From assembly GCA_022843445.1 (NCBI GenBank), contig JALHNS010000001.1, forward strand, positions 1-64,000: 64,000 bases of DNA. Direction: 5' to 3'. Positions within the stretch are counted from its first letter, which is position 1. The number at the start of each line of letters is the position of its first letter. The notes below the pieces were generated by a model that worked only from the letters and a program-made list of their open reading frames with translations, was not told the origin of the DNA and did not search any database. Positions 1 through 64,000 of the stretch are shown here, in pieces. Source of the DNA: Gemmata sp. Its GTDB lineage: Bacteria > Planctomycetota > Planctomycetia > Gemmatales > Gemmataceae. The translations under genes were made by a program, and so were the position numbers.

Positions 1-84
1 GGAAGCGTGATCCGCTACCACCAACGGCGGAACGAACAGGCCACGAAGTCGCACAAGAAACGGCGGCATAGATCCGTCATCTAA
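1..84 (+). mobile_element. C-terminal end of a probable transposase (partial, runs off left edge), IS remnant
   Basis: Open frame from base 1: GSVIRYHQRRNEQATKSHKKRRHRSVI* (TAA at 82-84). Basic tail, directly abutting a truncated methyltransferase on the opposite strand. Confidence 0.4.
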
Positions 85-715
85 AGCCGCGCTGTAGTGG
101 TAAGTTCGGCTGCTCGTGATCATCAATTGATATTGCAATCACGCCATCTTCACTCAACAGATTTCGAGCAATCTTTAAACGCGGGTACATCATGTTGAGC
201 CAGTTCGTGTGTCTCCCTCCCTGCGTCTCCTCCTCGTTGCTCGTTGCGTGCCCGTTCCCGTCAACTTGCCCAGTCTCGCGCTTGTACTGGCCGATGGGGT
301 CGCGGAAGTCGTCAGGGTACACGAAGTCGGTGCCGGTGTTATACGGTGGGTCGATGTAGATGAGCTTCACCTTGCCGCTGTAGCTCTTTTGCAGCAGCTT
401 CAGCACTTCGAGGTTGTCGCCTTCGATCATCAGGTTCTGCGTCGTGTCCCAATCGACGCTGTCCGCCGGGGCCGGGCGCAGCGTGCCCGCGCTCGGCGTC
501 AGCGCGTGCTGGCGCGCGGCGCGCTTGCCGTGCCAGTTCAGGCCGTACTTCTCTTGCCCTTCCGCCACCGCGCCGCCCAGCAGTTGCTTCAGCACGTCGA
601 AGTTCAGGCCGTCTTCGCTGAACGCTTCGGGGAACAGTTCGCGCAGCTTGGCGACGTTCGCGCCGATCTGATCGGCCGACTTGCTGATGGGGTCGTTCGC
701 GGTGATGGGCGTCAT
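77..715 (-). pseudogene. Site-specific DNA methyltransferase (type III Mod-like), 3'-truncated
   Basis: Contains the DPPYNTGTDFVY catalytic motif and LLSEDGVIAISIDDHEQPNL, then switches to non-homologous PLQRGFR* where the family would continue for several hundred residues. Confidence 0.75.
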
Positions 716-718
716 GCG

Positions 719-1480
719 TCAGTCTCCGGCCGCGAGCGCGTCGCGGAGCCGCGCCCGCTCGTCTTTCAGGTTCCGCAGTTGCAAGTTCAGTTCGATGCGC
801 CGCGCCAGTTGCCGCTCCGCGGCGGCAGCGGTTTCGAGCGCGACCACGCGGCCGTCGAGTTCCGCGTACTCGCCCAACAGCGCGCGCCGGCGGTCGGCCG
901 CGGCCCGCGAACCGCACACGCGGAACGCACCGCACACGCGCGCCGCGGCCAGCGCCTCGGCACGGTCGATCCACGCCTGATACATCTCCTGTAAATGGGC
1001 CGCGCGCAACTCGGCCAGCGCAAGGCTGTTCACGAAGGCCGTACCGGGCGCGTCGGCGGTGAGGGCGGCGCGGACCGTGTCGCCGTCGAGCACCGTCTTG
1101 CCGGCCTCGTTCTCCGCGTGGCGAATGTGGGCCAGCGAGAGCGCGAGGCCGTCGGCACCGGTGGTGAGCAACAACACCGGGTACGGGATCGCGCGGTGAA
1201 CCAACTCGCAGATGCGCTCGGCCTTGGCCTTTTCGCGCAGTTCGAGCGTGAGAACCGCGACTTCGAGATACTCGCGCACGTCGTCCGTGTACGCCGGCAC
1301 GCCCACCGTTTCCGGCTTCAGGGCCGCGACCCATGTCAGTTCTTCGACGCCTTCGGAAATCCGCTTCTTGTCGGCCGCAGTCGGCGCGCCGTTCTCCAAC
1401 AGCAACTTCTTGGTGATGCGCTGGTTCAGCACCGCTTGCGGCGGCAGCGCGAGTGCGGCAATCACGTCGTCGGCGGTCAC
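719..1480 (-). CDS. DUF4391 domain-containing protein
   Basis: VTADDVIAALALPPQAVLNQRITKKLLLENGAPTAADKKRISEGVEELTWVAALKPETVGV; GTG start at 1480 overlaps the stop of the upstream helicase (GTGA). Confidence 0.7.
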   Translation of the reverse strand: MTADDVIAALALPPQAVLNQRITKKLLLENGAPTAADKKRISEGVEELTWVAALKPETVGVPAYTDDVREYLEVAVLTLELREKAKAERICELVHRAIPYPVLLLTTGADGLALSLAHIRHAENEAGKTVLDGDTVRAALTADAPGTAFVNSLALAELRAAHLQEMYQAWIDRAEALAAARVCGAFRVCGSRAAADRRRALLGEYAELDGRVVALETAAAAERQLARRIELNLQLRNLKDERARLRDALAAGD

Positions 1481-4400
1481 GCGACCTCCTCCGAAAGCAC
1501 CGCGACGAACGCCACCACTTCGAACTCGTTGGCCCCGGCGAACTCGCCCTTGCCCGCGTGTGTGCCGCCGGGTGTGAACAGGCTCGCGGCGGCCCGCTCT
1601 TCCTTCTTCCCGGTGATCGCGCCGACCGCGACAGAAAGCAACTGTTGGTAGTGCTCCATGCGCTCGCCGTCGCGGGTGAGCGCGTCGAACCGCGCGCACG
1701 CGGGGGCGTCGGCGGTGGTGCGGCCGGCGCACGCGCGCTTCAGGTGGTCGAGAATCTGCTTGGCCTGCGCGAACGAGTGGGCAACGGTGCCGTCGTCCGC
1801 GACGTGAACGAGGTAGTGCGGCGCGAGCGGGTACCCGGCCTCGGCGGGCTTGTCGGCCGCTTCACCCACGGCGCGCAGGCAGAAGATCGCGCCGGCGGGA
1901 ACGGCGGAGTCGCCCGCGCCACCGGTCACAACGGCAAAGGTGCCGAACGGCAGGGCCGCGAGCGCGTCGCGCTTGTCCTTCGGCACCCGCGCGAGGTCGA
2001 TGCGGAAGTCGTTCAGGGTCAGGTCGGAGAGGGACACCCCGCTGGACAGGTCTTCGATGTCGATAACCGCGTCTTGGAGTTTCAGCAGTTGCTTGCGGCG
2101 GTATTCGAGGTCGTTCATCTGGTCGCCGCTCTTCTGCTCGATGACGTTCTCCTCCCCGGTCGCGGAGATGTCCAAGAGAACCATGCGCCCGCTCACGCGC
2201 TGTTCGAGGTTGATGTACTCTTCGAGTTCCATGTTGGGCCAGAAGTTGACGAGCTGGATGACGGCGTTCGGCGAGCCGATGCGGTCGATGCGGCCGAACC
2301 GCTGGATGATGCGCACGGGGTTCCAGTGGATGTCGTAATTCACGAGGAAGTCGCAGTCCTGAAGGTTCTGTCCTTCGGAAATGCAGTCGGTGGCGATGAG
2401 CAGGTCGATGTCGCCTTCCGCGGCGAGATCGGCCGGGCGCTCCTTGGCGCGCGGGGCGAACGCCGAGAGCAGCGACGACATATCGGTGCGCGTGTCCGCG
2501 AGGGTGCAGCGGTTCTTCCCGGACCCGGTGACGACCGCGGTGTGCAGGCCCAGTTCCGCGGCCCACGAGTGCAGCGAGTCGTACAGGTAGTGGGCCGTGT
2601 CCGCGAACGCGGTGAACACGATTACCTTGCGGTTCCCGGGGTTGATGGGAGCGCGCACCTTCTCGGCAATGACTTTGCGCAACTCCGCGAGCTTGGCGTC
2701 GCGCGCCGGGCCAACGCGCCGGGCTTCGGCGAGCAGCGCGGAGAGCCGGTCGCGGTCTTCGACCAAATCTTGCCGCCAGCGCACGCGGTCCACGTCTTGA
2801 AGCAGCACCTTCACCTTGCTGCCGACGAGCAGTGCCTCGAACGCCGCATCGTCAACGTCCACGTCTGCGATGTCGATTTCCTCCACGTCGCCGGTGTCGT
2901 GCCGGTCGAGCCGGCGCAAGGTCGCTTCCACGTCGTGCAACTGGCGCTGCACGGTCAGGGCGAACGCGGGAACGGCGCTCTCCATACGCTTGAGCAGGTT
3001 GACGCGCAGCAGTTGGACGAGACTTTCCTCGCGGTCGGCTTGGCGGAACAGGCCGGACCCGCCTTTCACGCGCTGGCTGTATTTGGCGTCGTAAGCGGCC
3101 TGCTTACCGGGCAGAACGTAGCGCAGCGGAGCGTACGCGCTGAGGTTGACGCGCCGGATTTCGTCGTTGATGTCGGCAATCGGGCGGAACTCGTGCGCCA
3201 AGTCCACGTCGGCCTTGATGTTCACCGGCTTCAGCCGCTCCGGGAACTTCCCGGTCTCTGCGGTGCCGTAATACTTCTCGATGTGCTTGCGCGAGCGCGC
3301 GATGGTGATGAGGTCGAGCAGTTGGAAGTAGTCGAACCCGAGCATGTCCATGAGGCGCGCCGGGCGGCGCTCGGTGTCGTCCAGTTGGAGCCACCGGTTG
3401 AACTGCGTTTGGGCCAACCGCACGCTCGCCTCGATACTCCCGATGCCCTGCGCGCTGAGCGCGTCGTCGCGCCCCTCGGTGACGAAGGCGATTTGGTTCT
3501 TCAGGTCCGCGAGCCGGTTGTTTACCGGGGTGGCCGAGAGCATGAGAACGCGGGTGCGCACCCCCTCGCGGATCACGCGGCGCATGAGCTTGTCGTACCG
3601 CGTCTCGCCCCCCGCGGTGGGCGTCTTCTTGTTGCGGAAGTTGTGGCTCTCGTCGATCACAACGAAGTCGTAGTTTCCCCAATTGATGTGGGTCAGGTCG
3701 ATGTCGCCAGAGTGCCCGCTGTCGCGCGACAGGTCGGTGTGGTTGAGCACGTCGTAGTGGAACCGGTCCCCGGCCAGCACGTTGCGGCGGTCGTTGGTCT
3801 TGTACAGCGTCCAGTTGTCGCGCAACCGCTTCGGGCACAGAACGAGCACGCGGTCGTTGCGCAGTTCGAAGTACTTTATCACAGCGAGCGCCTCGAACGT
3901 CTTCCCGAGGCCCACGCTGTCGGCGAGAATGCACCCGCCGTACCGTTCCAGTTTGTCGATGGCCCCGACCGCGCCGTCGCGCTGGAACCGGAACAACTTG
4001 TTCCACACGGCGGTGCCCTTGATGCCGGTCGCGGACTTCACGATCCGCTCTTCGTCCAGTTCTTCGCCATACTTCCGAAACAGGTGGAACAGGCTGAGGT
4101 GGTATGCAAGTTCGGGCGCGCGGTGATCGGCCAGTTCGCGGAGCCGGGCGAGCAAGAGGGAGGTGGCGTCGCCCCCGCTCGCGGTGCGCTCCCACAACTG
4201 CGCGAACCACTCGCCCAACCCCGCGGCCTCATCGGGCGACTCTGCGTATTGGATCAGGCCGAACTGGTTGCCGGGCGTGAGTCCGAGGCCGGCGGTTGTG
4301 AGCGGGCAGTTCCCCGCGAGGGCCGAGGCCCCGCCACCGGGTTGGCGCAGGACAATCGTCGATTGCGGCAGTACCGGTGCCAGTTGCACTTTCGCATTGG

Positions 4401-4674
4401 CCCCGATCCAGCGCGCGCAGAGTGCCGCGAGCCAACGGCCGAGCAACTTGTTCCGCGCGGCGCGGTCCGCGGCGGTGCCCAACAGCGCGAGATCGTGCGC
4501 GGCCGGATCGGGCACGACCAGACGGCACGTTACGCCGGTCAGCACCGCGCGCAGTTGGCTGAACGCAAACAACGAAAGCTCGGGAGTGGCGATGTCGAGT
4601 GACCCGCCCGGCTTGAGGGCCACGTTCAACACATCAAGCACGCGGTCGGTGCCGCTGTTCCGAATCAGTTTCAT
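1477..4674 (-). CDS. Helicase-related protein (SNF2/DEAD-like, defence-associated)
   Basis: Walker A-like DSVGLGKTFEAL, DESHNFRNK, LSATPVNNR, and helicase C motifs ATDCISEGQNLQDCDFLVNYDIHWNPVRIIQRFGRIDRIGS. Start taken at MKLIRNSGTDRVLDVLNVALKPGGSLDIATPELSLFAF. Confidence 0.85.
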   Translation of the reverse strand: MKLIRNSGTDRVLDVLNVALKPGGSLDIATPELSLFAFSQLRAVLTGVTCRLVVPDPAAHDLALLGTAADRAARNKLLGRWLAALCARWIGANAKVQLAPVLPQSTIVLRQPGGGASALAGNCPLTTAGLGLTPGNQFGLIQYAESPDEAAGLGEWFAQLWERTASGGDATSLLLARLRELADHRAPELAYHLSLFHLFRKYGEELDEERIVKSATGIKGTAVWNKLFRFQRDGAVGAIDKLERYGGCILADSVGLGKTFEALAVIKYFELRNDRVLVLCPKRLRDNWTLYKTNDRRNVLAGDRFHYDVLNHTDLSRDSGHSGDIDLTHINWGNYDFVVIDESHNFRNKKTPTAGGETRYDKLMRRVIREGVRTRVLMLSATPVNNRLADLKNQIAFVTEGRDDALSAQGIGSIEASVRLAQTQFNRWLQLDDTERRPARLMDMLGFDYFQLLDLITIARSRKHIEKYYGTAETGKFPERLKPVNIKADVDLAHEFRPIADINDEIRRVNLSAYAPLRYVLPGKQAAYDAKYSQRVKGGSGLFRQADREESLVQLLRVNLLKRMESAVPAFALTVQRQLHDVEATLRRLDRHDTGDVEEIDIADVDVDDAAFEALLVGSKVKVLLQDVDRVRWRQDLVEDRDRLSALLAEARRVGPARDAKLAELRKVIAEKVRAPINPGNRKVIVFTAFADTAHYLYDSLHSWAAELGLHTAVVTGSGKNRCTLADTRTDMSSLLSAFAPRAKERPADLAAEGDIDLLIATDCISEGQNLQDCDFLVNYDIHWNPVRIIQRFGRIDRIGSPNAVIQLVNFWPNMELEEYINLEQRVSGRMVLLDISATGEENVIEQKSGDQMNDLEYRRKQLLKLQDAVIDIEDLSSGVSLSDLTLNDFRIDLARVPKDKRDALAALPFGTFAVVTGGAGDSAVPAGAIFCLRAVGEAADKPAEAGYPLAPHYLVHVADDGTVAHSFAQAKQILDHLKRACAGRTTADAPACARFDALTRDGERMEHYQQLLSVAVGAITGKKEERAAASLFTPGGTHAGKGEFAGANEFEVVAFVAVLSEEVA

Positions 4675-4857
4675 ACTTGCCGTCCGAATCAGCGGCAGAA
4701 AGTTCGTGAGAAGTGATAGTGTGGTCGGGCGAAAAGGGAAATGCAACGGCCCGTTGCGAGCGACGGACATGCCGCAACACATCCGACCACCCGCGGCCAA
4801 CGGGTAGCGGGTATGATTCCGGGAGTGACCCTCCGGTGACACCCAATCTGGTGCCGC

Positions 4858-5874
4858 ATGACGAGCCTCGCTCGCGCAACCGCAAGCCGCCTCAACGGCG
4901 CGCTGTCCACCGGCCCCAAGACCGCCGCGGGGAAAGCCGTCGTTGCCCGGAACGCGGTCAAGCACGGCATCTTCGCCGCCGTCCCTGTCGTTTCGGGCGA
5001 GTGCGCGCAGACGTGGGAAGCGCACCGCGTCGGGGTTCTTGATTCCCTCCAACCGAGCGGCGCGCTGGAAGTGAACCTTGCGGAACGTGTTGCCCTCACC
5101 CTGTGGCGTCTTCAGCGCCTCAACCGCTACGAGGCCGCGGCCATTGGCACCGCGGTGGACGACGCCGGGCTACCGCCGCCAGAAACCGACCCGTTCACCG
5201 GCGCGCTGAACCTCACGGCCGTGAACCGAGAAGAGCACTTGAAGTGGCTGCGGAACGAGTATCGCTCCGCGAGTGAGAGTTTCACCGCGTTCACCGAAGC
5301 CGTCGAACTCGTGCGCGGGGTAACGAACGGCAGTTCTGAGGCTCTTTCTGGCGAACTGATCGAACTGATACTCGGTTGGGCTTCGGGCATCGTCTACGAG
5401 CGCCCCTTGCGGAAGTTCGACCCAGAACCGCCCTGCAACCCGACCTTTCTCACGGCCTTCGGCCTACCTCCCGGAAGTGTCCGCCGCGCGCCGTGGACCG
5501 CCGACCTGTTCCTCCGCGCGCTCACCCACCACGCCGACGCAATCGGGCAACCCCTTGAGGCATTTCGCCGCGAACTTGAGGAAGGCCTTCACGATCGCGC
5601 CGGGGCTTACGCTCGCGAAGCCAACCGACTAAATCGCGAACTCACCGGTTGTCGGCGTCGGCAGGAAACGTGGCACGACCGGGCCGCGACCGACGCGCTG
5701 CTCCCGCCGCTCGACGTACTCGAGCGCATCAGCAAGTACGAGAAACACCTGCACAATACGCTCACTTCAACCCTCCACGAACTCGAACGACTGCAAGCGC
5801 GGCGCGGTGGTGCATTCGTTCCGCCCCCGATGGTCGCGGACGTCCAAGTCACAGTCACCCACGAGCACGGGTAG
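4858..5874 (+). CDS. Hypothetical protein with N-terminal TGPKTAAGKAVVARNAVKHG motif
   Basis: Long ORF; the motif TGPKT..GK....NA.KHG recurs in uncharacterised bacterial proteins. Confidence 0.6.
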   Translation: MTSLARATASRLNGALSTGPKTAAGKAVVARNAVKHGIFAAVPVVSGECAQTWEAHRVGVLDSLQPSGALEVNLAERVALTLWRLQRLNRYEAAAIGTAVDDAGLPPPETDPFTGALNLTAVNREEHLKWLRNEYRSASESFTAFTEAVELVRGVTNGSSEALSGELIELILGWASGIVYERPLRKFDPEPPCNPTFLTAFGLPPGSVRRAPWTADLFLRALTHHADAIGQPLEAFRRELEEGLHDRAGAYAREANRLNRELTGCRRRQETWHDRAATDALLPPLDVLERISKYEKHLHNTLTSTLHELERLQARRGGAFVPPPMVADVQVTVTHEHG

Positions 5875-6040
5875 CGGCCCTCGGGTTTGTTTTTGCAACT
5901 TGTCGATTGCGTCTGCCCAGAGTTGGTGTTGTTTTGTTGCGGTGGATTCAGGTACACTCAAAGCTAGGCCTGCGCCTCACCGCGCAGGTCGATTCTGACC
6001 AGCACAATCCCCGCGTCGGTCTCACGGAGGAGACACGCCC

Positions 6041-7096
6041 ATGCCTTTGGAAAAGCTTGACCTTACGGCAATTCTGCGTGCCGCTGCCGAGTTGATCGAA
6101 GCCACAACAAATTACCGGCCCGAAGACCATCCCGAAATAATCGCAGCTCAAGCCGCCCCCGCGGAAGCCCCAGAACCGTCCATCGAAGCACAGTTGGGCT
6201 GGCACGCCGCGCTCGGCGCGATCCTCGACGCCGGCAATCGCCTCAAGGTCGCGCTCGGCGCGACCGGTGAGTTGCGGCCCGGGCGGGTGCGCGGGAGCAA
6301 CGTGCCCGCGGTTTGGGAGCATTTCGATTCGGATTTCGCCAATGTGGATCAGCCGCGAGCGGCCCGATTGGGGTTACTCCGAATTGCCCGCGCCGCCGCG
6401 GAACTGTCAGGATACGCACGCCGGAAGCGCCCGCCCGACAGCATGCGCGAACGTGGCCTCTCGTTCCTTGAACGCGGTATCCGCTTGGTGTGGCCGTCGA
6501 TGGCGGAACACGAACGTAACGAGGTTCGGCACCTGTTGCCCGCGCTGCGTTCCGCCTTCGGTTGGTCCGGTGCGACCGACGCGCTGCCCCCGGTCTGGGT
6601 TGGTCCACCCGAACTCGACGACACTGAATGCTTCGGGATGTACGACCGACAGGGTGGATATTACGCCAGCACGCGCGAAGACCTTGAGGAGCAGCAAGCG
6701 TTCGTTGCTGCGATAAACAGCGCAAGCAAGGCGAGAAACGCGAGCGCCCCACCTGCTCCTGCGAACGACCAAGGCAAGCCGCGGAAGAAGCTCAGCACAC
6801 AACCCGGAGAAGCGCGTGCCAAACTGGTAGCCGCTCTCACGAAGCACCATCGCTATGCAGACGGCGGCGCGCTACACCTCGAACCGGTTGGGAACAACGA
6901 ACTGGCTCGGCTCGCGGGAGTTGACCCCAGCACGGCCTCGGACTTCTTCCAAGCTAAATTCAAGGGGCACGGCAAGTACAAGAACCTCTGCCAAGACGCT
7001 GCGGAACTCGCGTTCGCGCTCAAAATCCTGAATGGGGAAGTCGCCCCGCATCTATTGTTCGGCAATTCGGAGCAGGTCGCGGCTGATGACAAGTAA
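6041..7096 (+). CDS. Hypothetical protein, mobile-element cargo
   Basis: ORF of 351 aa upstream of and co-directional with HTH, primase and integrase genes. Confidence 0.6.
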   Translation: MPLEKLDLTAILRAAAELIEATTNYRPEDHPEIIAAQAAPAEAPEPSIEAQLGWHAALGAILDAGNRLKVALGATGELRPGRVRGSNVPAVWEHFDSDFANVDQPRAARLGLLRIARAAAELSGYARRKRPPDSMRERGLSFLERGIRLVWPSMAEHERNEVRHLLPALRSAFGWSGATDALPPVWVGPPELDDTECFGMYDRQGGYYASTREDLEEQQAFVAAINSASKARNASAPPAPANDQGKPRKKLSTQPGEARAKLVAALTKHHRYADGGALHLEPVGNNELARLAGVDPSTASDFFQAKFKGHGKYKNLCQDAAELAFALKILNGEVAPHLLFGNSEQVAADDK

Positions 7097-7237
7097 GGAA
7101 CCGGGGTGTTGGATCGTTGGGCACGAATGACCCAACAGTCGCGGGATTTCGAGACGGCGCAAACCTATGCCCCTCAAGGCGATTCGGTGCGGGGGCGCGG
7201 TGTTGGGCGAAATCCGTCCAACGCTGGCGCAACGGGT

Positions 7238-7537
7238 ATGCGGGCCGCGCGGTGCGGCTCGTGTCCCGTGGAACCCAATCCCGTGGCAGACCAACCTGAA
7301 CAGGCTCCCCCTCTGGCTCTGCGACCGCGCGAAGCGGCGAAGCGACTCCGCATCTCCGAACGGCTCCTCTGGCAGTTGACGCACGACGGGTGCATCCCGT
7401 GCGTGCGCGTCGGCATGGGCAAGCGCAAGAGCGTGCTGTACCCGGTGGCGCTGCTCGAAGAGTGGCTCCGCGAGCAAGCCGGACAACCGGCCCAACCCAC
7501 CGACGCTGCGAAGGGGGTGACAAATGACCCCCGTTGA
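7238..7537 (+). CDS. Helix-turn-helix DNA-binding protein (excisionase/AlpA-like)
   Basis: LALRPREAAKRLRISERLLWQLTHDGCIPCVRVGMGKRKSVLYPVALLEEWLREQ is typical of MerR/Xis-type HTH_17 domains. Confidence 0.7.
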   Translation: MRAARCGSCPVEPNPVADQPEQAPPLALRPREAAKRLRISERLLWQLTHDGCIPCVRVGMGKRKSVLYPVALLEEWLREQAGQPAQPTDAAKGVTNDPR

Positions 7538-9974
7538 ACTGCTGCTCTCGAAGCTCAAGGGCGCGCGGAAGGCCGGCAACCGCTGGTCCGCACGGTGCCC
7601 GGCGCACGAAGACGCTCGCGCGAGTCTGAGCGTGGACGAAGGCGACGACGGGCGCGTGCTGGTGAAGTGCTTCGCGGGTTGTACCGCGGAAGCCGTGTGT
7701 ACCGCGGTCGGGCTAAAGCTCCGCGACCTGATGCCCGAACCCACCGGCGCGCCCGCGACCCGAAAGCCCAAGCCGCCCGCGAAGACCTACCCGACCGCGA
7801 ACGACGCGGTGCGCGCCCTCGAACAGAAGCACGGGCCGCGGTCGAACTGGTGGACGTACCAGAACGCCGCGGGCGAACCGATCGGAGTAGTGGTGCGCTG
7901 GGACCGCGATTGCAAGAAAGACGTTCGCCCTATCGCGCGTGTGGGTGATCGGTGGCAGGTGGGCGCGATGCCCGAACCGCGCCCGTTGTATCGGCTCCCG
8001 GAACTCGCAACGGCAAATCTGGTGCTCGTAACCGAAGGCGAGAAGTGCGCCGAGGCGGTTCGCGCGATTGGGTTCACCGCGACCACTTCGGCCGGCGGTT
8101 CGCAAGCCGCGGGGCGAACGGACTGGCAACCGCTCGCGGGGAAACACATTTGGCTTTTGCCGGACAACGACGCGCCCGGCCGCAAGTACGCGGATGATGT
8201 CGTCGCGGCACTCGGACGGCTAACGCCCGCGCCGGTGGTGCGGGTGGTCGAATTGCCGAACTTGCCGGACAAGGGCGACGTGGTGGACTGGATCGACGCG
8301 CACCCGCACAAGGACAACCGCGACAAGCTGCGCGCGGACCTCGACGCGCTCGGGCGCGCCGCACCGCCGAACGAACCGGACCCGCCCGACGATTCGGACC
8401 AGTTCCGCCCGTTCCCCGTGTCGGCGCTGCCAGAACCGGTGCGCGGGTTCGTGACGAGAGGCGCGCGGGCGATTGGGTGCGACCAGTCGTTCGTCGCGCT
8501 GCCCGTGCTGGTCGCGCTCGCCGCGGCCGTGGGCAACACGCGGCGGCTCGAACTGCGGCACTCGTGGCACGTCGCGCCGATTCTCTGGGCCGCGGTGGTG
8601 GGTGAAAGCGGCACCGCGAAGACCCCCGCGTTTGAACTCGCGCTCCGGGCCGTGCGCGCGCAACAGGACGCGGCGTTCCGGCGCAACGCCCGCGAGCAGG
8701 ACGCGCACGCGTGCCAACTCGCCGTCTGGGAACGGGACCATGCGGCGTGGAAGCGCTCGAAGGGGGGTGGCCCGCCGCCCGACAAGCCACAACCGCCCCG
8801 CTCGGAGCGGTACGTCGTGAACGACACGACCGTTGAAGCGCTGGTGCCGATCCTGATCGACAACCCGCGCGGGGTACTGCTCGAGCGCGACGAACTCGCG
8901 GGCTGGTTCGGCTCGTTCGACCGGTACGCGGGTGGCGGCAAGGGCGGTTCGGATGAGTCCCACTGGTTATCGATGTTCCGCGCGATGAGCGTAACTGTGG
9001 ACCGCAAGACCGGCCCCGCGCGCACACTGCACGTTCCGGCCGCGGCCGTGTGGATCGTCGGCGGCATCCAACCCGCGATTCTGGAGCGCGCGTTCGACAC
9101 GAAGCGCCGCGAATCCGGGTTGGCGGCGCGGTTCTTGCTCGCGCGCCCGCCGCGGCGCGCGAAGGCGTGGACCGACGCCGACATCGACCCGAAGGCAGAA
9201 GCCGCCCTCGCGCGCGTGTTCGCGGCGCTGTACGAACTGCGCGCGGGCGACGACCCGAACCAACCGTACCCGCTGGTGCGACTCGCCCCTGAAGCGCGGG
9301 CGCTGTGGACCGACTTCTACGACCGACACAACGCGGAGCAAGCGGCGCTGTGCGGGGACGAAGCCGCGGCGTGGTCGAAGCTCGAAGAGTACGCGGCGCG
9401 GCTCGCGCTGGTGCTGCACTTCGTGCGCTGGGCCGCGCACGATCCGACGTTGGCATCGGATGCCATTCTCGATGCCGCGAGCATGCGCGCCGGAATCGTG
9501 CTCACGGAGTGGTTCAAGCGCGAAGCGCGGCGCGTGTACACAATGCTGTCCGAGGCCGAAGCAGATCGCGACACGCGAAATCTGGTGGAGTGGATCGGGC
9601 GCAAGAAGCGGCCCGTTTCGGTGCGCGAGGTTCAGCAAGGCTATCGGCCGTTGAAGGCTCCCGGTGCCGCGGAAGCCGCACTCGAAGCACTGGTGAAAGC
9701 GGGCCGCGGAACGTGGTGCCCCCTCGAACCGGGCGCGAAGGGTGGACGGCCAACTCGCGCGTTCGCGCTGTCTGCTGTCTACGAAACCCCCGAATCTGAG
9801 ATTGCGCGAGAGGGTATCGTAGACGTAGACACTGTAGACGCGCCCGCGGCGCACCCCACGACCGAACCCGCAAGCCAACCCGGCGCGGACCCGTTCCCGT
9901 TCGGGTTCAACAACCCCGACGACCCGGACGGCGAGCACCTGTTCGCCAACTCGCCGTCGAACCTTCCCGACTGA
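7524..9974 (+). CDS. Primase-like zinc-binding/TOPRIM plus DUF3987 domain protein
   Basis: N-terminal RWSARCPAHEDARASLSV..DDGRVLVKCFAGC zinc ribbon; LVLVTEGEKCAEAV TOPRIM-like; C-terminal VVGESGTAKTPAFELAL and LLERDELAGWFGSFDRY typical of DUF3987. Confidence 0.8.
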   Translation: MTPVELLLSKLKGARKAGNRWSARCPAHEDARASLSVDEGDDGRVLVKCFAGCTAEAVCTAVGLKLRDLMPEPTGAPATRKPKPPAKTYPTANDAVRALEQKHGPRSNWWTYQNAAGEPIGVVVRWDRDCKKDVRPIARVGDRWQVGAMPEPRPLYRLPELATANLVLVTEGEKCAEAVRAIGFTATTSAGGSQAAGRTDWQPLAGKHIWLLPDNDAPGRKYADDVVAALGRLTPAPVVRVVELPNLPDKGDVVDWIDAHPHKDNRDKLRADLDALGRAAPPNEPDPPDDSDQFRPFPVSALPEPVRGFVTRGARAIGCDQSFVALPVLVALAAAVGNTRRLELRHSWHVAPILWAAVVGESGTAKTPAFELALRAVRAQQDAAFRRNAREQDAHACQLAVWERDHAAWKRSKGGGPPPDKPQPPRSERYVVNDTTVEALVPILIDNPRGVLLERDELAGWFGSFDRYAGGGKGGSDESHWLSMFRAMSVTVDRKTGPARTLHVPAAAVWIVGGIQPAILERAFDTKRRESGLAARFLLARPPRRAKAWTDADIDPKAEAALARVFAALYELRAGDDPNQPYPLVRLAPEARALWTDFYDRHNAEQAALCGDEAAAWSKLEEYAARLALVLHFVRWAAHDPTLASDAILDAASMRAGIVLTEWFKREARRVYTMLSEAEADRDTRNLVEWIGRKKRPVSVREVQQGYRPLKAPGAAEAALEALVKAGRGTWCPLEPGAKGGRPTRAFALSAVYETPESEIAREGIVDVDTVDAPAAHPTTEPASQPGADPFPFGFNNPDDPDGEHLFANSPSNLPD

Positions 9975-9993
9975 ACACGAAAGGAACTTTCAC

Positions 9994-11451
9994 ATGGCAT
10001 CGGTAGTGGACGACGCTAACGGCCGGCGGCGCATCCTGTTCGTCGCACCGGACCAGAAGCGCAAAACGATTCGGCTCGGCAAGACCGACCGGCGCACCGC
10101 AGACGGTGTGGCGCGGCACGTCGAATCACTGCTCGCGGCTCAGATCGGCGGGCAACCCGTCGCGCGGGAAACCGCCGTGTGGCTCACCACCGTACCCGCA
10201 AAGCTGAAGCAGAAGCTCGCCGCGGTCGGGTTGATCGAAGGCGAGAAGACGCTCACCGCGGGCGAGTACCTCGCGCAGTGGTTCAAGGGTAAACGCGACG
10301 GCGGGTACAAACCGGCTTCGCTCATCGCGTGGGGCCAGACCGTGAAGGAACTCACCGCCCTGCTCGGCGAGCGACCCCTTCACGAACTCACGCACACCGA
10401 CGGCGAAGCGTATCGAACCGCGATGCGCGACCGGAAGTTGCGCCCCACCACCATCAACAAGCGGCTCATTCACGCGCGGCAGATGCTCGAAGACGCGGTG
10501 CGGCACGGGCACATCCCCGCGAACCCGTGGGAGCACGTCAAGCAGCGGCAGGGCGACCCGTCCGAGCGCCGCGCCTACGTTCCCGTTGCCGACGCACAGC
10601 GCGTCATCGAACACTGCCCGAACGTGTGGTGGAAGTTGCTCGTCGCGCTCGCCCGGTTCGCGGGGTTGCGCACGCCGAGCGAACCGTTCTCGCTGACGTG
10701 GGGCGACGTGGATTGGGAGCGCGGGCGGTTGAGCGTTCCGAGTCCGAAGACCGAAGGCACCGGGAAGCCGCACCGCGTCATCCCGCTGTTCCCGCTGCTG
10801 CGCCCGCACCTCGAAGCCGCGTTCGAGCACGCCGAAGAGTCCGCGGAGTTCGTTTTCCCCATCGAGTACCGGCAGCGGGCACACGGCCCGGCCGGATGGG
10901 TGAACGCGAACCTGCGCACCACGTTCGGGAAGGTGATCCGGCGCGCGGGCGTCGAACCGTGGCCGCGACTGTGGCACTCACTTCGCGCGAGTTGCGAATC
11001 GGACCTCGCACAAACCTTCCCGCTGGCGACGGTGACGAAGTGGCTCGGCAACACGCCGTCGGTGGCGCTGCGGCACTACGTCGATCCCACGGAAACCGCG
11101 TTCGAGAAGGCCGCGGATTGGGTGCCCGAAAGCGGCGCAAAATCCGGCGCACAGGCGGCGCAAAATGCGGCGCAGCAGGTACACGCGGGGAGTCGCAGGG
11201 AGTCGAGCGATGAGGGCGTAAACGCACACGGAGCGGCAGGTTATGCCGCTCCGTGCGCGTTACTGCAAGATGGTGCAAATTCGTTCAGTGGAGGCGCGGG
11301 GAATCGAACCCCGGTCCCGAAGCACTTCCGTGACGGCATCTACGTGTGTAGCCCACCTATTATTGGCGCACGCCCGAGGGCTACGCCGCGTTTGCTATAC
11401 CGGGTTCCAGTGGGCAGGACTCCGGGACAACTATCGGCCAGATTCTCTTAG
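9994..11451 (+). CDS. Tyrosine-type site-specific integrase
   Basis: RFAGLRTPSEPFSLTWGDVDW (box I), WHSLRASCESDLAQTFPLATVTKWLGNTPSVALRHYVDP (box II). The frame continues antisense into the tmRNA 3' end. Confidence 0.85.
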   Translation: MASVVDDANGRRRILFVAPDQKRKTIRLGKTDRRTADGVARHVESLLAAQIGGQPVARETAVWLTTVPAKLKQKLAAVGLIEGEKTLTAGEYLAQWFKGKRDGGYKPASLIAWGQTVKELTALLGERPLHELTHTDGEAYRTAMRDRKLRPTTINKRLIHARQMLEDAVRHGHIPANPWEHVKQRQGDPSERRAYVPVADAQRVIEHCPNVWWKLLVALARFAGLRTPSEPFSLTWGDVDWERGRLSVPSPKTEGTGKPHRVIPLFPLLRPHLEAAFEHAEESAEFVFPIEYRQRAHGPAGWVNANLRTTFGKVIRRAGVEPWPRLWHSLRASCESDLAQTFPLATVTKWLGNTPSVALRHYVDPTETAFEKAADWVPESGAKSGAQAAQNAAQQVHAGSRRESSDEGVNAHGAAGYAAPCALLQDGANSFSGGAGNRTPVPKHFRDGIYVCSPPIIGARPRATPRLLYRVPVGRTPGQLSARFS

Positions 11452-11687
11452 CACGAGCGGCCGCCGAAGCGAGCCGGGTTGCCCCGGCCCTCGAGCCCGT
11501 GCGAGCCTGACTTGCGTCCGAACCGACCCCTTTCAGGCGAAGGGGCCGGAACGGCTCGGGGCACTTAGGCCGCGAGGGAGAACTGCGGTTCAGCAGTTAA
11601 GTTTTGATCGGCTTTTTACGTGGCCAGCTGATCAACCACGACACGCCACCGGCACTTCCGATACCCGGTCGATACCAGATCGCCCCC
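11289..11687 (-). ncRNA. ssrA: Transfer-messenger RNA (tmRNA)
   Basis: 5' GGGGGCG pairs with 3' CGCCTCC; T-arm GGGGTTCGATTCCCC; tag frame GCC GAT CAA AAC TTA ACT GCT GAA CCG CAG TTC TCC CTC GCG GCC TAA = ADQNLTAEPQFSLAA* at 11565-11612. The CCA end is not encoded. Confidence 0.93.
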
Positions 11688-11764
11688 AAAGCGAGCTTCC
11701 CACCGATTCAGATGGGCACGGCCATTATACGGTTCGCCCCGCCGCAAAAAAGAGTGGTTCGTGC

Positions 11765-13498
11765 TCAAGAGGGGTGGGCGGTTGCGCGGCCCTCGCCTGC
11801 CGGCAAGCCCGGGTCGGTTCGGGTCGCCTGCGCGAGGTCCGCGCGGGCCTCGTGCGCGCGGTCGGTCGCTCGCGCCCACCAGTCCGCCGCGTCGCGGGCG
11901 GTCCACGCGGGCACCACCGCGTCAGCGAAGGCGGCTTCGAGGCTCGCGGCGTCCGGCCAGCGCTCGGCCGGCACCTTCGCCAAGCACCGCATCACAACCG
12001 CCGCGAGCGCGGGCGGCACCTCGGCGGGCAATGGGCCGGGCGGTTCGTACAAGTGCGCCGCCAGCATCCGCGCCGCCGACCGGTCCGCGAACGGCGGTCG
12101 GCCCGTCAGCAGGAAGTACGCCAGCGCGCCGACGCTGTACAGGTCGCTCCGCGGGTCGAGCGCGGCTTCCCCGCCCGCCTGCTCCGGCGACATGTACGCC
12201 GGCGTCCCCGCGACGGTGCCCTCGCGCGTCAGTGTGCCGCCATCCGCGTCTTCCTTCGGCAACCGCACCAGCCCGAAGTCGAGCACCTTGACCACGTCGC
12301 ACACCCCGCCCCGCTCGCACACCATCACGTTGCCGGGCTTGATATCGCGGTGCGTCAGCCCACGGGCGTGAGCCTCGCCGAGGGCCGCGCACACCTGCCG
12401 CAAGAAGTGGACCGCCCGGCCCGGCGGCAGCGGGCCGTGCTGGCGAACGAGTTCCTCCAGCGTCAGCCCCGGGAGGTACTCCATGACGTAGTAAAACGTG
12501 CCGTCTTCGGCGTGGCCGTAGTCGAACACCTGAACCGTGTTCGGGTGCGTGAGCGTGGCGGTGATCTGCACCTCGCGCTCGAAGCGGCGCAGGGCGTCCG
12601 GGTCGTCGGCCTTCTCCGGGCGGATCAACTTGATTGCGCACGGTCGGCGGAGCAGCGCGTGCTCGGCCCGGTACACTTCCCCCATCCCGCCGGAGCCGAG
12701 TTGCTCCTTCAACACGTACTGCCCGAGTTTGCGGGCTTCCGACGCTTGACGGCGCAACTTCTCGATTCGGGAAGTGGAGAACAAAACGAGCGCGACGGCG
12801 CTGGTGTTCGAGAGGACCAAGCCGAACACCACCGCTGACGCCGTGGTGTGGTCGAGCGGTCGCACCCAGCCGGCGAACACGAGGAACAGCACAATGGGGC
12901 TGACCGCGATGAGGCCGGTGACGAGCGCGGCCCGCCGGAGCGTGTTCGGGATGATCGCCCCGTAGGCCGTGATGACGAAGAACCAGACCAAACTCCCGGC
13001 GTTCGCGTACCGCCCTACGAACGCCAAGGCGACGCGGGGAGGTTCGTCGGCCGCCCACTGGAGCGGCTCGTAGGCGTACGAGCCGATGCCCACGTACAGG
13101 TTCATCCCGACCAGCGGCACGAGGGTCGCGGTCTCGAACACCCGCAGCCGGAACAGATTGCGGGGCGGTCGCCGCCACAGGACCCAAGCAGCGGTCAGGT
13201 GCAACCCGACGAGACCGAACCAAGGGAGACTGCCAATCAAGATTTCGTCGAGCGTGTCGACTCGCCGTCGATCGGTCGGTGGGTCGAAGGCGATGACGGC
13301 CACAGTCAGAAAGGCGAGGATCAGGGCCAAGAAAGCGTTGAGAGCCACCAGCCGCCTGCGGAGCAGGAGATACAGGTCGTCGGTGGCACTCGCCCCCGAA
13401 CCGCCCACCAGCGCCACCCGAACCCGTTCGGACTGGTCCGGGGCGGGGTTGCTCCCCTGATACTCGGCGGTTTGTTCGGCTGCTGGTTGCGTCCGCAC
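11765..13498 (-). CDS. Membrane serine/threonine protein kinase (N-terminal multi-TM, C-terminal kinase)
   Basis: LGSGGMGEVYRAEH, HRDIKPGNVMV, DFGLVRLP, GTPAYMSPEQ; several hydrophobic segments before the kinase domain. Confidence 0.9.
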   Translation of the reverse strand: MRTQPAAEQTAEYQGSNPAPDQSERVRVALVGGSGASATDDLYLLLRRRLVALNAFLALILAFLTVAVIAFDPPTDRRRVDTLDEILIGSLPWFGLVGLHLTAAWVLWRRPPRNLFRLRVFETATLVPLVGMNLYVGIGSYAYEPLQWAADEPPRVALAFVGRYANAGSLVWFFVITAYGAIIPNTLRRAALVTGLIAVSPIVLFLVFAGWVRPLDHTTASAVVFGLVLSNTSAVALVLFSTSRIEKLRRQASEARKLGQYVLKEQLGSGGMGEVYRAEHALLRRPCAIKLIRPEKADDPDALRRFEREVQITATLTHPNTVQVFDYGHAEDGTFYYVMEYLPGLTLEELVRQHGPLPPGRAVHFLRQVCAALGEAHARGLTHRDIKPGNVMVCERGGVCDVVKVLDFGLVRLPKEDADGGTLTREGTVAGTPAYMSPEQAGGEAALDPRSDLYSVGALAYFLLTGRPPFADRSAARMLAAHLYEPPGPLPAEVPPALAAVVMRCLAKVPAERWPDAASLEAAFADAVVPAWTARDAADWWARATDRAHEARADLAQATRTDPGLPAGEGRATAHPS

Positions 13499-13559
13499 GC
13501 CGACCTCCGAACCGGTTGCGAGGAACGAATTTACCGAGGCCGAGCGCGCACGCTCCGAG

Positions 13560-14597
13560 TTACTCCGCCAAACCGAAGTCCGCGGGCAGCCTGCGCCACG
13601 CGCTGTGGATGTGGTTCGCCTTGTTCTTCGCGGCGTCGGCCTGCTCGTTCAGGAACTCCACCACGAACTCCGGCCCCAGCACGCGATAGGTGTACGGTTC
13701 GCCCGGCTTCGGGCTGCCGCTGTACGCGAAGTACAACTTGCCGTCCGGCGTGTTCGTCGCGCGCTTCAGTTCCGCCGCGCCGAGTTCCTCCGGCATCCGA
13801 TCCGTGTACGCCTTCAGCAGTTTCTGAAGCGTCGCCTTTTGGTTCGCGCTCAGGTCCGCTGCGGTGATGCCCACCGGCGGGCCGGGATCGGCCTTCGGTT
13901 GGCCTTCCTTGATTTCGGGGAACGACTTCGGCTGCCGGGCTTGCTTGTCTTGCTGCTCCGAAAGCGATTTGATGAGGTCGCGGGCGTGGTCTTCGATCTC
14001 CGGCAGCGGCCGCAGCCCCTTCTTCGCGCCGTCCTTCACCTCGGCCGGGTTGGACGCGAACAGCATCGGCGCACCGGTCACGACCTCGCCCTTGTCGAGC
14101 GTGTAGTTCACCGAGAGGTGGTGCCCCTCGAACCGCCAGCCCCACTTCCCGGTCGCGCTCGGGTCGCCGAACACGCTCACGAAGTACCACCCGCGATTGC
14201 GGGTCATCGCGCCCTTCGGCCCTTCGAGCGCGAGCAGCAGGTCTTCGAGACCGATGATGGTGGTCGCGGTCTCGTAGCCCTTTGCCGATAAGCCACTCTT
14301 GAGGAGCGCGAGGGCGGCCTTCTGTTGGTCGGCGGTCATCTCTTCGAGCCGCGCGCCCTTGCGGGTGAACTTCTTCTCTTTGTCTTGCTGCGGGGTGAAG
14401 TACCACTTGAGCCGGTGCGGGTCGTCGAACCCAAAACTGGCCTTCTTCTTCAGATCGGCGTTGAGCGACGCGAGGAACGTATCGGCCGCGGCCTTCATCT
14501 TGCCGCCGGTGGTGTCCGGGGCCGAGCGACCGACGAGCGCGACGCACGCGACGCACACCAGCGACAGCGCGAACGCGAGGAACCGAGCGCGGAACAT
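13560..14597 (-). CDS. DUF3500 domain-containing secreted protein
   Basis: Signal peptide MFRARFLAFALSLVCVACVALVG; IEGPKGAMTRN-like region, GWRFEGHHLSVNYTL and WYFTPQQ motifs typical of DUF3500. Confidence 0.75.
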   Translation of the reverse strand: MFRARFLAFALSLVCVACVALVGRSAPDTTGGKMKAAADTFLASLNADLKKKASFGFDDPHRLKWYFTPQQDKEKKFTRKGARLEEMTADQQKAALALLKSGLSAKGYETATTIIGLEDLLLALEGPKGAMTRNRGWYFVSVFGDPSATGKWGWRFEGHHLSVNYTLDKGEVVTGAPMLFASNPAEVKDGAKKGLRPLPEIEDHARDLIKSLSEQQDKQARQPKSFPEIKEGQPKADPGPPVGITAADLSANQKATLQKLLKAYTDRMPEELGAAELKRATNTPDGKLYFAYSGSPKPGEPYTYRVLGPEFVVEFLNEQADAAKNKANHIHSAWRRLPADFGLAE

Positions 14598-14665
14598 GGG
14601 AGGTGGCTCCGTGTGGGGCGGGATGCCAAGAGCATACGCCGCCCGCCCGCGAAGGGGAAGAACGA

Positions 14666-14781
14666 AGGTGGCCAAGTGGTCAAGTTAGCCAAAGTTGGCC
14701 ACCCGAGTTGGCCAACTGGCCAACTCGGAAAAAAATACTAGAAATCCCAGTGTTCCAGTCAAAGGTGGCCTAAGTTGGCCA
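14666..14781. repeat. Cluster of TGGCCA-core palindromic repeats (AGTTGGCCA / TGGCCAACT)
   Basis: AGGTGGCCA 14666, AGTTGGCCA 14693, AGTTGGCCA 14706, inverted TGGCCAACT 14717, AGGTGGCCT near 14763, AGTTGGCCA 14773. Confidence 0.7.
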
Positions 14782-15052
14782 ACCTCACTCGCGCTATACC
14801 CCCCTCGGAGTTCGCGGGGCGAATTTCGGAGCGCCCCAGCGCTCGTTGCGAGTTCGCGCCTGTGAACGAACGGCCCTGCGCCGAACGCGAGGTGCGCTGG
14901 CGACTGCATTGTATACGCACGTTCAATTTCAATCAAGCGGTGCGGGGGACGTATTTCCGTTGCGGCGCACCGGGCGCCGTGGCACAATGCAGCATTCCCC
15001 GCCTGACGTGCCGATTGCGCCCGCCGCTCCGCCTCCCACCGGAAACCGCCCC

Positions 15053-17140
15053 ATGCGGTTCTACCTGCCTCTCCTGATCGCCCTCGCGCCGAACGTCGCG
15101 CGCGCCGCGGAGCCGTTCCACTTCGAGAACGACATCCTCCCGGTGCTCGGCCGCTACGGGTGCAATTCGTCCGGCTGCCACGGGAAGTCCGACGGGCAGG
15201 GCGGCTTCAAACTCAGCGTGTTCGGTTCGGACCCGGACGCGGATCACGCGGCCCTCACGAAAGAAGCCCGCGGGCGGCGGTTGAACGTCGCCGCACCGGA
15301 AGAGAGCCTCTTGCTTCGCAAGGGAACCGGCCGCACCGCGCACGGTGGCGGCAGTAAGCTGCCCTTCGGCGACGACTACCGCACGCTGCGCGACTGGATC
15401 GCCGCCGGCACGCCGCTCGGCTCACCGGACGCGCCGAGTGTGGTGTCGCTGCGCGTCGAACCGGTCGAGGGCGTGCTTTCGCCGAAGGCCGAACAGCAAC
15501 TCAAGGTGTTCGCCAAGTACAGCGACGGGCGCGAAAGGGACGTGACGCGGCACTCGCGCTTCCAGACCAACACGGAAAATGTCGCGGTAGTGAGCGCGAC
15601 CGGGCTTGTGTCCACCCGCGACGTTCCCGGTGAGGCCGCGGTGATGGCCGCGTACCTCGGCGAAGTGGCGACCTTCCGCTTGCTCGTGCCGCGGCCCGGC
15701 CCCGCGGTGAAACACAACCTCCCGCAGTTCAATTTCGTTGACAAGCTGATTGATGCGAAGCTCGCGAAGCTGAACGTTGCACCCTCGGCGCTGTGCAGCG
15801 ACGAAGACTTCGTCCGCCGTGCGTATCTCGACTTCACCGGCACGCTGCCGACCGCGGACGTGGCGCGGCAGTTCGTCGCGGACGCGAGCGCCGACAAGCG
15901 CGCGAAGCTCGTGGCAGCGCTGCTCGAAACGCCGGAGTTCGCGGACCTGTGGGCGCTGCGCTGGGCTGATCTGCTGCGCGTGGACCGCCAACCACTCGGG
16001 CACGAACGGGCGCACCTCTACTACAAGTGGGTGCGCAGTTCCATCGCGCAGAACAAGCCGTTCGACCAGTTCGCGCGCGAACTCGTGACCGCAGAAGGCC
16101 CGGCGAACGAAGTCGGGCCGGTGAACTTCTTCAAAGTCGTCACGAAGCCCGGCGAGGTGGCGAGCACGGTGTCGCAAGTGTTCCTCGGCGTGCGCATCAC
16201 CTGCGCCGAGTGCCACCACCACCCGTTCGACCGCTGGAAGCAATCCGACTACTTCGGCATGACCGCGTTCTTCTCCGGCGGCAGCACCACGCACCCGCGA
16301 ACGAAGAAGGAAGTGTTCGCGCACGCGCTCGGCTCCGAGATGCCGAGTGCGAACCCGACCGGAGATCGGCGCGTGCCGCTGGCGGAGTGGATGACGAAGC
16401 CGGAGAACCCGTTCTTCGCTCGCAACCTCGCCAACCGCGTGTGGGCGTGGACGCTCGGCCGCGGGCTGGTCGAACCCGTAGACGACGTCCGCGCGACTAA
16501 CCCGCCGAGCAACCCAGAGTTGCTGGACGCGCTCGCCAAGTACCTCGTTGAGAACAAGTACGACGTGCGCAAGTTGATCGCGCTGATCGCGACCTCGCGC
16601 ACCTACCAACTGAGTGCGACCCCGAACGCGACCAACGAGCGCGACGAGCGCAACTTCTCGCGCGGGTACTTCAAGCGCCCGGACGCGGAAGTGCTGTGCG
16701 ACATGATTTCGCAAGCGCTGGGGGTGCCGGAGAAGTTCCAAGGCTCACCGGGAATCACGCGCGCGGTGCAACTGTGGGACAGCAAAGCGCGCTCGGATTT
16801 CCTGAAGCTGTTCGGCCGCCCGGCCCGCGTGACCGCCTGCGACTGCGAGCGCACCCGCGAGCCGAGCGTGAGCCAAGTGCTGAACCTGCTGAACAGCGCC
16901 GACCTGCAAGCGAAGCTCACGCACGAAGCCGGCACCGTCGCGCGCCTCGTGCGCGCTCAACCCTACGACGCGAAACTGGTGGAAGAACTGTACCTAACGT
17001 TCTTCGCGCGCCGCCCGACCGAGAAGGAACTGACGACCGCGACGACGCACCTGAAGAAGTACCCGAACAACCGCCGCGCCGCGACCGAAGACCTCGCGTG
17101 GGCGCTGCTGAACAGCACGGAGTTCCTGTTCAATCACTAG
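15053..17140 (+). CDS. DUF1549/DUF1553 domain protein (planctomycete cytochrome-like, secreted)
   Basis: Signal peptide, GCNSSGCHGKSDGQGGFKLS, CAECHHHPFDRWKQSDYFGM, NRVWAWTLGRGLVEPVDDVRATNPPSNPELLD, RPTEKEL. Confidence 0.9.
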   Translation: MRFYLPLLIALAPNVARAAEPFHFENDILPVLGRYGCNSSGCHGKSDGQGGFKLSVFGSDPDADHAALTKEARGRRLNVAAPEESLLLRKGTGRTAHGGGSKLPFGDDYRTLRDWIAAGTPLGSPDAPSVVSLRVEPVEGVLSPKAEQQLKVFAKYSDGRERDVTRHSRFQTNTENVAVVSATGLVSTRDVPGEAAVMAAYLGEVATFRLLVPRPGPAVKHNLPQFNFVDKLIDAKLAKLNVAPSALCSDEDFVRRAYLDFTGTLPTADVARQFVADASADKRAKLVAALLETPEFADLWALRWADLLRVDRQPLGHERAHLYYKWVRSSIAQNKPFDQFARELVTAEGPANEVGPVNFFKVVTKPGEVASTVSQVFLGVRITCAECHHHPFDRWKQSDYFGMTAFFSGGSTTHPRTKKEVFAHALGSEMPSANPTGDRRVPLAEWMTKPENPFFARNLANRVWAWTLGRGLVEPVDDVRATNPPSNPELLDALAKYLVENKYDVRKLIALIATSRTYQLSATPNATNERDERNFSRGYFKRPDAEVLCDMISQALGVPEKFQGSPGITRAVQLWDSKARSDFLKLFGRPARVTACDCERTREPSVSQVLNLLNSADLQAKLTHEAGTVARLVRAQPYDAKLVEELYLTFFARRPTEKELTTATTHLKKYPNNRRAATEDLAWALLNSTEFLFNH

Positions 17141-17144
17141 CCGT

Positions 17145-17225
17145 GAGCTTTCAGCTATCAGCTTTCAGCCGGACATTTCGGCTGTTTGCTGCTTGCTGAT
17201 AGCTCAAAGCTGAGAGCTGAGAGCG
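17145..17225. repeat. Dispersed palindromic repeat (AGCTTTCAGCTATCAGCTTTCAGC type)
   Basis: gagctttcagctatcagctttcagcc and the inverse gctgatagctcaaagctgagagctgagagc flank a short spacer. Confidence 0.7.
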
Positions 17226-17228
17226 ACC

Positions 17229-18593
17229 ATGAACCGCCGCGACGCGATGATGCGCTTGGGGTGCGCCGCCGCCGGTGGCCTCGCGCTGCCGTCGCTCCTC
17301 GAAGCGCGCGCCGCTGCGCCTTCAAAGAAGGGAACCGCAGATTCGTGCATCTACATTTTCCTGTGGGGCGGGCCGCCGCAACAGGACATGTGGGACATGA
17401 AACCGGACGCGCCCGAAGGCATCCGGTCGCAGTTCAAGGAAATCGATACGGTCGTGCCCGGGATTCGCGTGTGCGATCAGATGCCGCTGTTCGCGCGGCA
17501 TACGGACAAGGTCGCGGTGGTGCGGTCGCTGTCGCACGCCGACAACAATCACGAGCCGAGCGTGTACCACATGCTCACCGGGCGCAAAGACCCGACGCTC
17601 GTGTCGCCGCGCAACCCGCGGAAGCGCGCCCACCCGCCGAACTTCGCGAGCGCGATTTCGTACTTCAGCCCGCCGAGCGCGGTTCCGTCCAACGTGACCA
17701 TCCCGCGGCCCATCGGGCACGACGGCGTTACCTACGCGGGCACCTACGCCGGGTTCCTCGGCCCGAAGCACGACCCGCTAGAGAAACTCGCGGCGAACAA
17801 ATCCAACGAGCCCGCGGCGCACCCGGACGTGCTCCCGCCGGACGTGTCGCTCACGCGCCTTCAGGCGCGCAACGGCCTCCGAACGCTGCTCGAAAAGCAG
17901 GACGCGCGGCTCCAGCGCACCGGCGGCAGCGACCTCGATGAGTTCCGCGACCAAGCCCTGCGCATGATCGCCACGCCCACCGTCCGCGAGGCGTTCGCGG
18001 TGGAGAAGGAACCCGACAAACTCCGCGACGCCTACGGCCGCAACGAGTACGGCGAGAGCTTCCTCCTCGCGCGCCGGTTGGTCGAACGCGGGGTGAAGGT
18101 GGTATCGGTGGTGTGGCTGTACATCATGCCGAACGGCGGCGTGGCGAACGTGTGGGACAACCACGGCGGCACCGCGGGCTTGGGCGGTATCACCGGCTAC
18201 GCGATGCTAAAAGAGAAGTACTGCCTGCCCCCGCTGGATCGCGCGCTGTCGGCGCTGCTCGAAGACCTCAGCGACCGCGGGATGCTGGACCGCACGCTCG
18301 TCGCGGTGGCGGGCGAGTTCGGGCGCACGCCGAAGATTAACAAGGACGCGGGCCGCGACCACTGGGGCGCGGCGCAAACCGCGCTGCTCGCGGGCGGCGG
18401 CGTTCGCGGCGGCCGGGTGTGGGGGAAGACCGACAAGCAGGCCGCGTACCCGACTGAGAACCCGGTGTCGCCGGACGACTTCCTCGCAACGATTTATCAC
18501 GCGATGGGCGTGGACCCGGCGGCGATGATCCCGGACCGCGAGAACCGCCCGCACCGCCTCTGCGACGGCGCACCGGTGCTGGGTTTGTTTTGA
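17229..18593 (+). CDS. DUF1501 domain-containing protein (Tat-exported)
   Basis: Tat-like MNRRDAMMRLGCAAAGGLALPSLL; FLWGGPPQQDMWDMKPDAPEGIRSQF; VAGEFGRTPKINKDAGRDHWG. Confidence 0.9.
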   Translation: MNRRDAMMRLGCAAAGGLALPSLLEARAAAPSKKGTADSCIYIFLWGGPPQQDMWDMKPDAPEGIRSQFKEIDTVVPGIRVCDQMPLFARHTDKVAVVRSLSHADNNHEPSVYHMLTGRKDPTLVSPRNPRKRAHPPNFASAISYFSPPSAVPSNVTIPRPIGHDGVTYAGTYAGFLGPKHDPLEKLAANKSNEPAAHPDVLPPDVSLTRLQARNGLRTLLEKQDARLQRTGGSDLDEFRDQALRMIATPTVREAFAVEKEPDKLRDAYGRNEYGESFLLARRLVERGVKVVSVVWLYIMPNGGVANVWDNHGGTAGLGGITGYAMLKEKYCLPPLDRALSALLEDLSDRGMLDRTLVAVAGEFGRTPKINKDAGRDHWGAAQTALLAGGGVRGGRVWGKTDKQAAYPTENPVSPDDFLATIYHAMGVDPAAMIPDRENRPHRLCDGAPVLGLF

Positions 18594-18594
18594 A

Positions 18595-18668
18595 GGCGAA
18601 CGGCCGGCGTAAGCCGGCCGGTGGTGGGAGTGTGAGGCGCACCGGCCGGCTTACACCGGCCGTTCGCC
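18595..18668. repeat. Inverted repeat, 29-bp arms with one mismatch, 16-nt loop
   Basis: GGCGAACGGCCGGCGTAAGCCGGCCGGTG ... CACCGGCCGGCTTACACCGGCCGTTCGCC between two DUF1501 genes. Confidence 0.85.
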
Positions 18669-18711
18669 AAGAATGCTTGTGAAGCGTGCGGCAAAACAAG
18701 AGGGCGTTGGT

Positions 18712-20028
18712 ATGTCCGCGTTCTGTGACGGCGTTTCGCGGCGCGATGCCATTCGCGTGGGCGCGGCATCGCTCTTCGGCGCTTCGTTCGCGCTGCCGCA
18801 ACTGCTGCGCGCCAGCGAGAAGGCGAAGCCGGCAAAAGACGTGTCGCTCATCTTCGTGTTCCTGCACGGCGGGCAAAGCCACCTCGACACCTTCGACCTG
18901 AAGCCGGACGCGCCCGCGGAGTTCCGCGGCGACTTCAACCCGATGCGCACCAAGGTGCCCGGGTTGCTCATGTGCGACCTGCTACCGAAGGTCGGCGCAC
19001 AGGTGGACAAGTATTCGCTCGTGCGCTCGTTCCGGCACCACAACTCGGACCACGGCCCCGCGGACCACTACATCCTCACCGGGTTCTTCCCCACCGCCGG
19101 GTTCAACCCGTCGCTCAGCCCGAACAACCAGAAGCCGTGCGTCGGGTCGGTGGTGTCGAAGTTCCTCGGCCCGAAGGGCGCGGTGCCCGCGTACGTGGCG
19201 CTTCCGAAAGTGCATCCGAGTGGTGGCGCGGCGTACCTCGGTGCGGCGCACGCGCCGTTCGTGATCGACGCCGACCCGAGCGCGCCGAACTTCAGCGTCC
19301 CGGACCTCGTGCCCCCGCCCGCGATTGCCTCCGACCGCCTGCACGACCGAAAAGCGCTCCTCGAAACCGTGGACCGGTTCCACAAGAGCGCCGAATCCAA
19401 AGCGAACGCACAAGCCGGTGCGGTGGGCACCTTCCGCGACAAAGCCTTCGACCTGATGACCTCGCCGCAAGCGAAGAAGGCGTTCGACATCCACGCGGAG
19501 CCGGAGAAGCTGCGCGACGAGTACGGGCGGCACTCGCTCGGCCAAAGCTGCCTGATGGCGCGCCGCCTCGTCGAAGCCGGCGTGCGGTGCGTGACCATCG
19601 ACCACAGCAACTGGGACACGCACGACGGCAACTTCGCGGTGCTGAAGAACAGCCTGCTCCCGATGTACGACACCGCGATTGCGACACTCTTCCGCGACCT
19701 CGCCGACCGCGGCCTTCTGGAAAGCACGCTGGTGGTGGTAACGGGCGAATTCGGGCGCACGCCGCGCATCAACAAGAACGCCGGTCGCGACCACTGGGGG
19801 CCGGCCTTCACCGTGCTGCTCGGCGGCGGCGGCGTGAAGGGCGGCGTGGTGGTGGGCAAGACCGACGCCCGCGCCGAGAAGCCCGCGACCGACCCCTACG
19901 GCCCGGAAGACCTGTTCGCCACGATGTACGCGCTGATGGGCATCGACCCGAAAGCCGAAGCCCACACGCCCGACGGCCGCCCGATTGCGCTCGTGAACAA
20001 CGGTCGCGTGATGAGCGAACTGCTGTGA
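18712..20028 (+). CDS. DUF1501 domain-containing protein (Tat-exported)
   Basis: VSRRDAIRVGAASLFGASFALPQLL; FLHGGQSHLDTFDLKPDAPAEFRGDF; VTGEFGRTPRINKNAGRDHWGPAFTVLLGGGGVKGG. Confidence 0.9.
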   Translation: MSAFCDGVSRRDAIRVGAASLFGASFALPQLLRASEKAKPAKDVSLIFVFLHGGQSHLDTFDLKPDAPAEFRGDFNPMRTKVPGLLMCDLLPKVGAQVDKYSLVRSFRHHNSDHGPADHYILTGFFPTAGFNPSLSPNNQKPCVGSVVSKFLGPKGAVPAYVALPKVHPSGGAAYLGAAHAPFVIDADPSAPNFSVPDLVPPPAIASDRLHDRKALLETVDRFHKSAESKANAQAGAVGTFRDKAFDLMTSPQAKKAFDIHAEPEKLRDEYGRHSLGQSCLMARRLVEAGVRCVTIDHSNWDTHDGNFAVLKNSLLPMYDTAIATLFRDLADRGLLESTLVVVTGEFGRTPRINKNAGRDHWGPAFTVLLGGGGVKGGVVVGKTDARAEKPATDPYGPEDLFATMYALMGIDPKAEAHTPDGRPIALVNNGRVMSELL

Positions 20029-20033
20029 CGGCC

Positions 20034-20150
20034 GCACAGGGCTTCCGCCCTGTGCTATGGACGGCGACCCGCTCCGCGGGTGCTCAGACACCTAACCGCC
20101 TTCCGCCCCGGAGGGGCCGGCTACCGTAGCACAGGGCGGAAGCCCTGTGC
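20034..20150. repeat. MITE-like inverted repeat with perfect 24-bp arms
   Basis: GCACAGGGCTTCCGCCCTGTGCTA (20034-20057) and its exact reverse complement (20127-20150); each arm is itself palindromic. Confidence 0.85.
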
Positions 20151-20168
20151 GCCTCACGCGGACACGCA

Positions 20169-22328
20169 ATGAACCGCTCTCTGCTTTCCCTCTGCGTCCT
20201 CTGCGGTCTCTGCGGTGAATCGTCCGCCAACCCGCCCACCGCGAGTTACGTCTTCCCCGCGGGCGCGCAGCGCGGCACCGCCGTCGAGGTGCGCGTCGGC
20301 GGGCTGTTCCTGCACGACAAGCCCGTGTTCGAGCTGACCGGCACCGGCGTGCAAGCGCCGCCGCACCTCGCGCCCGCGAAGCGCGTGTGGTTCGAGGGGC
20401 CGGTGCTGCCGCTGCCCGAATCGCAACAGCAAGAAGACTACCCTGCGGATTACAGCGGCAAACTGACCGTGGCGAAGGACGCGCCGCTTGGGGCGCGCCG
20501 CGTGCGCCTCTTCACGGCGCAGGGCGGCGCGAGCGGCCCGGTGTTCGTGGTCGGCGACCTGCCCGAAGTGATCGAAACCGAAATCGACGGCGACCCGGTG
20601 CCGCAGGCGCTCGCCGCGCTGCCGGTCACGGCGAACGGGCGCATCTTCCCGCGCGAAGACGTTGACCTCTGGGAGTTTCACGCCGAAGCCGGGAAGCCGG
20701 TCACGGCGCTCGTTCACACCGCGAGCATCAACTCACCGCTCGTGTCGAAGCTCGAACTGCTCGACGCCGCGGGGCGCGTGGTGGCCGAACAGATGCCGCA
20801 CGCGTGCCCCGGCACCGACGCGAGCCTGAAATTCACCCCGAAGGTGAGCGGCAAGTACCGACTGCGCATCTCCGACGCGCGCGCGAACGGCGGGCAAGCG
20901 TTCGTGTATCGGCTCACGGTCACGACGGCCGACGTGCCCGCGTTCCACTTCCCGCTGAAGGCACCCGCGGACGGACTGCGCGACGCGAGCACGGAGAAGC
21001 AACCGCTGGCCCCGCCGTTCGCGCTGAACGGGCAGATCGAGCGCCCCGGTATCGTGGGCGAGTGGAAGCTCGATCTCAAGAAAAGCGCGAAGTACACGTT
21101 CGACCTGCAAGCCCGCCGGTTCGAGTCGCCGCTGTGCGGTGTCGTTCGCGTGCAGGACGCGAGCGGCAAAGAGCTGGCGCGCGCAGAAGCGACCGAGACC
21201 GACGACCCGAAGCCGCTCTCATTCGCGCCGCCCGCCGATGGTACTTACACGGTAAGCGTGAGCGAGAAGTTCCGCGGGCGCTCCGGATCGCACTTCGTGT
21301 ACCGCCTGCGCGTGTTGGACGCTGCGGAGAAAGCCGCGCCCGGCTTCCGCTTAGCACTCAAAGCGGACGTGATCACGCTGACGCGCGGCACGACCGCGAC
21401 CGTGCCGGTTACTGTGGAGCGCCGCGGCGGGTTCACCGGCCCGATCGCGCTGGAACTCGAGGGGTTGCCGAAGGGCGTCACGGTGCAGAACGCGCAAATC
21501 GGCGCGGGCCAATTCGCCACCACGCTCGCGCTGAAGGCCGACGACACGCTTCCCATTGGGCCGCTCCCGCTGAAGCTCGTCGGCACCGCGAAGGCCGGTG
21601 ACACCGCACTGTCACACACCGCGGAGTACAAGGGCGCGTCCGACTTGCGCCTCGCGGGCGCGTTCCCGACGCCGTTCAAGATTGTGGACGAGTACGTGAT
21701 GACGAGCGCGCCGCGCGGCGAAACCTACTTCCGCAAGTACAAGGTGGATCGCGGTACGTTCCTCGGCCCGATTCGCGTTGAGTTGGCCGACAAGCAGGCG
21801 CGGCACCTGCAAGGCGTAACGGGGCCGGTGCTCACGCTGAAGCCGGGCGAAACAGACTTCGAGTACCCGGCGTTCCTGCCGCCGTGGATGGAGATGGGCC
21901 GCACCTGTCGCGTGTGCGTGATGGCGACCGCGACCGTGCGCGACCCGCTCGACGGCCGCGAACACGTCGTGAGTTTCAGTTCGACCGAACAGAACCAACA
22001 GATGATCGTGGTTGTGGGGCCGGGACGTTTAGACTTGAGCGCAGATCGCACAAGCATAAGGGCGGAGGGCGAAGTGCGCGTAACCGTGAAGGTGAGCCGC
22101 GCGAAAGCGCTGACCGGCCCCGCGACGGTAGAGGTAGTGCTGCCCGAACACATCAAGGGCGTCCGCGCGCCGGCGCTGACCGTGCCCGCGGACAAGAGCG
22201 AAGCCGAGCTCGTGCTGACCTTCGACGCGAGCGCCGGCCCGTTCAACGTGCCGCTGCTGTTGCGCGCGACGGTGCAAACCCCGCGCGGCCCCGTAACGGC
22301 TGAAACCAAACTCGACGCCGTGAAGTAG
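20169..22328 (+). CDS. Secreted protein with pre-peptidase C-terminal (PPC)-like and Ig-like repeats
   Basis: Cys-rich signal peptide MNRSLLSLCVLCGLCGESSA; GRIFPREDVDLWEFHAEAGKPVTALVHTASINSPLVSKLELLDAAGRVVAE; several beta-rich repeats. Confidence 0.75.
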   Translation: MNRSLLSLCVLCGLCGESSANPPTASYVFPAGAQRGTAVEVRVGGLFLHDKPVFELTGTGVQAPPHLAPAKRVWFEGPVLPLPESQQQEDYPADYSGKLTVAKDAPLGARRVRLFTAQGGASGPVFVVGDLPEVIETEIDGDPVPQALAALPVTANGRIFPREDVDLWEFHAEAGKPVTALVHTASINSPLVSKLELLDAAGRVVAEQMPHACPGTDASLKFTPKVSGKYRLRISDARANGGQAFVYRLTVTTADVPAFHFPLKAPADGLRDASTEKQPLAPPFALNGQIERPGIVGEWKLDLKKSAKYTFDLQARRFESPLCGVVRVQDASGKELARAEATETDDPKPLSFAPPADGTYTVSVSEKFRGRSGSHFVYRLRVLDAAEKAAPGFRLALKADVITLTRGTTATVPVTVERRGGFTGPIALELEGLPKGVTVQNAQIGAGQFATTLALKADDTLPIGPLPLKLVGTAKAGDTALSHTAEYKGASDLRLAGAFPTPFKIVDEYVMTSAPRGETYFRKYKVDRGTFLGPIRVELADKQARHLQGVTGPVLTLKPGETDFEYPAFLPPWMEMGRTCRVCVMATATVRDPLDGREHVVSFSSTEQNQQMIVVVGPGRLDLSADRTSIRAEGEVRVTVKVSRAKALTGPATVEVVLPEHIKGVRAPALTVPADKSEAELVLTFDASAGPFNVPLLLRATVQTPRGPVTAETKLDAVK
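20175..20222. repeat. Dispersed repeat of the TTCACCGCAGAGACCGCAGAGGACGCAGAG type
   Basis: Plus strand ctctctgctttccctctgcgtcctctgcggtctctgcggtgaa; antisense frame reads FTAETAEDAEGKQ, a common spurious translation of this repeat class. Confidence 0.65.
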
Positions 22329-22356
22329 GAAGAGGTGGGCAACAGGGGGCGGTCTC

Positions 22357-23037
22357 GTGACCGAAGTGGAATGGCAGGAACACAACTATCCAGAAGGGTT
22401 GTTGAGGTTCCTCGAAACAGATCCAAAAGGGAGAAAAACGCGGCTCTGTGCAGTTGCCTGCTGCCGTAGTATCTGGCATTTGCTCGAAGACGGTTCTCGC
22501 CACGCTGTTGAAGTTGCCGAACGCTTCGCAGACGGGCAAACGACGAACGCTGAAAGAAGGGCTGCGGTTCGTATGTGTCGCGGAGTGACTTCCGGGGCAG
22601 AGTGGGCACAAGATGCGGCTTCGCGGGCGGTCGAATTATGTCCCTTCGCGCGCCAGTACTCGCTTTTTCAACTCGCGCGATTTGGTCTCGATTCGTCCTC
22701 GTACACGAAGTGGTTCGGTCGAGCTGCGGTCGAGGAGCACGACGCGCTTCGTCGAAGGAATTCCTCTACGGAAGATTCGCGCCAAGTGGCTTTCCTCCGA
22801 GATATTTTCGGCAACCCGTTTCGCCCGGTTGCGTTCGCTCCCGAATGGCGCACCGATACCGTAGTTGCGCTCGCGCGGCAGATGTACGATGCGCGCGAGT
22901 TCGGCGCGATGCCGATCCTCGCGGACGCACTCCAAGACGCCGGCTGTGAGGAAGGGCAAATCCTCGAACACTGTCGCGGCACCGGTCCACACGTTCGCGG
23001 GTGCTGGGTCGTCGATTTTGTCCTCGGCAAAGAGTAG
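22357..23037 (+). CDS. Hypothetical protein of a Gemmata-type paralogous family
   Basis: Conserved-looking blocks RLCAVACCRSIWHLLEDGSRHAVEVAERFADG, LRDIFGNPFRPV, MPILADALQDAGCEEGQILEHCRGTGPHVRGCWVVDFVLGKE. Confidence 0.65.
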   Translation: MTEVEWQEHNYPEGLLRFLETDPKGRKTRLCAVACCRSIWHLLEDGSRHAVEVAERFADGQTTNAERRAAVRMCRGVTSGAEWAQDAASRAVELCPFARQYSLFQLARFGLDSSSYTKWFGRAAVEEHDALRRRNSSTEDSRQVAFLRDIFGNPFRPVAFAPEWRTDTVVALARQMYDAREFGAMPILADALQDAGCEEGQILEHCRGTGPHVRGCWVVDFVLGKE

Positions 23038-23094
23038 GCTCGAAAGGCTCACTCAGTTTACACTCATAGGTCTGCCCGTGCGGAGCCGGTTGCA

Positions 23095-25305
23095 ATGCGA
23101 GCGAAATGGTTGGCCGTGTTCGTTCTGCTCGCTGGTGGTGCGCCGGCGCGTGCCGCCGACACCGCGTTCGAGCGGGACGTTCTCCCGGTGCTCACGCGCG
23201 CCGGGTGCAACATGGGCGCGTGCCACGGCAACCTCAACGGTAAGGGCGGCTTCAAGCTCTCGCTCAAGGGCGAAGACCCGAACGCGGACTTCGCGGCGCT
23301 CACGCGCGACATGCTCGCCCGCCGCACCGACGTGCTGCGCCCGGACGAAAGCCTCATCCTCAAGAAGGCCACCGGGCAGGTGCCGCACGAGGGCGGCGCG
23401 CGCTTCTCCGCGAACAGCGCCGAATACGCGGTGCTGCGCGAGTGGGTGAATCGCGGTGCGCCCCGCGGCACCAGTGGGAGCGCGCTTACCAAACTGGTGG
23501 TGACGCCCGCCAGCAAGATTCTGATTGAACCCGCGGACCGGTTCGCGGTGCGCGCGGTCGCGCACTTCGCGGACGGTACTTCGCGCGACGTGACGCCGTT
23601 GATGGCGACCGAGTTCACGACGGTCGGCGTTGCGAAGATCACGCCGAGCGGCGAGGTGGTGCGCGAACAGACCGGCGAAACGGTGCTGCTCGTGCGCTAC
23701 GCGTCCGAAGTGTCGCCGGTGCGAGTCGTGTTCCTGCCGGATCGCCCGGTACCGGAGATGGGCGACCTCAAGCCCAACAACCGCATCGATGAACTGGTGT
23801 TCGCGCAGCTCAAAGAGTTGCGGCTGAAGCCCGCGGAGACGGCCCCGGATCCCGTCTTCTTGCGGCGCGCGTATTTGGACGCGCTCGGCGTTCTGCCGAC
23901 CGCGGCCGAAGCCCGCGCGTTTCTTTCTGACACCGCGGCCGACAAGCGCGCGAAGCTGATTGATTCATTGCTGGAGCGCCCGGAGTTCGCGGAGTATTGG
24001 GCGCAGAAGTGGTCCGATTTGCTGCGCAACGAAGAGAAGGCGCTCGACAAGAAGGGCGTCGCGGTGTTCTACCGGTGGATCGCGGCGCAACTCGCCGAAG
24101 ACCGGCCGCTGAACGAGTTAGCGCGCGACGTGCTCGCGGCCCGCGGCAGCACCTACGCGAACCCGCCGGCGAACTTCTGGCGGGCCGTCCGCGAACCGCT
24201 CGTGCGCGCGGAGAGCGTGGCGCAGGTGTTCCTCGGCGTGCGGATCGGCTGCGCGAAGTGCCACAACCACCCGTTCGACCGGTGGACGATCGACGACTAC
24301 TACGGGTTCGCGGCGCTGTTCGCGCGCGTCGATTACCGCGTGCTGGAAAACGAGAAGCGGGACCGGCTCGACAAGCACGAGTTCGTCGGCGAACAGATCG
24401 TGTGGCAGAACCGCACGAGCGAGCAGGAGAACCCGCGCACGCGCACGTTCGCGAAGCCCAAGTTCCTCGGCGCGCCCACGCCGGACCTCGGCGAAGAGGG
24501 CGACCGGCTCGGGGCGGTCGCGGAGTGGGTCGCGTCGCCCACGAACCCGTTCTTCGCGCGCGCGCAGGTGAACCGCGTCTGGCTGCACCTGATGGGCCGC
24601 GGGCTGGTCGATCCGAACGACGACTTCCGCGCCACGAACCCGCCGACGAACCCGGAACTGCTCGATTGGCTCGCGGCCGACTTCGCCAAAGGCGGCTTCC
24701 GGCTGAAGCGGACGGTGCGCGCGATCATGAACAGCCGCACCTACCAGTTCGCCGCGACGACGCGCGACCGCTCCACGATGGCCGACGATCTGCACCACTC
24801 GCACGCTCTGGTGCAACCGCTCGAGGCCGAACAGTTGCTCGACGCGCTGGCGGGCGTGACCGGCGTCCCGGTGTCGTTCAAGGGCTATCCGTTGGGGATG
24901 CGCGCGAACCAAGTGCCGGCCCCGCCGCAGAGCGGCCGTCGCGGGTTCGAGGGCATGGGCGAGCGCTTCCTGAAAGTGTTCGGCAAGCCGGACCGCCTGC
25001 TGACGTGCGAGTGCGAGCGCAACGACGACCCCGGCCTGTTGCAGGCGTTCCAACTCATCACCGGCGAGCTAATGAACTCGCTGGTGAAGGACGAATCCAA
25101 CCGCGTCGGGAAGATGTTAAGTGTGGGTGCGAGCGATACGGAGATGCTGGAAGAACTGTACCTCGCGGCACTGAGCCGCCGCCCGACGGACGCGGAGTCG
25201 AAGAAACTGACGGCCTATGTGAAGGCCGCAAAGGACCGCCGCGCCGCGTGGGAAGATGTGCTCTGGGCACTACTGAACAGCAAGGAATTCTTACTCCGTC
25301 GCTAG
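23095..25305 (+). CDS. DUF1549/DUF1553 domain protein
   Basis: GCNMGACHGNLNGKGGFKLSLKGEDP, CAKCHNHPFDRWTIDDYYGF, NRVWLHLMGRGLVDPNDDFRATNPPTNPELLDWLA. Confidence 0.9.
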   Translation: MRAKWLAVFVLLAGGAPARAADTAFERDVLPVLTRAGCNMGACHGNLNGKGGFKLSLKGEDPNADFAALTRDMLARRTDVLRPDESLILKKATGQVPHEGGARFSANSAEYAVLREWVNRGAPRGTSGSALTKLVVTPASKILIEPADRFAVRAVAHFADGTSRDVTPLMATEFTTVGVAKITPSGEVVREQTGETVLLVRYASEVSPVRVVFLPDRPVPEMGDLKPNNRIDELVFAQLKELRLKPAETAPDPVFLRRAYLDALGVLPTAAEARAFLSDTAADKRAKLIDSLLERPEFAEYWAQKWSDLLRNEEKALDKKGVAVFYRWIAAQLAEDRPLNELARDVLAARGSTYANPPANFWRAVREPLVRAESVAQVFLGVRIGCAKCHNHPFDRWTIDDYYGFAALFARVDYRVLENEKRDRLDKHEFVGEQIVWQNRTSEQENPRTRTFAKPKFLGAPTPDLGEEGDRLGAVAEWVASPTNPFFARAQVNRVWLHLMGRGLVDPNDDFRATNPPTNPELLDWLAADFAKGGFRLKRTVRAIMNSRTYQFAATTRDRSTMADDLHHSHALVQPLEAEQLLDALAGVTGVPVSFKGYPLGMRANQVPAPPQSGRRGFEGMGERFLKVFGKPDRLLTCECERNDDPGLLQAFQLITGELMNSLVKDESNRVGKMLSVGASDTEMLEELYLAALSRRPTDAESKKLTAYVKAAKDRRAAWEDVLWALLNSKEFLLRR

Positions 25306-25340
25306 TCGCGGAGCGTGCGGCTTAATCGCAGAGGCAAACC

Positions 25341-26696
25341 ATGCTCGATCACGTTTCCCGGCGTGCCGTCCTCTCGGTCGGTGGGGCGTCGCTGTTGGGC
25401 CTCACGTTCCCCCAGATGCTCGCCGCGGCCGATTCCCCGCGAGCCAAGCACAAGGCGCGCGCCAAGAGCGTCATCTTCCTGCACCAGTGGGGAGGGCCGG
25501 GGCAGCACGAGACCTTCGACCCCAAACCGGACGCGCCGGACAACGTCCGCGGGTGGTACAAGGCCACCAAGACGAAACTCCCCGGCGTGCTGTTCGGCGA
25601 GCGCATCCCGAAGCTCGCGGCGATGGCCGACAAACTGTGCGTGGTGCGGTGCCTCACGCACACCATGAAGAACCACAACTCCGCCGGGTACTACTCGCTC
25701 ACCGGCGTCGCCCCGGCCACCGACGACCAGCGGCTCCGCGACTCCATCGACCTGTTCCCCGCGTACGGCAGCATTGTGGACAAGCTCAGCCCGGCGGCGA
25801 AGGGCGTCGCGTCGTTCGTGGCGTTCCCGCACGTCATCGCCGACGGCAGCATCACGCCCGGGCAGCACGCGAGCTTCCTCGGCAAGGCGCACAACCCGCT
25901 GTTCGTGAACCAAGACCCGAGCCGCGCGGATTTCAAACTGCCCGAACTCACGCTGCCGGATTCGCTCACCGTCGAGCGCCTCGAGAACCGCAAAGACATC
26001 CTGAAACTGATCGACGAACAGAGCGACCTGCTCGAAACCTCGCTCGTCGCGCAGGGGTTGGACGAGAGCTACCAAAAGGCCGTCGCGATGCTCACCTCGC
26101 CGCGGTTCAAGGCGGCGTTCGACCTGTCGAAGGAAGACAAGAAGACCCGCGACGCTTACGGCCGCACCACCTACGGCCAAAGCTGCCTGCTGGCGCGCCG
26201 CGTGGTCGAAGCCGGGGCGAAGTTCGTGAACGTGTACTTCTCGCGCGCCATCGGCGGCAAGGGGCAAGGCTGGGACTACCACGGCTTCAACAAGGAAGAC
26301 CCGAAGGAGCGGCTGAACGAACTGCTGCCGATGACGGACCAAACCCTCCCGGCGCTGCTGAACGACCTTGAAGATCGTGGGATGCTGGACGGCACGCTGG
26401 TGGTGTGGGTGGGCGAGTTCGGGCGCACGCCGCGCATCAGCTCGAACGGCGGGCGCGACCACTGGCCGCAGTGCTACTGTGCCGTGCTCGCCGGCGGCGG
26501 CACCAAGAAGGGCTTCGTGTATGGGGCGAGTGACAAACTCGGCGCGTACGCGACCGTGGGCCAGATGCGGCCGGAAGACCTCGCCGCGACGATGTTCGAC
26601 GCGCTCGGCATCGACCCGGACACCGAAATCAAAGACAAGCTGAACCGCCCGCTGCCGGTCGCGCGCGGCAAACCGGTGAGCGAACTGTTCGCGTAA
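25341..26696 (+). CDS. DUF1501 domain-containing protein (Tat-exported)
   Basis: VSRRAVLSVGGASLLGLTFPQML; FLHQWGGPGQHETFDPKPDAPDNVRGWY; WVGEFGRTPRISSNGGRDHWPQ. Confidence 0.9.
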   Translation: MLDHVSRRAVLSVGGASLLGLTFPQMLAAADSPRAKHKARAKSVIFLHQWGGPGQHETFDPKPDAPDNVRGWYKATKTKLPGVLFGERIPKLAAMADKLCVVRCLTHTMKNHNSAGYYSLTGVAPATDDQRLRDSIDLFPAYGSIVDKLSPAAKGVASFVAFPHVIADGSITPGQHASFLGKAHNPLFVNQDPSRADFKLPELTLPDSLTVERLENRKDILKLIDEQSDLLETSLVAQGLDESYQKAVAMLTSPRFKAAFDLSKEDKKTRDAYGRTTYGQSCLLARRVVEAGAKFVNVYFSRAIGGKGQGWDYHGFNKEDPKERLNELLPMTDQTLPALLNDLEDRGMLDGTLVVWVGEFGRTPRISSNGGRDHWPQCYCAVLAGGGTKKGFVYGASDKLGAYATVGQMRPEDLAATMFDALGIDPDTEIKDKLNRPLPVARGKPVSELFA

Positions 26697-26733
26697 GTGT
26701 TGTTGGGATCGCGAACTAAGAAGTGGAAGGCAG

Positions 26734-26785
26734 AGCGGGATAGGGGAGTCGAACCCCTCTCACAGCCTTGGGAAGGCTGTGAGGC
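26734..26785 (-). tRNA. 3' fragment of tRNA-Gly(CCC), probable att site (not a functional gene)
   Basis: Minus strand: CTCACAGCC TTCCCAA GGCTGTGAG (anticodon loop, CCC) + AGGGGTTCGACTCCCCT T-arm + ATCCCGC acceptor. No matching 5' acceptor/D-arm follows on the minus strand upstream. Confidence 0.75.
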
Positions 26786-26883
26786 ATCTGTTTTCTAGGC
26801 TTTTTTCACACAAGATTGGCAAAAATCTCCCTATAATGCCCCCAGATTTGCCAATGAAATTTGCCAGTCAAGGGGGCCAGATC

Positions 26884-28377
26884 ATGCCACGCAACATCCC
26901 GAAGGGGTTCGATCCAATCGCGAAGCGTTGGCGAAAGATGTACAAAGGCGAGCGTTACGAGGTCTACTGCTCGGAGTTGAACCTGCCCGAAGACCAATGG
27001 ACAGAACTCGGCAGTTACCAAGCGCGGAACCTTTGGTGGGACGCGCTGAAAGCGGAGATCGATACGAAACCGGCGGCACTCCGCCCTGACGTGCAGGAAG
27101 TGGTGGACGAACTGCGAAGGAAACGGGATCTGCTGCTCGCCCACAACCTCGATGCGTCGGAGTACGACGAGGCCATTCGGGAGGCCATCACCGCCTCCGC
27201 CAAACCGATCATCGATCCCAAGACGAAGTTCGACAGCTTGGAAGACGAGGTCGATGCGGTCTGTGCGGCCCCGCAACCAGACGGGGATGGCGTGAACCTC
27301 CTCGACCCTCGCACCACCGCTCGCGCCGCGTTGCTGATTCAACACGGTGTCGATCTTTCCGGCGTGGACCCGATGGTGCTGGAGATCGCGCTGGGGTCGA
27401 GAGCGTACTGGGCCGAGAAGACAGCCACCGCGACGACGGTTCCCGAAGACAAGCGGGTCGGCGCTCTGCTGGATCGCTGGCTCCAACTGAAGCGGAAGAA
27501 GCTGAAAGTAACCACCCTCAGCCGAGTTCAAGGTCACAAGAAGGCATTCGAGCTGATCACTCACGACGAGAAGGTGGTGCTGTCCGCTGACATGTCCGTG
27601 GACGTTCTCACCGAAGAGAAAATCGAAGAGGTGTTCCACGCCATCGACGCCGAAGAACGGGACACAGCCACGAAAGACAAGAAGTGGGTGACGTTCAAGA
27701 GCTTCCTCAAGTACGTTGTGAAGAAGCGGCTGATTCCCCAACCACTTAATCTGGACGACAAACTGCTCACGTTCAGCGTAACGACGAAGGAAAAGGCCAA
27801 GCCTGTGATGGCTGATGTCCGCGACTTCATCGCCGAACTTCCCGACCGGCTCAGGTTGTACGCCTTGCTCGCAGCGAACTGCGGCATGAACAACGTGGAC
27901 ATCGGCAAACTGGAACTGCGTCAGATCGACCTCACCGCAAAGACGCTGACCCGGAGAAGGCTGAAGACAGAAGCGTGGGACGGAGTGCCAACCGTCACCT
28001 ACCGTTTATGGGACGAGACGCTGCAACTGCTGCAACAATTGATGGCAAAGGAGGGCAAGTTGGCGCTCCTCGATGCGAAGGGTGAGCCGCTCTACATCGA
28101 AGAAAAGGACGGACCAGACGGCAAGGCAAGCCTCTACGACAAGATCAAATCATCGTGGCGGGATTACTTCGGGCGGGACGAAGCGAAGAAGTACACGATC
28201 AAAGACTTCCGCTTCATCTCAGCGGACATCATCAAAGACAGTCCGCAGTACCGCGTGTATCGCTCTGTCTGGCTCGGCCACTCGCCGAAGACCGTCGCGG
28301 AAAAGAGCTACTCCTCGTCCGAGGATTGTTCGCACGTCTGCGACTGGCTTCGCACCAGGTATTTCCCTCAAGCGTGA
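26884..28377 (+). CDS. Divergent tyrosine-type integrase
   Basis: Core-binding-like N-terminal region; LRLYALLAANCGMNNVDIGKLELRQIDL, YTIKDFRFISADIIKDS, VWLGHSPKTVAEKSYSS. Start taken at MPRNIPKGFDPIAKRW. Beside the tRNA-Gly fragment. Confidence 0.75.
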   Translation: MPRNIPKGFDPIAKRWRKMYKGERYEVYCSELNLPEDQWTELGSYQARNLWWDALKAEIDTKPAALRPDVQEVVDELRRKRDLLLAHNLDASEYDEAIREAITASAKPIIDPKTKFDSLEDEVDAVCAAPQPDGDGVNLLDPRTTARAALLIQHGVDLSGVDPMVLEIALGSRAYWAEKTATATTVPEDKRVGALLDRWLQLKRKKLKVTTLSRVQGHKKAFELITHDEKVVLSADMSVDVLTEEKIEEVFHAIDAEERDTATKDKKWVTFKSFLKYVVKKRLIPQPLNLDDKLLTFSVTTKEKAKPVMADVRDFIAELPDRLRLYALLAANCGMNNVDIGKLELRQIDLTAKTLTRRRLKTEAWDGVPTVTYRLWDETLQLLQQLMAKEGKLALLDAKGEPLYIEEKDGPDGKASLYDKIKSSWRDYFGRDEAKKYTIKDFRFISADIIKDSPQYRVYRSVWLGHSPKTVAEKSYSSSEDCSHVCDWLRTRYFPQA

Positions 28378-28398
28378 GTCCTTGAGTCACTAACAGTC

Positions 28399-28420
28399 CA
28401 CCGGCGGCGATCCGCCGGTG
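28399..28420 (+). terminator. Putative hairpin terminator after integrase
   Basis: CACCGGCGG-CGAT-CCGCCGGTG followed by aacgcttctttt, 21 nt after the integrase stop. Confidence 0.45.
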
Positions 28421-28477
28421 AACGCTTCTTTTCCGGCTTCGCTCGCCGTGGGGTCAACTTCACTGACCTCGCATCCG

Positions 28478-29068
28478 TCACGGTCTGCGCGATTTTCTCG
28501 ACTGCTTAACGAACGATTTCAGAAACCGTGTCATCGGCTTGTCCAAAAGCCCAGCCTCTTCGAGAGCTTCGACATCGCACTCACCGTCCGACTCGCACAT
28601 CAGCACCGGCCGAAAGACGAGGTTCGCGCCGTCCAAAGTGATCTCGTATCCGTAGGAGTGGTTTTCGTCGCAGACCGTCGCCTCGATCAACTCGCGCTGT
28701 TTCGCGGTCAGCAGTGGGGCGTCTTCGTCTTCGTCGTCCTCGTCCTGCTCCAGATTCTCTTCGTGCAAGTCGGGAACTTCGATCAAGTCGCCATCGGCGC
28801 AGCCCAGTTCACAGAAATCCTTAAACACCGCGAACGGCGCGAAGAGATTGAACCCGGCTTCGAGACGCTCGACGGGGGCAGTCGGGATGTCCTCGATCTG
28901 CTCGTCATCCGCGAGTGTCAGGTCGTCGTCACCGAGGATCAGTTTGCCATGTTCCACGATGCAGAGCGGCTCGACCGAACCGAGGGTCAGTGACTGCGAG
29001 AACTCGGTGACGGCACGAGCGAATTTGGCCCAATCGAACTCGGCACGCGGAATCCTCGTGGTCGTCAT
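28478..29068 (-). CDS. Hypothetical acidic protein
   Basis: ORF from MTTTRIPRAEFDWAKFARAV; highly acidic segment HEENLEQDEDDEDEDAP. Confidence 0.6.
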   Translation of the reverse strand: MTTTRIPRAEFDWAKFARAVTEFSQSLTLGSVEPLCIVEHGKLILGDDDLTLADDEQIEDIPTAPVERLEAGFNLFAPFAVFKDFCELGCADGDLIEVPDLHEENLEQDEDDEDEDAPLLTAKQRELIEATVCDENHSYGYEITLDGANLVFRPVLMCESDGECDVEALEEAGLLDKPMTRFLKSFVKQSRKSRRP

Positions 29069-29208
29069 GGTTGTCTCCTTCTGCTCCCGTTGGTCGCGAC
29101 GAACCCAGGTTAGCTGGCGCGGGTGCGGCCAACTGCCAGTACCGTCAGAATCACATTCCGCATGACTGTCTCCGTTGAACTGAGGATCGCGAGACAAAAT
29201 CGCCAGCG

Positions 29209-29961
29209 TCACCGAGCGAAGGGGAATCCGACGTTTTGGAGTTCTTGGCGGTAGCCATCGGCAATGCCCTTCAGCCGCTGGACGGCGTCGTTGCTCTCAC
29301 CGAGTCGCCCTCGCGCGTCTTCGTACTTCCTCACGTTCTCGTCGTGCGTTTTGGTGAAGTTCTTTTGCAGGGACTGGCGAGCGGACGAATTGAGCTTGGG
29401 GTTCGCCCAGGTCTGGGCGTTCTGCTTGCCGAGAGCGGAGCCGGCCTCGAACCCGCCGGCGTAACTGTCACTGGTTGCTCCCGAACCGGGGCGAGCCGTT
29501 CCGGTCTGTGACCTCCCGATCTCGCCCGACTTGCCGGTCGAGTTCGCACCCTTCGTTGTGTCGCGGCCGGTGAGATAGACCCCCGTGGCAATAAGGAGCA
29601 GCAAGCCACACCCGGCAACGACCACGAACGCTGTTCGACGCGAGCGACCGCTTGCGACGTGTTGAGATCGCTGCACCCGTGCCAAACTGTCCGTGCGTGC
29701 GGTGTCCGGTTTCCCTTCCGCGCCGCCGAAATCAAAAGCCGGTTCCGAGTCTTGTACGGGAGTGTTCGCGGTGGGCGGCGGTGCCACGTCGTACAACCCC
29801 GGCACTTGGGACGCCGGCACCCACGGCCCGCCCTCGGCCTGGGCGATTAAATCGAGCGGCAGCAGTTGGCCCGTGGTCGTCATCTGCCGAAGTTGTGCGA
29901 ATTGGAACGGGCCGAACCTGCGACCGTCGCGCAACAGGAACCAGACGTTCGCCATGCTCAT
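29209..29961 (-). CDS. GYF domain-containing protein with one TM segment
   Basis: MSMANVWFLLRDGRRFGPFQFAQLRQMTTTGQLLPLDLIAQAEGGPWVPASQVPGL (GYF_2) and a hydrophobic segment. Confidence 0.75.
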   Translation of the reverse strand: MSMANVWFLLRDGRRFGPFQFAQLRQMTTTGQLLPLDLIAQAEGGPWVPASQVPGLYDVAPPPTANTPVQDSEPAFDFGGAEGKPDTARTDSLARVQRSQHVASGRSRRTAFVVVAGCGLLLLIATGVYLTGRDTTKGANSTGKSGEIGRSQTGTARPGSGATSDSYAGGFEAGSALGKQNAQTWANPKLNSSARQSLQKNFTKTHDENVRKYEDARGRLGESNDAVQRLKGIADGYRQELQNVGFPFAR

Positions 29962-30206
29962 GCCCTCGCTGTGCGTCCCTCGCTCTTTCTCAAAGCGAGA
30001 ACGGCGGCGCGGAAGGGGCCACGGCCGGTGACGGCTTCTGGATCGCATCGTGACCGCGCCGGCGTAAACCCCTCCAAACCTCTATCAAGCGGGAGATGCC
30101 CTCGTCTCTCGAACTGCGCTCGCTTTTCGCAGAGATTTCTTGCTGGTTTCGTGGCCCCATTTCGCCGCGAATTCTCGCTTTCTCTGGCGGTCGCGAGCGT
30201 AAACCA

Positions 30207-30854
30207 ATGGAGCAGCCCGGCGGGTCGGTCGGCGGGCTGATTTCGTCCCCCTCGGCTGCTCCCGTGAACTCCACCACAACCGCGATGCAACGTCTGTTGG
30301 ACGCGCCGTCGTTGACGAACGAGGGGGTGTTCAACGAGCTTCTACTCCGGGCCTCCGAACGCCTGCGAGTGTTGGCCCGGCGGAAGCTGCGCGGCTTCCC
30401 CGCGTTGCGGCGGTGGGTGGAAACGGATGACGTGCTACAGCAGTCGATGCTCCGACTTCACCGGGCGTTGGAGCAGGTCCGGCCGGCGACGGTGGGCGCG
30501 TTCTTCGGGTTGGCGGGCCTCCAGATTCGGCGCGAACTGCACGACCTGCACCGGCACCACTTCGGTCCGCACGGGGTCGGTGCGAACCACCAGACGGACG
30601 GCGAGAGTCACTTGCCGGCCGTCGCCGAAGAAACCGAACTGCCGGTCGGGTGGGATCGCTTCCACAACATGATCGAGGCGCTCCCCGACGAGGAACGCGC
30701 CGTCGTGGACCTGCTGTTCGTCAGCGAGTTGACCCAAGAAGAAGCCGCCCAAGTTCTGGGCGTCTCGCTACGGACGGTCAAGCGGCGGTGGCAGTCGGCT
30801 CGGCTTCGCCTGGGCGCGGCCATCGAGCGGGAGGAACACCGGGATGTCGGATGA
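30207..30854 (+). CDS. RNA polymerase sigma factor, ECF subfamily (possible earlier start at 30096)
   Basis: VETDDVLQQSMLRLHRAL region 2; LPDEERAVVDLLFVSELTQEEAAQVLGVSLRTVKRRWQSARLRLG region 4. Confidence 0.85.
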   Translation: MEQPGGSVGGLISSPSAAPVNSTTTAMQRLLDAPSLTNEGVFNELLLRASERLRVLARRKLRGFPALRRWVETDDVLQQSMLRLHRALEQVRPATVGAFFGLAGLQIRRELHDLHRHHFGPHGVGANHQTDGESHLPAVAEETELPVGWDRFHNMIEALPDEERAVVDLLFVSELTQEEAAQVLGVSLRTVKRRWQSARLRLGAAIEREEHRDVG

Positions 30855-33060
30855 GGAGAGGATCGCGGACCTGTTGATGACCTGGGAAGAGGCCCGTGAG
30901 CGGGGCAACGCGACCACCGCCGAGGAACTGTGCCGGGGGTGTCCCGAACTGCTCGATGCCGTGCGAGATCGCATCCGCCTGCTCGAAAAGACCGCGTGGA
31001 TGAGCGGCCCGGCGAAGCCACCGCAGCAGCCCCGTACCCTTGCCGAACGCTATGTGTTGGAGGCACTGATCGGGAGCGGAGGGTACGCCGATGTGTGGCG
31101 TGCCTACGACCTTCGGCTCCGGCGTCACGTCGCCGCGAAGGTGCCGAGGCCGAGCCGAACGCTGACCGCCCTTCAAATTGACGAGGTGTTGACGGAGGCC
31201 CGTCAAATCGCGTGCCTCAAACACGTCAACATCGTGACACTCCACGACGTGCTGAAAGAAGGCGCGGGCTACGTCCTCGTCAGCGACCTGATCGACGGCG
31301 AGACGCTGGCCGACCGCCTGCGGTGCGGGCCGATGTCCCATACCGATGCCGTGAAGGTGCTTGCGGCAGTGGCCCGCGCCATCGACTACGCCCACGGCCG
31401 GGGCGTCGTCCACCGTGACCTCAAACCGGCGAACATACTGCTCGACCGCGCCGGCACCCCGCACGTCGGTGACTTCGGGCTGGCCCGGCCGAAGACGGAG
31501 TTCCTTGAGGGCAGCGACCAACGCGGCACTCTCATCTACAGTTCGCCCGAACAACTGGCGGGGAAGCCCCTCGACGGGCGCACCGACATCTGGAGCCTCG
31601 GCATCATCATGTACGAGATGCTCACCGGGCGACCGCCGTTTTCGGACGACAACCCGGTGAAGCTCAGGCAGACCGTCCTCGCGGCCAAAATGCCGGATGC
31701 CCGTGATGTTCCCGCCGCTCTCACGGCCATTTGCCGCCGGTGCTTGGCTGTGAAGCCCGATGAGCGATACGCTCGCGGCGGCGATCTCGCCGACGCGCTC
31801 GAAACCGCGACGGCCACCCAACGTTCTCGATGGTGGCTTCTCCCCACCGCGCTGGTGGCCTCAAGTCTTGTCGGCTTGGCGATCTACTTGAGCCGCCCCA
31901 ACGAGCCGAAGGCGAAAGCAGAACCCGACGCGCCGGTTGCAGAGAAGAATGGCGAGGTCATCCCGCCCAAGATCGAACCCAAGATCGATCCCGGCACCGA
32001 ACCGATCAAGGAGAAGCCACCGTCCCGACCGCCGGCCCGGACGTTGGAAGGACACACGTCGGCCGTCCGCACCGTGCAGGTTCGGGCCGGCGGTTGGATC
32101 GCCTCCACCGACGAGAAGACGCTGCGGCTGTGGTCGCCGACAGGTGCCGCCGCAGTTGTTGATCTGCCCTCGCCGCCGACCGCCGAGGTGTTCGGCCACG
32201 GCGGGTATTCACTGTTCACGGGCCACGAGGACGGGAAGTTACGACAGTGGTGGGTCGGGGCCAGGACGGATGCTGAACGAGCCGCAGGTTGGGCGTCGTG
32301 GTCCACATTACCGCCCGCCACCCGATTCGGGTTGTTGCCCCTACTCGCAGACCAGCCACGACCGCTCCCCATCCGAAGTTGGGACGGGGACGGCTCCCCT
32401 GTGCAGTCCGTGACGGTGTCGCCGACCGGGAAGTGGCTCGCATGGACGACCGGCAAACGGCTGTTCGTGTGGGATTTGGTCACGAACCGCGCCGTCGCGC
32501 CTCTGGACAAGCCCGACCGACCCACCGTCGCGCTGTTTTTCGTACCGGACCCGCCGTTCAAGCCCGACGAACTCCTGTTTGTCGGCTACGGCACCGGACC
32601 CGACCGACGCTCCGAACTCTCGCTGTGGAAAGTGATGCCGTTCAAGGGCGAGTTGGGGCTTTCGTCGCGCGGCAAGATGAACAACTTCGGCATGATGCCG
32701 GGGGTTCAGCACGTCACGGCCGATTCGGAGTTCGGCCTGATCGTCACGACCCTCGAAGCCGGGATCGTTGCCTTCGGCCAGGGGGACAAGGCGATGTCCT
32801 TCAACGTCCTGGCCCAACTCGGCCACGCCAAGCCCGGCAGTCGCCGAACGGTGATTCTACCCGGCGGCACACGGACCCTGAGCTACGGTGCCGAGGGCCA
32901 GTTGTGCATCTGGGAGCCGAAGACGCAGCGCCAAACAATGATCTCGGACCCGCACCCGGAGCCGGTCACCGACGCGGCCGTGAGTGCGGACGAGGGGTTC
33001 GCGGTGACGGGGTGCCGCGACGGGAAGCTGCGGGTCTGGACGATCCCGAACGAGAAGTAG
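30844..33060 (+). CDS. Serine/threonine protein kinase with C-terminal WD40-like repeats
   Basis: LIGSGGYADVWRAYD, HRDLKPANILL, DFGLARPK, GTLIYSSPEQ; a TM segment; WD-type repeats such as GHTSAVRTVQVRAGGWIASTDEKTLRLW. Overlaps the sigma-factor stop. Confidence 0.88.
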   Translation: MSDEERIADLLMTWEEARERGNATTAEELCRGCPELLDAVRDRIRLLEKTAWMSGPAKPPQQPRTLAERYVLEALIGSGGYADVWRAYDLRLRRHVAAKVPRPSRTLTALQIDEVLTEARQIACLKHVNIVTLHDVLKEGAGYVLVSDLIDGETLADRLRCGPMSHTDAVKVLAAVARAIDYAHGRGVVHRDLKPANILLDRAGTPHVGDFGLARPKTEFLEGSDQRGTLIYSSPEQLAGKPLDGRTDIWSLGIIMYEMLTGRPPFSDDNPVKLRQTVLAAKMPDARDVPAALTAICRRCLAVKPDERYARGGDLADALETATATQRSRWWLLPTALVASSLVGLAIYLSRPNEPKAKAEPDAPVAEKNGEVIPPKIEPKIDPGTEPIKEKPPSRPPARTLEGHTSAVRTVQVRAGGWIASTDEKTLRLWSPTGAAAVVDLPSPPTAEVFGHGGYSLFTGHEDGKLRQWWVGARTDAERAAGWASWSTLPPATRFGLLPLLADQPRPLPIRSWDGDGSPVQSVTVSPTGKWLAWTTGKRLFVWDLVTNRAVAPLDKPDRPTVALFFVPDPPFKPDELLFVGYGTGPDRRSELSLWKVMPFKGELGLSSRGKMNNFGMMPGVQHVTADSEFGLIVTTLEAGIVAFGQGDKAMSFNVLAQLGHAKPGSRRTVILPGGTRTLSYGAEGQLCIWEPKTQRQTMISDPHPEPVTDAAVSADEGFAVTGCRDGKLRVWTIPNEK

Positions 33061-33627
33061 ATCGAGGACTTCGTGTCCACGAATCGGTGTGGGTGGAAGT
33101 GTGATATTCGGTGGACTTCGGGCTGCGGACATGGCCGTGAAGCCCGAAGCTAACCCCTACCTGACGGACCAGTTGTAACTGGCGGCAGCGTCTGTGCGGA
33201 CGGCTCACGGCTTCGAGTGTGCGAGGACGAAGCCGACGAATGCCTCGCCTACGGACTCACGATCACAGCAGCCGGTCGTATCCTCGTTCCGGTCTGGGTG
33301 ACCTCGGACGGAGAGGGCATCGACGGTATGGGTCGGCAACCCGCTGTGGCAGACGACATGCGTGATCCTCACCATGCGCCCGTTATCGGGCGAAGACGAC
33401 TGGGTCGATGTCGGCTCGGTGGACGTTGCCCTGTGAGACGGCCTCGATTGCGCGGGCCACTCCGGTGGATCAAGCGGGTACGTTCGGTCATCACCGGCTT
33501 GAACGACTGCGGTAGGCGTCTTTGGTCACACGAGATGCTGCCGCACGGCCAGTTCGCAAGGCTGTCACCGCAACGCGAAGAGGCAACTCTGAGTTTGTGT
33601 TCAGCGACTGGGGGTTGGCATGCGTCT

Positions 33628-33870
33628 TCAGGAAGGCTTGGTGTCGGCCCGCTCGCTGGTTCGTTGCGTAGCTTCGACACGAGCAAGGATTACGGAGGGC
33701 AACACGCCGAGCGCCCCGCAGAGACGGTAGAGCATGTCCACGGTCGGACTTTGGTGATCGTTTTCGAGTTCAGAGATGTAGCCACGATCTACCTTCGCCG
33801 CGACCGCAAGCTCTTCTTGCGTCAGCCCGGCTGTTCGCCTCGCCTCTCGTAGCTCGCCACCCAACGTCAT
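33628..33870 (-). CDS. XRE-family helix-turn-helix regulator
   Basis: LREARRTAGLTQEELAVAAKVDRGYISELENDHQSPTVDMLYRLCGALGV. Confidence 0.85.
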   Translation of the reverse strand: MTLGGELREARRTAGLTQEELAVAAKVDRGYISELENDHQSPTVDMLYRLCGALGVLPSVILARVEATQRTSERADTKPS

Positions 33871-34125
33871 TCTGGGACGTTAGGTCTGGTCGCTGTCGAG
33901 TCTGTCGGTTATAACCGACGCGATCAAAACCGCCACATGGCCGGGAAACCACTGCAAAGATGGCCCCGGTCGGCGAAGAACTCTCGCTTACTGTGATGGG
34001 GCATCTCCGACGACGAGATGAAGGCGCGGATCACAGACAATCCGAAGTCGATTACCACTTTGGGTGCCGCTGCGACTTCCGCGCGACACGGAACGGCACG
34101 AACAAGCACACCTTCGAGGTGAATC

Positions 34126-35538
34126 GTGGACGCCGAATGGTTCTACTCGGTCGGTGGCGAACAGATCGGCCCAGTGTCGTGGGACGCGCTCAAGCAGTTG
34201 GTCGGCGAGAGGAAGGTCGCTGCCGGTGATCTCGTGTGGAACGAGTCCATGCCGGAATGGGTCGAAGCCCGGACTGTAACGGGACTCATCCCACAAGCCC
34301 CTGCCATCCGCAAGCCGCCCCCTCTGCCTGCAAGAGCAAACCCGACGACTAATACCGTCGCACCCGCGATTACCACCGGGTACGCGACATTCGAGATCAT
34401 CCTCGATCCGTTCACGGGTGTGCCGGACGGCACGAATAATCCCGAAGCTCGGCTGTACTTCGACTCCCGCCACATCCTGATCCCGATCAAACTGCCCGAT
34501 GGGGTTAGGCTGAAATACCCGCAGCAAGTCACCACCGGACGGCACCTCATCAAGCTCGTGCCGCTGACCCCGGTGGCGGGAATCAAGAAGCTGCTTTTCG
34601 TGTTTGGGAAGACTCACGACGAGGCACCGACCAAAGAGCGTCGGTACGGCGTCACGTTCCCCAGTCCGGGGCATTACACGGTTCGATTCGCTTTTGACGA
34701 ACCGCGTTCACACGACGATTATCCTTCAGCAGCGGTCGTCACCAAAGAGGGAAACTCTCCGCAAGATGTCGGAATCGCGGGCTTGTGGAAGGGCATGTTC
34801 GGGGACAGCGAATCATCCCGGCGGAAGAAGCTGCACGCCCTCTGGCGTCAGGTCAGCGACACCGGCATGTGGTTCATGTTCACCGATGACGGCGCAATGT
34901 TGCGCCAAGACGGACTGGTCACCAAGTTCCGCTGGCTCGACAAGGAGACGGTTGAACTTTACGAGGCCGAAGGCGGCCCCACGGTCGAACTCCAAATTCT
35001 CTCCCTGAGTGACAGCGAGTTGATCATCAAGACAGGGGGACAGTCGGGGCACTTTTACCGCAACGCAACCATCACGCAAGCCGTCGAGCGAGAGCGCCGG
35101 GAAGAGGCCGAGGAAGCGATGCGTGGGTTTGCTCTTGGGGCAGCAAAGGTCGCCGGCGCGGTAGCGGCGGCACTGGTGGTTGGCGGCATTGCAATCCTGT
35201 GCAGTGAAAGCGGTTCGTCTCGGTCGCTCGCCGACGGCTCCGAGGAGCCAGGGTCGCCAACATCATCGTCGGGAACGAAGAAGCACGCAGCCGCAACGGG
35301 TGGTGCGAAAGAGATCGCGCCGAGGCGCACGAAGGCGGCACACGCGGTCTGTGGTGCGGTGATCGTCGGGTCGGATGGGCGCACTTTCAGTTACAAGAAG
35401 AAGTGCGACTGCGGGCACGTCGAACCGGGCCAAACGAATTCCACCATCCCTTCGACGGGCAGCATCATCAACACGTCGTTTCTCTGCTCAAAGTGCGGAA
35501 GGACTCAAGAAGTGCGGATTCAAGGATGTGATTCTTAA
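34126..35538 (+). CDS. GYF domain-containing protein with C-terminal zinc-ribbon-like Cys motif
   Basis: AEWFYSVGGEQIGPVSWDALKQLVGERKVAAGDLVWNESMPEWVEARTV; a TM segment; C-terminal KCDCGHVEPG...LCSKCGRTQEV. Confidence 0.75.
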   Translation: MDAEWFYSVGGEQIGPVSWDALKQLVGERKVAAGDLVWNESMPEWVEARTVTGLIPQAPAIRKPPPLPARANPTTNTVAPAITTGYATFEIILDPFTGVPDGTNNPEARLYFDSRHILIPIKLPDGVRLKYPQQVTTGRHLIKLVPLTPVAGIKKLLFVFGKTHDEAPTKERRYGVTFPSPGHYTVRFAFDEPRSHDDYPSAAVVTKEGNSPQDVGIAGLWKGMFGDSESSRRKKLHALWRQVSDTGMWFMFTDDGAMLRQDGLVTKFRWLDKETVELYEAEGGPTVELQILSLSDSELIIKTGGQSGHFYRNATITQAVERERREEAEEAMRGFALGAAKVAGAVAAALVVGGIAILCSESGSSRSLADGSEEPGSPTSSSGTKKHAAATGGAKEIAPRRTKAAHAVCGAVIVGSDGRTFSYKKKCDCGHVEPGQTNSTIPSTGSIINTSFLCSKCGRTQEVRIQGCDS

Positions 35539-36736
35539 TCGAGGACTTCGGGACGCGCATCTGCGCCGGTATGAGCTACGGTGCCACCCCTGTCTTCCAC
35601 ACAGGGGCACTCAACCCGTCTCAAAATCTGAGCAGCAATTCCGTCGTCATCTTCGCCGTCAACCACATGACGGACAGTTTCGCCGACTTCCAGCAGTGCC
35701 CTGTTAACCGGAGCCGGTGCAGCCACTGCGCCGGAGTTCCATTCCGTAGCCGCCAGCATGACTCAGGCTGACCGACACGAGGGTCGGACGGGCCAGTTCG
35801 CGCGTGGCGGCAGCGCGGAACAGTTCAACAGCTACTGGGTGGCGACCCGCCGATTCACGCTGCCGCCGAGAGTGCGACGACGGGGCGTCTTGCTTTTGAA
35901 CTCGGTCATGGGTGCCGGGCCGGGGCGGACCTGCCGGACACAGAGTTCCACTTCACGAACGTCACGTCGTGAACCGTCGATGCCGAATGCGCTCCAACTT
36001 GTCGTCAACAACGTGGTGGGATCGGCACCAGCGCACCCAGTCCCTCACGTCACCGAGCGACGGCACCCACGCGGGCGTTGACGCCACCACCTTTAACCGA
36101 AGGCTGCCCCGTCCGTCTCTGGGCAAACCGCCGATTGGCGTAACCGTGTCATTTCCCTCTGACGATTCCTGGTTCCGAACTCACATCGCATGAACGTCAA
36201 ATGTGGATTCGCCACGTTTCAAGACGCTTCGCTTCGTTCCACGCTTTACAACTGGCGAGATGTGCAAACGAAATATGCGGCCGCATCGCCCTCGCCCTGC
36301 AAACTGGGTTCACGTTTTGCCCCTGAGCGAAACCGCGAAAAGATCGTTGCGAGGACGGATGCATGCAAAGCTGGTGCGTTCTCCGTACCTCCGGCCCGAA
36401 CGACGAGAAGGCGTATTCGCTCGCCCGACTGGTACTTCAGCCGCGTAGGATCGTTCGCCCATCCGACGCCACTCGCATTGGCTTGATTGTACACGGGCGC
36501 ACAAACCTCTGGTCCGGTGCAGGCGTTCGCGTTCCGGCCACGCGAAAGCGGTGCTTAACGCTGGTGGAACGGTAGTAGACGCCTTGCATACGGGTGCAAG
36601 GGCAGCGTTCCACACACCCTCCAGAAGAAACCCCGGCGAAGCGGACTCGCTCCCCCGGCCGCGAGCGGAGCGAGCCGGCAGGGAGTGAGTTTCTTCGGTG
36701 ACTTTTCCAAAGTGAGAGTACCTATGTAACTGGGGT

Positions 36737-36816
36737 CAACTTGCCACCATCTCATTTGACAAGACTGCACCAGAGTGGGGTCAAGTCTGCACCAGATTCG
36801 TGCAAGACTGTACCGT
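36737..36816. repeat. Four iteron-like repeats (CAAGACTGCACCAG type) at 21-23 bp spacing
   Basis: caacttgccacca 36737, caagactgcaccag 36760, caagtctgcaccag 36782, caagactgtaccgt 36803; copies 1 and 3 are preceded by tggggt. Confidence 0.55.
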
Positions 36817-36898
36817 GCCATTTTCACTCCTGATCGAATCCACGGCTAGAATTCGGCATCTAAAGTGATGCCTGAAAGACAGTCCACAGACGAAAACA

Positions 36899-38194
36899 TT
36901 GCATGAAGGCGCAGATATGAACGGGAAGTCGAGCGAAAAACTCCGCATCGTATACGTTTTTAACCTGAAGGGTAAGCCACCCTTCCTCGACATCCGCCAG
37001 CGGATCGTCTACTCCCGACTCGCGCCGCTCCGTCGTCCCGTTTCGGCCCGCCGCCTCACGCAGATGCTCGGTGGGCTTATCGACCGACGCACGACACACC
37101 GGCACCTGCTGGAGTTAGAGAAACACGACCTTGTGACGCAGGTAAACAAGCGGTGGCTCGCCCGCGAACCGCAGGGCCAAATCGCCAAACACTTCACGCA
37201 GACCAAAGTGTGCGGTAACGACGGCCGCTGGCACGGGTGTTACGCCTCGTGGAAGTTGCCGCTGCCGAAAGTCAAACCGTTCCCGAAGCGGCAGAACTCG
37301 ACAGAACTGTACGCGGCCTACTGGCTGCTGCACAACTTGTGGCGGATGGACGAGCAGTGCAGCAAGAAGCGGCTGGCGGCGTTCCTCGGCGTGACCAAAG
37401 TGACGGGCCGGCGAATCGTGGACACGTTGAGCAACCTCGCGCTCATCGACATCACTCGACAGAAGTGCAACAAGCACTCGTTCGCACTCGAATACCAAGA
37501 GGTACAGCCCACCAAAACCAAGAAGGAAACGCGCCTGGAGGACTCGCTCGAAGTCCTCATTAAGCGGAAGTCCGGCCGCGACCAACTTCGAGAACTGACC
37601 GACCAACTGACCGACCGGCGGATTATGAACCGCCAGCAGGTGTACGAGTTGGTTCGGTCGGCGTTCCGCGCCCACGACCCGGAGCAACACAATGGCGACG
37701 GGTCCGCACTCGCCCTGCACCGCCTCCGCGAGCGACTGGATCACAAGACCGCTGTCGTGGCTGCCGACGCGATAAAGAAGCAGGCTGCGGCTCGACAGGA
37801 AGAGCGCCGTATGCTGCACCAAACGCGGGACTCGCTCGTGTCGCGACTCAGTCAGACCGAGCGGGCAAAGGTGGGCGGGCGACTCGACGGATTCACCTTC
37901 GATCAACTTTCGGTAGCGGATACAGCACTGACGACCCACACCGGACTAACCCTCGACATTCTGCTGCGGGTGATCGGTGACCCCACGACCGCACCGCCGA
38001 AACCCGTCCCAACACTGCGACCGAAACCGAAACCCGTCCCAAAATCCGCCGAACTGGTTCCGACGCCCGTGCCTGTCGGCAAGATGGATCGGTGGCGTGA
38101 GGAAGACGAGGACGACACGCCATTGTCAGCGGAAGATGCGGCGGCGTTGGAACAAGCACTCCTCAGTCGGTTCCCCACTGCGGACGGGGCATAG
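36899..38194 (+). CDS. Hypothetical protein, probable winged-helix DNA-binding or replication-type protein
   Basis: 431-aa ORF with HTH-like segments (PVSARRLTQMLGGLIDRRTTHRHLLELEKHDLV; KKRLAAFLGVTKVTGRRIVDTLSNLALI) and a Pro-rich C-terminus. Confidence 0.6.
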   Translation: MHEGADMNGKSSEKLRIVYVFNLKGKPPFLDIRQRIVYSRLAPLRRPVSARRLTQMLGGLIDRRTTHRHLLELEKHDLVTQVNKRWLAREPQGQIAKHFTQTKVCGNDGRWHGCYASWKLPLPKVKPFPKRQNSTELYAAYWLLHNLWRMDEQCSKKRLAAFLGVTKVTGRRIVDTLSNLALIDITRQKCNKHSFALEYQEVQPTKTKKETRLEDSLEVLIKRKSGRDQLRELTDQLTDRRIMNRQQVYELVRSAFRAHDPEQHNGDGSALALHRLRERLDHKTAVVAADAIKKQAAARQEERRMLHQTRDSLVSRLSQTERAKVGGRLDGFTFDQLSVADTALTTHTGLTLDILLRVIGDPTTAPPKPVPTLRPKPKPVPKSAELVPTPVPVGKMDRWREEDEDDTPLSAEDAAALEQALLSRFPTADGA

Positions 38195-38261
38195 TCGCTT
38201 GTCGTCGTTCCGAGTTTTCGCGGTTGGTCTTTCGCAGCGCGGTCGCGGCGCGGCCCGTGCG

Positions 38262-38678
38262 TCAGAAGGTCTTTTTCCGCGTCGGTGTTTCTTTCAAGGT
38301 CTTCAACTTCAGCCGAGCCTGGACGTAACTTCCGGGCACGGGTCCGTCCCCATGCTCAGTGTTCTCTGTCTGGACCCGCACGGCGTTGGAAACGTACCTC
38401 GCAAACGCTTCCGGGCTGATTTGTTCGACGTTGTCGGCTACTAGGGTCAACGTCATTTCGAGTTTGAAGGTGCGCATCGGCTTGCCCCGGTGTCGCGCGT
38501 ACATGAGCGCGGCGTAGGCCGCGACTGCGTGGTCGTACCTGAAGAAGATGTGGGCCTCGTGCATTGCCTTTGACCACCCACCCCCGTTCCATACGAGGCC
38601 GTCCGCACGCTGCAAGACGAACGTTCGGGTATCGTCGGTGTCGATGTACCTCAGATGGACGGCGTCGGGATTCTTCAT
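38262..38678 (-). CDS. Hypothetical protein
   Basis: MKNPDAVHLRYIDTDDTRTFVLQRADGLVWNGGGWSKAMHEAHIFFRYDHAVAAYAALMYARHRG. Confidence 0.5.
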   Translation of the reverse strand: MKNPDAVHLRYIDTDDTRTFVLQRADGLVWNGGGWSKAMHEAHIFFRYDHAVAAYAALMYARHRGKPMRTFKLEMTLTLVADNVEQISPEAFARYVSNAVRVQTENTEHGDGPVPGSYVQARLKLKTLKETPTRKKTF

Positions 38679-38728
38679 GCTGCTTCTCCTAACGTAAGGG
38701 CAAGTTGCAATCCGTCGGCCCCGGTTCA

Positions 38729-39265
38729 TCACGACTCGGCGCTCGCGTGCTGATCCTCGAACGCTTTCTTGGTTCGGAAGAAGGTCGCCCGGCTCTTTGA
38801 CGTCATCGTCTGCCAAACTTCCAACTGGAGCTTGACCGATGACGGGTGCTGCTCCACAGCCACGGCCAGGCACTTCAGGTCGTGCGCCATTGAATCGACC
38901 GGACGGAGGACGCTGTCCGGTTGACCGAGTTGATCCAGTTGGGAACGGACCAGTTCTTGCCAGTCGGTGCCGGTTCCCGTGGCGTACTCAACCTTCTTCA
39001 TCGAAGACTCGAACAGCCGCACCGACAACTGGCGGTTCCCGCCGGCCCGCGCAATAAAGTCAATCACCTCGTGACAGACGGCCGGCGGCAATTTGCCGTG
39101 CCCCCTTTCCGCCATCGACCGCATGAGTTCCAGCACGTCTTCGTGCGACGCGGTCAACTCGAACACGTCCACGCGGCTCAGAACCGCGCGAAACGGCTCG
39201 TTCCGCTTCGGCACCACGTTCGCGGTGCAGATGATGCGGGATGTGAACTCGAAACTCGACGGCAA
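38729..39265 (-). pseudogene. AAA+ ATPase C-terminal remnant, lacking Walker A/B
   Basis: LPSSFEFTSRIICTANVVPKRNEPFRAVLSRVDVFELTASHEDVLELMRSMA looks like sensor-1 and arginine-finger region; no P-loop upstream in frame. Confidence 0.5.
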
Positions 39266-39278
39266 ATCTTGAAGTTGA

Positions 39279-39623
39279 CTACTGGTGTAGGTGAGCGTCG
39301 TCGTGGATCGTGCGGGTGGTAGCGAACCGGAACAGACCCGACTCTTCGCCGCTGTGCCAGTCAGAGGCGCGCCGCACCGCTTGTGCGGCCCACTCCGGGC
39401 GATACTCCGGGGGCACGCGCAGGCACTGCCATCCCCGGTTACGGTCTAGCCACGCGAGTATTGCTTCGGCATCGCGACCGTCGTACAAGTGGAACAATGC
39501 CGACCGCACCCCTCGCAGCTGGTCTAAGGTCGGCTGCGGATCGGCGCTCTCAACGTACACGCGGACCTGATTACCAATCCGTTCGTAGCCGCAGGCACAA
39601 ACAAAAACGTTCGACCAGTTCAT
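39279..39623 (-). CDS. Hypothetical protein
   Basis: ORF MNWSNVFVCACGYERIGNQVRVYVESADPQPTLDQLRGVRSALFHLYDGRDAEAILAWLDRNRGW. Confidence 0.4.
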   Translation of the reverse strand: MNWSNVFVCACGYERIGNQVRVYVESADPQPTLDQLRGVRSALFHLYDGRDAEAILAWLDRNRGWQCLRVPPEYRPEWAAQAVRRASDWHSGEESGLFRFATTRTIHDDAHLHQ

Positions 39624-40124
39624 GAGGACCGCTCCGGTGTGCGCAGAGTCGTTGCCAACTCCTCACACGCACGAAAGCGGGCAGTCTCCCAATTTGCGCA
39701 GAGATTCCGCGAAGATCGAAGTCGCGGAATGTAGGCGAGGCACGCCCCGTGGCCGACGAAAAAGACCGAAGGGATCACCAACCGAGCCGCGTCATCTCGG
39801 ACATGGAGATGTCAGCGAAGGACAGGCCACAGACGAAACACGGCTGCCCTGTTGATCGGGATCACTTGGCCGATGATTCCGAACGGGTAGTCTTGCCTGC
39901 CTTCTTCACTGCGTTGAAGACAGCTTCCTTCTCTTTTCCGTTTGACGCCCCCGTGATGCCCGCCAGCACGCGGTCGGCGAGCGCGTGCTGGCCGTTGACA
40001 GAAAAAATGCCTGCCGGATGTATCCAACTCCGCGATCCCTTATAGCCGGACTCGTCAATCCGATGGCCTCGAACTTGACGGCTATAATGTCGTCAGCCAT
40101 TCGAGAATATCTGGGAGGCGAATC

Positions 40125-40451
40125 ATGAACATGTTCGATGTCAATTCTTATCCGAGAGTGGAACGACCCGGCCGCTGCTTGTGCTGCTCGAAGGAGTTGG
40201 TCACGGTCACAGGGCCGGCGAGTTATCGACAGCAGTATCGTTCAATGGTGGGCATGAGGTGGTCGGGGTCGGTTTCTCTGAACCTGCACCGAGACTTCAA
40301 CTCGCTCGGTCTGGACACCGCCAACGCCCCCGAACGAGCGACCCTGTGCCTTGTCTGCGCGGTGGACTACATGACGGAATTCAACGCCCGGAACTCTCGC
40401 AGACGGTGCGGAGCGGCTGGCGGGGCATCTCATCTCGAAGTGTCGAGGTAA
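40125..40451 (+). CDS. Hypothetical small Cys-containing protein
   Basis: ORF MNMFDVNSYPRVERPGRCLCCSKELVTVTG...CLVCAVDY. Confidence 0.4.
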   Translation: MNMFDVNSYPRVERPGRCLCCSKELVTVTGPASYRQQYRSMVGMRWSGSVSLNLHRDFNSLGLDTANAPERATLCLVCAVDYMTEFNARNSRRRCGAAGGASHLEVSR

Positions 40452-40820
40452 TCCGGCACGTCATCGGGGCCGTTCGATGACGGCGTACTCGATTCGGCGT
40501 CCAGACCGTGGGGCATTAACGATGTGGGTTTGTTGCCCCCGTCGTTCAAGTCATCGCGGCGTCGCCAAACTTCGGGGCGGCACCGATCCGGGGCAGGAGC
40601 GTTGAAGAGTACCCAAAAGAGCAGCCTCAAAAAATACGCCCGCTCCCGAAGGCATGCGCTAGGGTGAACACCCAACGTCAATTCGTTGTTACCCTCAGCG
40701 ACAAGAGCAGTTCCACTTGAGCGCGGCAATGAAGTCGAGGCTGGTAACCTTGCGGCCCGCGTGGGCTGAGGCTTCGACCGCCAGAGGGCAGAGATCACGA
40801 GACGGGCACAGTAAGGCGGA

Positions 40821-41585
40821 ATGAGTATGATGCCGCCAGACGCATGTGTTGGAGGGCATTCTATGGACTCCACCCAATTGACGCGGCCGAGCGGCAGGCT
40901 CGCGACACTCACGCTCGAACTCGCGAACACACGCACCGACCGGAACGACCGGCCCCGCAACCGCACCGAATCGTACATCCTCGGCGGCACGCACGGCACC
41001 GATGTGACCGGCTTCCGACCTGCCTTCGACCCGTTCAGCTTCTGTTGCTACCGCGCGATGCTCTTGGGCGCGCCCGGCGCGGTCATCGGAGCCACACTGC
41101 AACCAGGCAAGCGGAACCTCCTGACCGAGCCGCTCTCGCCACAGTGCTTGGTCGGAGAGGAGGTCGTCGAGCGGCGTGAGTGGTCAAACCGCATCGCGCT
41201 GTTCTTCATCATGCGGACGGACGGCGGCGAGACGGGAGATCGGCGGTTCTTCGGGTGTCGCGAGTCCGATACGACGTGCGATCACTGGGCAGCGTGGCTC
41301 CAATACAAGCCGGCGGAGGCCATCCTTGACCGAGCCACGGGCGCGCCGCCGACCTTCGCGGATGCGGTAGACTTCGCGCGGAAGGTGGCGACCCTGGCGC
41401 GTGGGAAGCCGCCAACGAAGGCGCAAGCCTGGAGTACCTGGTTCTGGTTACTGCTCCACACGACGTTCTGCGCCGCGAAGCGGTCCACCACCGCCGAGGG
41501 TGGGGCACCTCTGACCCTTCCGTGGGTTCGGAACGAGTTCGGAATTAACTTCTATCGTCACTCGGTTATCAAGAAGGGGCGGTGA
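40821..41585 (+). CDS. Hypothetical protein
   Basis: 254-aa ORF; no family recognised. Confidence 0.45.
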   Translation: MSMMPPDACVGGHSMDSTQLTRPSGRLATLTLELANTRTDRNDRPRNRTESYILGGTHGTDVTGFRPAFDPFSFCCYRAMLLGAPGAVIGATLQPGKRNLLTEPLSPQCLVGEEVVERREWSNRIALFFIMRTDGGETGDRRFFGCRESDTTCDHWAAWLQYKPAEAILDRATGAPPTFADAVDFARKVATLARGKPPTKAQAWSTWFWLLLHTTFCAAKRSTTAEGGAPLTLPWVRNEFGINFYRHSVIKKGR

Positions 41586-42255
41586 GGGCCGATTCGGGGG
41601 CCACGCCGGTTGCGCCGGTGGTTCGCTTGTCACCGTCCGCGTCCAGTGTGCGCTCGACGCGGTGCTTGAGGATGCCTAGCACCCGGCCGAGGTCGTTCGC
41701 CCGGTACGTCGTCCAGTCGATGCTGAGGACCGCGCCTTCGAGTGAGAGGAACTGCCAGGCCCGGCCCGTGGTACACGCTCCGAACACCCGCACGACCGAC
41801 CAGCCCGCACTCTTGTTGCGGAGTTGCGCGGCGAACATGGCCGCGATGCACTGACCCAACCCCTGATTGCAGAAGTCCTCGTTCTTCGCTTCCAGAATGC
41901 CGATGATCGGGGCCTCGCGCAGGTGCTGGTTGTCGCCCTTCGTGAAAACGTAATCGCACGCGCCGTTCAGTCCGCGCCCCTTGTTGACGTTTAGCTCCAT
42001 GCCAGAAAACATCGAGAACCGGCGGCCCATCGCACGGCGCAGTTCGACTAGGACCGGCGCGATCAGAAACTCGGATCGAGCCTTCTCCGTGCAGATGCCG
42101 AGATCGGCGACCGCAATCGCCAGGCACTCCTCGAAGAGCGAGCCGAACTCCGGGCGCACCTGCACCGACGACGCGCCGGCGGACAGGTCGGCGGTTTGGG
42201 CAGTCAGCCCAAGCCGGTCGAGAACGGCGGGGTAAACGAACTCGCGGAAAGCCAT
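41569..42255 (-). CDS. Putative PD-(D/E)XK nuclease-fold protein
   Basis: ACDYVFTKGDNQHLREAPIIGILEAKNEDF fits a D-(X)n-E-X-K nuclease core. Confidence 0.55.
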   Translation of the reverse strand: MAFREFVYPAVLDRLGLTAQTADLSAGASSVQVRPEFGSLFEECLAIAVADLGICTEKARSEFLIAPVLVELRRAMGRRFSMFSGMELNVNKGRGLNGACDYVFTKGDNQHLREAPIIGILEAKNEDFCNQGLGQCIAAMFAAQLRNKSAGWSVVRVFGACTTGRAWQFLSLEGAVLSIDWTTYRANDLGRVLGILKHRVERTLDADGDKRTTGATGVAPESALTAPS

Positions 42256-42266
42256 CGGTCACCTCG

Positions 42267-42581
42267 TCAGCCGCGCGGCCGGTTGCGCCGCCGCGCTCGG
42301 CGGTACGAGTGCCCCCACCCGCGCTTGCGGGTCGCCAACTTCTCAGCCAGCACCTGCTCAATCGTCACCATGATCGGCTCGCGGGGCAAATTGAGCCGGC
42401 CACCCGGTCTGACCTCTGACCGCACCGCAATCGGCTTGTTCGTGTAACAATGGGTCGTATCAACGGGGACGACGACCTGTGTGCCGTTGAGCGTCTTGGC
42501 CCCGGCCCCGCTAATCCGCACCGACAGCGACCGCCCGATCTGTTCGGGCACGAACGTGTCCGCCGTCAATGTGATGTCCAC
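42267..42581 (-). CDS. Hypothetical protein
   Basis: Co-directional, 11 nt upstream of the nuclease-like gene; MDITLTADTFVPEQIGRSLSVRISGAGAKTLNGTQVVVPV. Confidence 0.45.
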   Translation of the reverse strand: MDITLTADTFVPEQIGRSLSVRISGAGAKTLNGTQVVVPVDTTHCYTNKPIAVRSEVRPGGRLNLPREPIMVTIEQVLAEKLATRKRGWGHSYRRARRRNRPRG

Positions 42582-42590
42582 GCGGTTCCA

Positions 42591-43103
42591 CTACCCCTGC
42601 ACGATGGCGGCGATGTTGTCCTGACGCGGCTCGCGCGGGCGGTGCGGCTGGCAGACCATTACGCAGTGCTTCCGCAGCGCCGCCACAAAGAGATCGAAGG
42701 CCGCCTGCCACACCTCAGTTGGGTGTGTGCCGGCGGCGTCCGCAACATCGCCAGGCACTCCGCCCAAGTTGTACGGCGTCTGGTAGCCCCCGCCCTGGAG
42801 GCGCAGTCGGAGCGTGGTGTTCTGGCGGTGGGTGGTGCCGTCACCCTTGTAGCTGCCGTGTCGTTTGAGTTCGTCGGTCGGTCCGGCCCTGGGAAGTTTT
42901 GGGTTCGAGGCGCGGGTGCGGTCGAGCCGGTAGCGCGGCGGCAATAGGGCGATCCGCAGCGCGGCGAGTTCCTGCACGACGGTTCGGCTCACCACGAAGT
43001 CGGGCGTATTGAGCCAGAGCGACTCGGACCAACCAGCGTGCGAAACCGTGTCGCGAATCTGAAAAGTGCCCTTGTAGGGCGGACCGGGGAGGGTGATGGT
43101 CAT
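42591..43103 (-). CDS. Hypothetical protein
   Basis: Same strand, tightly spaced with the preceding two genes; MTITLPGPPYKGTFQIRDTVSHAGWSESLWLNTPDFVVSRTVVQELAALRIALLPPRYR. Confidence 0.45.
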   Translation of the reverse strand: MTITLPGPPYKGTFQIRDTVSHAGWSESLWLNTPDFVVSRTVVQELAALRIALLPPRYRLDRTRASNPKLPRAGPTDELKRHGSYKGDGTTHRQNTTLRLRLQGGGYQTPYNLGGVPGDVADAAGTHPTEVWQAAFDLFVAALRKHCVMVCQPHRPREPRQDNIAAIVQG

Positions 43104-43298
43104 GGTGGCACTCAGTGGTAGACACCATGTTATCCGAGTGAGAGCCGCTATGAAATAAGTGGGCCGACTCCGAATCCGAAGCGTTCCGGCGGCGAACTCG
43201 TCGGGTTGTCGCGACGGCTTTCGTTCGCGCCCGAACCGCCCTGCCGCCGAGCGTGTCCGAAACCAATGCGGTAATTTGCAAAGCACCCGGCTGCCGTA

Positions 43299-44300
43299 AT
43301 GGAGCGCATGATGTTTTTCCCCCAGATGCTGTCCTCCGATACAGACCGAGAGGCACTGAAGAAGATTTGTGAGGCATATTCGGTCTACGTTGACGACTGC
43401 GTGGGTTGCCTCGTGAACGCTTACACCGTGGCCGAGAGCGCGGCGTCGAAGACCGACGAGAACCACCACATCACGATCTTGCTTCTGGCCCGGCACGTCA
43501 TCGAATCGCTGGACGCTGTTTCGGCGATGGTGTCACGCGGGTGTAGCCACCCCTGTCAGACGGCGTTGCGCAGTGCTTTGGAGGGCGTCTTTGGCGTCCT
43601 GCACATCCTGCAAGCCGACACGGTGCGCCGGGCACGAGCGTACCAAGTGGCGCACGCGCACCGACGGATCAAGTTGTACGAGAAAGCCGACCCCTCAACT
43701 GATGCGGGGCGCGAGTGGCGAAGGGTATTGAGTACGGACCCCGTGGGGGACGTGCTGTCCACGCTACCGGCCATCGACTACACGAAGGCCATCGCCAACT
43801 TGCGGTCGATGCTGGCGCGGCCCGACTTCGTGCCCATCGAACAGGAGTGGCATCTGCTGCGCGAGTACCACATTGACCCTACAGATTCGACGAAGAAGAC
43901 CAAGAAGAAGAGTAAGTCCGACCCGGAGTGGTACTCACTCTTCGGCGGCCCGGCGAACTTGCGCGACCTGGCGATCAAGGTTGGTCACCCGGCCCTGTAC
44001 GAGTTCCTTTACCGCCAGTGGTCGAACGAAGTTCACGCCGGCGCGGCGCTGGATGCCGTCGGTCGGAAGGGCGGGGCCACTGTGGTCCGCCCAGTCCGGC
44101 ACCCGGAGATGTTGCAGACGTGCGTGATCTTCGCAGGCCAGTTCAGCCTGATGCTCTCGCGGCGACTGATCGAGTTTTACGACGCGGGGAAGTTGGTCGA
44201 GTTCCGGGCACGCTACATCAACACGATCCAGAGCCGCCTCAAGGAGCTAATGACCAAGAAGGTCGTCACCGCGCCGTGGAAGGACACGCTGCCTCATTAA
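43299..44300 (+). CDS. DUF5677-like protein
   Basis: HHITILLLARHVIESLDAVSAMVSRGCSHPCQTALRSALEGVFGVLHIL and YRQWSNEVHAGAAL resemble the DUF5677 helical family. Confidence 0.5.
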   Translation: MERMMFFPQMLSSDTDREALKKICEAYSVYVDDCVGCLVNAYTVAESAASKTDENHHITILLLARHVIESLDAVSAMVSRGCSHPCQTALRSALEGVFGVLHILQADTVRRARAYQVAHAHRRIKLYEKADPSTDAGREWRRVLSTDPVGDVLSTLPAIDYTKAIANLRSMLARPDFVPIEQEWHLLREYHIDPTDSTKKTKKKSKSDPEWYSLFGGPANLRDLAIKVGHPALYEFLYRQWSNEVHAGAALDAVGRKGGATVVRPVRHPEMLQTCVIFAGQFSLMLSRRLIEFYDAGKLVEFRARYINTIQSRLKELMTKKVVTAPWKDTLPH

Positions 44301-44334
44301 CAACAGTCGGCGGGCGCGACTGACCCGCTTTGTA

Positions 44335-44790
44335 TTACTTCGTTTCCGTCGCCTGCTCTCGCAGCCCGGAGACAAATTCTGTGATCCGAGTGAACTCTGC
44401 CGGCGACGGTTCCGGGGAGATGACGCGGACCACATGGTGGCGGAGGCCGGTGCGGACCTCGATCCAGGCCGTGCGATTCTCGAACCGGTTCTTCGGCTCC
44501 CGGTCCCGCATCCCGAAGAACCGTGTCTCGCGCAAGAGCCGCTGGCACTCCCGATACTTCTCCTCCGACCGCAGTACCATCTCCACCGTCGTCGGCGGTC
44601 GCCGGCCGTCGTTGGAGCCGCTGGTGACCGTGCCCTTGCACTCCCCGTTCCGCCGCAGAACCCATCGCTCGGTGCGGGTCGTGCCGCCGTAGATGCCGGA
44701 CGACGAGCCGACCTCGATCTCGATTCCGTCGGCACTGGCTTCTTCGCGACCGAACTCCTGCGGCGGGCGCGGGCGGTCGACCTCCCGCAT
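44335..44790 (-). CDS. Hypothetical protein
   Basis: ORF MREVDRPRPPQEFGREEASADGIEIEVGSSSGIYGGTTRTERWVLRRNGECKG. Confidence 0.4.
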   Translation of the reverse strand: MREVDRPRPPQEFGREEASADGIEIEVGSSSGIYGGTTRTERWVLRRNGECKGTVTSGSNDGRRPPTTVEMVLRSEEKYRECQRLLRETRFFGMRDREPKNRFENRTAWIEVRTGLRHHVVRVISPEPSPAEFTRITEFVSGLREQATETK

Positions 44791-44886
44791 GAACTCGACG
44801 GCGCGGAGGTTCTCGACCGCGCGATTCCAACAGAGCGGGTCAGCACTATTGACGCCCCGCCCGTTGGAGTTTGCGACACAAAAAGA

Positions 44887-45195
44887 TCACCGGTCGAATT
44901 CGGCCTTTGTCTTCGGATCGTTTTCTTCTCTTGTCAGCGTCGGAGGAGTATCGAGCCGAATACGAAGCGCCCTCATCACTGACTTGACATTCTCAATTTC
45001 TTCGCGAAATGTGTGATAACACTTCGGAAAGTCCCGCTGGTATTTTTCGATGTCGTGTTCGGTGTCGCTGAGGATGTCGCTGATCATTGTTTTTCTCGGT
45101 TTGATTGATGGTCTAAGGATTGATGTGCGGAAATCTATAATTGCCACCCATTGGCGATATACGATTATAGCAATGGCGGCGAGTAGCGTTGTCAA
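44887..45195 (-). CDS. Hypothetical small protein
   Basis: Lower-GC ORF with helical region DTEHDIEKYQRDFPKCYHTFREEIENVKSVMRAL. Confidence 0.4.
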   Translation of the reverse strand: MTTLLAAIAIIVYRQWVAIIDFRTSILRPSIKPRKTMISDILSDTEHDIEKYQRDFPKCYHTFREEIENVKSVMRALRIRLDTPPTLTREENDPKTKAEFDR

Positions 45196-45298
45196 TTGCA
45201 GTGAACGAAAATGGGGAACCCTGTATTGGCTTTGTTTTCAACTTGCCCGTTGACGTGGCAAGCGGGCGAGGGACTTCAGGTGTTCGAGGTGAGTAGCC

Positions 45299-45598
45299 AT
45301 GCCGAAGAAAGTAACGAGTGCGAACGGAACGATGATCGGCGTATCGCCGGACGGCACCGGCGGGGCCGTTGTCGGCGTCGGGACGGCCCGCATCTGGCTC
45401 CGCACCCGCGCGGAGATGGAAGACCTGCTCACGGTGATGTGCGGCGCTCCCGAACGGGGCGGATTCGAGCGCGACCGGGACGGCATTCGTCACTGGCCGG
45501 TGACACTGATCGTGGCCCCGTTCCAGGCCGAGCGAATCAGGAGTCGGCTCGAACAACTCCTCGCCTCACCCGCTGAAAGCGAGCGGCAGGACGAGTAA
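45299..45598 (+). CDS. Hypothetical small protein
   Basis: MPKKVTSANGTMIGVSPDGTGGAVVGVGTARIWLRTRAEMEDLLTVMCG. Confidence 0.45.
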   Translation: MPKKVTSANGTMIGVSPDGTGGAVVGVGTARIWLRTRAEMEDLLTVMCGAPERGGFERDRDGIRHWPVTLIVAPFQAERIRSRLEQLLASPAESERQDE

Positions 45599-46384
45599 CT
45601 TTCGGCGTCATGCCTCTCGGCTAATAGCTCCTGCGTGAGTTGCCAGCCGAGAGGCGATTCTTATTTCACAAACGGTCTGGCCCCCTGCGCCGCTGAACCG
45701 GGGCTATTAAGCCAGCATCGTGACCGACTCGGTCGCAAGGTTCCTGCGGCGTGCGGTGTCCTTCTGCCCAATTCAGTCAGCCTTGTGTATCCATCACGTT
45801 ACCGCTTCTCACGCTCGTGGTTTGCCTGAAAAGGAGTGTTCGTTCGTTGGTTAATAGCAATTGTGCTGGCACAGATTACCGATCTGGTAGGAGTCCGGCT
45901 ATTACCTGACCCGCTCCCTTTTCTTGGCCCTCGGAACATTATGAGCAATTGCGAAATCGAAACGCGCAACGCTGAAAAGTAACATCTTTATCCCCGTACC
46001 CGCCTTCGCCCCTTCGTGTTTCATTTTTTGTGCGAACCACGTTTCGCGCCCATCGGGTGTACGCTGAAAGTTTCCCGAAAGGTCGCGGCCGAAAAAATCG
46101 CCGGACCCTCAGAAGACTGCGCCGGGGGTTGCGCCTATTAGTTTGGTGGCGATTGGTCTGCGCTCACTATCAGCGAGATGGCCCCCAACGTGGCCGTCTC
46201 GGATTTCGAGCAACTCTTGAAGGATCACGCGAAAGGAACCCGTCACACGGCCGGTGACAAAGTTCCATCGCGACCGGGTGGGGTCGGAAGTAGGGCCTCG
46301 ACCACCGACCACCGACCTTCGACACTCGTGACGGTGATGTCCCACCCGCGAACTGGAAAATCGAGGTTAGCGCGCCTTGAAGCC

Positions 46385-46395
46385 TGACCCCGTAC
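46385..46395 (+). promoter_or_regulatory. Putative metal-regulator half-site upstream of tolC-like gene
   Basis: TGACCCCGTAC, identical to the -35 / operator half-site of the copA promoter. Confidence 0.35.
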
Positions 46396-46501
46396 ACCAC
46401 TTCACCCGATTTTCCACGATCCGCTGGCTGCCGCAGTTTTCCTCGACGGGCTGTTCCGGTTTTGCCGATTTAGACGACATCACGCCCTCGCGGAGCGGCT
46501 C

Positions 46502-47929
46502 ATGTCGGTGTTCAAGTACCGTTCCTCGACCGTCGCCGCTGCGGTTTGGCTCGCCGCATGTGGGTGCGCTGCGCCCTCGTCACCGCCGCTGTGGATGCCG
46601 ACGCCCGGAGCCGGACTTGTTCGCCCCGGTCCTGTGGCGATCCAGTCCGGGCCGTCCGTTGTTCCGGTCGCGCATCACGAAGTGGCTCCCGTCGTACCCC
46701 CGCCCAACGGCCCCCGATCCCCTCGGCAATCCCTCGAAGGACTCACCACGCTGACCGCCGTTGACGTGGTTCGTGTGGTTCTCGACCGAAACCCGACGCT
46801 CGACCAGATGCGGGCTACGTCAGAGGCAGCGGCGGCCCGCTACCCGCAGGTGACCTCGCTCGACGACCCGACCTTCGCGTTCACAACCGCGCCGGGGTCG
46901 GCCGGGGCCACGCACGTCAACTACGCCGCGCGCGTCGAGGTCGCTCAGAAGTTCCTCTATCCCGGCAAGCGGGGACTGAAGGGTGATGCGGCGAAGGCCG
47001 ACGCGCTGGCCGCCGCAGAGGACGTGGAGGACGCACGTCTTCAACTTACCGAGGCCGCGCGCTCCGCACTGGCCGACTACTACCTCGCGGTGAAAGCCGC
47101 TGTCGTGGCAGAGGAGAACGCGAAACTCCTCGCGGAGTTCCGCAAGAATGCCGAGGCACGGTACAAGGCCGGTCAGGGTCAGCAACAGGATGTTCTCCAG
47201 GCCGACGTGGAGATCGCACGTCAGGAGGAGCGGCTCGTGTCTCTGCGCCGTGCCCGGTTGGTGGCCGTGGCCCGGCTCAACACGCTCATGCACCTGCCGC
47301 CGGATGGCCCACTTCCACCGCCGGGCGACGCGGTTGGAGCCGGACCGCTACCCGACGCGGTCAAACTACGCGAGGCCGCCCTCGGCCGACCCGACGTGCG
47401 CGCGGTGGCCGCTCGCGTCGCCGCCGAGGAATCGGCCCTCGCGCTGGCACTCAGGGAGTACAAGCCGGACGTAGAAGTATTCGGCGCTTACGACGGCTTC
47501 TGGCAAGGGCCGGGCGGCCCACCGCTCCAGTGGCAGGTCGGGCTGCGGACGAATCTACCTGTACGGTACGCCCGGCGCGGCGGTGCCGTTGACGAGGCGC
47601 GGGCGAAGGTCGCCCAGCGCCGGGCGGAACTCGCGCGGCTCACCGACCGGATCAACTTCGAGGTGCAGGAGGCGTTCGAGCGGGTGCGTGAGGCCGACGA
47701 GGTGGTGAAGCTCTACGAATCGAAGGTGCTGCCGGCGGCAGCGGCCAACGTAAAAGAGGCCCAGGCCGGCTATACGAACAACCGCGTTCCGTTCTTGAAT
47801 CTGATCGAGGCGCAGAGGAACGCGGTGGGCTTGCGGGACCGTTACTACGAGGCGGTGGCCGAGGCTACCCGCCGCCGAGCGGCCCTCGAACGGGCGGTCG
47901 GTGTGCCGCTGCAAGCCTCCGGCCGGTAG
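46502..47929 (+). CDS. TolC-family outer membrane efflux protein (CusC-like)
   Basis: Lipoprotein-like N-terminus; YAARVEVAQKFLYPGKRGLKGDAA; coiled-coil FRKNAEARYKAGQGQQQDVLQADVEIARQEERLV; NLIEAQRNAVGLRDRYYEAVAEATRRRAALERAVG. Confidence 0.88.
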   Translation: MSVFKYRSSTVAAAVWLAACGCAAPSSPPLWMPTPGAGLVRPGPVAIQSGPSVVPVAHHEVAPVVPPPNGPRSPRQSLEGLTTLTAVDVVRVVLDRNPTLDQMRATSEAAAARYPQVTSLDDPTFAFTTAPGSAGATHVNYAARVEVAQKFLYPGKRGLKGDAAKADALAAAEDVEDARLQLTEAARSALADYYLAVKAAVVAEENAKLLAEFRKNAEARYKAGQGQQQDVLQADVEIARQEERLVSLRRARLVAVARLNTLMHLPPDGPLPPPGDAVGAGPLPDAVKLREAALGRPDVRAVAARVAAEESALALALREYKPDVEVFGAYDGFWQGPGGPPLQWQVGLRTNLPVRYARRGGAVDEARAKVAQRRAELARLTDRINFEVQEAFERVREADEVVKLYESKVLPAAAANVKEAQAGYTNNRVPFLNLIEAQRNAVGLRDRYYEAVAEATRRRAALERAVGVPLQASGR

Positions 47930-47932
47930 CCA

Positions 47933-49240
47933 CTACTTCGCAACCTTGCCCGCGTCCACGACGGTCATCGCGCTGTAGCCCTCGCGCCATTGCCCCTGGA
48001 ACTCGGCCTGCCCGACGAACTCGTTCGCGCCGAGCGGGGCCTTCCAGTCCTTCTTCGCCTTGCCCTCCGAATCGACGTACACCTTCACGAGGTACTTGCC
48101 GGCCGGCAGCGCCGGCTTGCCTTTCGCCCACGCCTTCGCGCGGTCGGAACCGGCCGCTGCCAAGAGCGTGACCGTGTGCTGCCAGCCCCCGCCGCCGGAC
48201 ACGCGGTCGGAGGTGGCGATTGGCTCCTTCTCCCACGCGCTCACCTTCGCGTCCCAGGCGTACACGTCCACCTGGAGGAGTTTCCCGTTCCACGCGCCCG
48301 GCGTGTTGTTCAGTCGGAACCACGCCTCGGTGCCGAACTGCTTGGGACCGGTGTCTGCCGGCGGGAGGTCGGTCGCCTTCGGGTACTTGCCCTTCTTCAT
48401 GGCGGCCACGTCCTCGACCCACGCGCGGATTTGCTTGTAGCCCTGGTCGCCGACGACGATCTTGATGCCGCCACCGTGTTTTACATCGCCGAGCGGCTTC
48501 GTCAGTAGCAGGCTCTTCTCCGGGTTGTCGGTGTCGATGAGCTTGCTGGCGAGCAGGTACTCCATCGTCGCTTCGGGACCGCCCTTCTTGAACCACGCGA
48601 CCCGCGCCCCGTTCTCCTTCACGAGCTTGTCGTTCTGCGGCGTGCCCTCGGTGTGGCAGTTCATACAGCGGAACCGGAGCGACCACACGTTCGCCTCGAA
48701 CGACTCCAGCATCTGGTCCTTCCGGGCGTGCCGCACGACTTCGACCGGCTTGGTCGCGAGGGCGGGGGCCTTGTCCGGCTTGGGCGCGTTCTTGATCGCG
48801 GGGTCGGCGGCGCACGCCTTGATCCACGCGGCGAACGCTTCGTACTCGGTCTTCTGCTTCTTCGCGGAGATCAGCCCCGCGCCCTTCGGGTCGTCCGCGC
48901 CCCGGTTGATGAGGTTGAGGATTTTCGAGTCTTCGGGCTTGGCGAGGTCGATGAGGCCCTGGTCGCGCAGGGCGAGGAACGTGTCCTTCGCGTCGGGCAG
49001 AATATAGTCCTTGATGTCCACACTCGCCAAGTGGCAGCGGGCGCAACTGGACGGGTCGGGCGACTTGAAGATCGGCAGGATGCGATCCTCAAACACCTTC
49101 GTGGCGGTCGTGTCGTCACCCGCCCCGCCGGGCGACGGCACCGGTGTACCCGGCGCGACAGCGGCTTCGGGCGCGGTCTTGCTGCACCCGGTCAACATCG
49201 CGGCCGTGACGACAACGAGAAGAAATGCTCTGGGCCTCAT
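47933..49240 (-). CDS. Cytochrome c-like lipoprotein with two CXXCH motifs
   Basis: MRPRAFLLVVVTAAMLTGCSK lipobox; CARCH and CMNCH. Confidence 0.75.
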   Translation of the reverse strand: MRPRAFLLVVVTAAMLTGCSKTAPEAAVAPGTPVPSPGGAGDDTTATKVFEDRILPIFKSPDPSSCARCHLASVDIKDYILPDAKDTFLALRDQGLIDLAKPEDSKILNLINRGADDPKGAGLISAKKQKTEYEAFAAWIKACAADPAIKNAPKPDKAPALATKPVEVVRHARKDQMLESFEANVWSLRFRCMNCHTEGTPQNDKLVKENGARVAWFKKGGPEATMEYLLASKLIDTDNPEKSLLLTKPLGDVKHGGGIKIVVGDQGYKQIRAWVEDVAAMKKGKYPKATDLPPADTGPKQFGTEAWFRLNNTPGAWNGKLLQVDVYAWDAKVSAWEKEPIATSDRVSGGGGWQHTVTLLAAAGSDRAKAWAKGKPALPAGKYLVKVYVDSEGKAKKDWKAPLGANEFVGQAEFQGQWREGYSAMTVVDAGKVAK

Positions 49241-49327
49241 GGGTCGGTTCCGGTGGGGAGTGGTTACCACCGAGTCTACCGCACCGGGACGAGGAGGTGA
49301 GGTCGCCGACCACGGAACCGTGAACAA

Positions 49328-49350
49328 ACCCGTACAAGTGGTACGGGGTT
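49328..49350. promoter_or_regulatory. Putative MerR-type operator upstream of cytochrome-like lipoprotein
   Basis: acccgtacaagtggtacggggt, related to the copA operator palindrome. Confidence 0.4.
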
Positions 49351-49465
49351 TCATCCGACGGCGACCCGGAACGTCAGGCCGCAGCCCCGGCCATGCGGCC
49401 GACCTCGTGGGCGAAGTGAGACCCCCGGCTCATACCTGCGGACGCCGCTCCAGTTGGCGGCGGGG

Positions 49466-49999
49466 TCACTGCTTGACTTTGACGTGGAACCCGGCCTTGT
49501 TGAGCGCCTTGACCAGTTCGGCCGCGTCGAACTCACCGGTCACCTCGGCGGTGGTGACCTTCGACTTGGCGTTGTCTCCGGTCACGCCCTTCACATCCTT
49601 GATCGCCTCGCGGAACGACTTGACGCACCCCGGACAGGAGTTGTGGAAGCCGGTCACTGTCAGCGACTTGACCTGGCCCGCCTTCACCCCGCTGTCGTCC
49701 TTGAAGGCGAAGTCCTTCGCGCCGCCCGTGTCGCCGTGGAAACCTTCTGCGGCCAGCGCGTCGAGCGCCTTCTGTGCCGCTTTCGCGTCCGTCGCGATGA
49801 ACCGCGCCGTCCGGGTCTTCTGATCGACCGCGACGCCGCTCACGCCCTCGACCTTCTTGAGGATCTCATCGACCGCCTCGGCGCACCCTGGGCAGCACAT
49901 GTGGACGCTCTTCAACTCGACCTTCGTCTCGGCCGCCCGCACAGGGGCGGCCCAAGCCAGCACACCGACCGTAACAGCCAACACCGCAAACTTCGTCAT
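49466..49999 (-). CDS. Secreted protein with two heavy-metal-associated (HMA) domains
   Basis: Signal peptide MTKFAVLAVTVGVLAWAAPVRAA; VHMCCPGCAEAVDEILKKVEGVSGVAVD and VTGFHNSCPGCVKSFREAIKDVKGV. Confidence 0.85.
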   Translation of the reverse strand: MTKFAVLAVTVGVLAWAAPVRAAETKVELKSVHMCCPGCAEAVDEILKKVEGVSGVAVDQKTRTARFIATDAKAAQKALDALAAEGFHGDTGGAKDFAFKDDSGVKAGQVKSLTVTGFHNSCPGCVKSFREAIKDVKGVTGDNAKSKVTTAEVTGEFDAAELVKALNKAGFHVKVKQ

Positions 50000-50118
50000 C
50001 GCTCGCCCTCCCGTGAAATTGCGGCGCGGAACCAGATGTCGCGTCCGCTGTCGATTTTTTACAAGATGGCAACCTGTGGGTATCGACGGACACCACACGT
50101 TGCCCGGCGCTCTTCACC

Positions 50119-52536
50119 TCACAACTCCGTGTACCGCAGCCGGAGTGCGTTGGCGATCACCGACACCGAACTGAGGCTCATCGCGGCGGCGGCGAGCATC
50201 GGACTGAGCAGTAACCCGAAGAACGGGTACAGCACTCCCGCCGCAACCGGCACGCCGAGCAAGTTGTAGGCGAACGCGAAGACCAAGTTCTGGCGAATGT
50301 TCTTCATCGTGGCGCGGCTCAGGTTCCGCGCCTTCACGATACCCCGCAGGTCGCCCTTCACGAGAGTGACGCCGGCCGACTCCATCGCCACATCGGTGCC
50401 GGTGCCCATCGCGATCCCGACATCCGCCGCCGCCAGAGCGGGCGCGTCGTTCACGCCGTCCCCGGCCATCGCGACCACGCGGCCCTCGGCCTTCAGTTTT
50501 CGCACGGTTTCGACCTTTTGTTCGGGAAGAACCTCGGCCACCACCTCGGTGATGCCGAGTTTCTTCGCGACCGCCTCGGCCGTGGTGCGGCTGTCGCCGG
50601 TGAGCATGACGACGCGCACCCCGGCCGCGCGCAACTGGTCAACGGCGTCGAACGACCGGTGCTTGATCGGGTCGGCGACGCCCACCAAACCCGCCACCTT
50701 GCCGTCCACCGCGACGAACACGACGGTCTGTCCGTCACGCCGCAGTTCCTCGGCGCGGGCCGCGAGGCCGTTCAGATCGCCCACGCCCTCGGCCTCCATC
50801 AGCGCCCGGTTGCCGAGCGCGACCCGGCGGCCCGTCACGGTGCCGCGCACGCCCTTGCCGGCGACCGACTCGAACCCCTCGGCGGTCGGTGCGTTGACTA
50901 CCCGGTCCTGCGCCCCCTTGAGGATCGCGGCGGCCAGCGGGTGTTCGCTTCCCTTCTCAAGTGCGGCAGCCAAGCGGAGCAGTTCGATCTCCGTGAACCC
51001 GCGCGCCGGCAGCAGCGTGACGAGGCGCGGCTTGCCTTCGGTCAGCGTGCCGGTCTTGTCCACGACGACGGTATCGACCTTCTCCATCCGCTCCAGTACG
51101 TCGGCGGACTTGACGAGTACGCCCTCTCGCGCGCCGCGCCCGACGCCGACGGTGACCGACATCGGTGCGGCCAGCCCCAGTGCGCACGGGCAAGCGATGA
51201 TGAGGACGGCGACCGCGTTCACGAGCGCGTAGGCCAGCGCGGGTTGTGGACCGAAGATCGCCCACATCACGAAGGTGATGATCGCCACCGCGACCACGGC
51301 CGGGACGAACCACGCGGCCACGCGGTCGGCGAGTTTCTGTACCGGGGCGCGGCTCCGCTGCGCTTCGCCGACGAGCCGGACGATCCGGGCCAGCACCGTC
51401 TCGCTGCCGATGCGGGTCGCGGTCATCACGAACGAGCCGGTAGTGTTCACAGTGCCGCCGGTCACCGCGTCGCCCGGCTGCTTCGGCACCGGGATCGGCT
51501 CGCCGGTGAGCATCGACTCGTCCACGACGCCGGAGCCTTCGGCCACCGTCCCGTCCACCGGCACCTTCTCGCCGGGGCGCACCCGCAGCCGGTCGCCGAC
51601 GTGGACGTGGCCCAGTGGGATGTCCTCCTCGGTGCCGTCGTCGCGAACCCGCCTCGCGGTAGCGGGAGCCAGCGCGAGCAGGGCGCGGATGGCCGCGCCC
51701 GTGCTTCGGCGGGCGCGGAGTTCCAGCACCTGGCCGAGCAGGACTAGCGCGGTGATGACGGCCGCCGCCTCAAAGTAGGTCGAGATGACGCCATGCCTGT
51801 CGGTGAACTCGGCCGGGAACACCCAGGGCGCAAGGGTCGCGGCGGCACTGTAAGCCCACGCCGCGCCGGTGCCGAGTGCGATCAACGTGAACATGTTGGC
51901 GGTGCGGTGCTGCGCCGCCTGCCAAGCCCGCACGAAGACTGGCCGCCCGGCCCAGAACACGACCGGCGTCGCCAGCACGAGGCCGATCCAGTTAGCCGCG
52001 TCCATGAGCCAGTGCGGGAGTTGCACGCCGGGGATCATGGGAGCCATCGCCAAGACGAACAACGGTACTGTCAACACCGTGGCGATGCGAAACCGGCGGG
52101 TCATGTTGCGCAGTTCGGTGTCGTCCTCCTCGCCCACCTGCGGCGTCATCGGCTCCAGCGCCATGCCGCATTTCGGACAGGTGCCGGGGCCGTCCTGAAC
52201 CACCTCTGGGTGCATTGGGCAGGTGTACTTCACCCTCTCCGCTGTCGGCTGTGTCGGTGATTGAGGTGGTCGGGCGGCCTTTGCGCCGCAGCACGAATGT
52301 CCCTCCGTCTTCGCGGCGCGCGCAACGTACTTGCCGGGGTCGGCCTCGAACTTTGCCAGGCAGTGCCGGCTGCAAAAGTGGTACGGCACGCCATCGTGCA
52401 TCGTCGAGCCGGCAGCCGTGGCGGGGTTCACGATCATGCCGCACACCGGATCGGTAGCCGTTGCGTCGGCATGGGGAAGCTCGGTAGTCGTCTGCCCGTG
52501 GCCGTGATGATTATGGTCGTGGTGGCTGTGGTTCAT
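50119..52536 (-). CDS. copA: Copper-translocating P-type ATPase with N-terminal His-rich, YHS-like and heavy-metal-binding domains
   Basis: [72 protein letters not shown] motif; [19 protein letters not shown]. Confidence 0.93.
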
Positions 52537-52572
52537 GTTCTGCTCCTTCGGGGCGAGGGCGTCGCCACGAGC

Positions 52573-52604
52573 AGTCTACGGTCCGTACCACGGTACGGGG
52601 TCAA
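52573..52604 (-). promoter_or_regulatory. MerR-type promoter/operator of copA
   Basis: Minus strand TTGACC - CCGTACCGTGGTACGGACCG (20 bp) - TAGACT; perfect 16-bp palindrome CCGTACCGTGGTACGG. Confidence 0.65.
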
Positions 52605-52928
52605 GGGCCAACCGCGCGAAAAGCTCGAAGGAGTGGACGCAGTTGACACGTCGGCAGCAGTAGAAGTCGTCGCAACCCATGTGCCGTACCCGACTGTGTG
52701 CCTGCGGTTCAGATGGACGGGACGATTTGCCGCCGGTGCCCGTGATAGGCCGCCGATTCGGGATAGCGGCATGCCGAGCATGTGCGAGAACGCACCACCC
52801 CGTGTCGGTTCGTCACTTCCGCACACCTTCCGGGCGGAACACGATCCCGAACACGAGGGCCGACTGTGAGCGGTCTTTTGCTCGAAGGTCGATGGGGGGA
52901 ATCCCCTGCGCGGACGAAGCAACGTCGT

Positions 52929-53336
52929 TCAGCCCGGTCGAACTTCGCAGATGGCGGTGATGATGGGGCACTCGGCCGCCGGCCCGGACCCGTCGCACGC
53001 GGCGACCAGCCGAGTTAGTTCGGTCTTCATCGCCTCCAAGTCTTTGATCCGCTGGTCGATGTCGGCCAGCTTCGCCACCGCCTTCTCCCGCACGTCACCG
53101 CTGCCCGCGTCGGGGTCGTCGCGCAGGGCGAGCAACTCCTTGATGTCCTTCAACTGGAAGCCGAGCAACTGGGCGCGGCGGATGAACTGGACCCGCTCAA
53201 CGGCCTCGACCGGATACTGCCGGTAGTTCGACCCCGTTCGCGCCGGCTTGTCGAGCAGGCCCTCACGCTCGTAGAAGCGCAACGTCTCCACACCGACATC
53301 ACATTTCTTCGCCAACTGGCCGCTCGTCAGCGCCAT
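52929..53336 (-). CDS. MerR-family heavy-metal-responsive regulator
   Basis: SGQLAKKCDVGVETLRFYEREGLLDKPARTGSNYRQYPVEAVERVQFIRRAQLLGFQLKDIKELLAL. Confidence 0.9.
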   Translation of the reverse strand: MALTSGQLAKKCDVGVETLRFYEREGLLDKPARTGSNYRQYPVEAVERVQFIRRAQLLGFQLKDIKELLALRDDPDAGSGDVREKAVAKLADIDQRIKDLEAMKTELTRLVAACDGSGPAAECPIITAICEVRPG

Positions 53337-53426
53337 CGCACCGCCCTCCACGAGTCCTCCCGGCCACGGTCGAAAGCAACCTGCCCGGTGCCCACGGGAA
53401 CGGCACCGGGCGCGTCGCATGGACAC

Positions 53427-53771
53427 TTACTTTTTGGGCAGGTCCACCTTCGTCGCCTTGACGTACTTCTTGCCGTCCTTCTCGCTCACGGTGCCGGTCA
53501 CGGTCACGCCGGCGATCTTGCCGTCGCCGCAGACGCCCTCGTGGTAGTCCTCGCCGTTGCCCTTGTCGTCGAGGATGTAGTTCACCGTCTTGTCGCCCTC
53601 CTTCACTTGGAGGACGTTGCTGCACTTCGGCGTGATCTTGAGGCTGCACTTACCGCACATCAGCGTGCCGGTGAGCTTGACCTCCTTCTTGTCCTCGGCC
53701 GACGCCACGGCCCCGAATGCCCACAGCCCGGCGGCCACGACCGCCACTGCCGCGATAATCGAACGAATCAT
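53427..53771 (-). CDS. Small secreted Cys-containing protein
   Basis: Signal peptide MIRSIIAAVAVVAAGLWAFGAVASA; TGTLMCGKCSLKITPKCSNVLQVKEGDKTVNYILDD. Confidence 0.6.
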   Translation of the reverse strand: MIRSIIAAVAVVAAGLWAFGAVASAEDKKEVKLTGTLMCGKCSLKITPKCSNVLQVKEGDKTVNYILDDKGNGEDYHEGVCGDGKIAGVTVTGTVSEKDGKKYVKATKVDLPKK

Positions 53772-53785
53772 CGGATCGCCCTCAC

Positions 53786-56700
53786 TCACGGAACTCCGCC
53801 GGGGTGCGCAGACGGCACCGCGCCGCCCGCGTCTCCGGCGTCTGAAACACCCGCACCTTCGGCCGAGCCGACCGGGATGGGGGTTGCACTCGCGTGTTCG
53901 GTTTCGGTCGGCTCGACGGGCGCGCCCGCGCGCTGGTGGTTGAGCTTCCCCTCGGCTTCGAGCTTCAGCCACCGCGCCCGGCGGACCCAGAAGAACCGCA
54001 CCGGGAGGAACAGGTCCACCACCTCGTCGGAGATCAACAGACCGCCCAAGACCGGCAGGGCCATCGGCGCGAGAACCTCCGCACCGACCCCGGTGGCGAA
54101 AACCATCGGGAAGATGGCGATGATGGCGACGCCCTCGGTCAGGAGCTTCGGCCGCAACCTATGGACGGCCCCCTCCACCACGGCCGCTCGCAGTTCGTCG
54201 AGTGAGCGGATGTTCTCCAGACCGCCGCGCTTGTCGATGGCTTCGCGCAGGTAGACGAGCATGATGATGCCGGTCTCGGTCGCCATGCCGAAGCACGCGA
54301 TGAACCCGACCCACACCGCCACGCTGAAATCGAGCGGCGGCGAGTCCCACCCGTTGAGGATCTTCGGGAACAGGAACAGGAAGAACGCCCCGCCCGCGAG
54401 CGCCTCCGGCACGGCGAGCATCATCAGGCCCGCGTCGGCCAAGTCACGGTAAGTGAGGTACAGCACGAGAAAGATGACGAGGATGACCGCCGGGAACACC
54501 AACCGTAGAGTGCGCGCGGCTCGCTCCTGATGCTCGAACTCGCCGGCCCATTCGACGTGGACGCCTTCCGGCAACTTCACCTTTTGTGCGACAACCCGCT
54601 TGGCCTCATCGACGAAGCCTACCGCGTCGCGGCCCCGGACGTTCAGGGTGACGTAGTTCAGTAGCCGGCCGTTCTCGCCCTTGATGACGGCCGGCCCTTC
54701 GGTGATCCGCACGTCGGCCACGGCAGTCAGTGGGATGAACTTCTTGCCCTTCGCGGCGTGTTCGGGCACCCCCGCGTGCGGCTCGGTGCGGAACGACGGA
54801 TCGCCGGTGGCGGGCGCGCCCGGCTTCGTCTCGGCGGCCGTCCGCGCCGGAACCAACAGCCGCTTCACCGCGTCCTCGTCCTCGCGGTAGGCGCGGGCGT
54901 ACCGGACGCGGACCGGGAACCGCTCGCGGTCCTCGACGGTGTAGGTCACCACCCGCCCGCCGAGCGCCGTCTCGATCTCGGTCTGCACGTCCTCGACCGA
55001 CACGCCGAATCGCGCCGCCTTCTGCCGGTCGATAGCGATCTCCAGATAGCCCTTGCCCATGATCGGTGCGGCCACCACGTCGCGCGCCCCGGCGACCGGC
55101 TTGACCGCCGCCTCGATCTGCGCGCACACCCGCGTGATAGTGTCGAGGTCCGGGCCGAACACCTTGATGCCGATGTCGGTGCGGACACCCGTGGAGAGCA
55201 TCTCGATGCGATTGACGATGGGTTGGGTGAAGATGTTGGACCAACCCGGCACTTGCAGCACGCGACCCATCTCGTCGTCCACGAGGTCGCCTTTCGGCCC
55301 GCCGGTCCTCTGGCGGAACACGACCGCCTCGCGGAACGGCTTCTCAAGTTCGGCTCGCAGTTCACCAAATACGGGGAACGCACCGGCATCGTGCGGTTTG
55401 CCGACCCGAACGTGGAACGCGGCGGTGGCGAACCGCTCGGCTTCCGCGCCCTTCTCCGCGCCGGCAAGTAACCCCTTCGCCTGGGCCGCCCTGACGCACT
55501 CTTCGAGCGCGAACCAGGTGAACGCCTCCGTGCCCCGGTCGAACAGTTCCCAGTTGACCGTCGCCACCCGCTCCCGCCAGAGCCGCGTCCGCTCGGCTTC
55601 GAGTGCGCCCAGTGTGACCGCCGCGAGCGGCGGGCGGGCGCGGCCGAACGCCTCGCGCACGTCGCTCCACGCCAGCCGCCACCGCGACTCGTGAACCTCC
55701 AGTGCTGCTGACGTATCGCGGACCAGGCCGCCCTTTGCCAGTGCGTCGATGGTTCGCTTCTGCACCCGCGAGACGACCTCCTCGGCCGGACTGAGGGCCA
55801 GTCGCCGGGCGTCGTCGGGCGAAGCGGCCACGACCGACTCCACGAACGCCGCCTCATCCGTCATCTCGCCCAGGTGCCCGCCGGTCCGTGCGTTCCGCAG
55901 TGTCTCGGTGACCACGAGCCGGGTCAGGGCGGGGGCCAGTTCCGCCTCGAACTCCTTGTACCGGCGCAGGGCCAGTTCGCGCATCACTTCGTCGAACCGC
56001 TCCAGGCCCTTCTGGGAGGCGTCGTTGACGAGCGAATCGCGGTCCTCGCCGTCCGCCGGCACGACGAACCCCCGTTCCTCCAGCGCGGCCAGCACCCGCC
56101 GCGTCTGCCGCTCGGCGTCGGCGTACTTGATGACCCGCTTGGGCCACAACTCGCGCGGGCGGAAGTTGACGAACGTCTCCACCATGTCGAGCGGGGCCGG
56201 ATCGGTCGCGGTGTCGGCGCGCCCCGACTTGCCGACCACGCCCTCCACTTCGGGGAAACTACGGATGAGCGCGTCGCGGGCCTTCAGGTCGTCGGCCGCC
56301 TGGGTCACGCTCACACGGGGCACGGTCACCGGCATGTCGAGAGTGGTCCCCTCGTCGAGCATGGGCATGAACGACACGCCGATCTTGGGGAAGTGCCACG
56401 CCCACAACGCAAGGAGCGTGAGCGTGACGAGTGAGAGCGTCTGCCACCCCAATCCGCGCGTGAAGATGACCGTGAGGCCGGTGACGAGGAAGAAGGTGGC
56501 AAGGAACATGACCCGCCAGGCGTGTTCGGCCGCGCCCATCCCGACCACCGCCTGAAGCGGGAAGAGGCCGGCCGCGAGGATGAGCAGCGCCGCGAACGCC
56601 CACATCACGAGGTTGAAGCGGTCGAGGGCGAAGGTGAGCATCGGGCGGTACACCCGCGCGAAGCTGCGGACGATCCAGTTCTCTTCCTCGCCCCGCAGCC

Positions 56701-58225
56701 GGCCCCGGATGAACGTCGGGATGAGTGCGGGCACCACCGTGACTGAGATGAGCGCGGTGCCGAGAAGCGCGAGCGACTTCGTGAAGGCGAGCGGGTGAAA
56801 AAGCTTCCCCTCGCGCCCGGAGAGCATGAACACCGGCACGAAGGAAAGTAGCATGATGAGGACGGAGAAGAAGATCGGCCGGCCGACCGTGCGCAGCGCC
56901 GGGATGACGGCCTCACGGGTGTCGCCGGTCACCTTCTCGGTGCCGAACTTATCCTTCAGATGGTGTGTGGCGTTCTCCACCATCACGATGGCCTGATCGA
57001 CCAGGATGCCGACGGAGATCGTGATGCCGGCCAGCGACATGATGTTGGCCTGGATGTCCACGACCCCGAACCGGCGCAGGAGCCACATCATCGCGAACGA
57101 GAACAGCACCGAGAGCGGCAGCGTGACGCAGATGACGAAGGCGCTGCGGACGTGCGAGAGGATCAGGATGATGGCGACGACGGCGATGAGCATCTCGTGC
57201 CACATCACCCGCGCGAGCGTGCCGACCGCGCCCTGGATGAGCCGGGTGCGGTCGTAGGCCGGGACGATTTGCACGCCTTCGGGCAGGCCCGGCTGAAGTT
57301 CCTTGATCTTCTCCTTGACGCGCTCGGTGACGCGCAGCGGATTCTCCCCGTGCCGCACCAACACGACTCCCCCGACCACCTCGTTGCCGTCCTTCTCGAA
57401 CACGCCGCGCCGGAACGCCGGCCCCATCTGCACCGTCGCGACCGTCTTGACGTAGACCGGGATTCCACCCACCTCCTTGACCACCGCGTCCTCGATGTCC
57501 TGCCGGCCCTTTACCCACCCAACGCCGCGCACGATGTACTCGGCGTTGTTCTTCTGGATTACCCCACCGGCGGCCGGGAGGTTCGCGCGGCTCACCGCGT
57601 CGAACAACTCGCCGACGGTGACGCCATAGGCCCGCAGGTCTTCGGGCCGCACGTCCACTTGGTACTCGACCGGCGTGCCACCGACGGTCGCGACCTCGGC
57701 GACACCCGCTGCCGCGTTCAGTTGCGGGGCGACGTAGAACTTGTTCAGCGCCCACAGTCGCGCCGGGTCGATGGGGTGATTCTTCGACGGCTCCAGCGTG
57801 TACCAGAACACCTGGCCGAGCGCGGTCGCGTCCGGGCCGAGGTACGGGGTCACGCCCTTCGGCAGGAAGCTCGACGCCTCGGCCAACCGCTCGCTCACCC
57901 GTTGGCGCGCGAAGTAGAGGTTCGTGCGGTCCTCGAAGATGATCGTAATCATCGAGAACCCGAACTCGCTCGAAGACCGCACCGCCTTCACGCCGGCCAA
58001 GCCCTGGAGCCGGCGCGACAGCGGGTAGCTCACCTGGTCCTCGATCTCGCGCGGGCTGCGACCCGTCCAGTCGGTGAAGACGATCACCTGGTTCTCGCCG
58101 AGATCCGGCACCGCATCGACCGGCGTGTCGAGCATCGCATAGACGCCGAACACCGCCAGCGCCGCCGCCAGCACCAGAACGATGAACCGGTTGCGCACCG
58201 AACCTTCGATCACGCGCTCGATCAC
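53786..58225 (-). CDS. cusA: Heavy-metal efflux RND transporter permease (CusA/CzcA) with a large internal insertion
   Basis: GTG start overlaps cusB stop (GTGA). [98 protein letters not shown]. Confidence 0.93.
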   Translation of the reverse strand: [1479 protein letters not shown]

Positions 58226-60351
58226 GGCCGGCCCTCCGGCAGGACCGGGGGCAGTTTCTTGAACGCCTCGATCTTTTTGAGCATCCCCTTTGGATCGGCT
58301 TTCGCCTCGTCCTCGCAACTGGCGCAGCAGAGGAACACCGCAGTGCCGTCGAGCTTGATCTCGACGGGCTTACCCATGAGGCCAAGCGGCTTCTCCTGCA
58401 CCGGGCACAGCCGCTGAGTGACGGCGCGTTTGCGGTCGTCGGGCGCGAGCTTGTCCAGCCCGGCCCGCACCTTCGCCAGCCGCTCGCCGGTCAAGGCGGG
58501 CGTGGCCGGGACCACAGGCGTGGGCGTGGGCGGGTCACCCGGCGGGGGGGCGGTGATCGTCCGGGTCCGCTTCAGTTCCTCGACGCGGTTGAGCATCCCC
58601 GACGGGTCCGCCTCGGCCTCGGAACGACACGCCTCGCAGCAGACGTAGAGCGGCCGGCCGTCGGGTGTCTTCACCTTCACGGGCAAACCCATGACGCCGA
58701 GCCGGTCGCGCTGAACCGGGCACCACGCCTGGGCCTCGGCCAGCTTCCGGTCCGCCGGCGTCAATTTCGCCAGCGCCGCCGCGACCTTCGTGTCCTTGTC
58801 TTCGGGTGTCGTCGGACGTACCACCGTTGGCCCGCCCTTGCCGCCCGAACTGCCGCCGATGTAGGTCGAGCCGAGCGCCGGGTTGAGCCGCGTCTCGGCG
58901 TCGATCAGGAACGACCCGGCGGTCACCACGCGGTCGCCTTCGGCCAGGCCGGACAGCACCGGGTAGTAGGTGCCGCCGTCGCGAGCCGACAGCTTCGCAC
59001 CGAGTTCGACCGCCACGCCGTCGAACGTGTCGGGGAGCGTCTGCCGGTACACGAGCTTCCGCGCCCCGGTGTCGATCACACTGGTTTCCGGCACGGCCAG
59101 CACCTTCCCGTCGCGGGCTTGGAGCCGCGCCCCGGCCGGCGTCTTCGCGAGGAGGTCGTGGTCGAGTTTGAGGGTGACCGTGGCAGTCATGCCGGGACGC
59201 AGTTCGTGGTCCTTGTTCGGCACGGTAAACCGGACTGTGAGGGTGCGAGTCTCGGCGTCAACGTGCGGGAACAGGAACGACAGGGTGCCGGTGAACGGCT
59301 TGCCGGGAAACGCTCGCGTTGTGGCCGCGACCGGCAGGTCGAAGTCGGGCTTGCCGGTCTTGGGGTCGTGACCGCCGGCCGGCAGGAACGCAATGTCGTC
59401 CTCGTAGAGTTGCGCCTGCACCCACACGTTCGCGAGGTCGGCCACGTCGAAGAGCGCCCCGCCCTCCTCGACGTACTGCCCCTCGCGAACGTACTTCTTG
59501 AGGACGTGGCCCTTGATCGGCGAGCGGATCGTGAGGTGCGTGATCGGCTTGCCGGCCTTCACGATCTCCTCCACCTGTGTGTCGTCGATCCCCCACAACT
59601 TGAGCCGGTCGCGGGCGAGCTTTTCCCCGACCGTGTTCTTCGCCTCCCGCGCGTCGAGCAGGTTCTGGACGGTCACCACGAGATCGGGGCTGTAAAGTTC
59701 GGCGAGCGCGTCGCCGGCGTGAACCATCTGCCCGGTCTGGTTGACGTGGAGCGTGTCGATCCGCCCCTTCACGCGCGCGGACACGGCCTTCAGCGTCCGT
59801 TCGTCGAACTCGACCGTGCCCACCGTCGTGATCTGTCGTGTGAGGGTGAGGTACTCGACGGGTGCCGTCCTCACCCCGGCGAGTGTGATCCGGTAAGGGG
59901 ACAATTGCACCCGCGCGACCGTGCCGGCCGGGAGCGCCTCGCCGCCCCCAACATCGCCCTTCTTGCGCTTGGAAAGAGGCATGAAACAGATCGGGCACTT
60001 TTCTTTTTTGTTGTCGCGCACCACGGTCGGGTGCATGGGACAGAAGTATTCGTGGTCCGGGTCGGTCGCGTCCGCCCCGGCGGCGGGCCGAACGTACTTC
60101 TCGTACCGGGCCACGAGGTCGTCCCACTTCACGATCAACACGCCGATAGCGCCTAGGATGAACAGGAAGCGCAGCCGGGCCAGTGGCACGAGGACGGCCA
60201 GACGAAAGGCGCGGTAGAAGTGGCCGGAGTCGGGCGCGGCCGAAGACGGCGCGCTCGGTGGCGTGGGTGCAGACACGGACGGTCCTCCCCTAGTCGGGGT
60301 CAGGTCGCGAATCGGTTCCGGGTGCGTGGCGAGACGACGGGGCGCGGGCAT
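58222..60351 (-). CDS. cusB: RND efflux periplasmic adaptor (CusB) with heavy-metal-binding domain and two C-terminal Cys-rich repeats
   Basis: YFCPMHPTVVRDNKKEKCPICFMPLSKR; HlyD-like core VSARVKGRIDTLHVNQTGQMVHAGDALAELYSPDLV; two WCPVQ/LCPVQ...CCxxC repeats. Confidence 0.9.
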   Translation of the reverse strand: MPAPRRLATHPEPIRDLTPTRGGPSVSAPTPPSAPSSAAPDSGHFYRAFRLAVLVPLARLRFLFILGAIGVLIVKWDDLVARYEKYVRPAAGADATDPDHEYFCPMHPTVVRDNKKEKCPICFMPLSKRKKGDVGGGEALPAGTVARVQLSPYRITLAGVRTAPVEYLTLTRQITTVGTVEFDERTLKAVSARVKGRIDTLHVNQTGQMVHAGDALAELYSPDLVVTVQNLLDAREAKNTVGEKLARDRLKLWGIDDTQVEEIVKAGKPITHLTIRSPIKGHVLKKYVREGQYVEEGGALFDVADLANVWVQAQLYEDDIAFLPAGGHDPKTGKPDFDLPVAATTRAFPGKPFTGTLSFLFPHVDAETRTLTVRFTVPNKDHELRPGMTATVTLKLDHDLLAKTPAGARLQARDGKVLAVPETSVIDTGARKLVYRQTLPDTFDGVAVELGAKLSARDGGTYYPVLSGLAEGDRVVTAGSFLIDAETRLNPALGSTYIGGSSGGKGGPTVVRPTTPEDKDTKVAAALAKLTPADRKLAEAQAWCPVQRDRLGVMGLPVKVKTPDGRPLYVCCEACRSEAEADPSGMLNRVEELKRTRTITAPPPGDPPTPTPVVPATPALTGERLAKVRAGLDKLAPDDRKRAVTQRLCPVQEKPLGLMGKPVEIKLDGTAVFLCCASCEDEAKADPKGMLKKIEAFKKLPPVLPEGRP

Positions 60352-60390
60352 GCAAGTGCCGCACTCACGGGAGACGGGCGCGCAGGGATG

Positions 60391-60930
60391 CTAACAGGTG
60401 AGACGCGAGAGGGAGATGACAAGGTTGGTCGGCGGAATGGACGAGATCAAACGCACGGCCAGCGATGTGGCCGTGGGAGGCTCCGCCATCAGGACGACCG
60501 GAATCGGCGAAACGGCGGCAGGCCCGTCGAGGTCGGGGGTAACCGGCGCGGTGATCGGGGAGGCAGGAGCCGGGGGGACGCTTTGAGTTTCACAATCGCA
60601 CCGCAGGCAGTGGCAGCCAGGTGAGTCGGCCGGAGTCGGTGCGGGTGAGGGTTTTCCGGGCTTGCTGGCCGGAGGAACCTTGTCGTCGCAGCAGGACACC
60701 TTCGCGCTTGAGGTCGAGGCCGGTGAGCAGCAGGACCGCTTCTTGGCACCCGGCTGGCAGCACGACTTCGCGGCTGGCGTTGGGATCGAGACACGCTCCG
60801 ACTGCGGGGCCGAAGGGGGCTTGGCTGGTGCGGCACAAGCGCAGGCGTGGGCGGGCGCGACCGCCCCAATCACGGTCGAAACCGTGAGCAGGAGGCAGAC
60901 GAACGACCGAACTCGCCACAGGGTCGGCAT
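60391..60930 (-). CDS. Cys/Pro-rich secreted protein, possible metal binder
   Basis: Signal peptide then CACAAP, SCCQPG, SCCSP, SCCDD, CHCLRCDC; 14 cysteines in 179 aa. Confidence 0.6.
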   Translation of the reverse strand: MPTLWRVRSFVCLLLTVSTVIGAVAPAHACACAAPAKPPSAPQSERVSIPTPAAKSCCQPGAKKRSCCSPASTSSAKVSCCDDKVPPASKPGKPSPAPTPADSPGCHCLRCDCETQSVPPAPASPITAPVTPDLDGPAAVSPIPVVLMAEPPTATSLAVRLISSIPPTNLVISLSRLTC

Positions 60931-61112
60931 AAGGGCATCCTATACCCGGCCGTTCATCGCGGTCAATTCGATTCACGAACCGAACGAACAAGAACCCCGG
61001 AGTGGGGTACAGGGCGACCGAGGACGAGGTACTGAATCGCAGGGCGTTTCACCTTTCCGGTGGTGTACTGACCCTGTGAACGCTCTCGACAAGGAACATA
61101 CTCAACGGTAGA

Positions 61113-61625
61113 ATGCCGCGTGCTGGTACTTCTCGCGGGGCTTGCGTGATCCGAATTGCCGCGACGATCTTGGTTGCCGTCCAAGCGCTGCTGCCGCCCG
61201 GCATGTGCTGGTGCCAGTTCATTCCCTGCGTTTCAGTGGCGTCGCCCTCCACACAAGAACCCGCGCCGGCTCCCTCGCCATCGGCCACCGCTCACGCCGA
61301 TGAGTCTTGCTGCTCCTGCCCTGCCTGTCGCACGGCTGTTCCTGTCGCCCCCGCCCCGTCAGACGAGCAATCGGATCGCCAAGCCCCCGACGAACACTCA
61401 CTCCCAACTCCGACCTCGCCCTGTTCGGGTTGTCCGGTCGTGTCCGCCGGGCCTCTAGCGAGGGTCGTGATCCTGCATGCCCCAGAGCAAATTCCGCTCG
61501 AAACCGTGTTCCAATTCGTCGTTACGACCATCGAAGCGACTTCGCCCCGTCCCTGCCGGCCAACTTTTCTCGCGACCCTGGCCGCACCGCCTCTCTTCGT
61601 CCGCCACTGCGCCCTTCTGATCTAG
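61113..61625 (+). CDS. Cys/Pro-rich secreted protein, possible metal binder
   Basis: Divergent to 60930; MCWCQFIPC, SCCSCPAC, CSGC; hydrophobic N-terminus (possible GTG start at 61146). Confidence 0.55.
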   Translation: MPRAGTSRGACVIRIAATILVAVQALLPPGMCWCQFIPCVSVASPSTQEPAPAPSPSATAHADESCCSCPACRTAVPVAPAPSDEQSDRQAPDEHSLPTPTSPCSGCPVVSAGPLARVVILHAPEQIPLETVFQFVVTTIEATSPRPCRPTFLATLAAPPLFVRHCALLI

Positions 61626-61766
61626 CCATCCTCGTTGCGCCGGTTCCGGCGTGTATCCCTTCTGGTTCTTCGCTTTTTGGTTCACGCCGCACTTGCGGTC
61701 GTTGACCGACGCGCGGAACTTCCGGCGCACCGTCCCCGTTTCGACACCGAACTGCGAGATGAGGCG

Positions 61767-63191
61767 ATGAACGACAACGCGGCTCCCGCGATTCACAACA
61801 GGGCCGTTCCCCGAACCGAACAGCCTGCAACCGGGTTCGTCGCCTGGCTTCGGCGGACAGTGCCATTTGTCTTGGTTGCGGCCGGGTTGGTCGGGATCGC
61901 GCTGTGGGGTCATCGAACCGGCTGGACTTTCACTCAGGTGCCCCGGCAAACCGAGCCAACCGCAGGAGACGGCGAACTCGCACGGGTGCGGGTCGGGGCC
62001 ACACTCCCGCACCGGCCGGACATCCCGTCGGCGCTCCGGCGCGAGGTAACGATTGAGTTCGAGTCTGCCGGTGCGGTTGACGCGGTTGGGATCGGAATCG
62101 CACCGGCGTGGCCTGGGCCAATCGCGGAGATGGTCGAAGCCCCTGGTGAAGTCGGATTCGACCCCGCCCTCGTTGCACGAGTTGGCCCGCGCGCGGCGGG
62201 GACGGTGTGGCGTGTGACGAAGAAGGTCGGTGATCCCGTGGTAACGGGTGAAGTGTTAGCCCTCGTTGATGCGGCCGACGCGGGGAAAGCAAAGAGCGAT
62301 TTCCAGCAGGCGCTCACACAGGTTCGGCTGCGGGAGAAGACACTGGCCGGTCGCCGTGCCGCCTCGAAGGTGGTGTCTGCTCAGAGCGTGCGCGAGGCTG
62401 AGGCCGACCTCGCAGAGGCCGAAACGCGACTCCAGGCCGCGACCCAGGCGCTCGCCAACCTCGACCTCATGGTCAATCCGGCCGACTACCGCGACCTTCC
62501 GCTCGAAGACGTGATCGGCCGGATGCGGCTGGTCGGCGTGCCACCAAACACGCCGAACCTTGACCTGAATGCGGCGACCGCCAACTTGGTTCCTGTTCGT
62601 GCCCCATTCGCCGGCGTGCTTCTGTCTGCCGACACCGTGGCCGGTGAGGTGACGGAACCCGGTCGTCCGATGTTCGTCGTCGCCGATCCGCGCCGAGTGT
62701 GGGTCACCTTTCATGTTGGCGCAGGCGGTGCGGCGCGCGTCGCCGTCGGGCAACCTGTCCGGTTCCACACCGACGGATCGGCCGAGGAATTTGGTGGGAA
62801 GGTGGAGTGGGTCGGGCGCGCAGCGGACGAGGCGACGCGCACGGTGCCGGTCCGGGCCGCGTTGCCTAACGACACCGGCAGGCTGCGTGCGGGAACGCTC
62901 GGCCAGGGGCGCATAGTGCTGCGGCAAGAGGCGAAGGCCATCTTGGTTCCGCACGACGCGGTACAGACGTTCCGGGGCTACCCTGTCGTGTTCGTGCGGA
63001 ACCCCGACTACCTGAAACCGGGTGGCCCGAAGTCGTTCCGCGCGCGGCCGGTGCTGGTCGGCGCGAAGGACGCCGAGAACATCGAGATCATCGCCGGCCT
63101 TGCGGCCGACGAGGTGGTGGCGACGAGAGGCAGCGGGCTACTCCTCAACGAACTGACACGCGGTATCGACGGCGTCGGTGCGGGTCACTGA
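61767..63191 (+). CDS. RND efflux periplasmic adaptor subunit (CzcB/CusB-like)
   Basis: APGEVGFDPALVARVGPRAAGTVWRVTKKVGDPVVTGEVLALVDAADAGKAKSDFQQAL; VRAPFAGVLLSADTVAGEVTEPGRPMFVVADPRRVWV. Confidence 0.88.
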   Translation: MNDNAAPAIHNRAVPRTEQPATGFVAWLRRTVPFVLVAAGLVGIALWGHRTGWTFTQVPRQTEPTAGDGELARVRVGATLPHRPDIPSALRREVTIEFESAGAVDAVGIGIAPAWPGPIAEMVEAPGEVGFDPALVARVGPRAAGTVWRVTKKVGDPVVTGEVLALVDAADAGKAKSDFQQALTQVRLREKTLAGRRAASKVVSAQSVREAEADLAEAETRLQAATQALANLDLMVNPADYRDLPLEDVIGRMRLVGVPPNTPNLDLNAATANLVPVRAPFAGVLLSADTVAGEVTEPGRPMFVVADPRRVWVTFHVGAGGAARVAVGQPVRFHTDGSAEEFGGKVEWVGRAADEATRTVPVRAALPNDTGRLRAGTLGQGRIVLRQEAKAILVPHDAVQTFRGYPVVFVRNPDYLKPGGPKSFRARPVLVGAKDAENIEIIAGLAADEVVATRGSGLLLNELTRGIDGVGAGH

Positions 63192-63225
63192 CCACCTCAC
63201 CAATCACACGCATGAAGGGCAAGCC

Positions 63226-64000
63226 ATGAGCGATATACAACTCGCGGACGAAACAACCGCGATCACGATGACTACGCCTGCATCAACCGGGTCACGCGCC
63301 CGCCGCGTGGCGGTTCAGTTCTGGCGTCTCGTCCCTGCGGTCCTTGCGCTCGCGGGACTGGCCGGAGTTCTCTTCGCGGGCCAGGCGAGTGGATGGAAGG
63401 TGCCGAAAGCGTCTGCCCTCCGGGGTGAGGAACGGCGCGACGCTGCCGACTGGTGCGCGGAACACGGAGTGCCGGAATCGGTCTGCGTCGAGTGCGACCG
63501 CACCCTGCTCGCGCGCCCGCCGCGCACGGGGTGGTGCGCGGAGTTCGGCGTTCACGACTGCCCGTTCTGCGACCCGGCCGTGGTTCAGACTTCAACTCCG
63601 GCCAGTTTCGGACCCGCTGATCTGGATCGCGCCCGGCGAACGCTGGCGTTCGCGCCGCGCGCACCCAACGGGAAGAAGTGCAAACTGCACGAGCGACGAA
63701 TCCAACTCGCCTCTGAAGAGGTTGTCACCCGGTTGAACATCGGCGTCGAACCGGTCGGCACCGCACCCGTCGTCGAGGGTATCGCCGCCCCCGGCGAGAT
63801 CGGGTACGACCCGACGCGGCTGGTACGGCTGTCGGCGCGGCTACCAGGGGTGGTCCGGCACGTCGAGAGACAGGTGGGCGACCGGGTGAAGGCCGGTGAG
63901 GTACTCGCGCTGGTTGAGGCCGCCGAAGTCGGGAAGGCGAAGGCCGAGTTCCAACAGGCGTTGGCCGTAGTCGAGTTGCGGGCGCAGACACTCGCCCAGA
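63226..64000 (+). CDS. RND efflux periplasmic adaptor subunit with N-terminal Cys/His motif (partial, runs off right edge)
   Basis: Read from raw sequence (absent from ORF track): MSDIQLADETTAITMTTPASTGSRARRVAVQFWRLVPAVLALAGLAGVLF...DWCAEHGVPESVCVECD...WCAEFGVHDCPFCDP...GIAAPGEIGYDPTRLVRLSARLPGVVRHVERQVGDRVKAGEVLALVEAAEVGKAKAEFQQAL. Confidence 0.88.
   Translation, partial: MSDIQLADETTAITMTTPASTGSRARRVAVQFWRLVPAVLALAGLAGVLFAGQASGWKVPKASALRGEERRDAADWCAEHGVPESVCVECDRTLLARPPRTGWCAEFGVHDCPFCDPAVVQTSTPASFGPADLDRARRTLAFAPRAPNGKKCKLHERRIQLASEEVVTRLNIGVEPVGTAPVVEGIAAPGEIGYDPTRLVRLSARLPGVVRHVERQVGDRVKAGEVLALVEAAEVGKAKAEFQQALAVVELRAQTLAQ

Follow-up and report, generated by a model that had tools for sequence, protein, structure and literature searches.

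A dispersed palindromic repeat as an apparent source of protein-export signals in Gemmata-like planctomycetes

Gene A and its neighbourhood

The window, by which we mean the whole 64,000-nt stretch of Gemmata sp. DNA analyzed here, contains on its forward strand a gene (20169..22328), hereafter gene A, that encodes a 719-aa protein with a weak match to the pre-peptidase C-terminal (PPC) domain. The mature part of this protein is conserved across Gemmataceae, as orthologue comparison indicates. Directly 5' of gene A, on the same strand, lies a DUF1501 gene (18673..20028). Two DUF1501 genes adjoin each other here (17229-20028), and within this pair 18242-18451 and 19674-19883 share 73% DNA identity.

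Gene A opens with ATG AAC CGC TCT CTG CTT TCC CTC TGC GTC CTC TGC GGT CTC TGC GGT GAA TCG TCC GCC, and its residues 1-20, MNRSLLSLCVLCGLCGESSA, come just before NPPTASYVFPAGAQRG, the conserved stretch with which the mature protein begins. The predicted signal peptide (20169..20228, forward strand) has a basic n-region (N-R), a hydrophobic core and a c-region ending in S-S-A; these sequence features give the Sec layout MNRS / LLSLCVLCGLCG / ESSA, with small residues at -3/-1. Codons 8-17, which form the hydrophobic core, are the right arm of a palindromic repeat (CTCTGCGTCCTCTGCGGTCTCTGCGGTGAA; 20190..20219, forward strand), read in frame as LCVLCGLCGE and matching exactly the element found genome- and genus-wide. 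Within this arm, 20190-20216 is a 9-nt tandem of three units with the consensus CTCTGCGGT. The preceding bases (CTCTCTGCTTTCC; 20177..20189, forward strand) are probably the inner edge of the arm or the loop of the element, an approximate assignment based on comparison with other copies, which read ...CTCTCTGCCTTCC or ...CTTTCC at this place. The original prediction had the DNA and its translation right, including the ATG at 20169 and the repeat on the other strand, where 20177-20219 reads TTCACCGCAGAGACCGCAGAGGACGCAGAGGGAAAGCAGAGAG. Its observation is confirmed: the repeat is present and supplies codons 8-17. MNRSLLSLCVLCGLCGESSA has 20 residues, not 19.

The same prediction held that this hydrophobic segment would work as a signal peptide, and its hydropathy fits: the Kyte-Doolittle maximum is 2.70 over 10 residues, within the range of the ordinary signal peptides of orthologues (2.25-2.97), and on this scale the mature part of the protein never rises above 1.59. 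Against this reading, the core contains three cysteines, which is unusual when the signal peptides of the orthologues are rich in Ala and Leu. A lipobox of the form [LVI][ASTVI][GAS]C is absent from the gene A N-terminus, where LSL, CVL and CGL stand before the cysteines. We consider it very probable that the predicted Sec-type signal peptide of gene A (codons 1-20) owes its hydrophobic core to one arm of a dispersed palindrome.

The window copy is half an element and retains only the right (downstream) arm. In relatives, the repeat sits between the DUF1501 stop codon and gene A. At the expected site of the GCAGAG left arm, the window instead has a different inverted repeat (20034..20150), made up of GCACAGGGCTTCCGCCCTGTGC (20034-20055) and GCACAGGGCGGAAGCCCTGTGC (20129-20150). 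This inverted repeat looks dispersed as well, and similar sequence also lies 5' of repeat-derived signal peptides in gene B of G013 and gene C of G019.

The dispersed repeat and the genes that carry it

Inside the window, dispersal of the motif is not significant. A search with a 16-mer allowing up to 3 mismatches gave 3 matches, against 1.18 expected in shuffles, and 15 of 100 shuffles reached 3; two of the matches are the gene A arm itself and the third is at chance level, so that the motif is single-copy in the window. The whole genome was therefore searched. There, CGCAGAGNNCGCAGAG with at most 1 mismatch has 56 matches, compared with 5 for a reversed-pattern control, and these 56 fall into 26 loci, in 9 of which both arms were detected. 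The claim that the repeat is dispersed is thus upheld at the scale of the genome but is not visible within the window. Homology of the gene A arm to this dispersed repeat is established.

The repeat can be written as (CTCTGCGNN)n ending in GGTGAA, and its palindromic structure is likewise established. Intact copies read TTCACCGCRGAGACCGCAGAG...loop...CTCTGCGGTCTCYGCGGTGAA, with two arms of about 30-45 nt. The arms are built of 8- or 9-nt units, and the subtypes include CGCAGAG, CACAGAG and CACAAAG. The outward strand is rich in CTC, TGC, TTT and GTG, giving Leu, Cys, Val, Phe and Ser in almost any frame; it is hydrophobic in essentially every open frame, whereas the inward strand is strongly hydrophilic. 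Because the element is palindromic, a neighboring gene on either side receives the hydrophobic reading, and because a nonamer equals three codons, the number of units leaves the frame undisturbed.

A search of 95 Gemmataceae genomes gave a list of 40 exact three-unit arms; many of the genomes compared are metagenome assemblies. Several of these arms coincide with the starts of gene A orthologues, and about 16 of the 40 open long ORFs, in unrelated genes, in the single frame that gives LCVLCGLCGE. Related repeats of the octamer and CACAAAG subtypes are plentiful in non-coding form. The genome of G018 holds 92 octamer arms and that of G075 holds 36 arms of the CACAAAG subtype. The notion that the octamer subtype is an equally frequent source of signals was rejected, since only 1 genuine case was found among 110 arms and the other fused ORFs have low GC3. 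As octamer arms almost never become signal peptides, use depends on both location and subtype. Elements are also often intergenic, 5' of genes and without fusion to them, as with C14 and C44 of the window's genome.

With its inverted arms, many dispersed copies and in-frame reading within genes, the repeat has the features of MITE-like elements of the RPE/RU kind. It resembles REP sequences in being short, palindromic and present in many copies; however, no arms occur within about 1.5 kb on each side of 30 Y1_Tnp loci of the genus, and a link with Y1/RAYT transposases was rejected. A link with GxxExxY/PDDEXK_3 proteins was also considered, and none was found in the window's genome.

Arm-derived, signal-like starts occur in about nine gene families in the Gemmataceae census. 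Besides gene A, these include gene B (ASPSLGxIQPRGAQRG; PPC), gene C (a PQQ beta-propeller), gene D (PPC; G052/G053), gene E (a beta-lactamase), a WD40 protein with a heme-binding-like CVVCHS motif ahead of it, and a further protein that contains YPPDINLETARDRQSFV and has no Pfam match in the stretch tested. The occurrence of the element in several gene families is established. The window's own genome contains four CGCAGAG-derived signal peptides, in gene A, in C95 and in two further PPC proteins (C43 and C67); a fifth case, gene C (C143), derives from the related GCAGAT subtype.

Reading frame, codon constraint and turnover

The Gemmataceae census covered the family loci collected and counted N-terminal fusions, in which an ATG is joined to an arm and a long ORF. 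The arm lay in frame 0, 1 or 2 in 46, 5 and 2 cases, respectively; orthologous rows share descent and are not independent events, so that the frame p-values given here are indicative only. A coding-like GC3 (0.75 or higher) is seen in 38 of the 46 frame-0 fusions, and almost every one of these 38 is signal-peptide-like. The spacing from ATG to arm, taken modulo 3, is 32/5/8 in the genus (p = 4.6e-7) and shows a weak bias of 27/14/17 in the other genera of the family (p = 0.09). The same scan of planctomycete genomes outside Gemmataceae served as a negative control and gave frames of 5:6:0, with no frame-0 excess, and the frame-0 to frame-1 ratio of 5:6 led us to reject a phylum-wide rule.

Some individual loci deserve mention alongside the census. 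At one locus of G019 (L093), the frame-1 reading of the arm also gives a plausible signal peptide, MRTLFKLACFVSAFSAFSAVKSAEPLP; at one locus of G011 (L033), an ORF beginning MAKQLLYTD, like a GroEL start, is preceded in frame by an element arm. A planctomycete outside the family (G371) has at least 5 near-identical ATG...CTCTGCG starts, with products like MG-[KN]-x-PVFI (contigs C31, C53, C228, C397, C399 and C554). These starts belong to a longer repeat, and their ORFs fall below the 100-codon filter of the outside-family scan.

Constraint within the arms follows the codons. When the signal arms of genes A and B, which were located by protein homology and not picked by DNA match, are compared with the element template, changes amount to 6/342 (1.8%) at codon positions 1-2 and 13/152 (8.6%) at position 3. 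The partner arms of non-signal elements show the opposite pattern (140/1386 and 35/616), and the contrast between the two sets is significant (Fisher p = 2.7e-5), the template fit being limited to 7 mismatches in both. That arms in real genes lie in the correct frame and are constrained at the codon level is established. Many signal-coding copies have only one arm left, as would be predicted if coding constraint acts on a single arm.

At the starts of orthologous genes, the subtype changes from species to species. Among gene A orthologues, the nonamer CGCAGAG is found in G000, G013, G016, G019, G020, G022, G024 and G025, CACAGAG in G018, G014 and G087, and CACAAAG in G017 and G092, while G055, G053, G051, G063 and G066 have ordinary signal peptides. 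All gene A subtypes occupy the same position, after the stop codon of the gene upstream and before the start of the mature protein. Gene B varies likewise, with further subtypes, and so does gene C. Quick trees give minimum counts of 8 class changes for gene A (20 rows) and 11 for gene B (25 rows). At some starts, intact palindromes lie astride the start codon with arms of 29-50 nt, and in most the right arm ends 8-27 nt before the conserved mature motif; the complete palindromes of gene A have arms of 45 nt (G020), 40 nt (G018) and 39 nt (G087). Subtype turnover at orthologous starts is established.

It is possible, and we would take it seriously without favoring it, that each gene captured the element once in an ancestor and passed it on vertically, with the arms kept alike by hairpin template switching or by conversion with dispersed copies, so that the subtype differences would represent drift of one locus. 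The shared place of the element in many species is in line with this, as is gene B of G011, in which a 43-nt palindrome reaches as far as the conserved mature motif and mirrors the codons of the cleavage site (CTCTTGCGGCC), an arrangement expected from local template switching. On the other side, several independent gene families acquired the element, and subtypes with 8- and 9-nt units alternate between close relatives. The subtype can also follow the stock of the genome: G075 has CACAAAG arms in all three of the unrelated genes A, B and C, matching its abundant subtype, and G018 has the octamer in gene A, yet its gene B signal is of the nonamer type.

The palindrome might alternatively be kept as a regulatory hairpin around the start codon, with the signal-peptide sequence as a by-product. 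In gene A of G020 (L066:1432-1575), a near-perfect 45-bp hairpin (-100.8 kcal/mol, z -14.6) carries both the start codon and the ribosome-binding region in its loop. However, many orthologues, including the window gene, have lost the left arm and kept the coding arm, and conservation follows codon position; we regard this explanation as unlikely. A reverse descent, in which the dispersed repeats derive from signal-peptide coding sequences, would account for an outward arm that makes an excellent hydrophobic core and for a nonamer period of whole codons, but it is very improbable given that the repeat is palindromic, that its octamer and CACAAAG relatives are abundant in non-coding DNA, and that arms of a similar kind are found throughout the phylum with no bias in frame. 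Least credible of all is a misplaced start codon, with the arm as 5' untranslated DNA and translation beginning further downstream, since the unfused intergenic elements that speak for it are outweighed by the conserved mature motif a few residues after the arm-derived peptide of gene A, by the ordinary signal peptides of outgroup proteins at exactly the same place, by the codon-position constraint in the arm and by the lack of an in-frame ATG between arm and motif.

The original prediction also made a broader claim, that new secretion signals can be seeded by a dispersed repeat. This claim is supported well beyond gene A by the frame bias, its absence outside the family, the codon-position conservation, the unrelated gene families and the orthologues with ordinary signals. 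A later start, which would have told against that claim, is unlikely because the conserved mature region begins directly after the arm stretch; orthologues without the repeat carry different signal peptides, and none was found to combine the same peptide with DNA unlike the repeat. The palindrome, the hydrophobicity of the outward strand in nearly every frame and the subtype turnover between species had no part in that claim.

Proposed mechanism, precedents and significance

In the model that we prefer, two arms of about 30-45 nt, composed of 8- or 9-nt units, face each other across a loop. An element lying at the 5' end of a gene whose product is secreted would provide, through the ATG in its loop and its near arm, a ready-made signal peptide in place of the old one. 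The near arm would then be kept by selection as coding sequence and the far arm would decay, as may have happened to the window copy, and later events would swap in another repeat subtype. The model implies that the arm-encoded peptide would work in export and that the insertion would have displaced an older signal peptide. As to how the elements move or are rewritten, we infer that turnover by re-insertion and turnover by local conversion or template switching are both possible, and both may operate. In its fullest form, which we judge to be evenly poised between right and wrong, the palindrome would be an interchangeable export-signal cassette, hydrophobic towards either neighbor by symmetry and base composition. 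Whichever subtype is current in a genome would time and again replace the signals of the same genes, so that secreted proteins with no relation to each other would have signal peptides that evolve together with the repeat family.

The closest precedent for gene A is the Yersinia YPAL/RU-2 element, which forms part of the signal peptide of YPO1552. This is a single predicted case, in which the element occupies residues 1-30 of a 41-residue signal, and homologues without the element have other signal sequences (Delihas 2007, PMC2759123, PMC2229807). In contrast, the Gemmataceae repeat occurs in about nine gene families, is backed by frame and codon-position evidence, and differs in subtype at orthologous starts; what is new over the YPAL/RU-2 kind is the number of genes, the evidence of selection and the repeated replacement. 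Rickettsia palindromic elements (RPE), as far as the review account goes, are dispersed and read in frame within genes, and their inserts are described there as tolerated, neutral or slightly harmful in the mature protein (Ogata et al. 2000, reviewed in PMC2229807). Measured against that account, the Gemmataceae repeat is alike in consisting of dispersed palindromes read in frame within protein-coding genes, and unlike in supplying a predicted cleavable targeting signal at the N-terminus. It also recalls another class of repeats in its short tandem units spread over the genome, namely the short tandemly repeated repetitive sequences of cyanobacteria. These are heptamers dispersed through the genome and are not known to serve as a source of signal peptides; the Gemmataceae units are instead 8 or 9 nt long and are used at gene starts. 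In the openly accessible literature searched, which includes few subscription papers, nothing was found that names the repeat motifs or describes the phenomenon for planctomycetes.

The origin of new signal peptides is usually sought in point mutation, in domain shuffling or in hydrophobic stretches that arise by chance. The repeat described here offers a concrete source in the genome that recurs, since the events are replicated across several gene families and species, and the intermediate stages are at hand, from the intact palindrome through the one-armed relic to the ordinary signal peptide. The frame-and-codon test can be repeated in any proteome survey. Cys/Leu-rich N-termini like LCVLCVLCGE in planctomycete annotations would accordingly be read as recruited repeats rather than as annotation errors or lipoproteins, and in Gemmata-like planctomycetes it seems that junk-like DNA of this kind repeatedly supplies protein-export signals.
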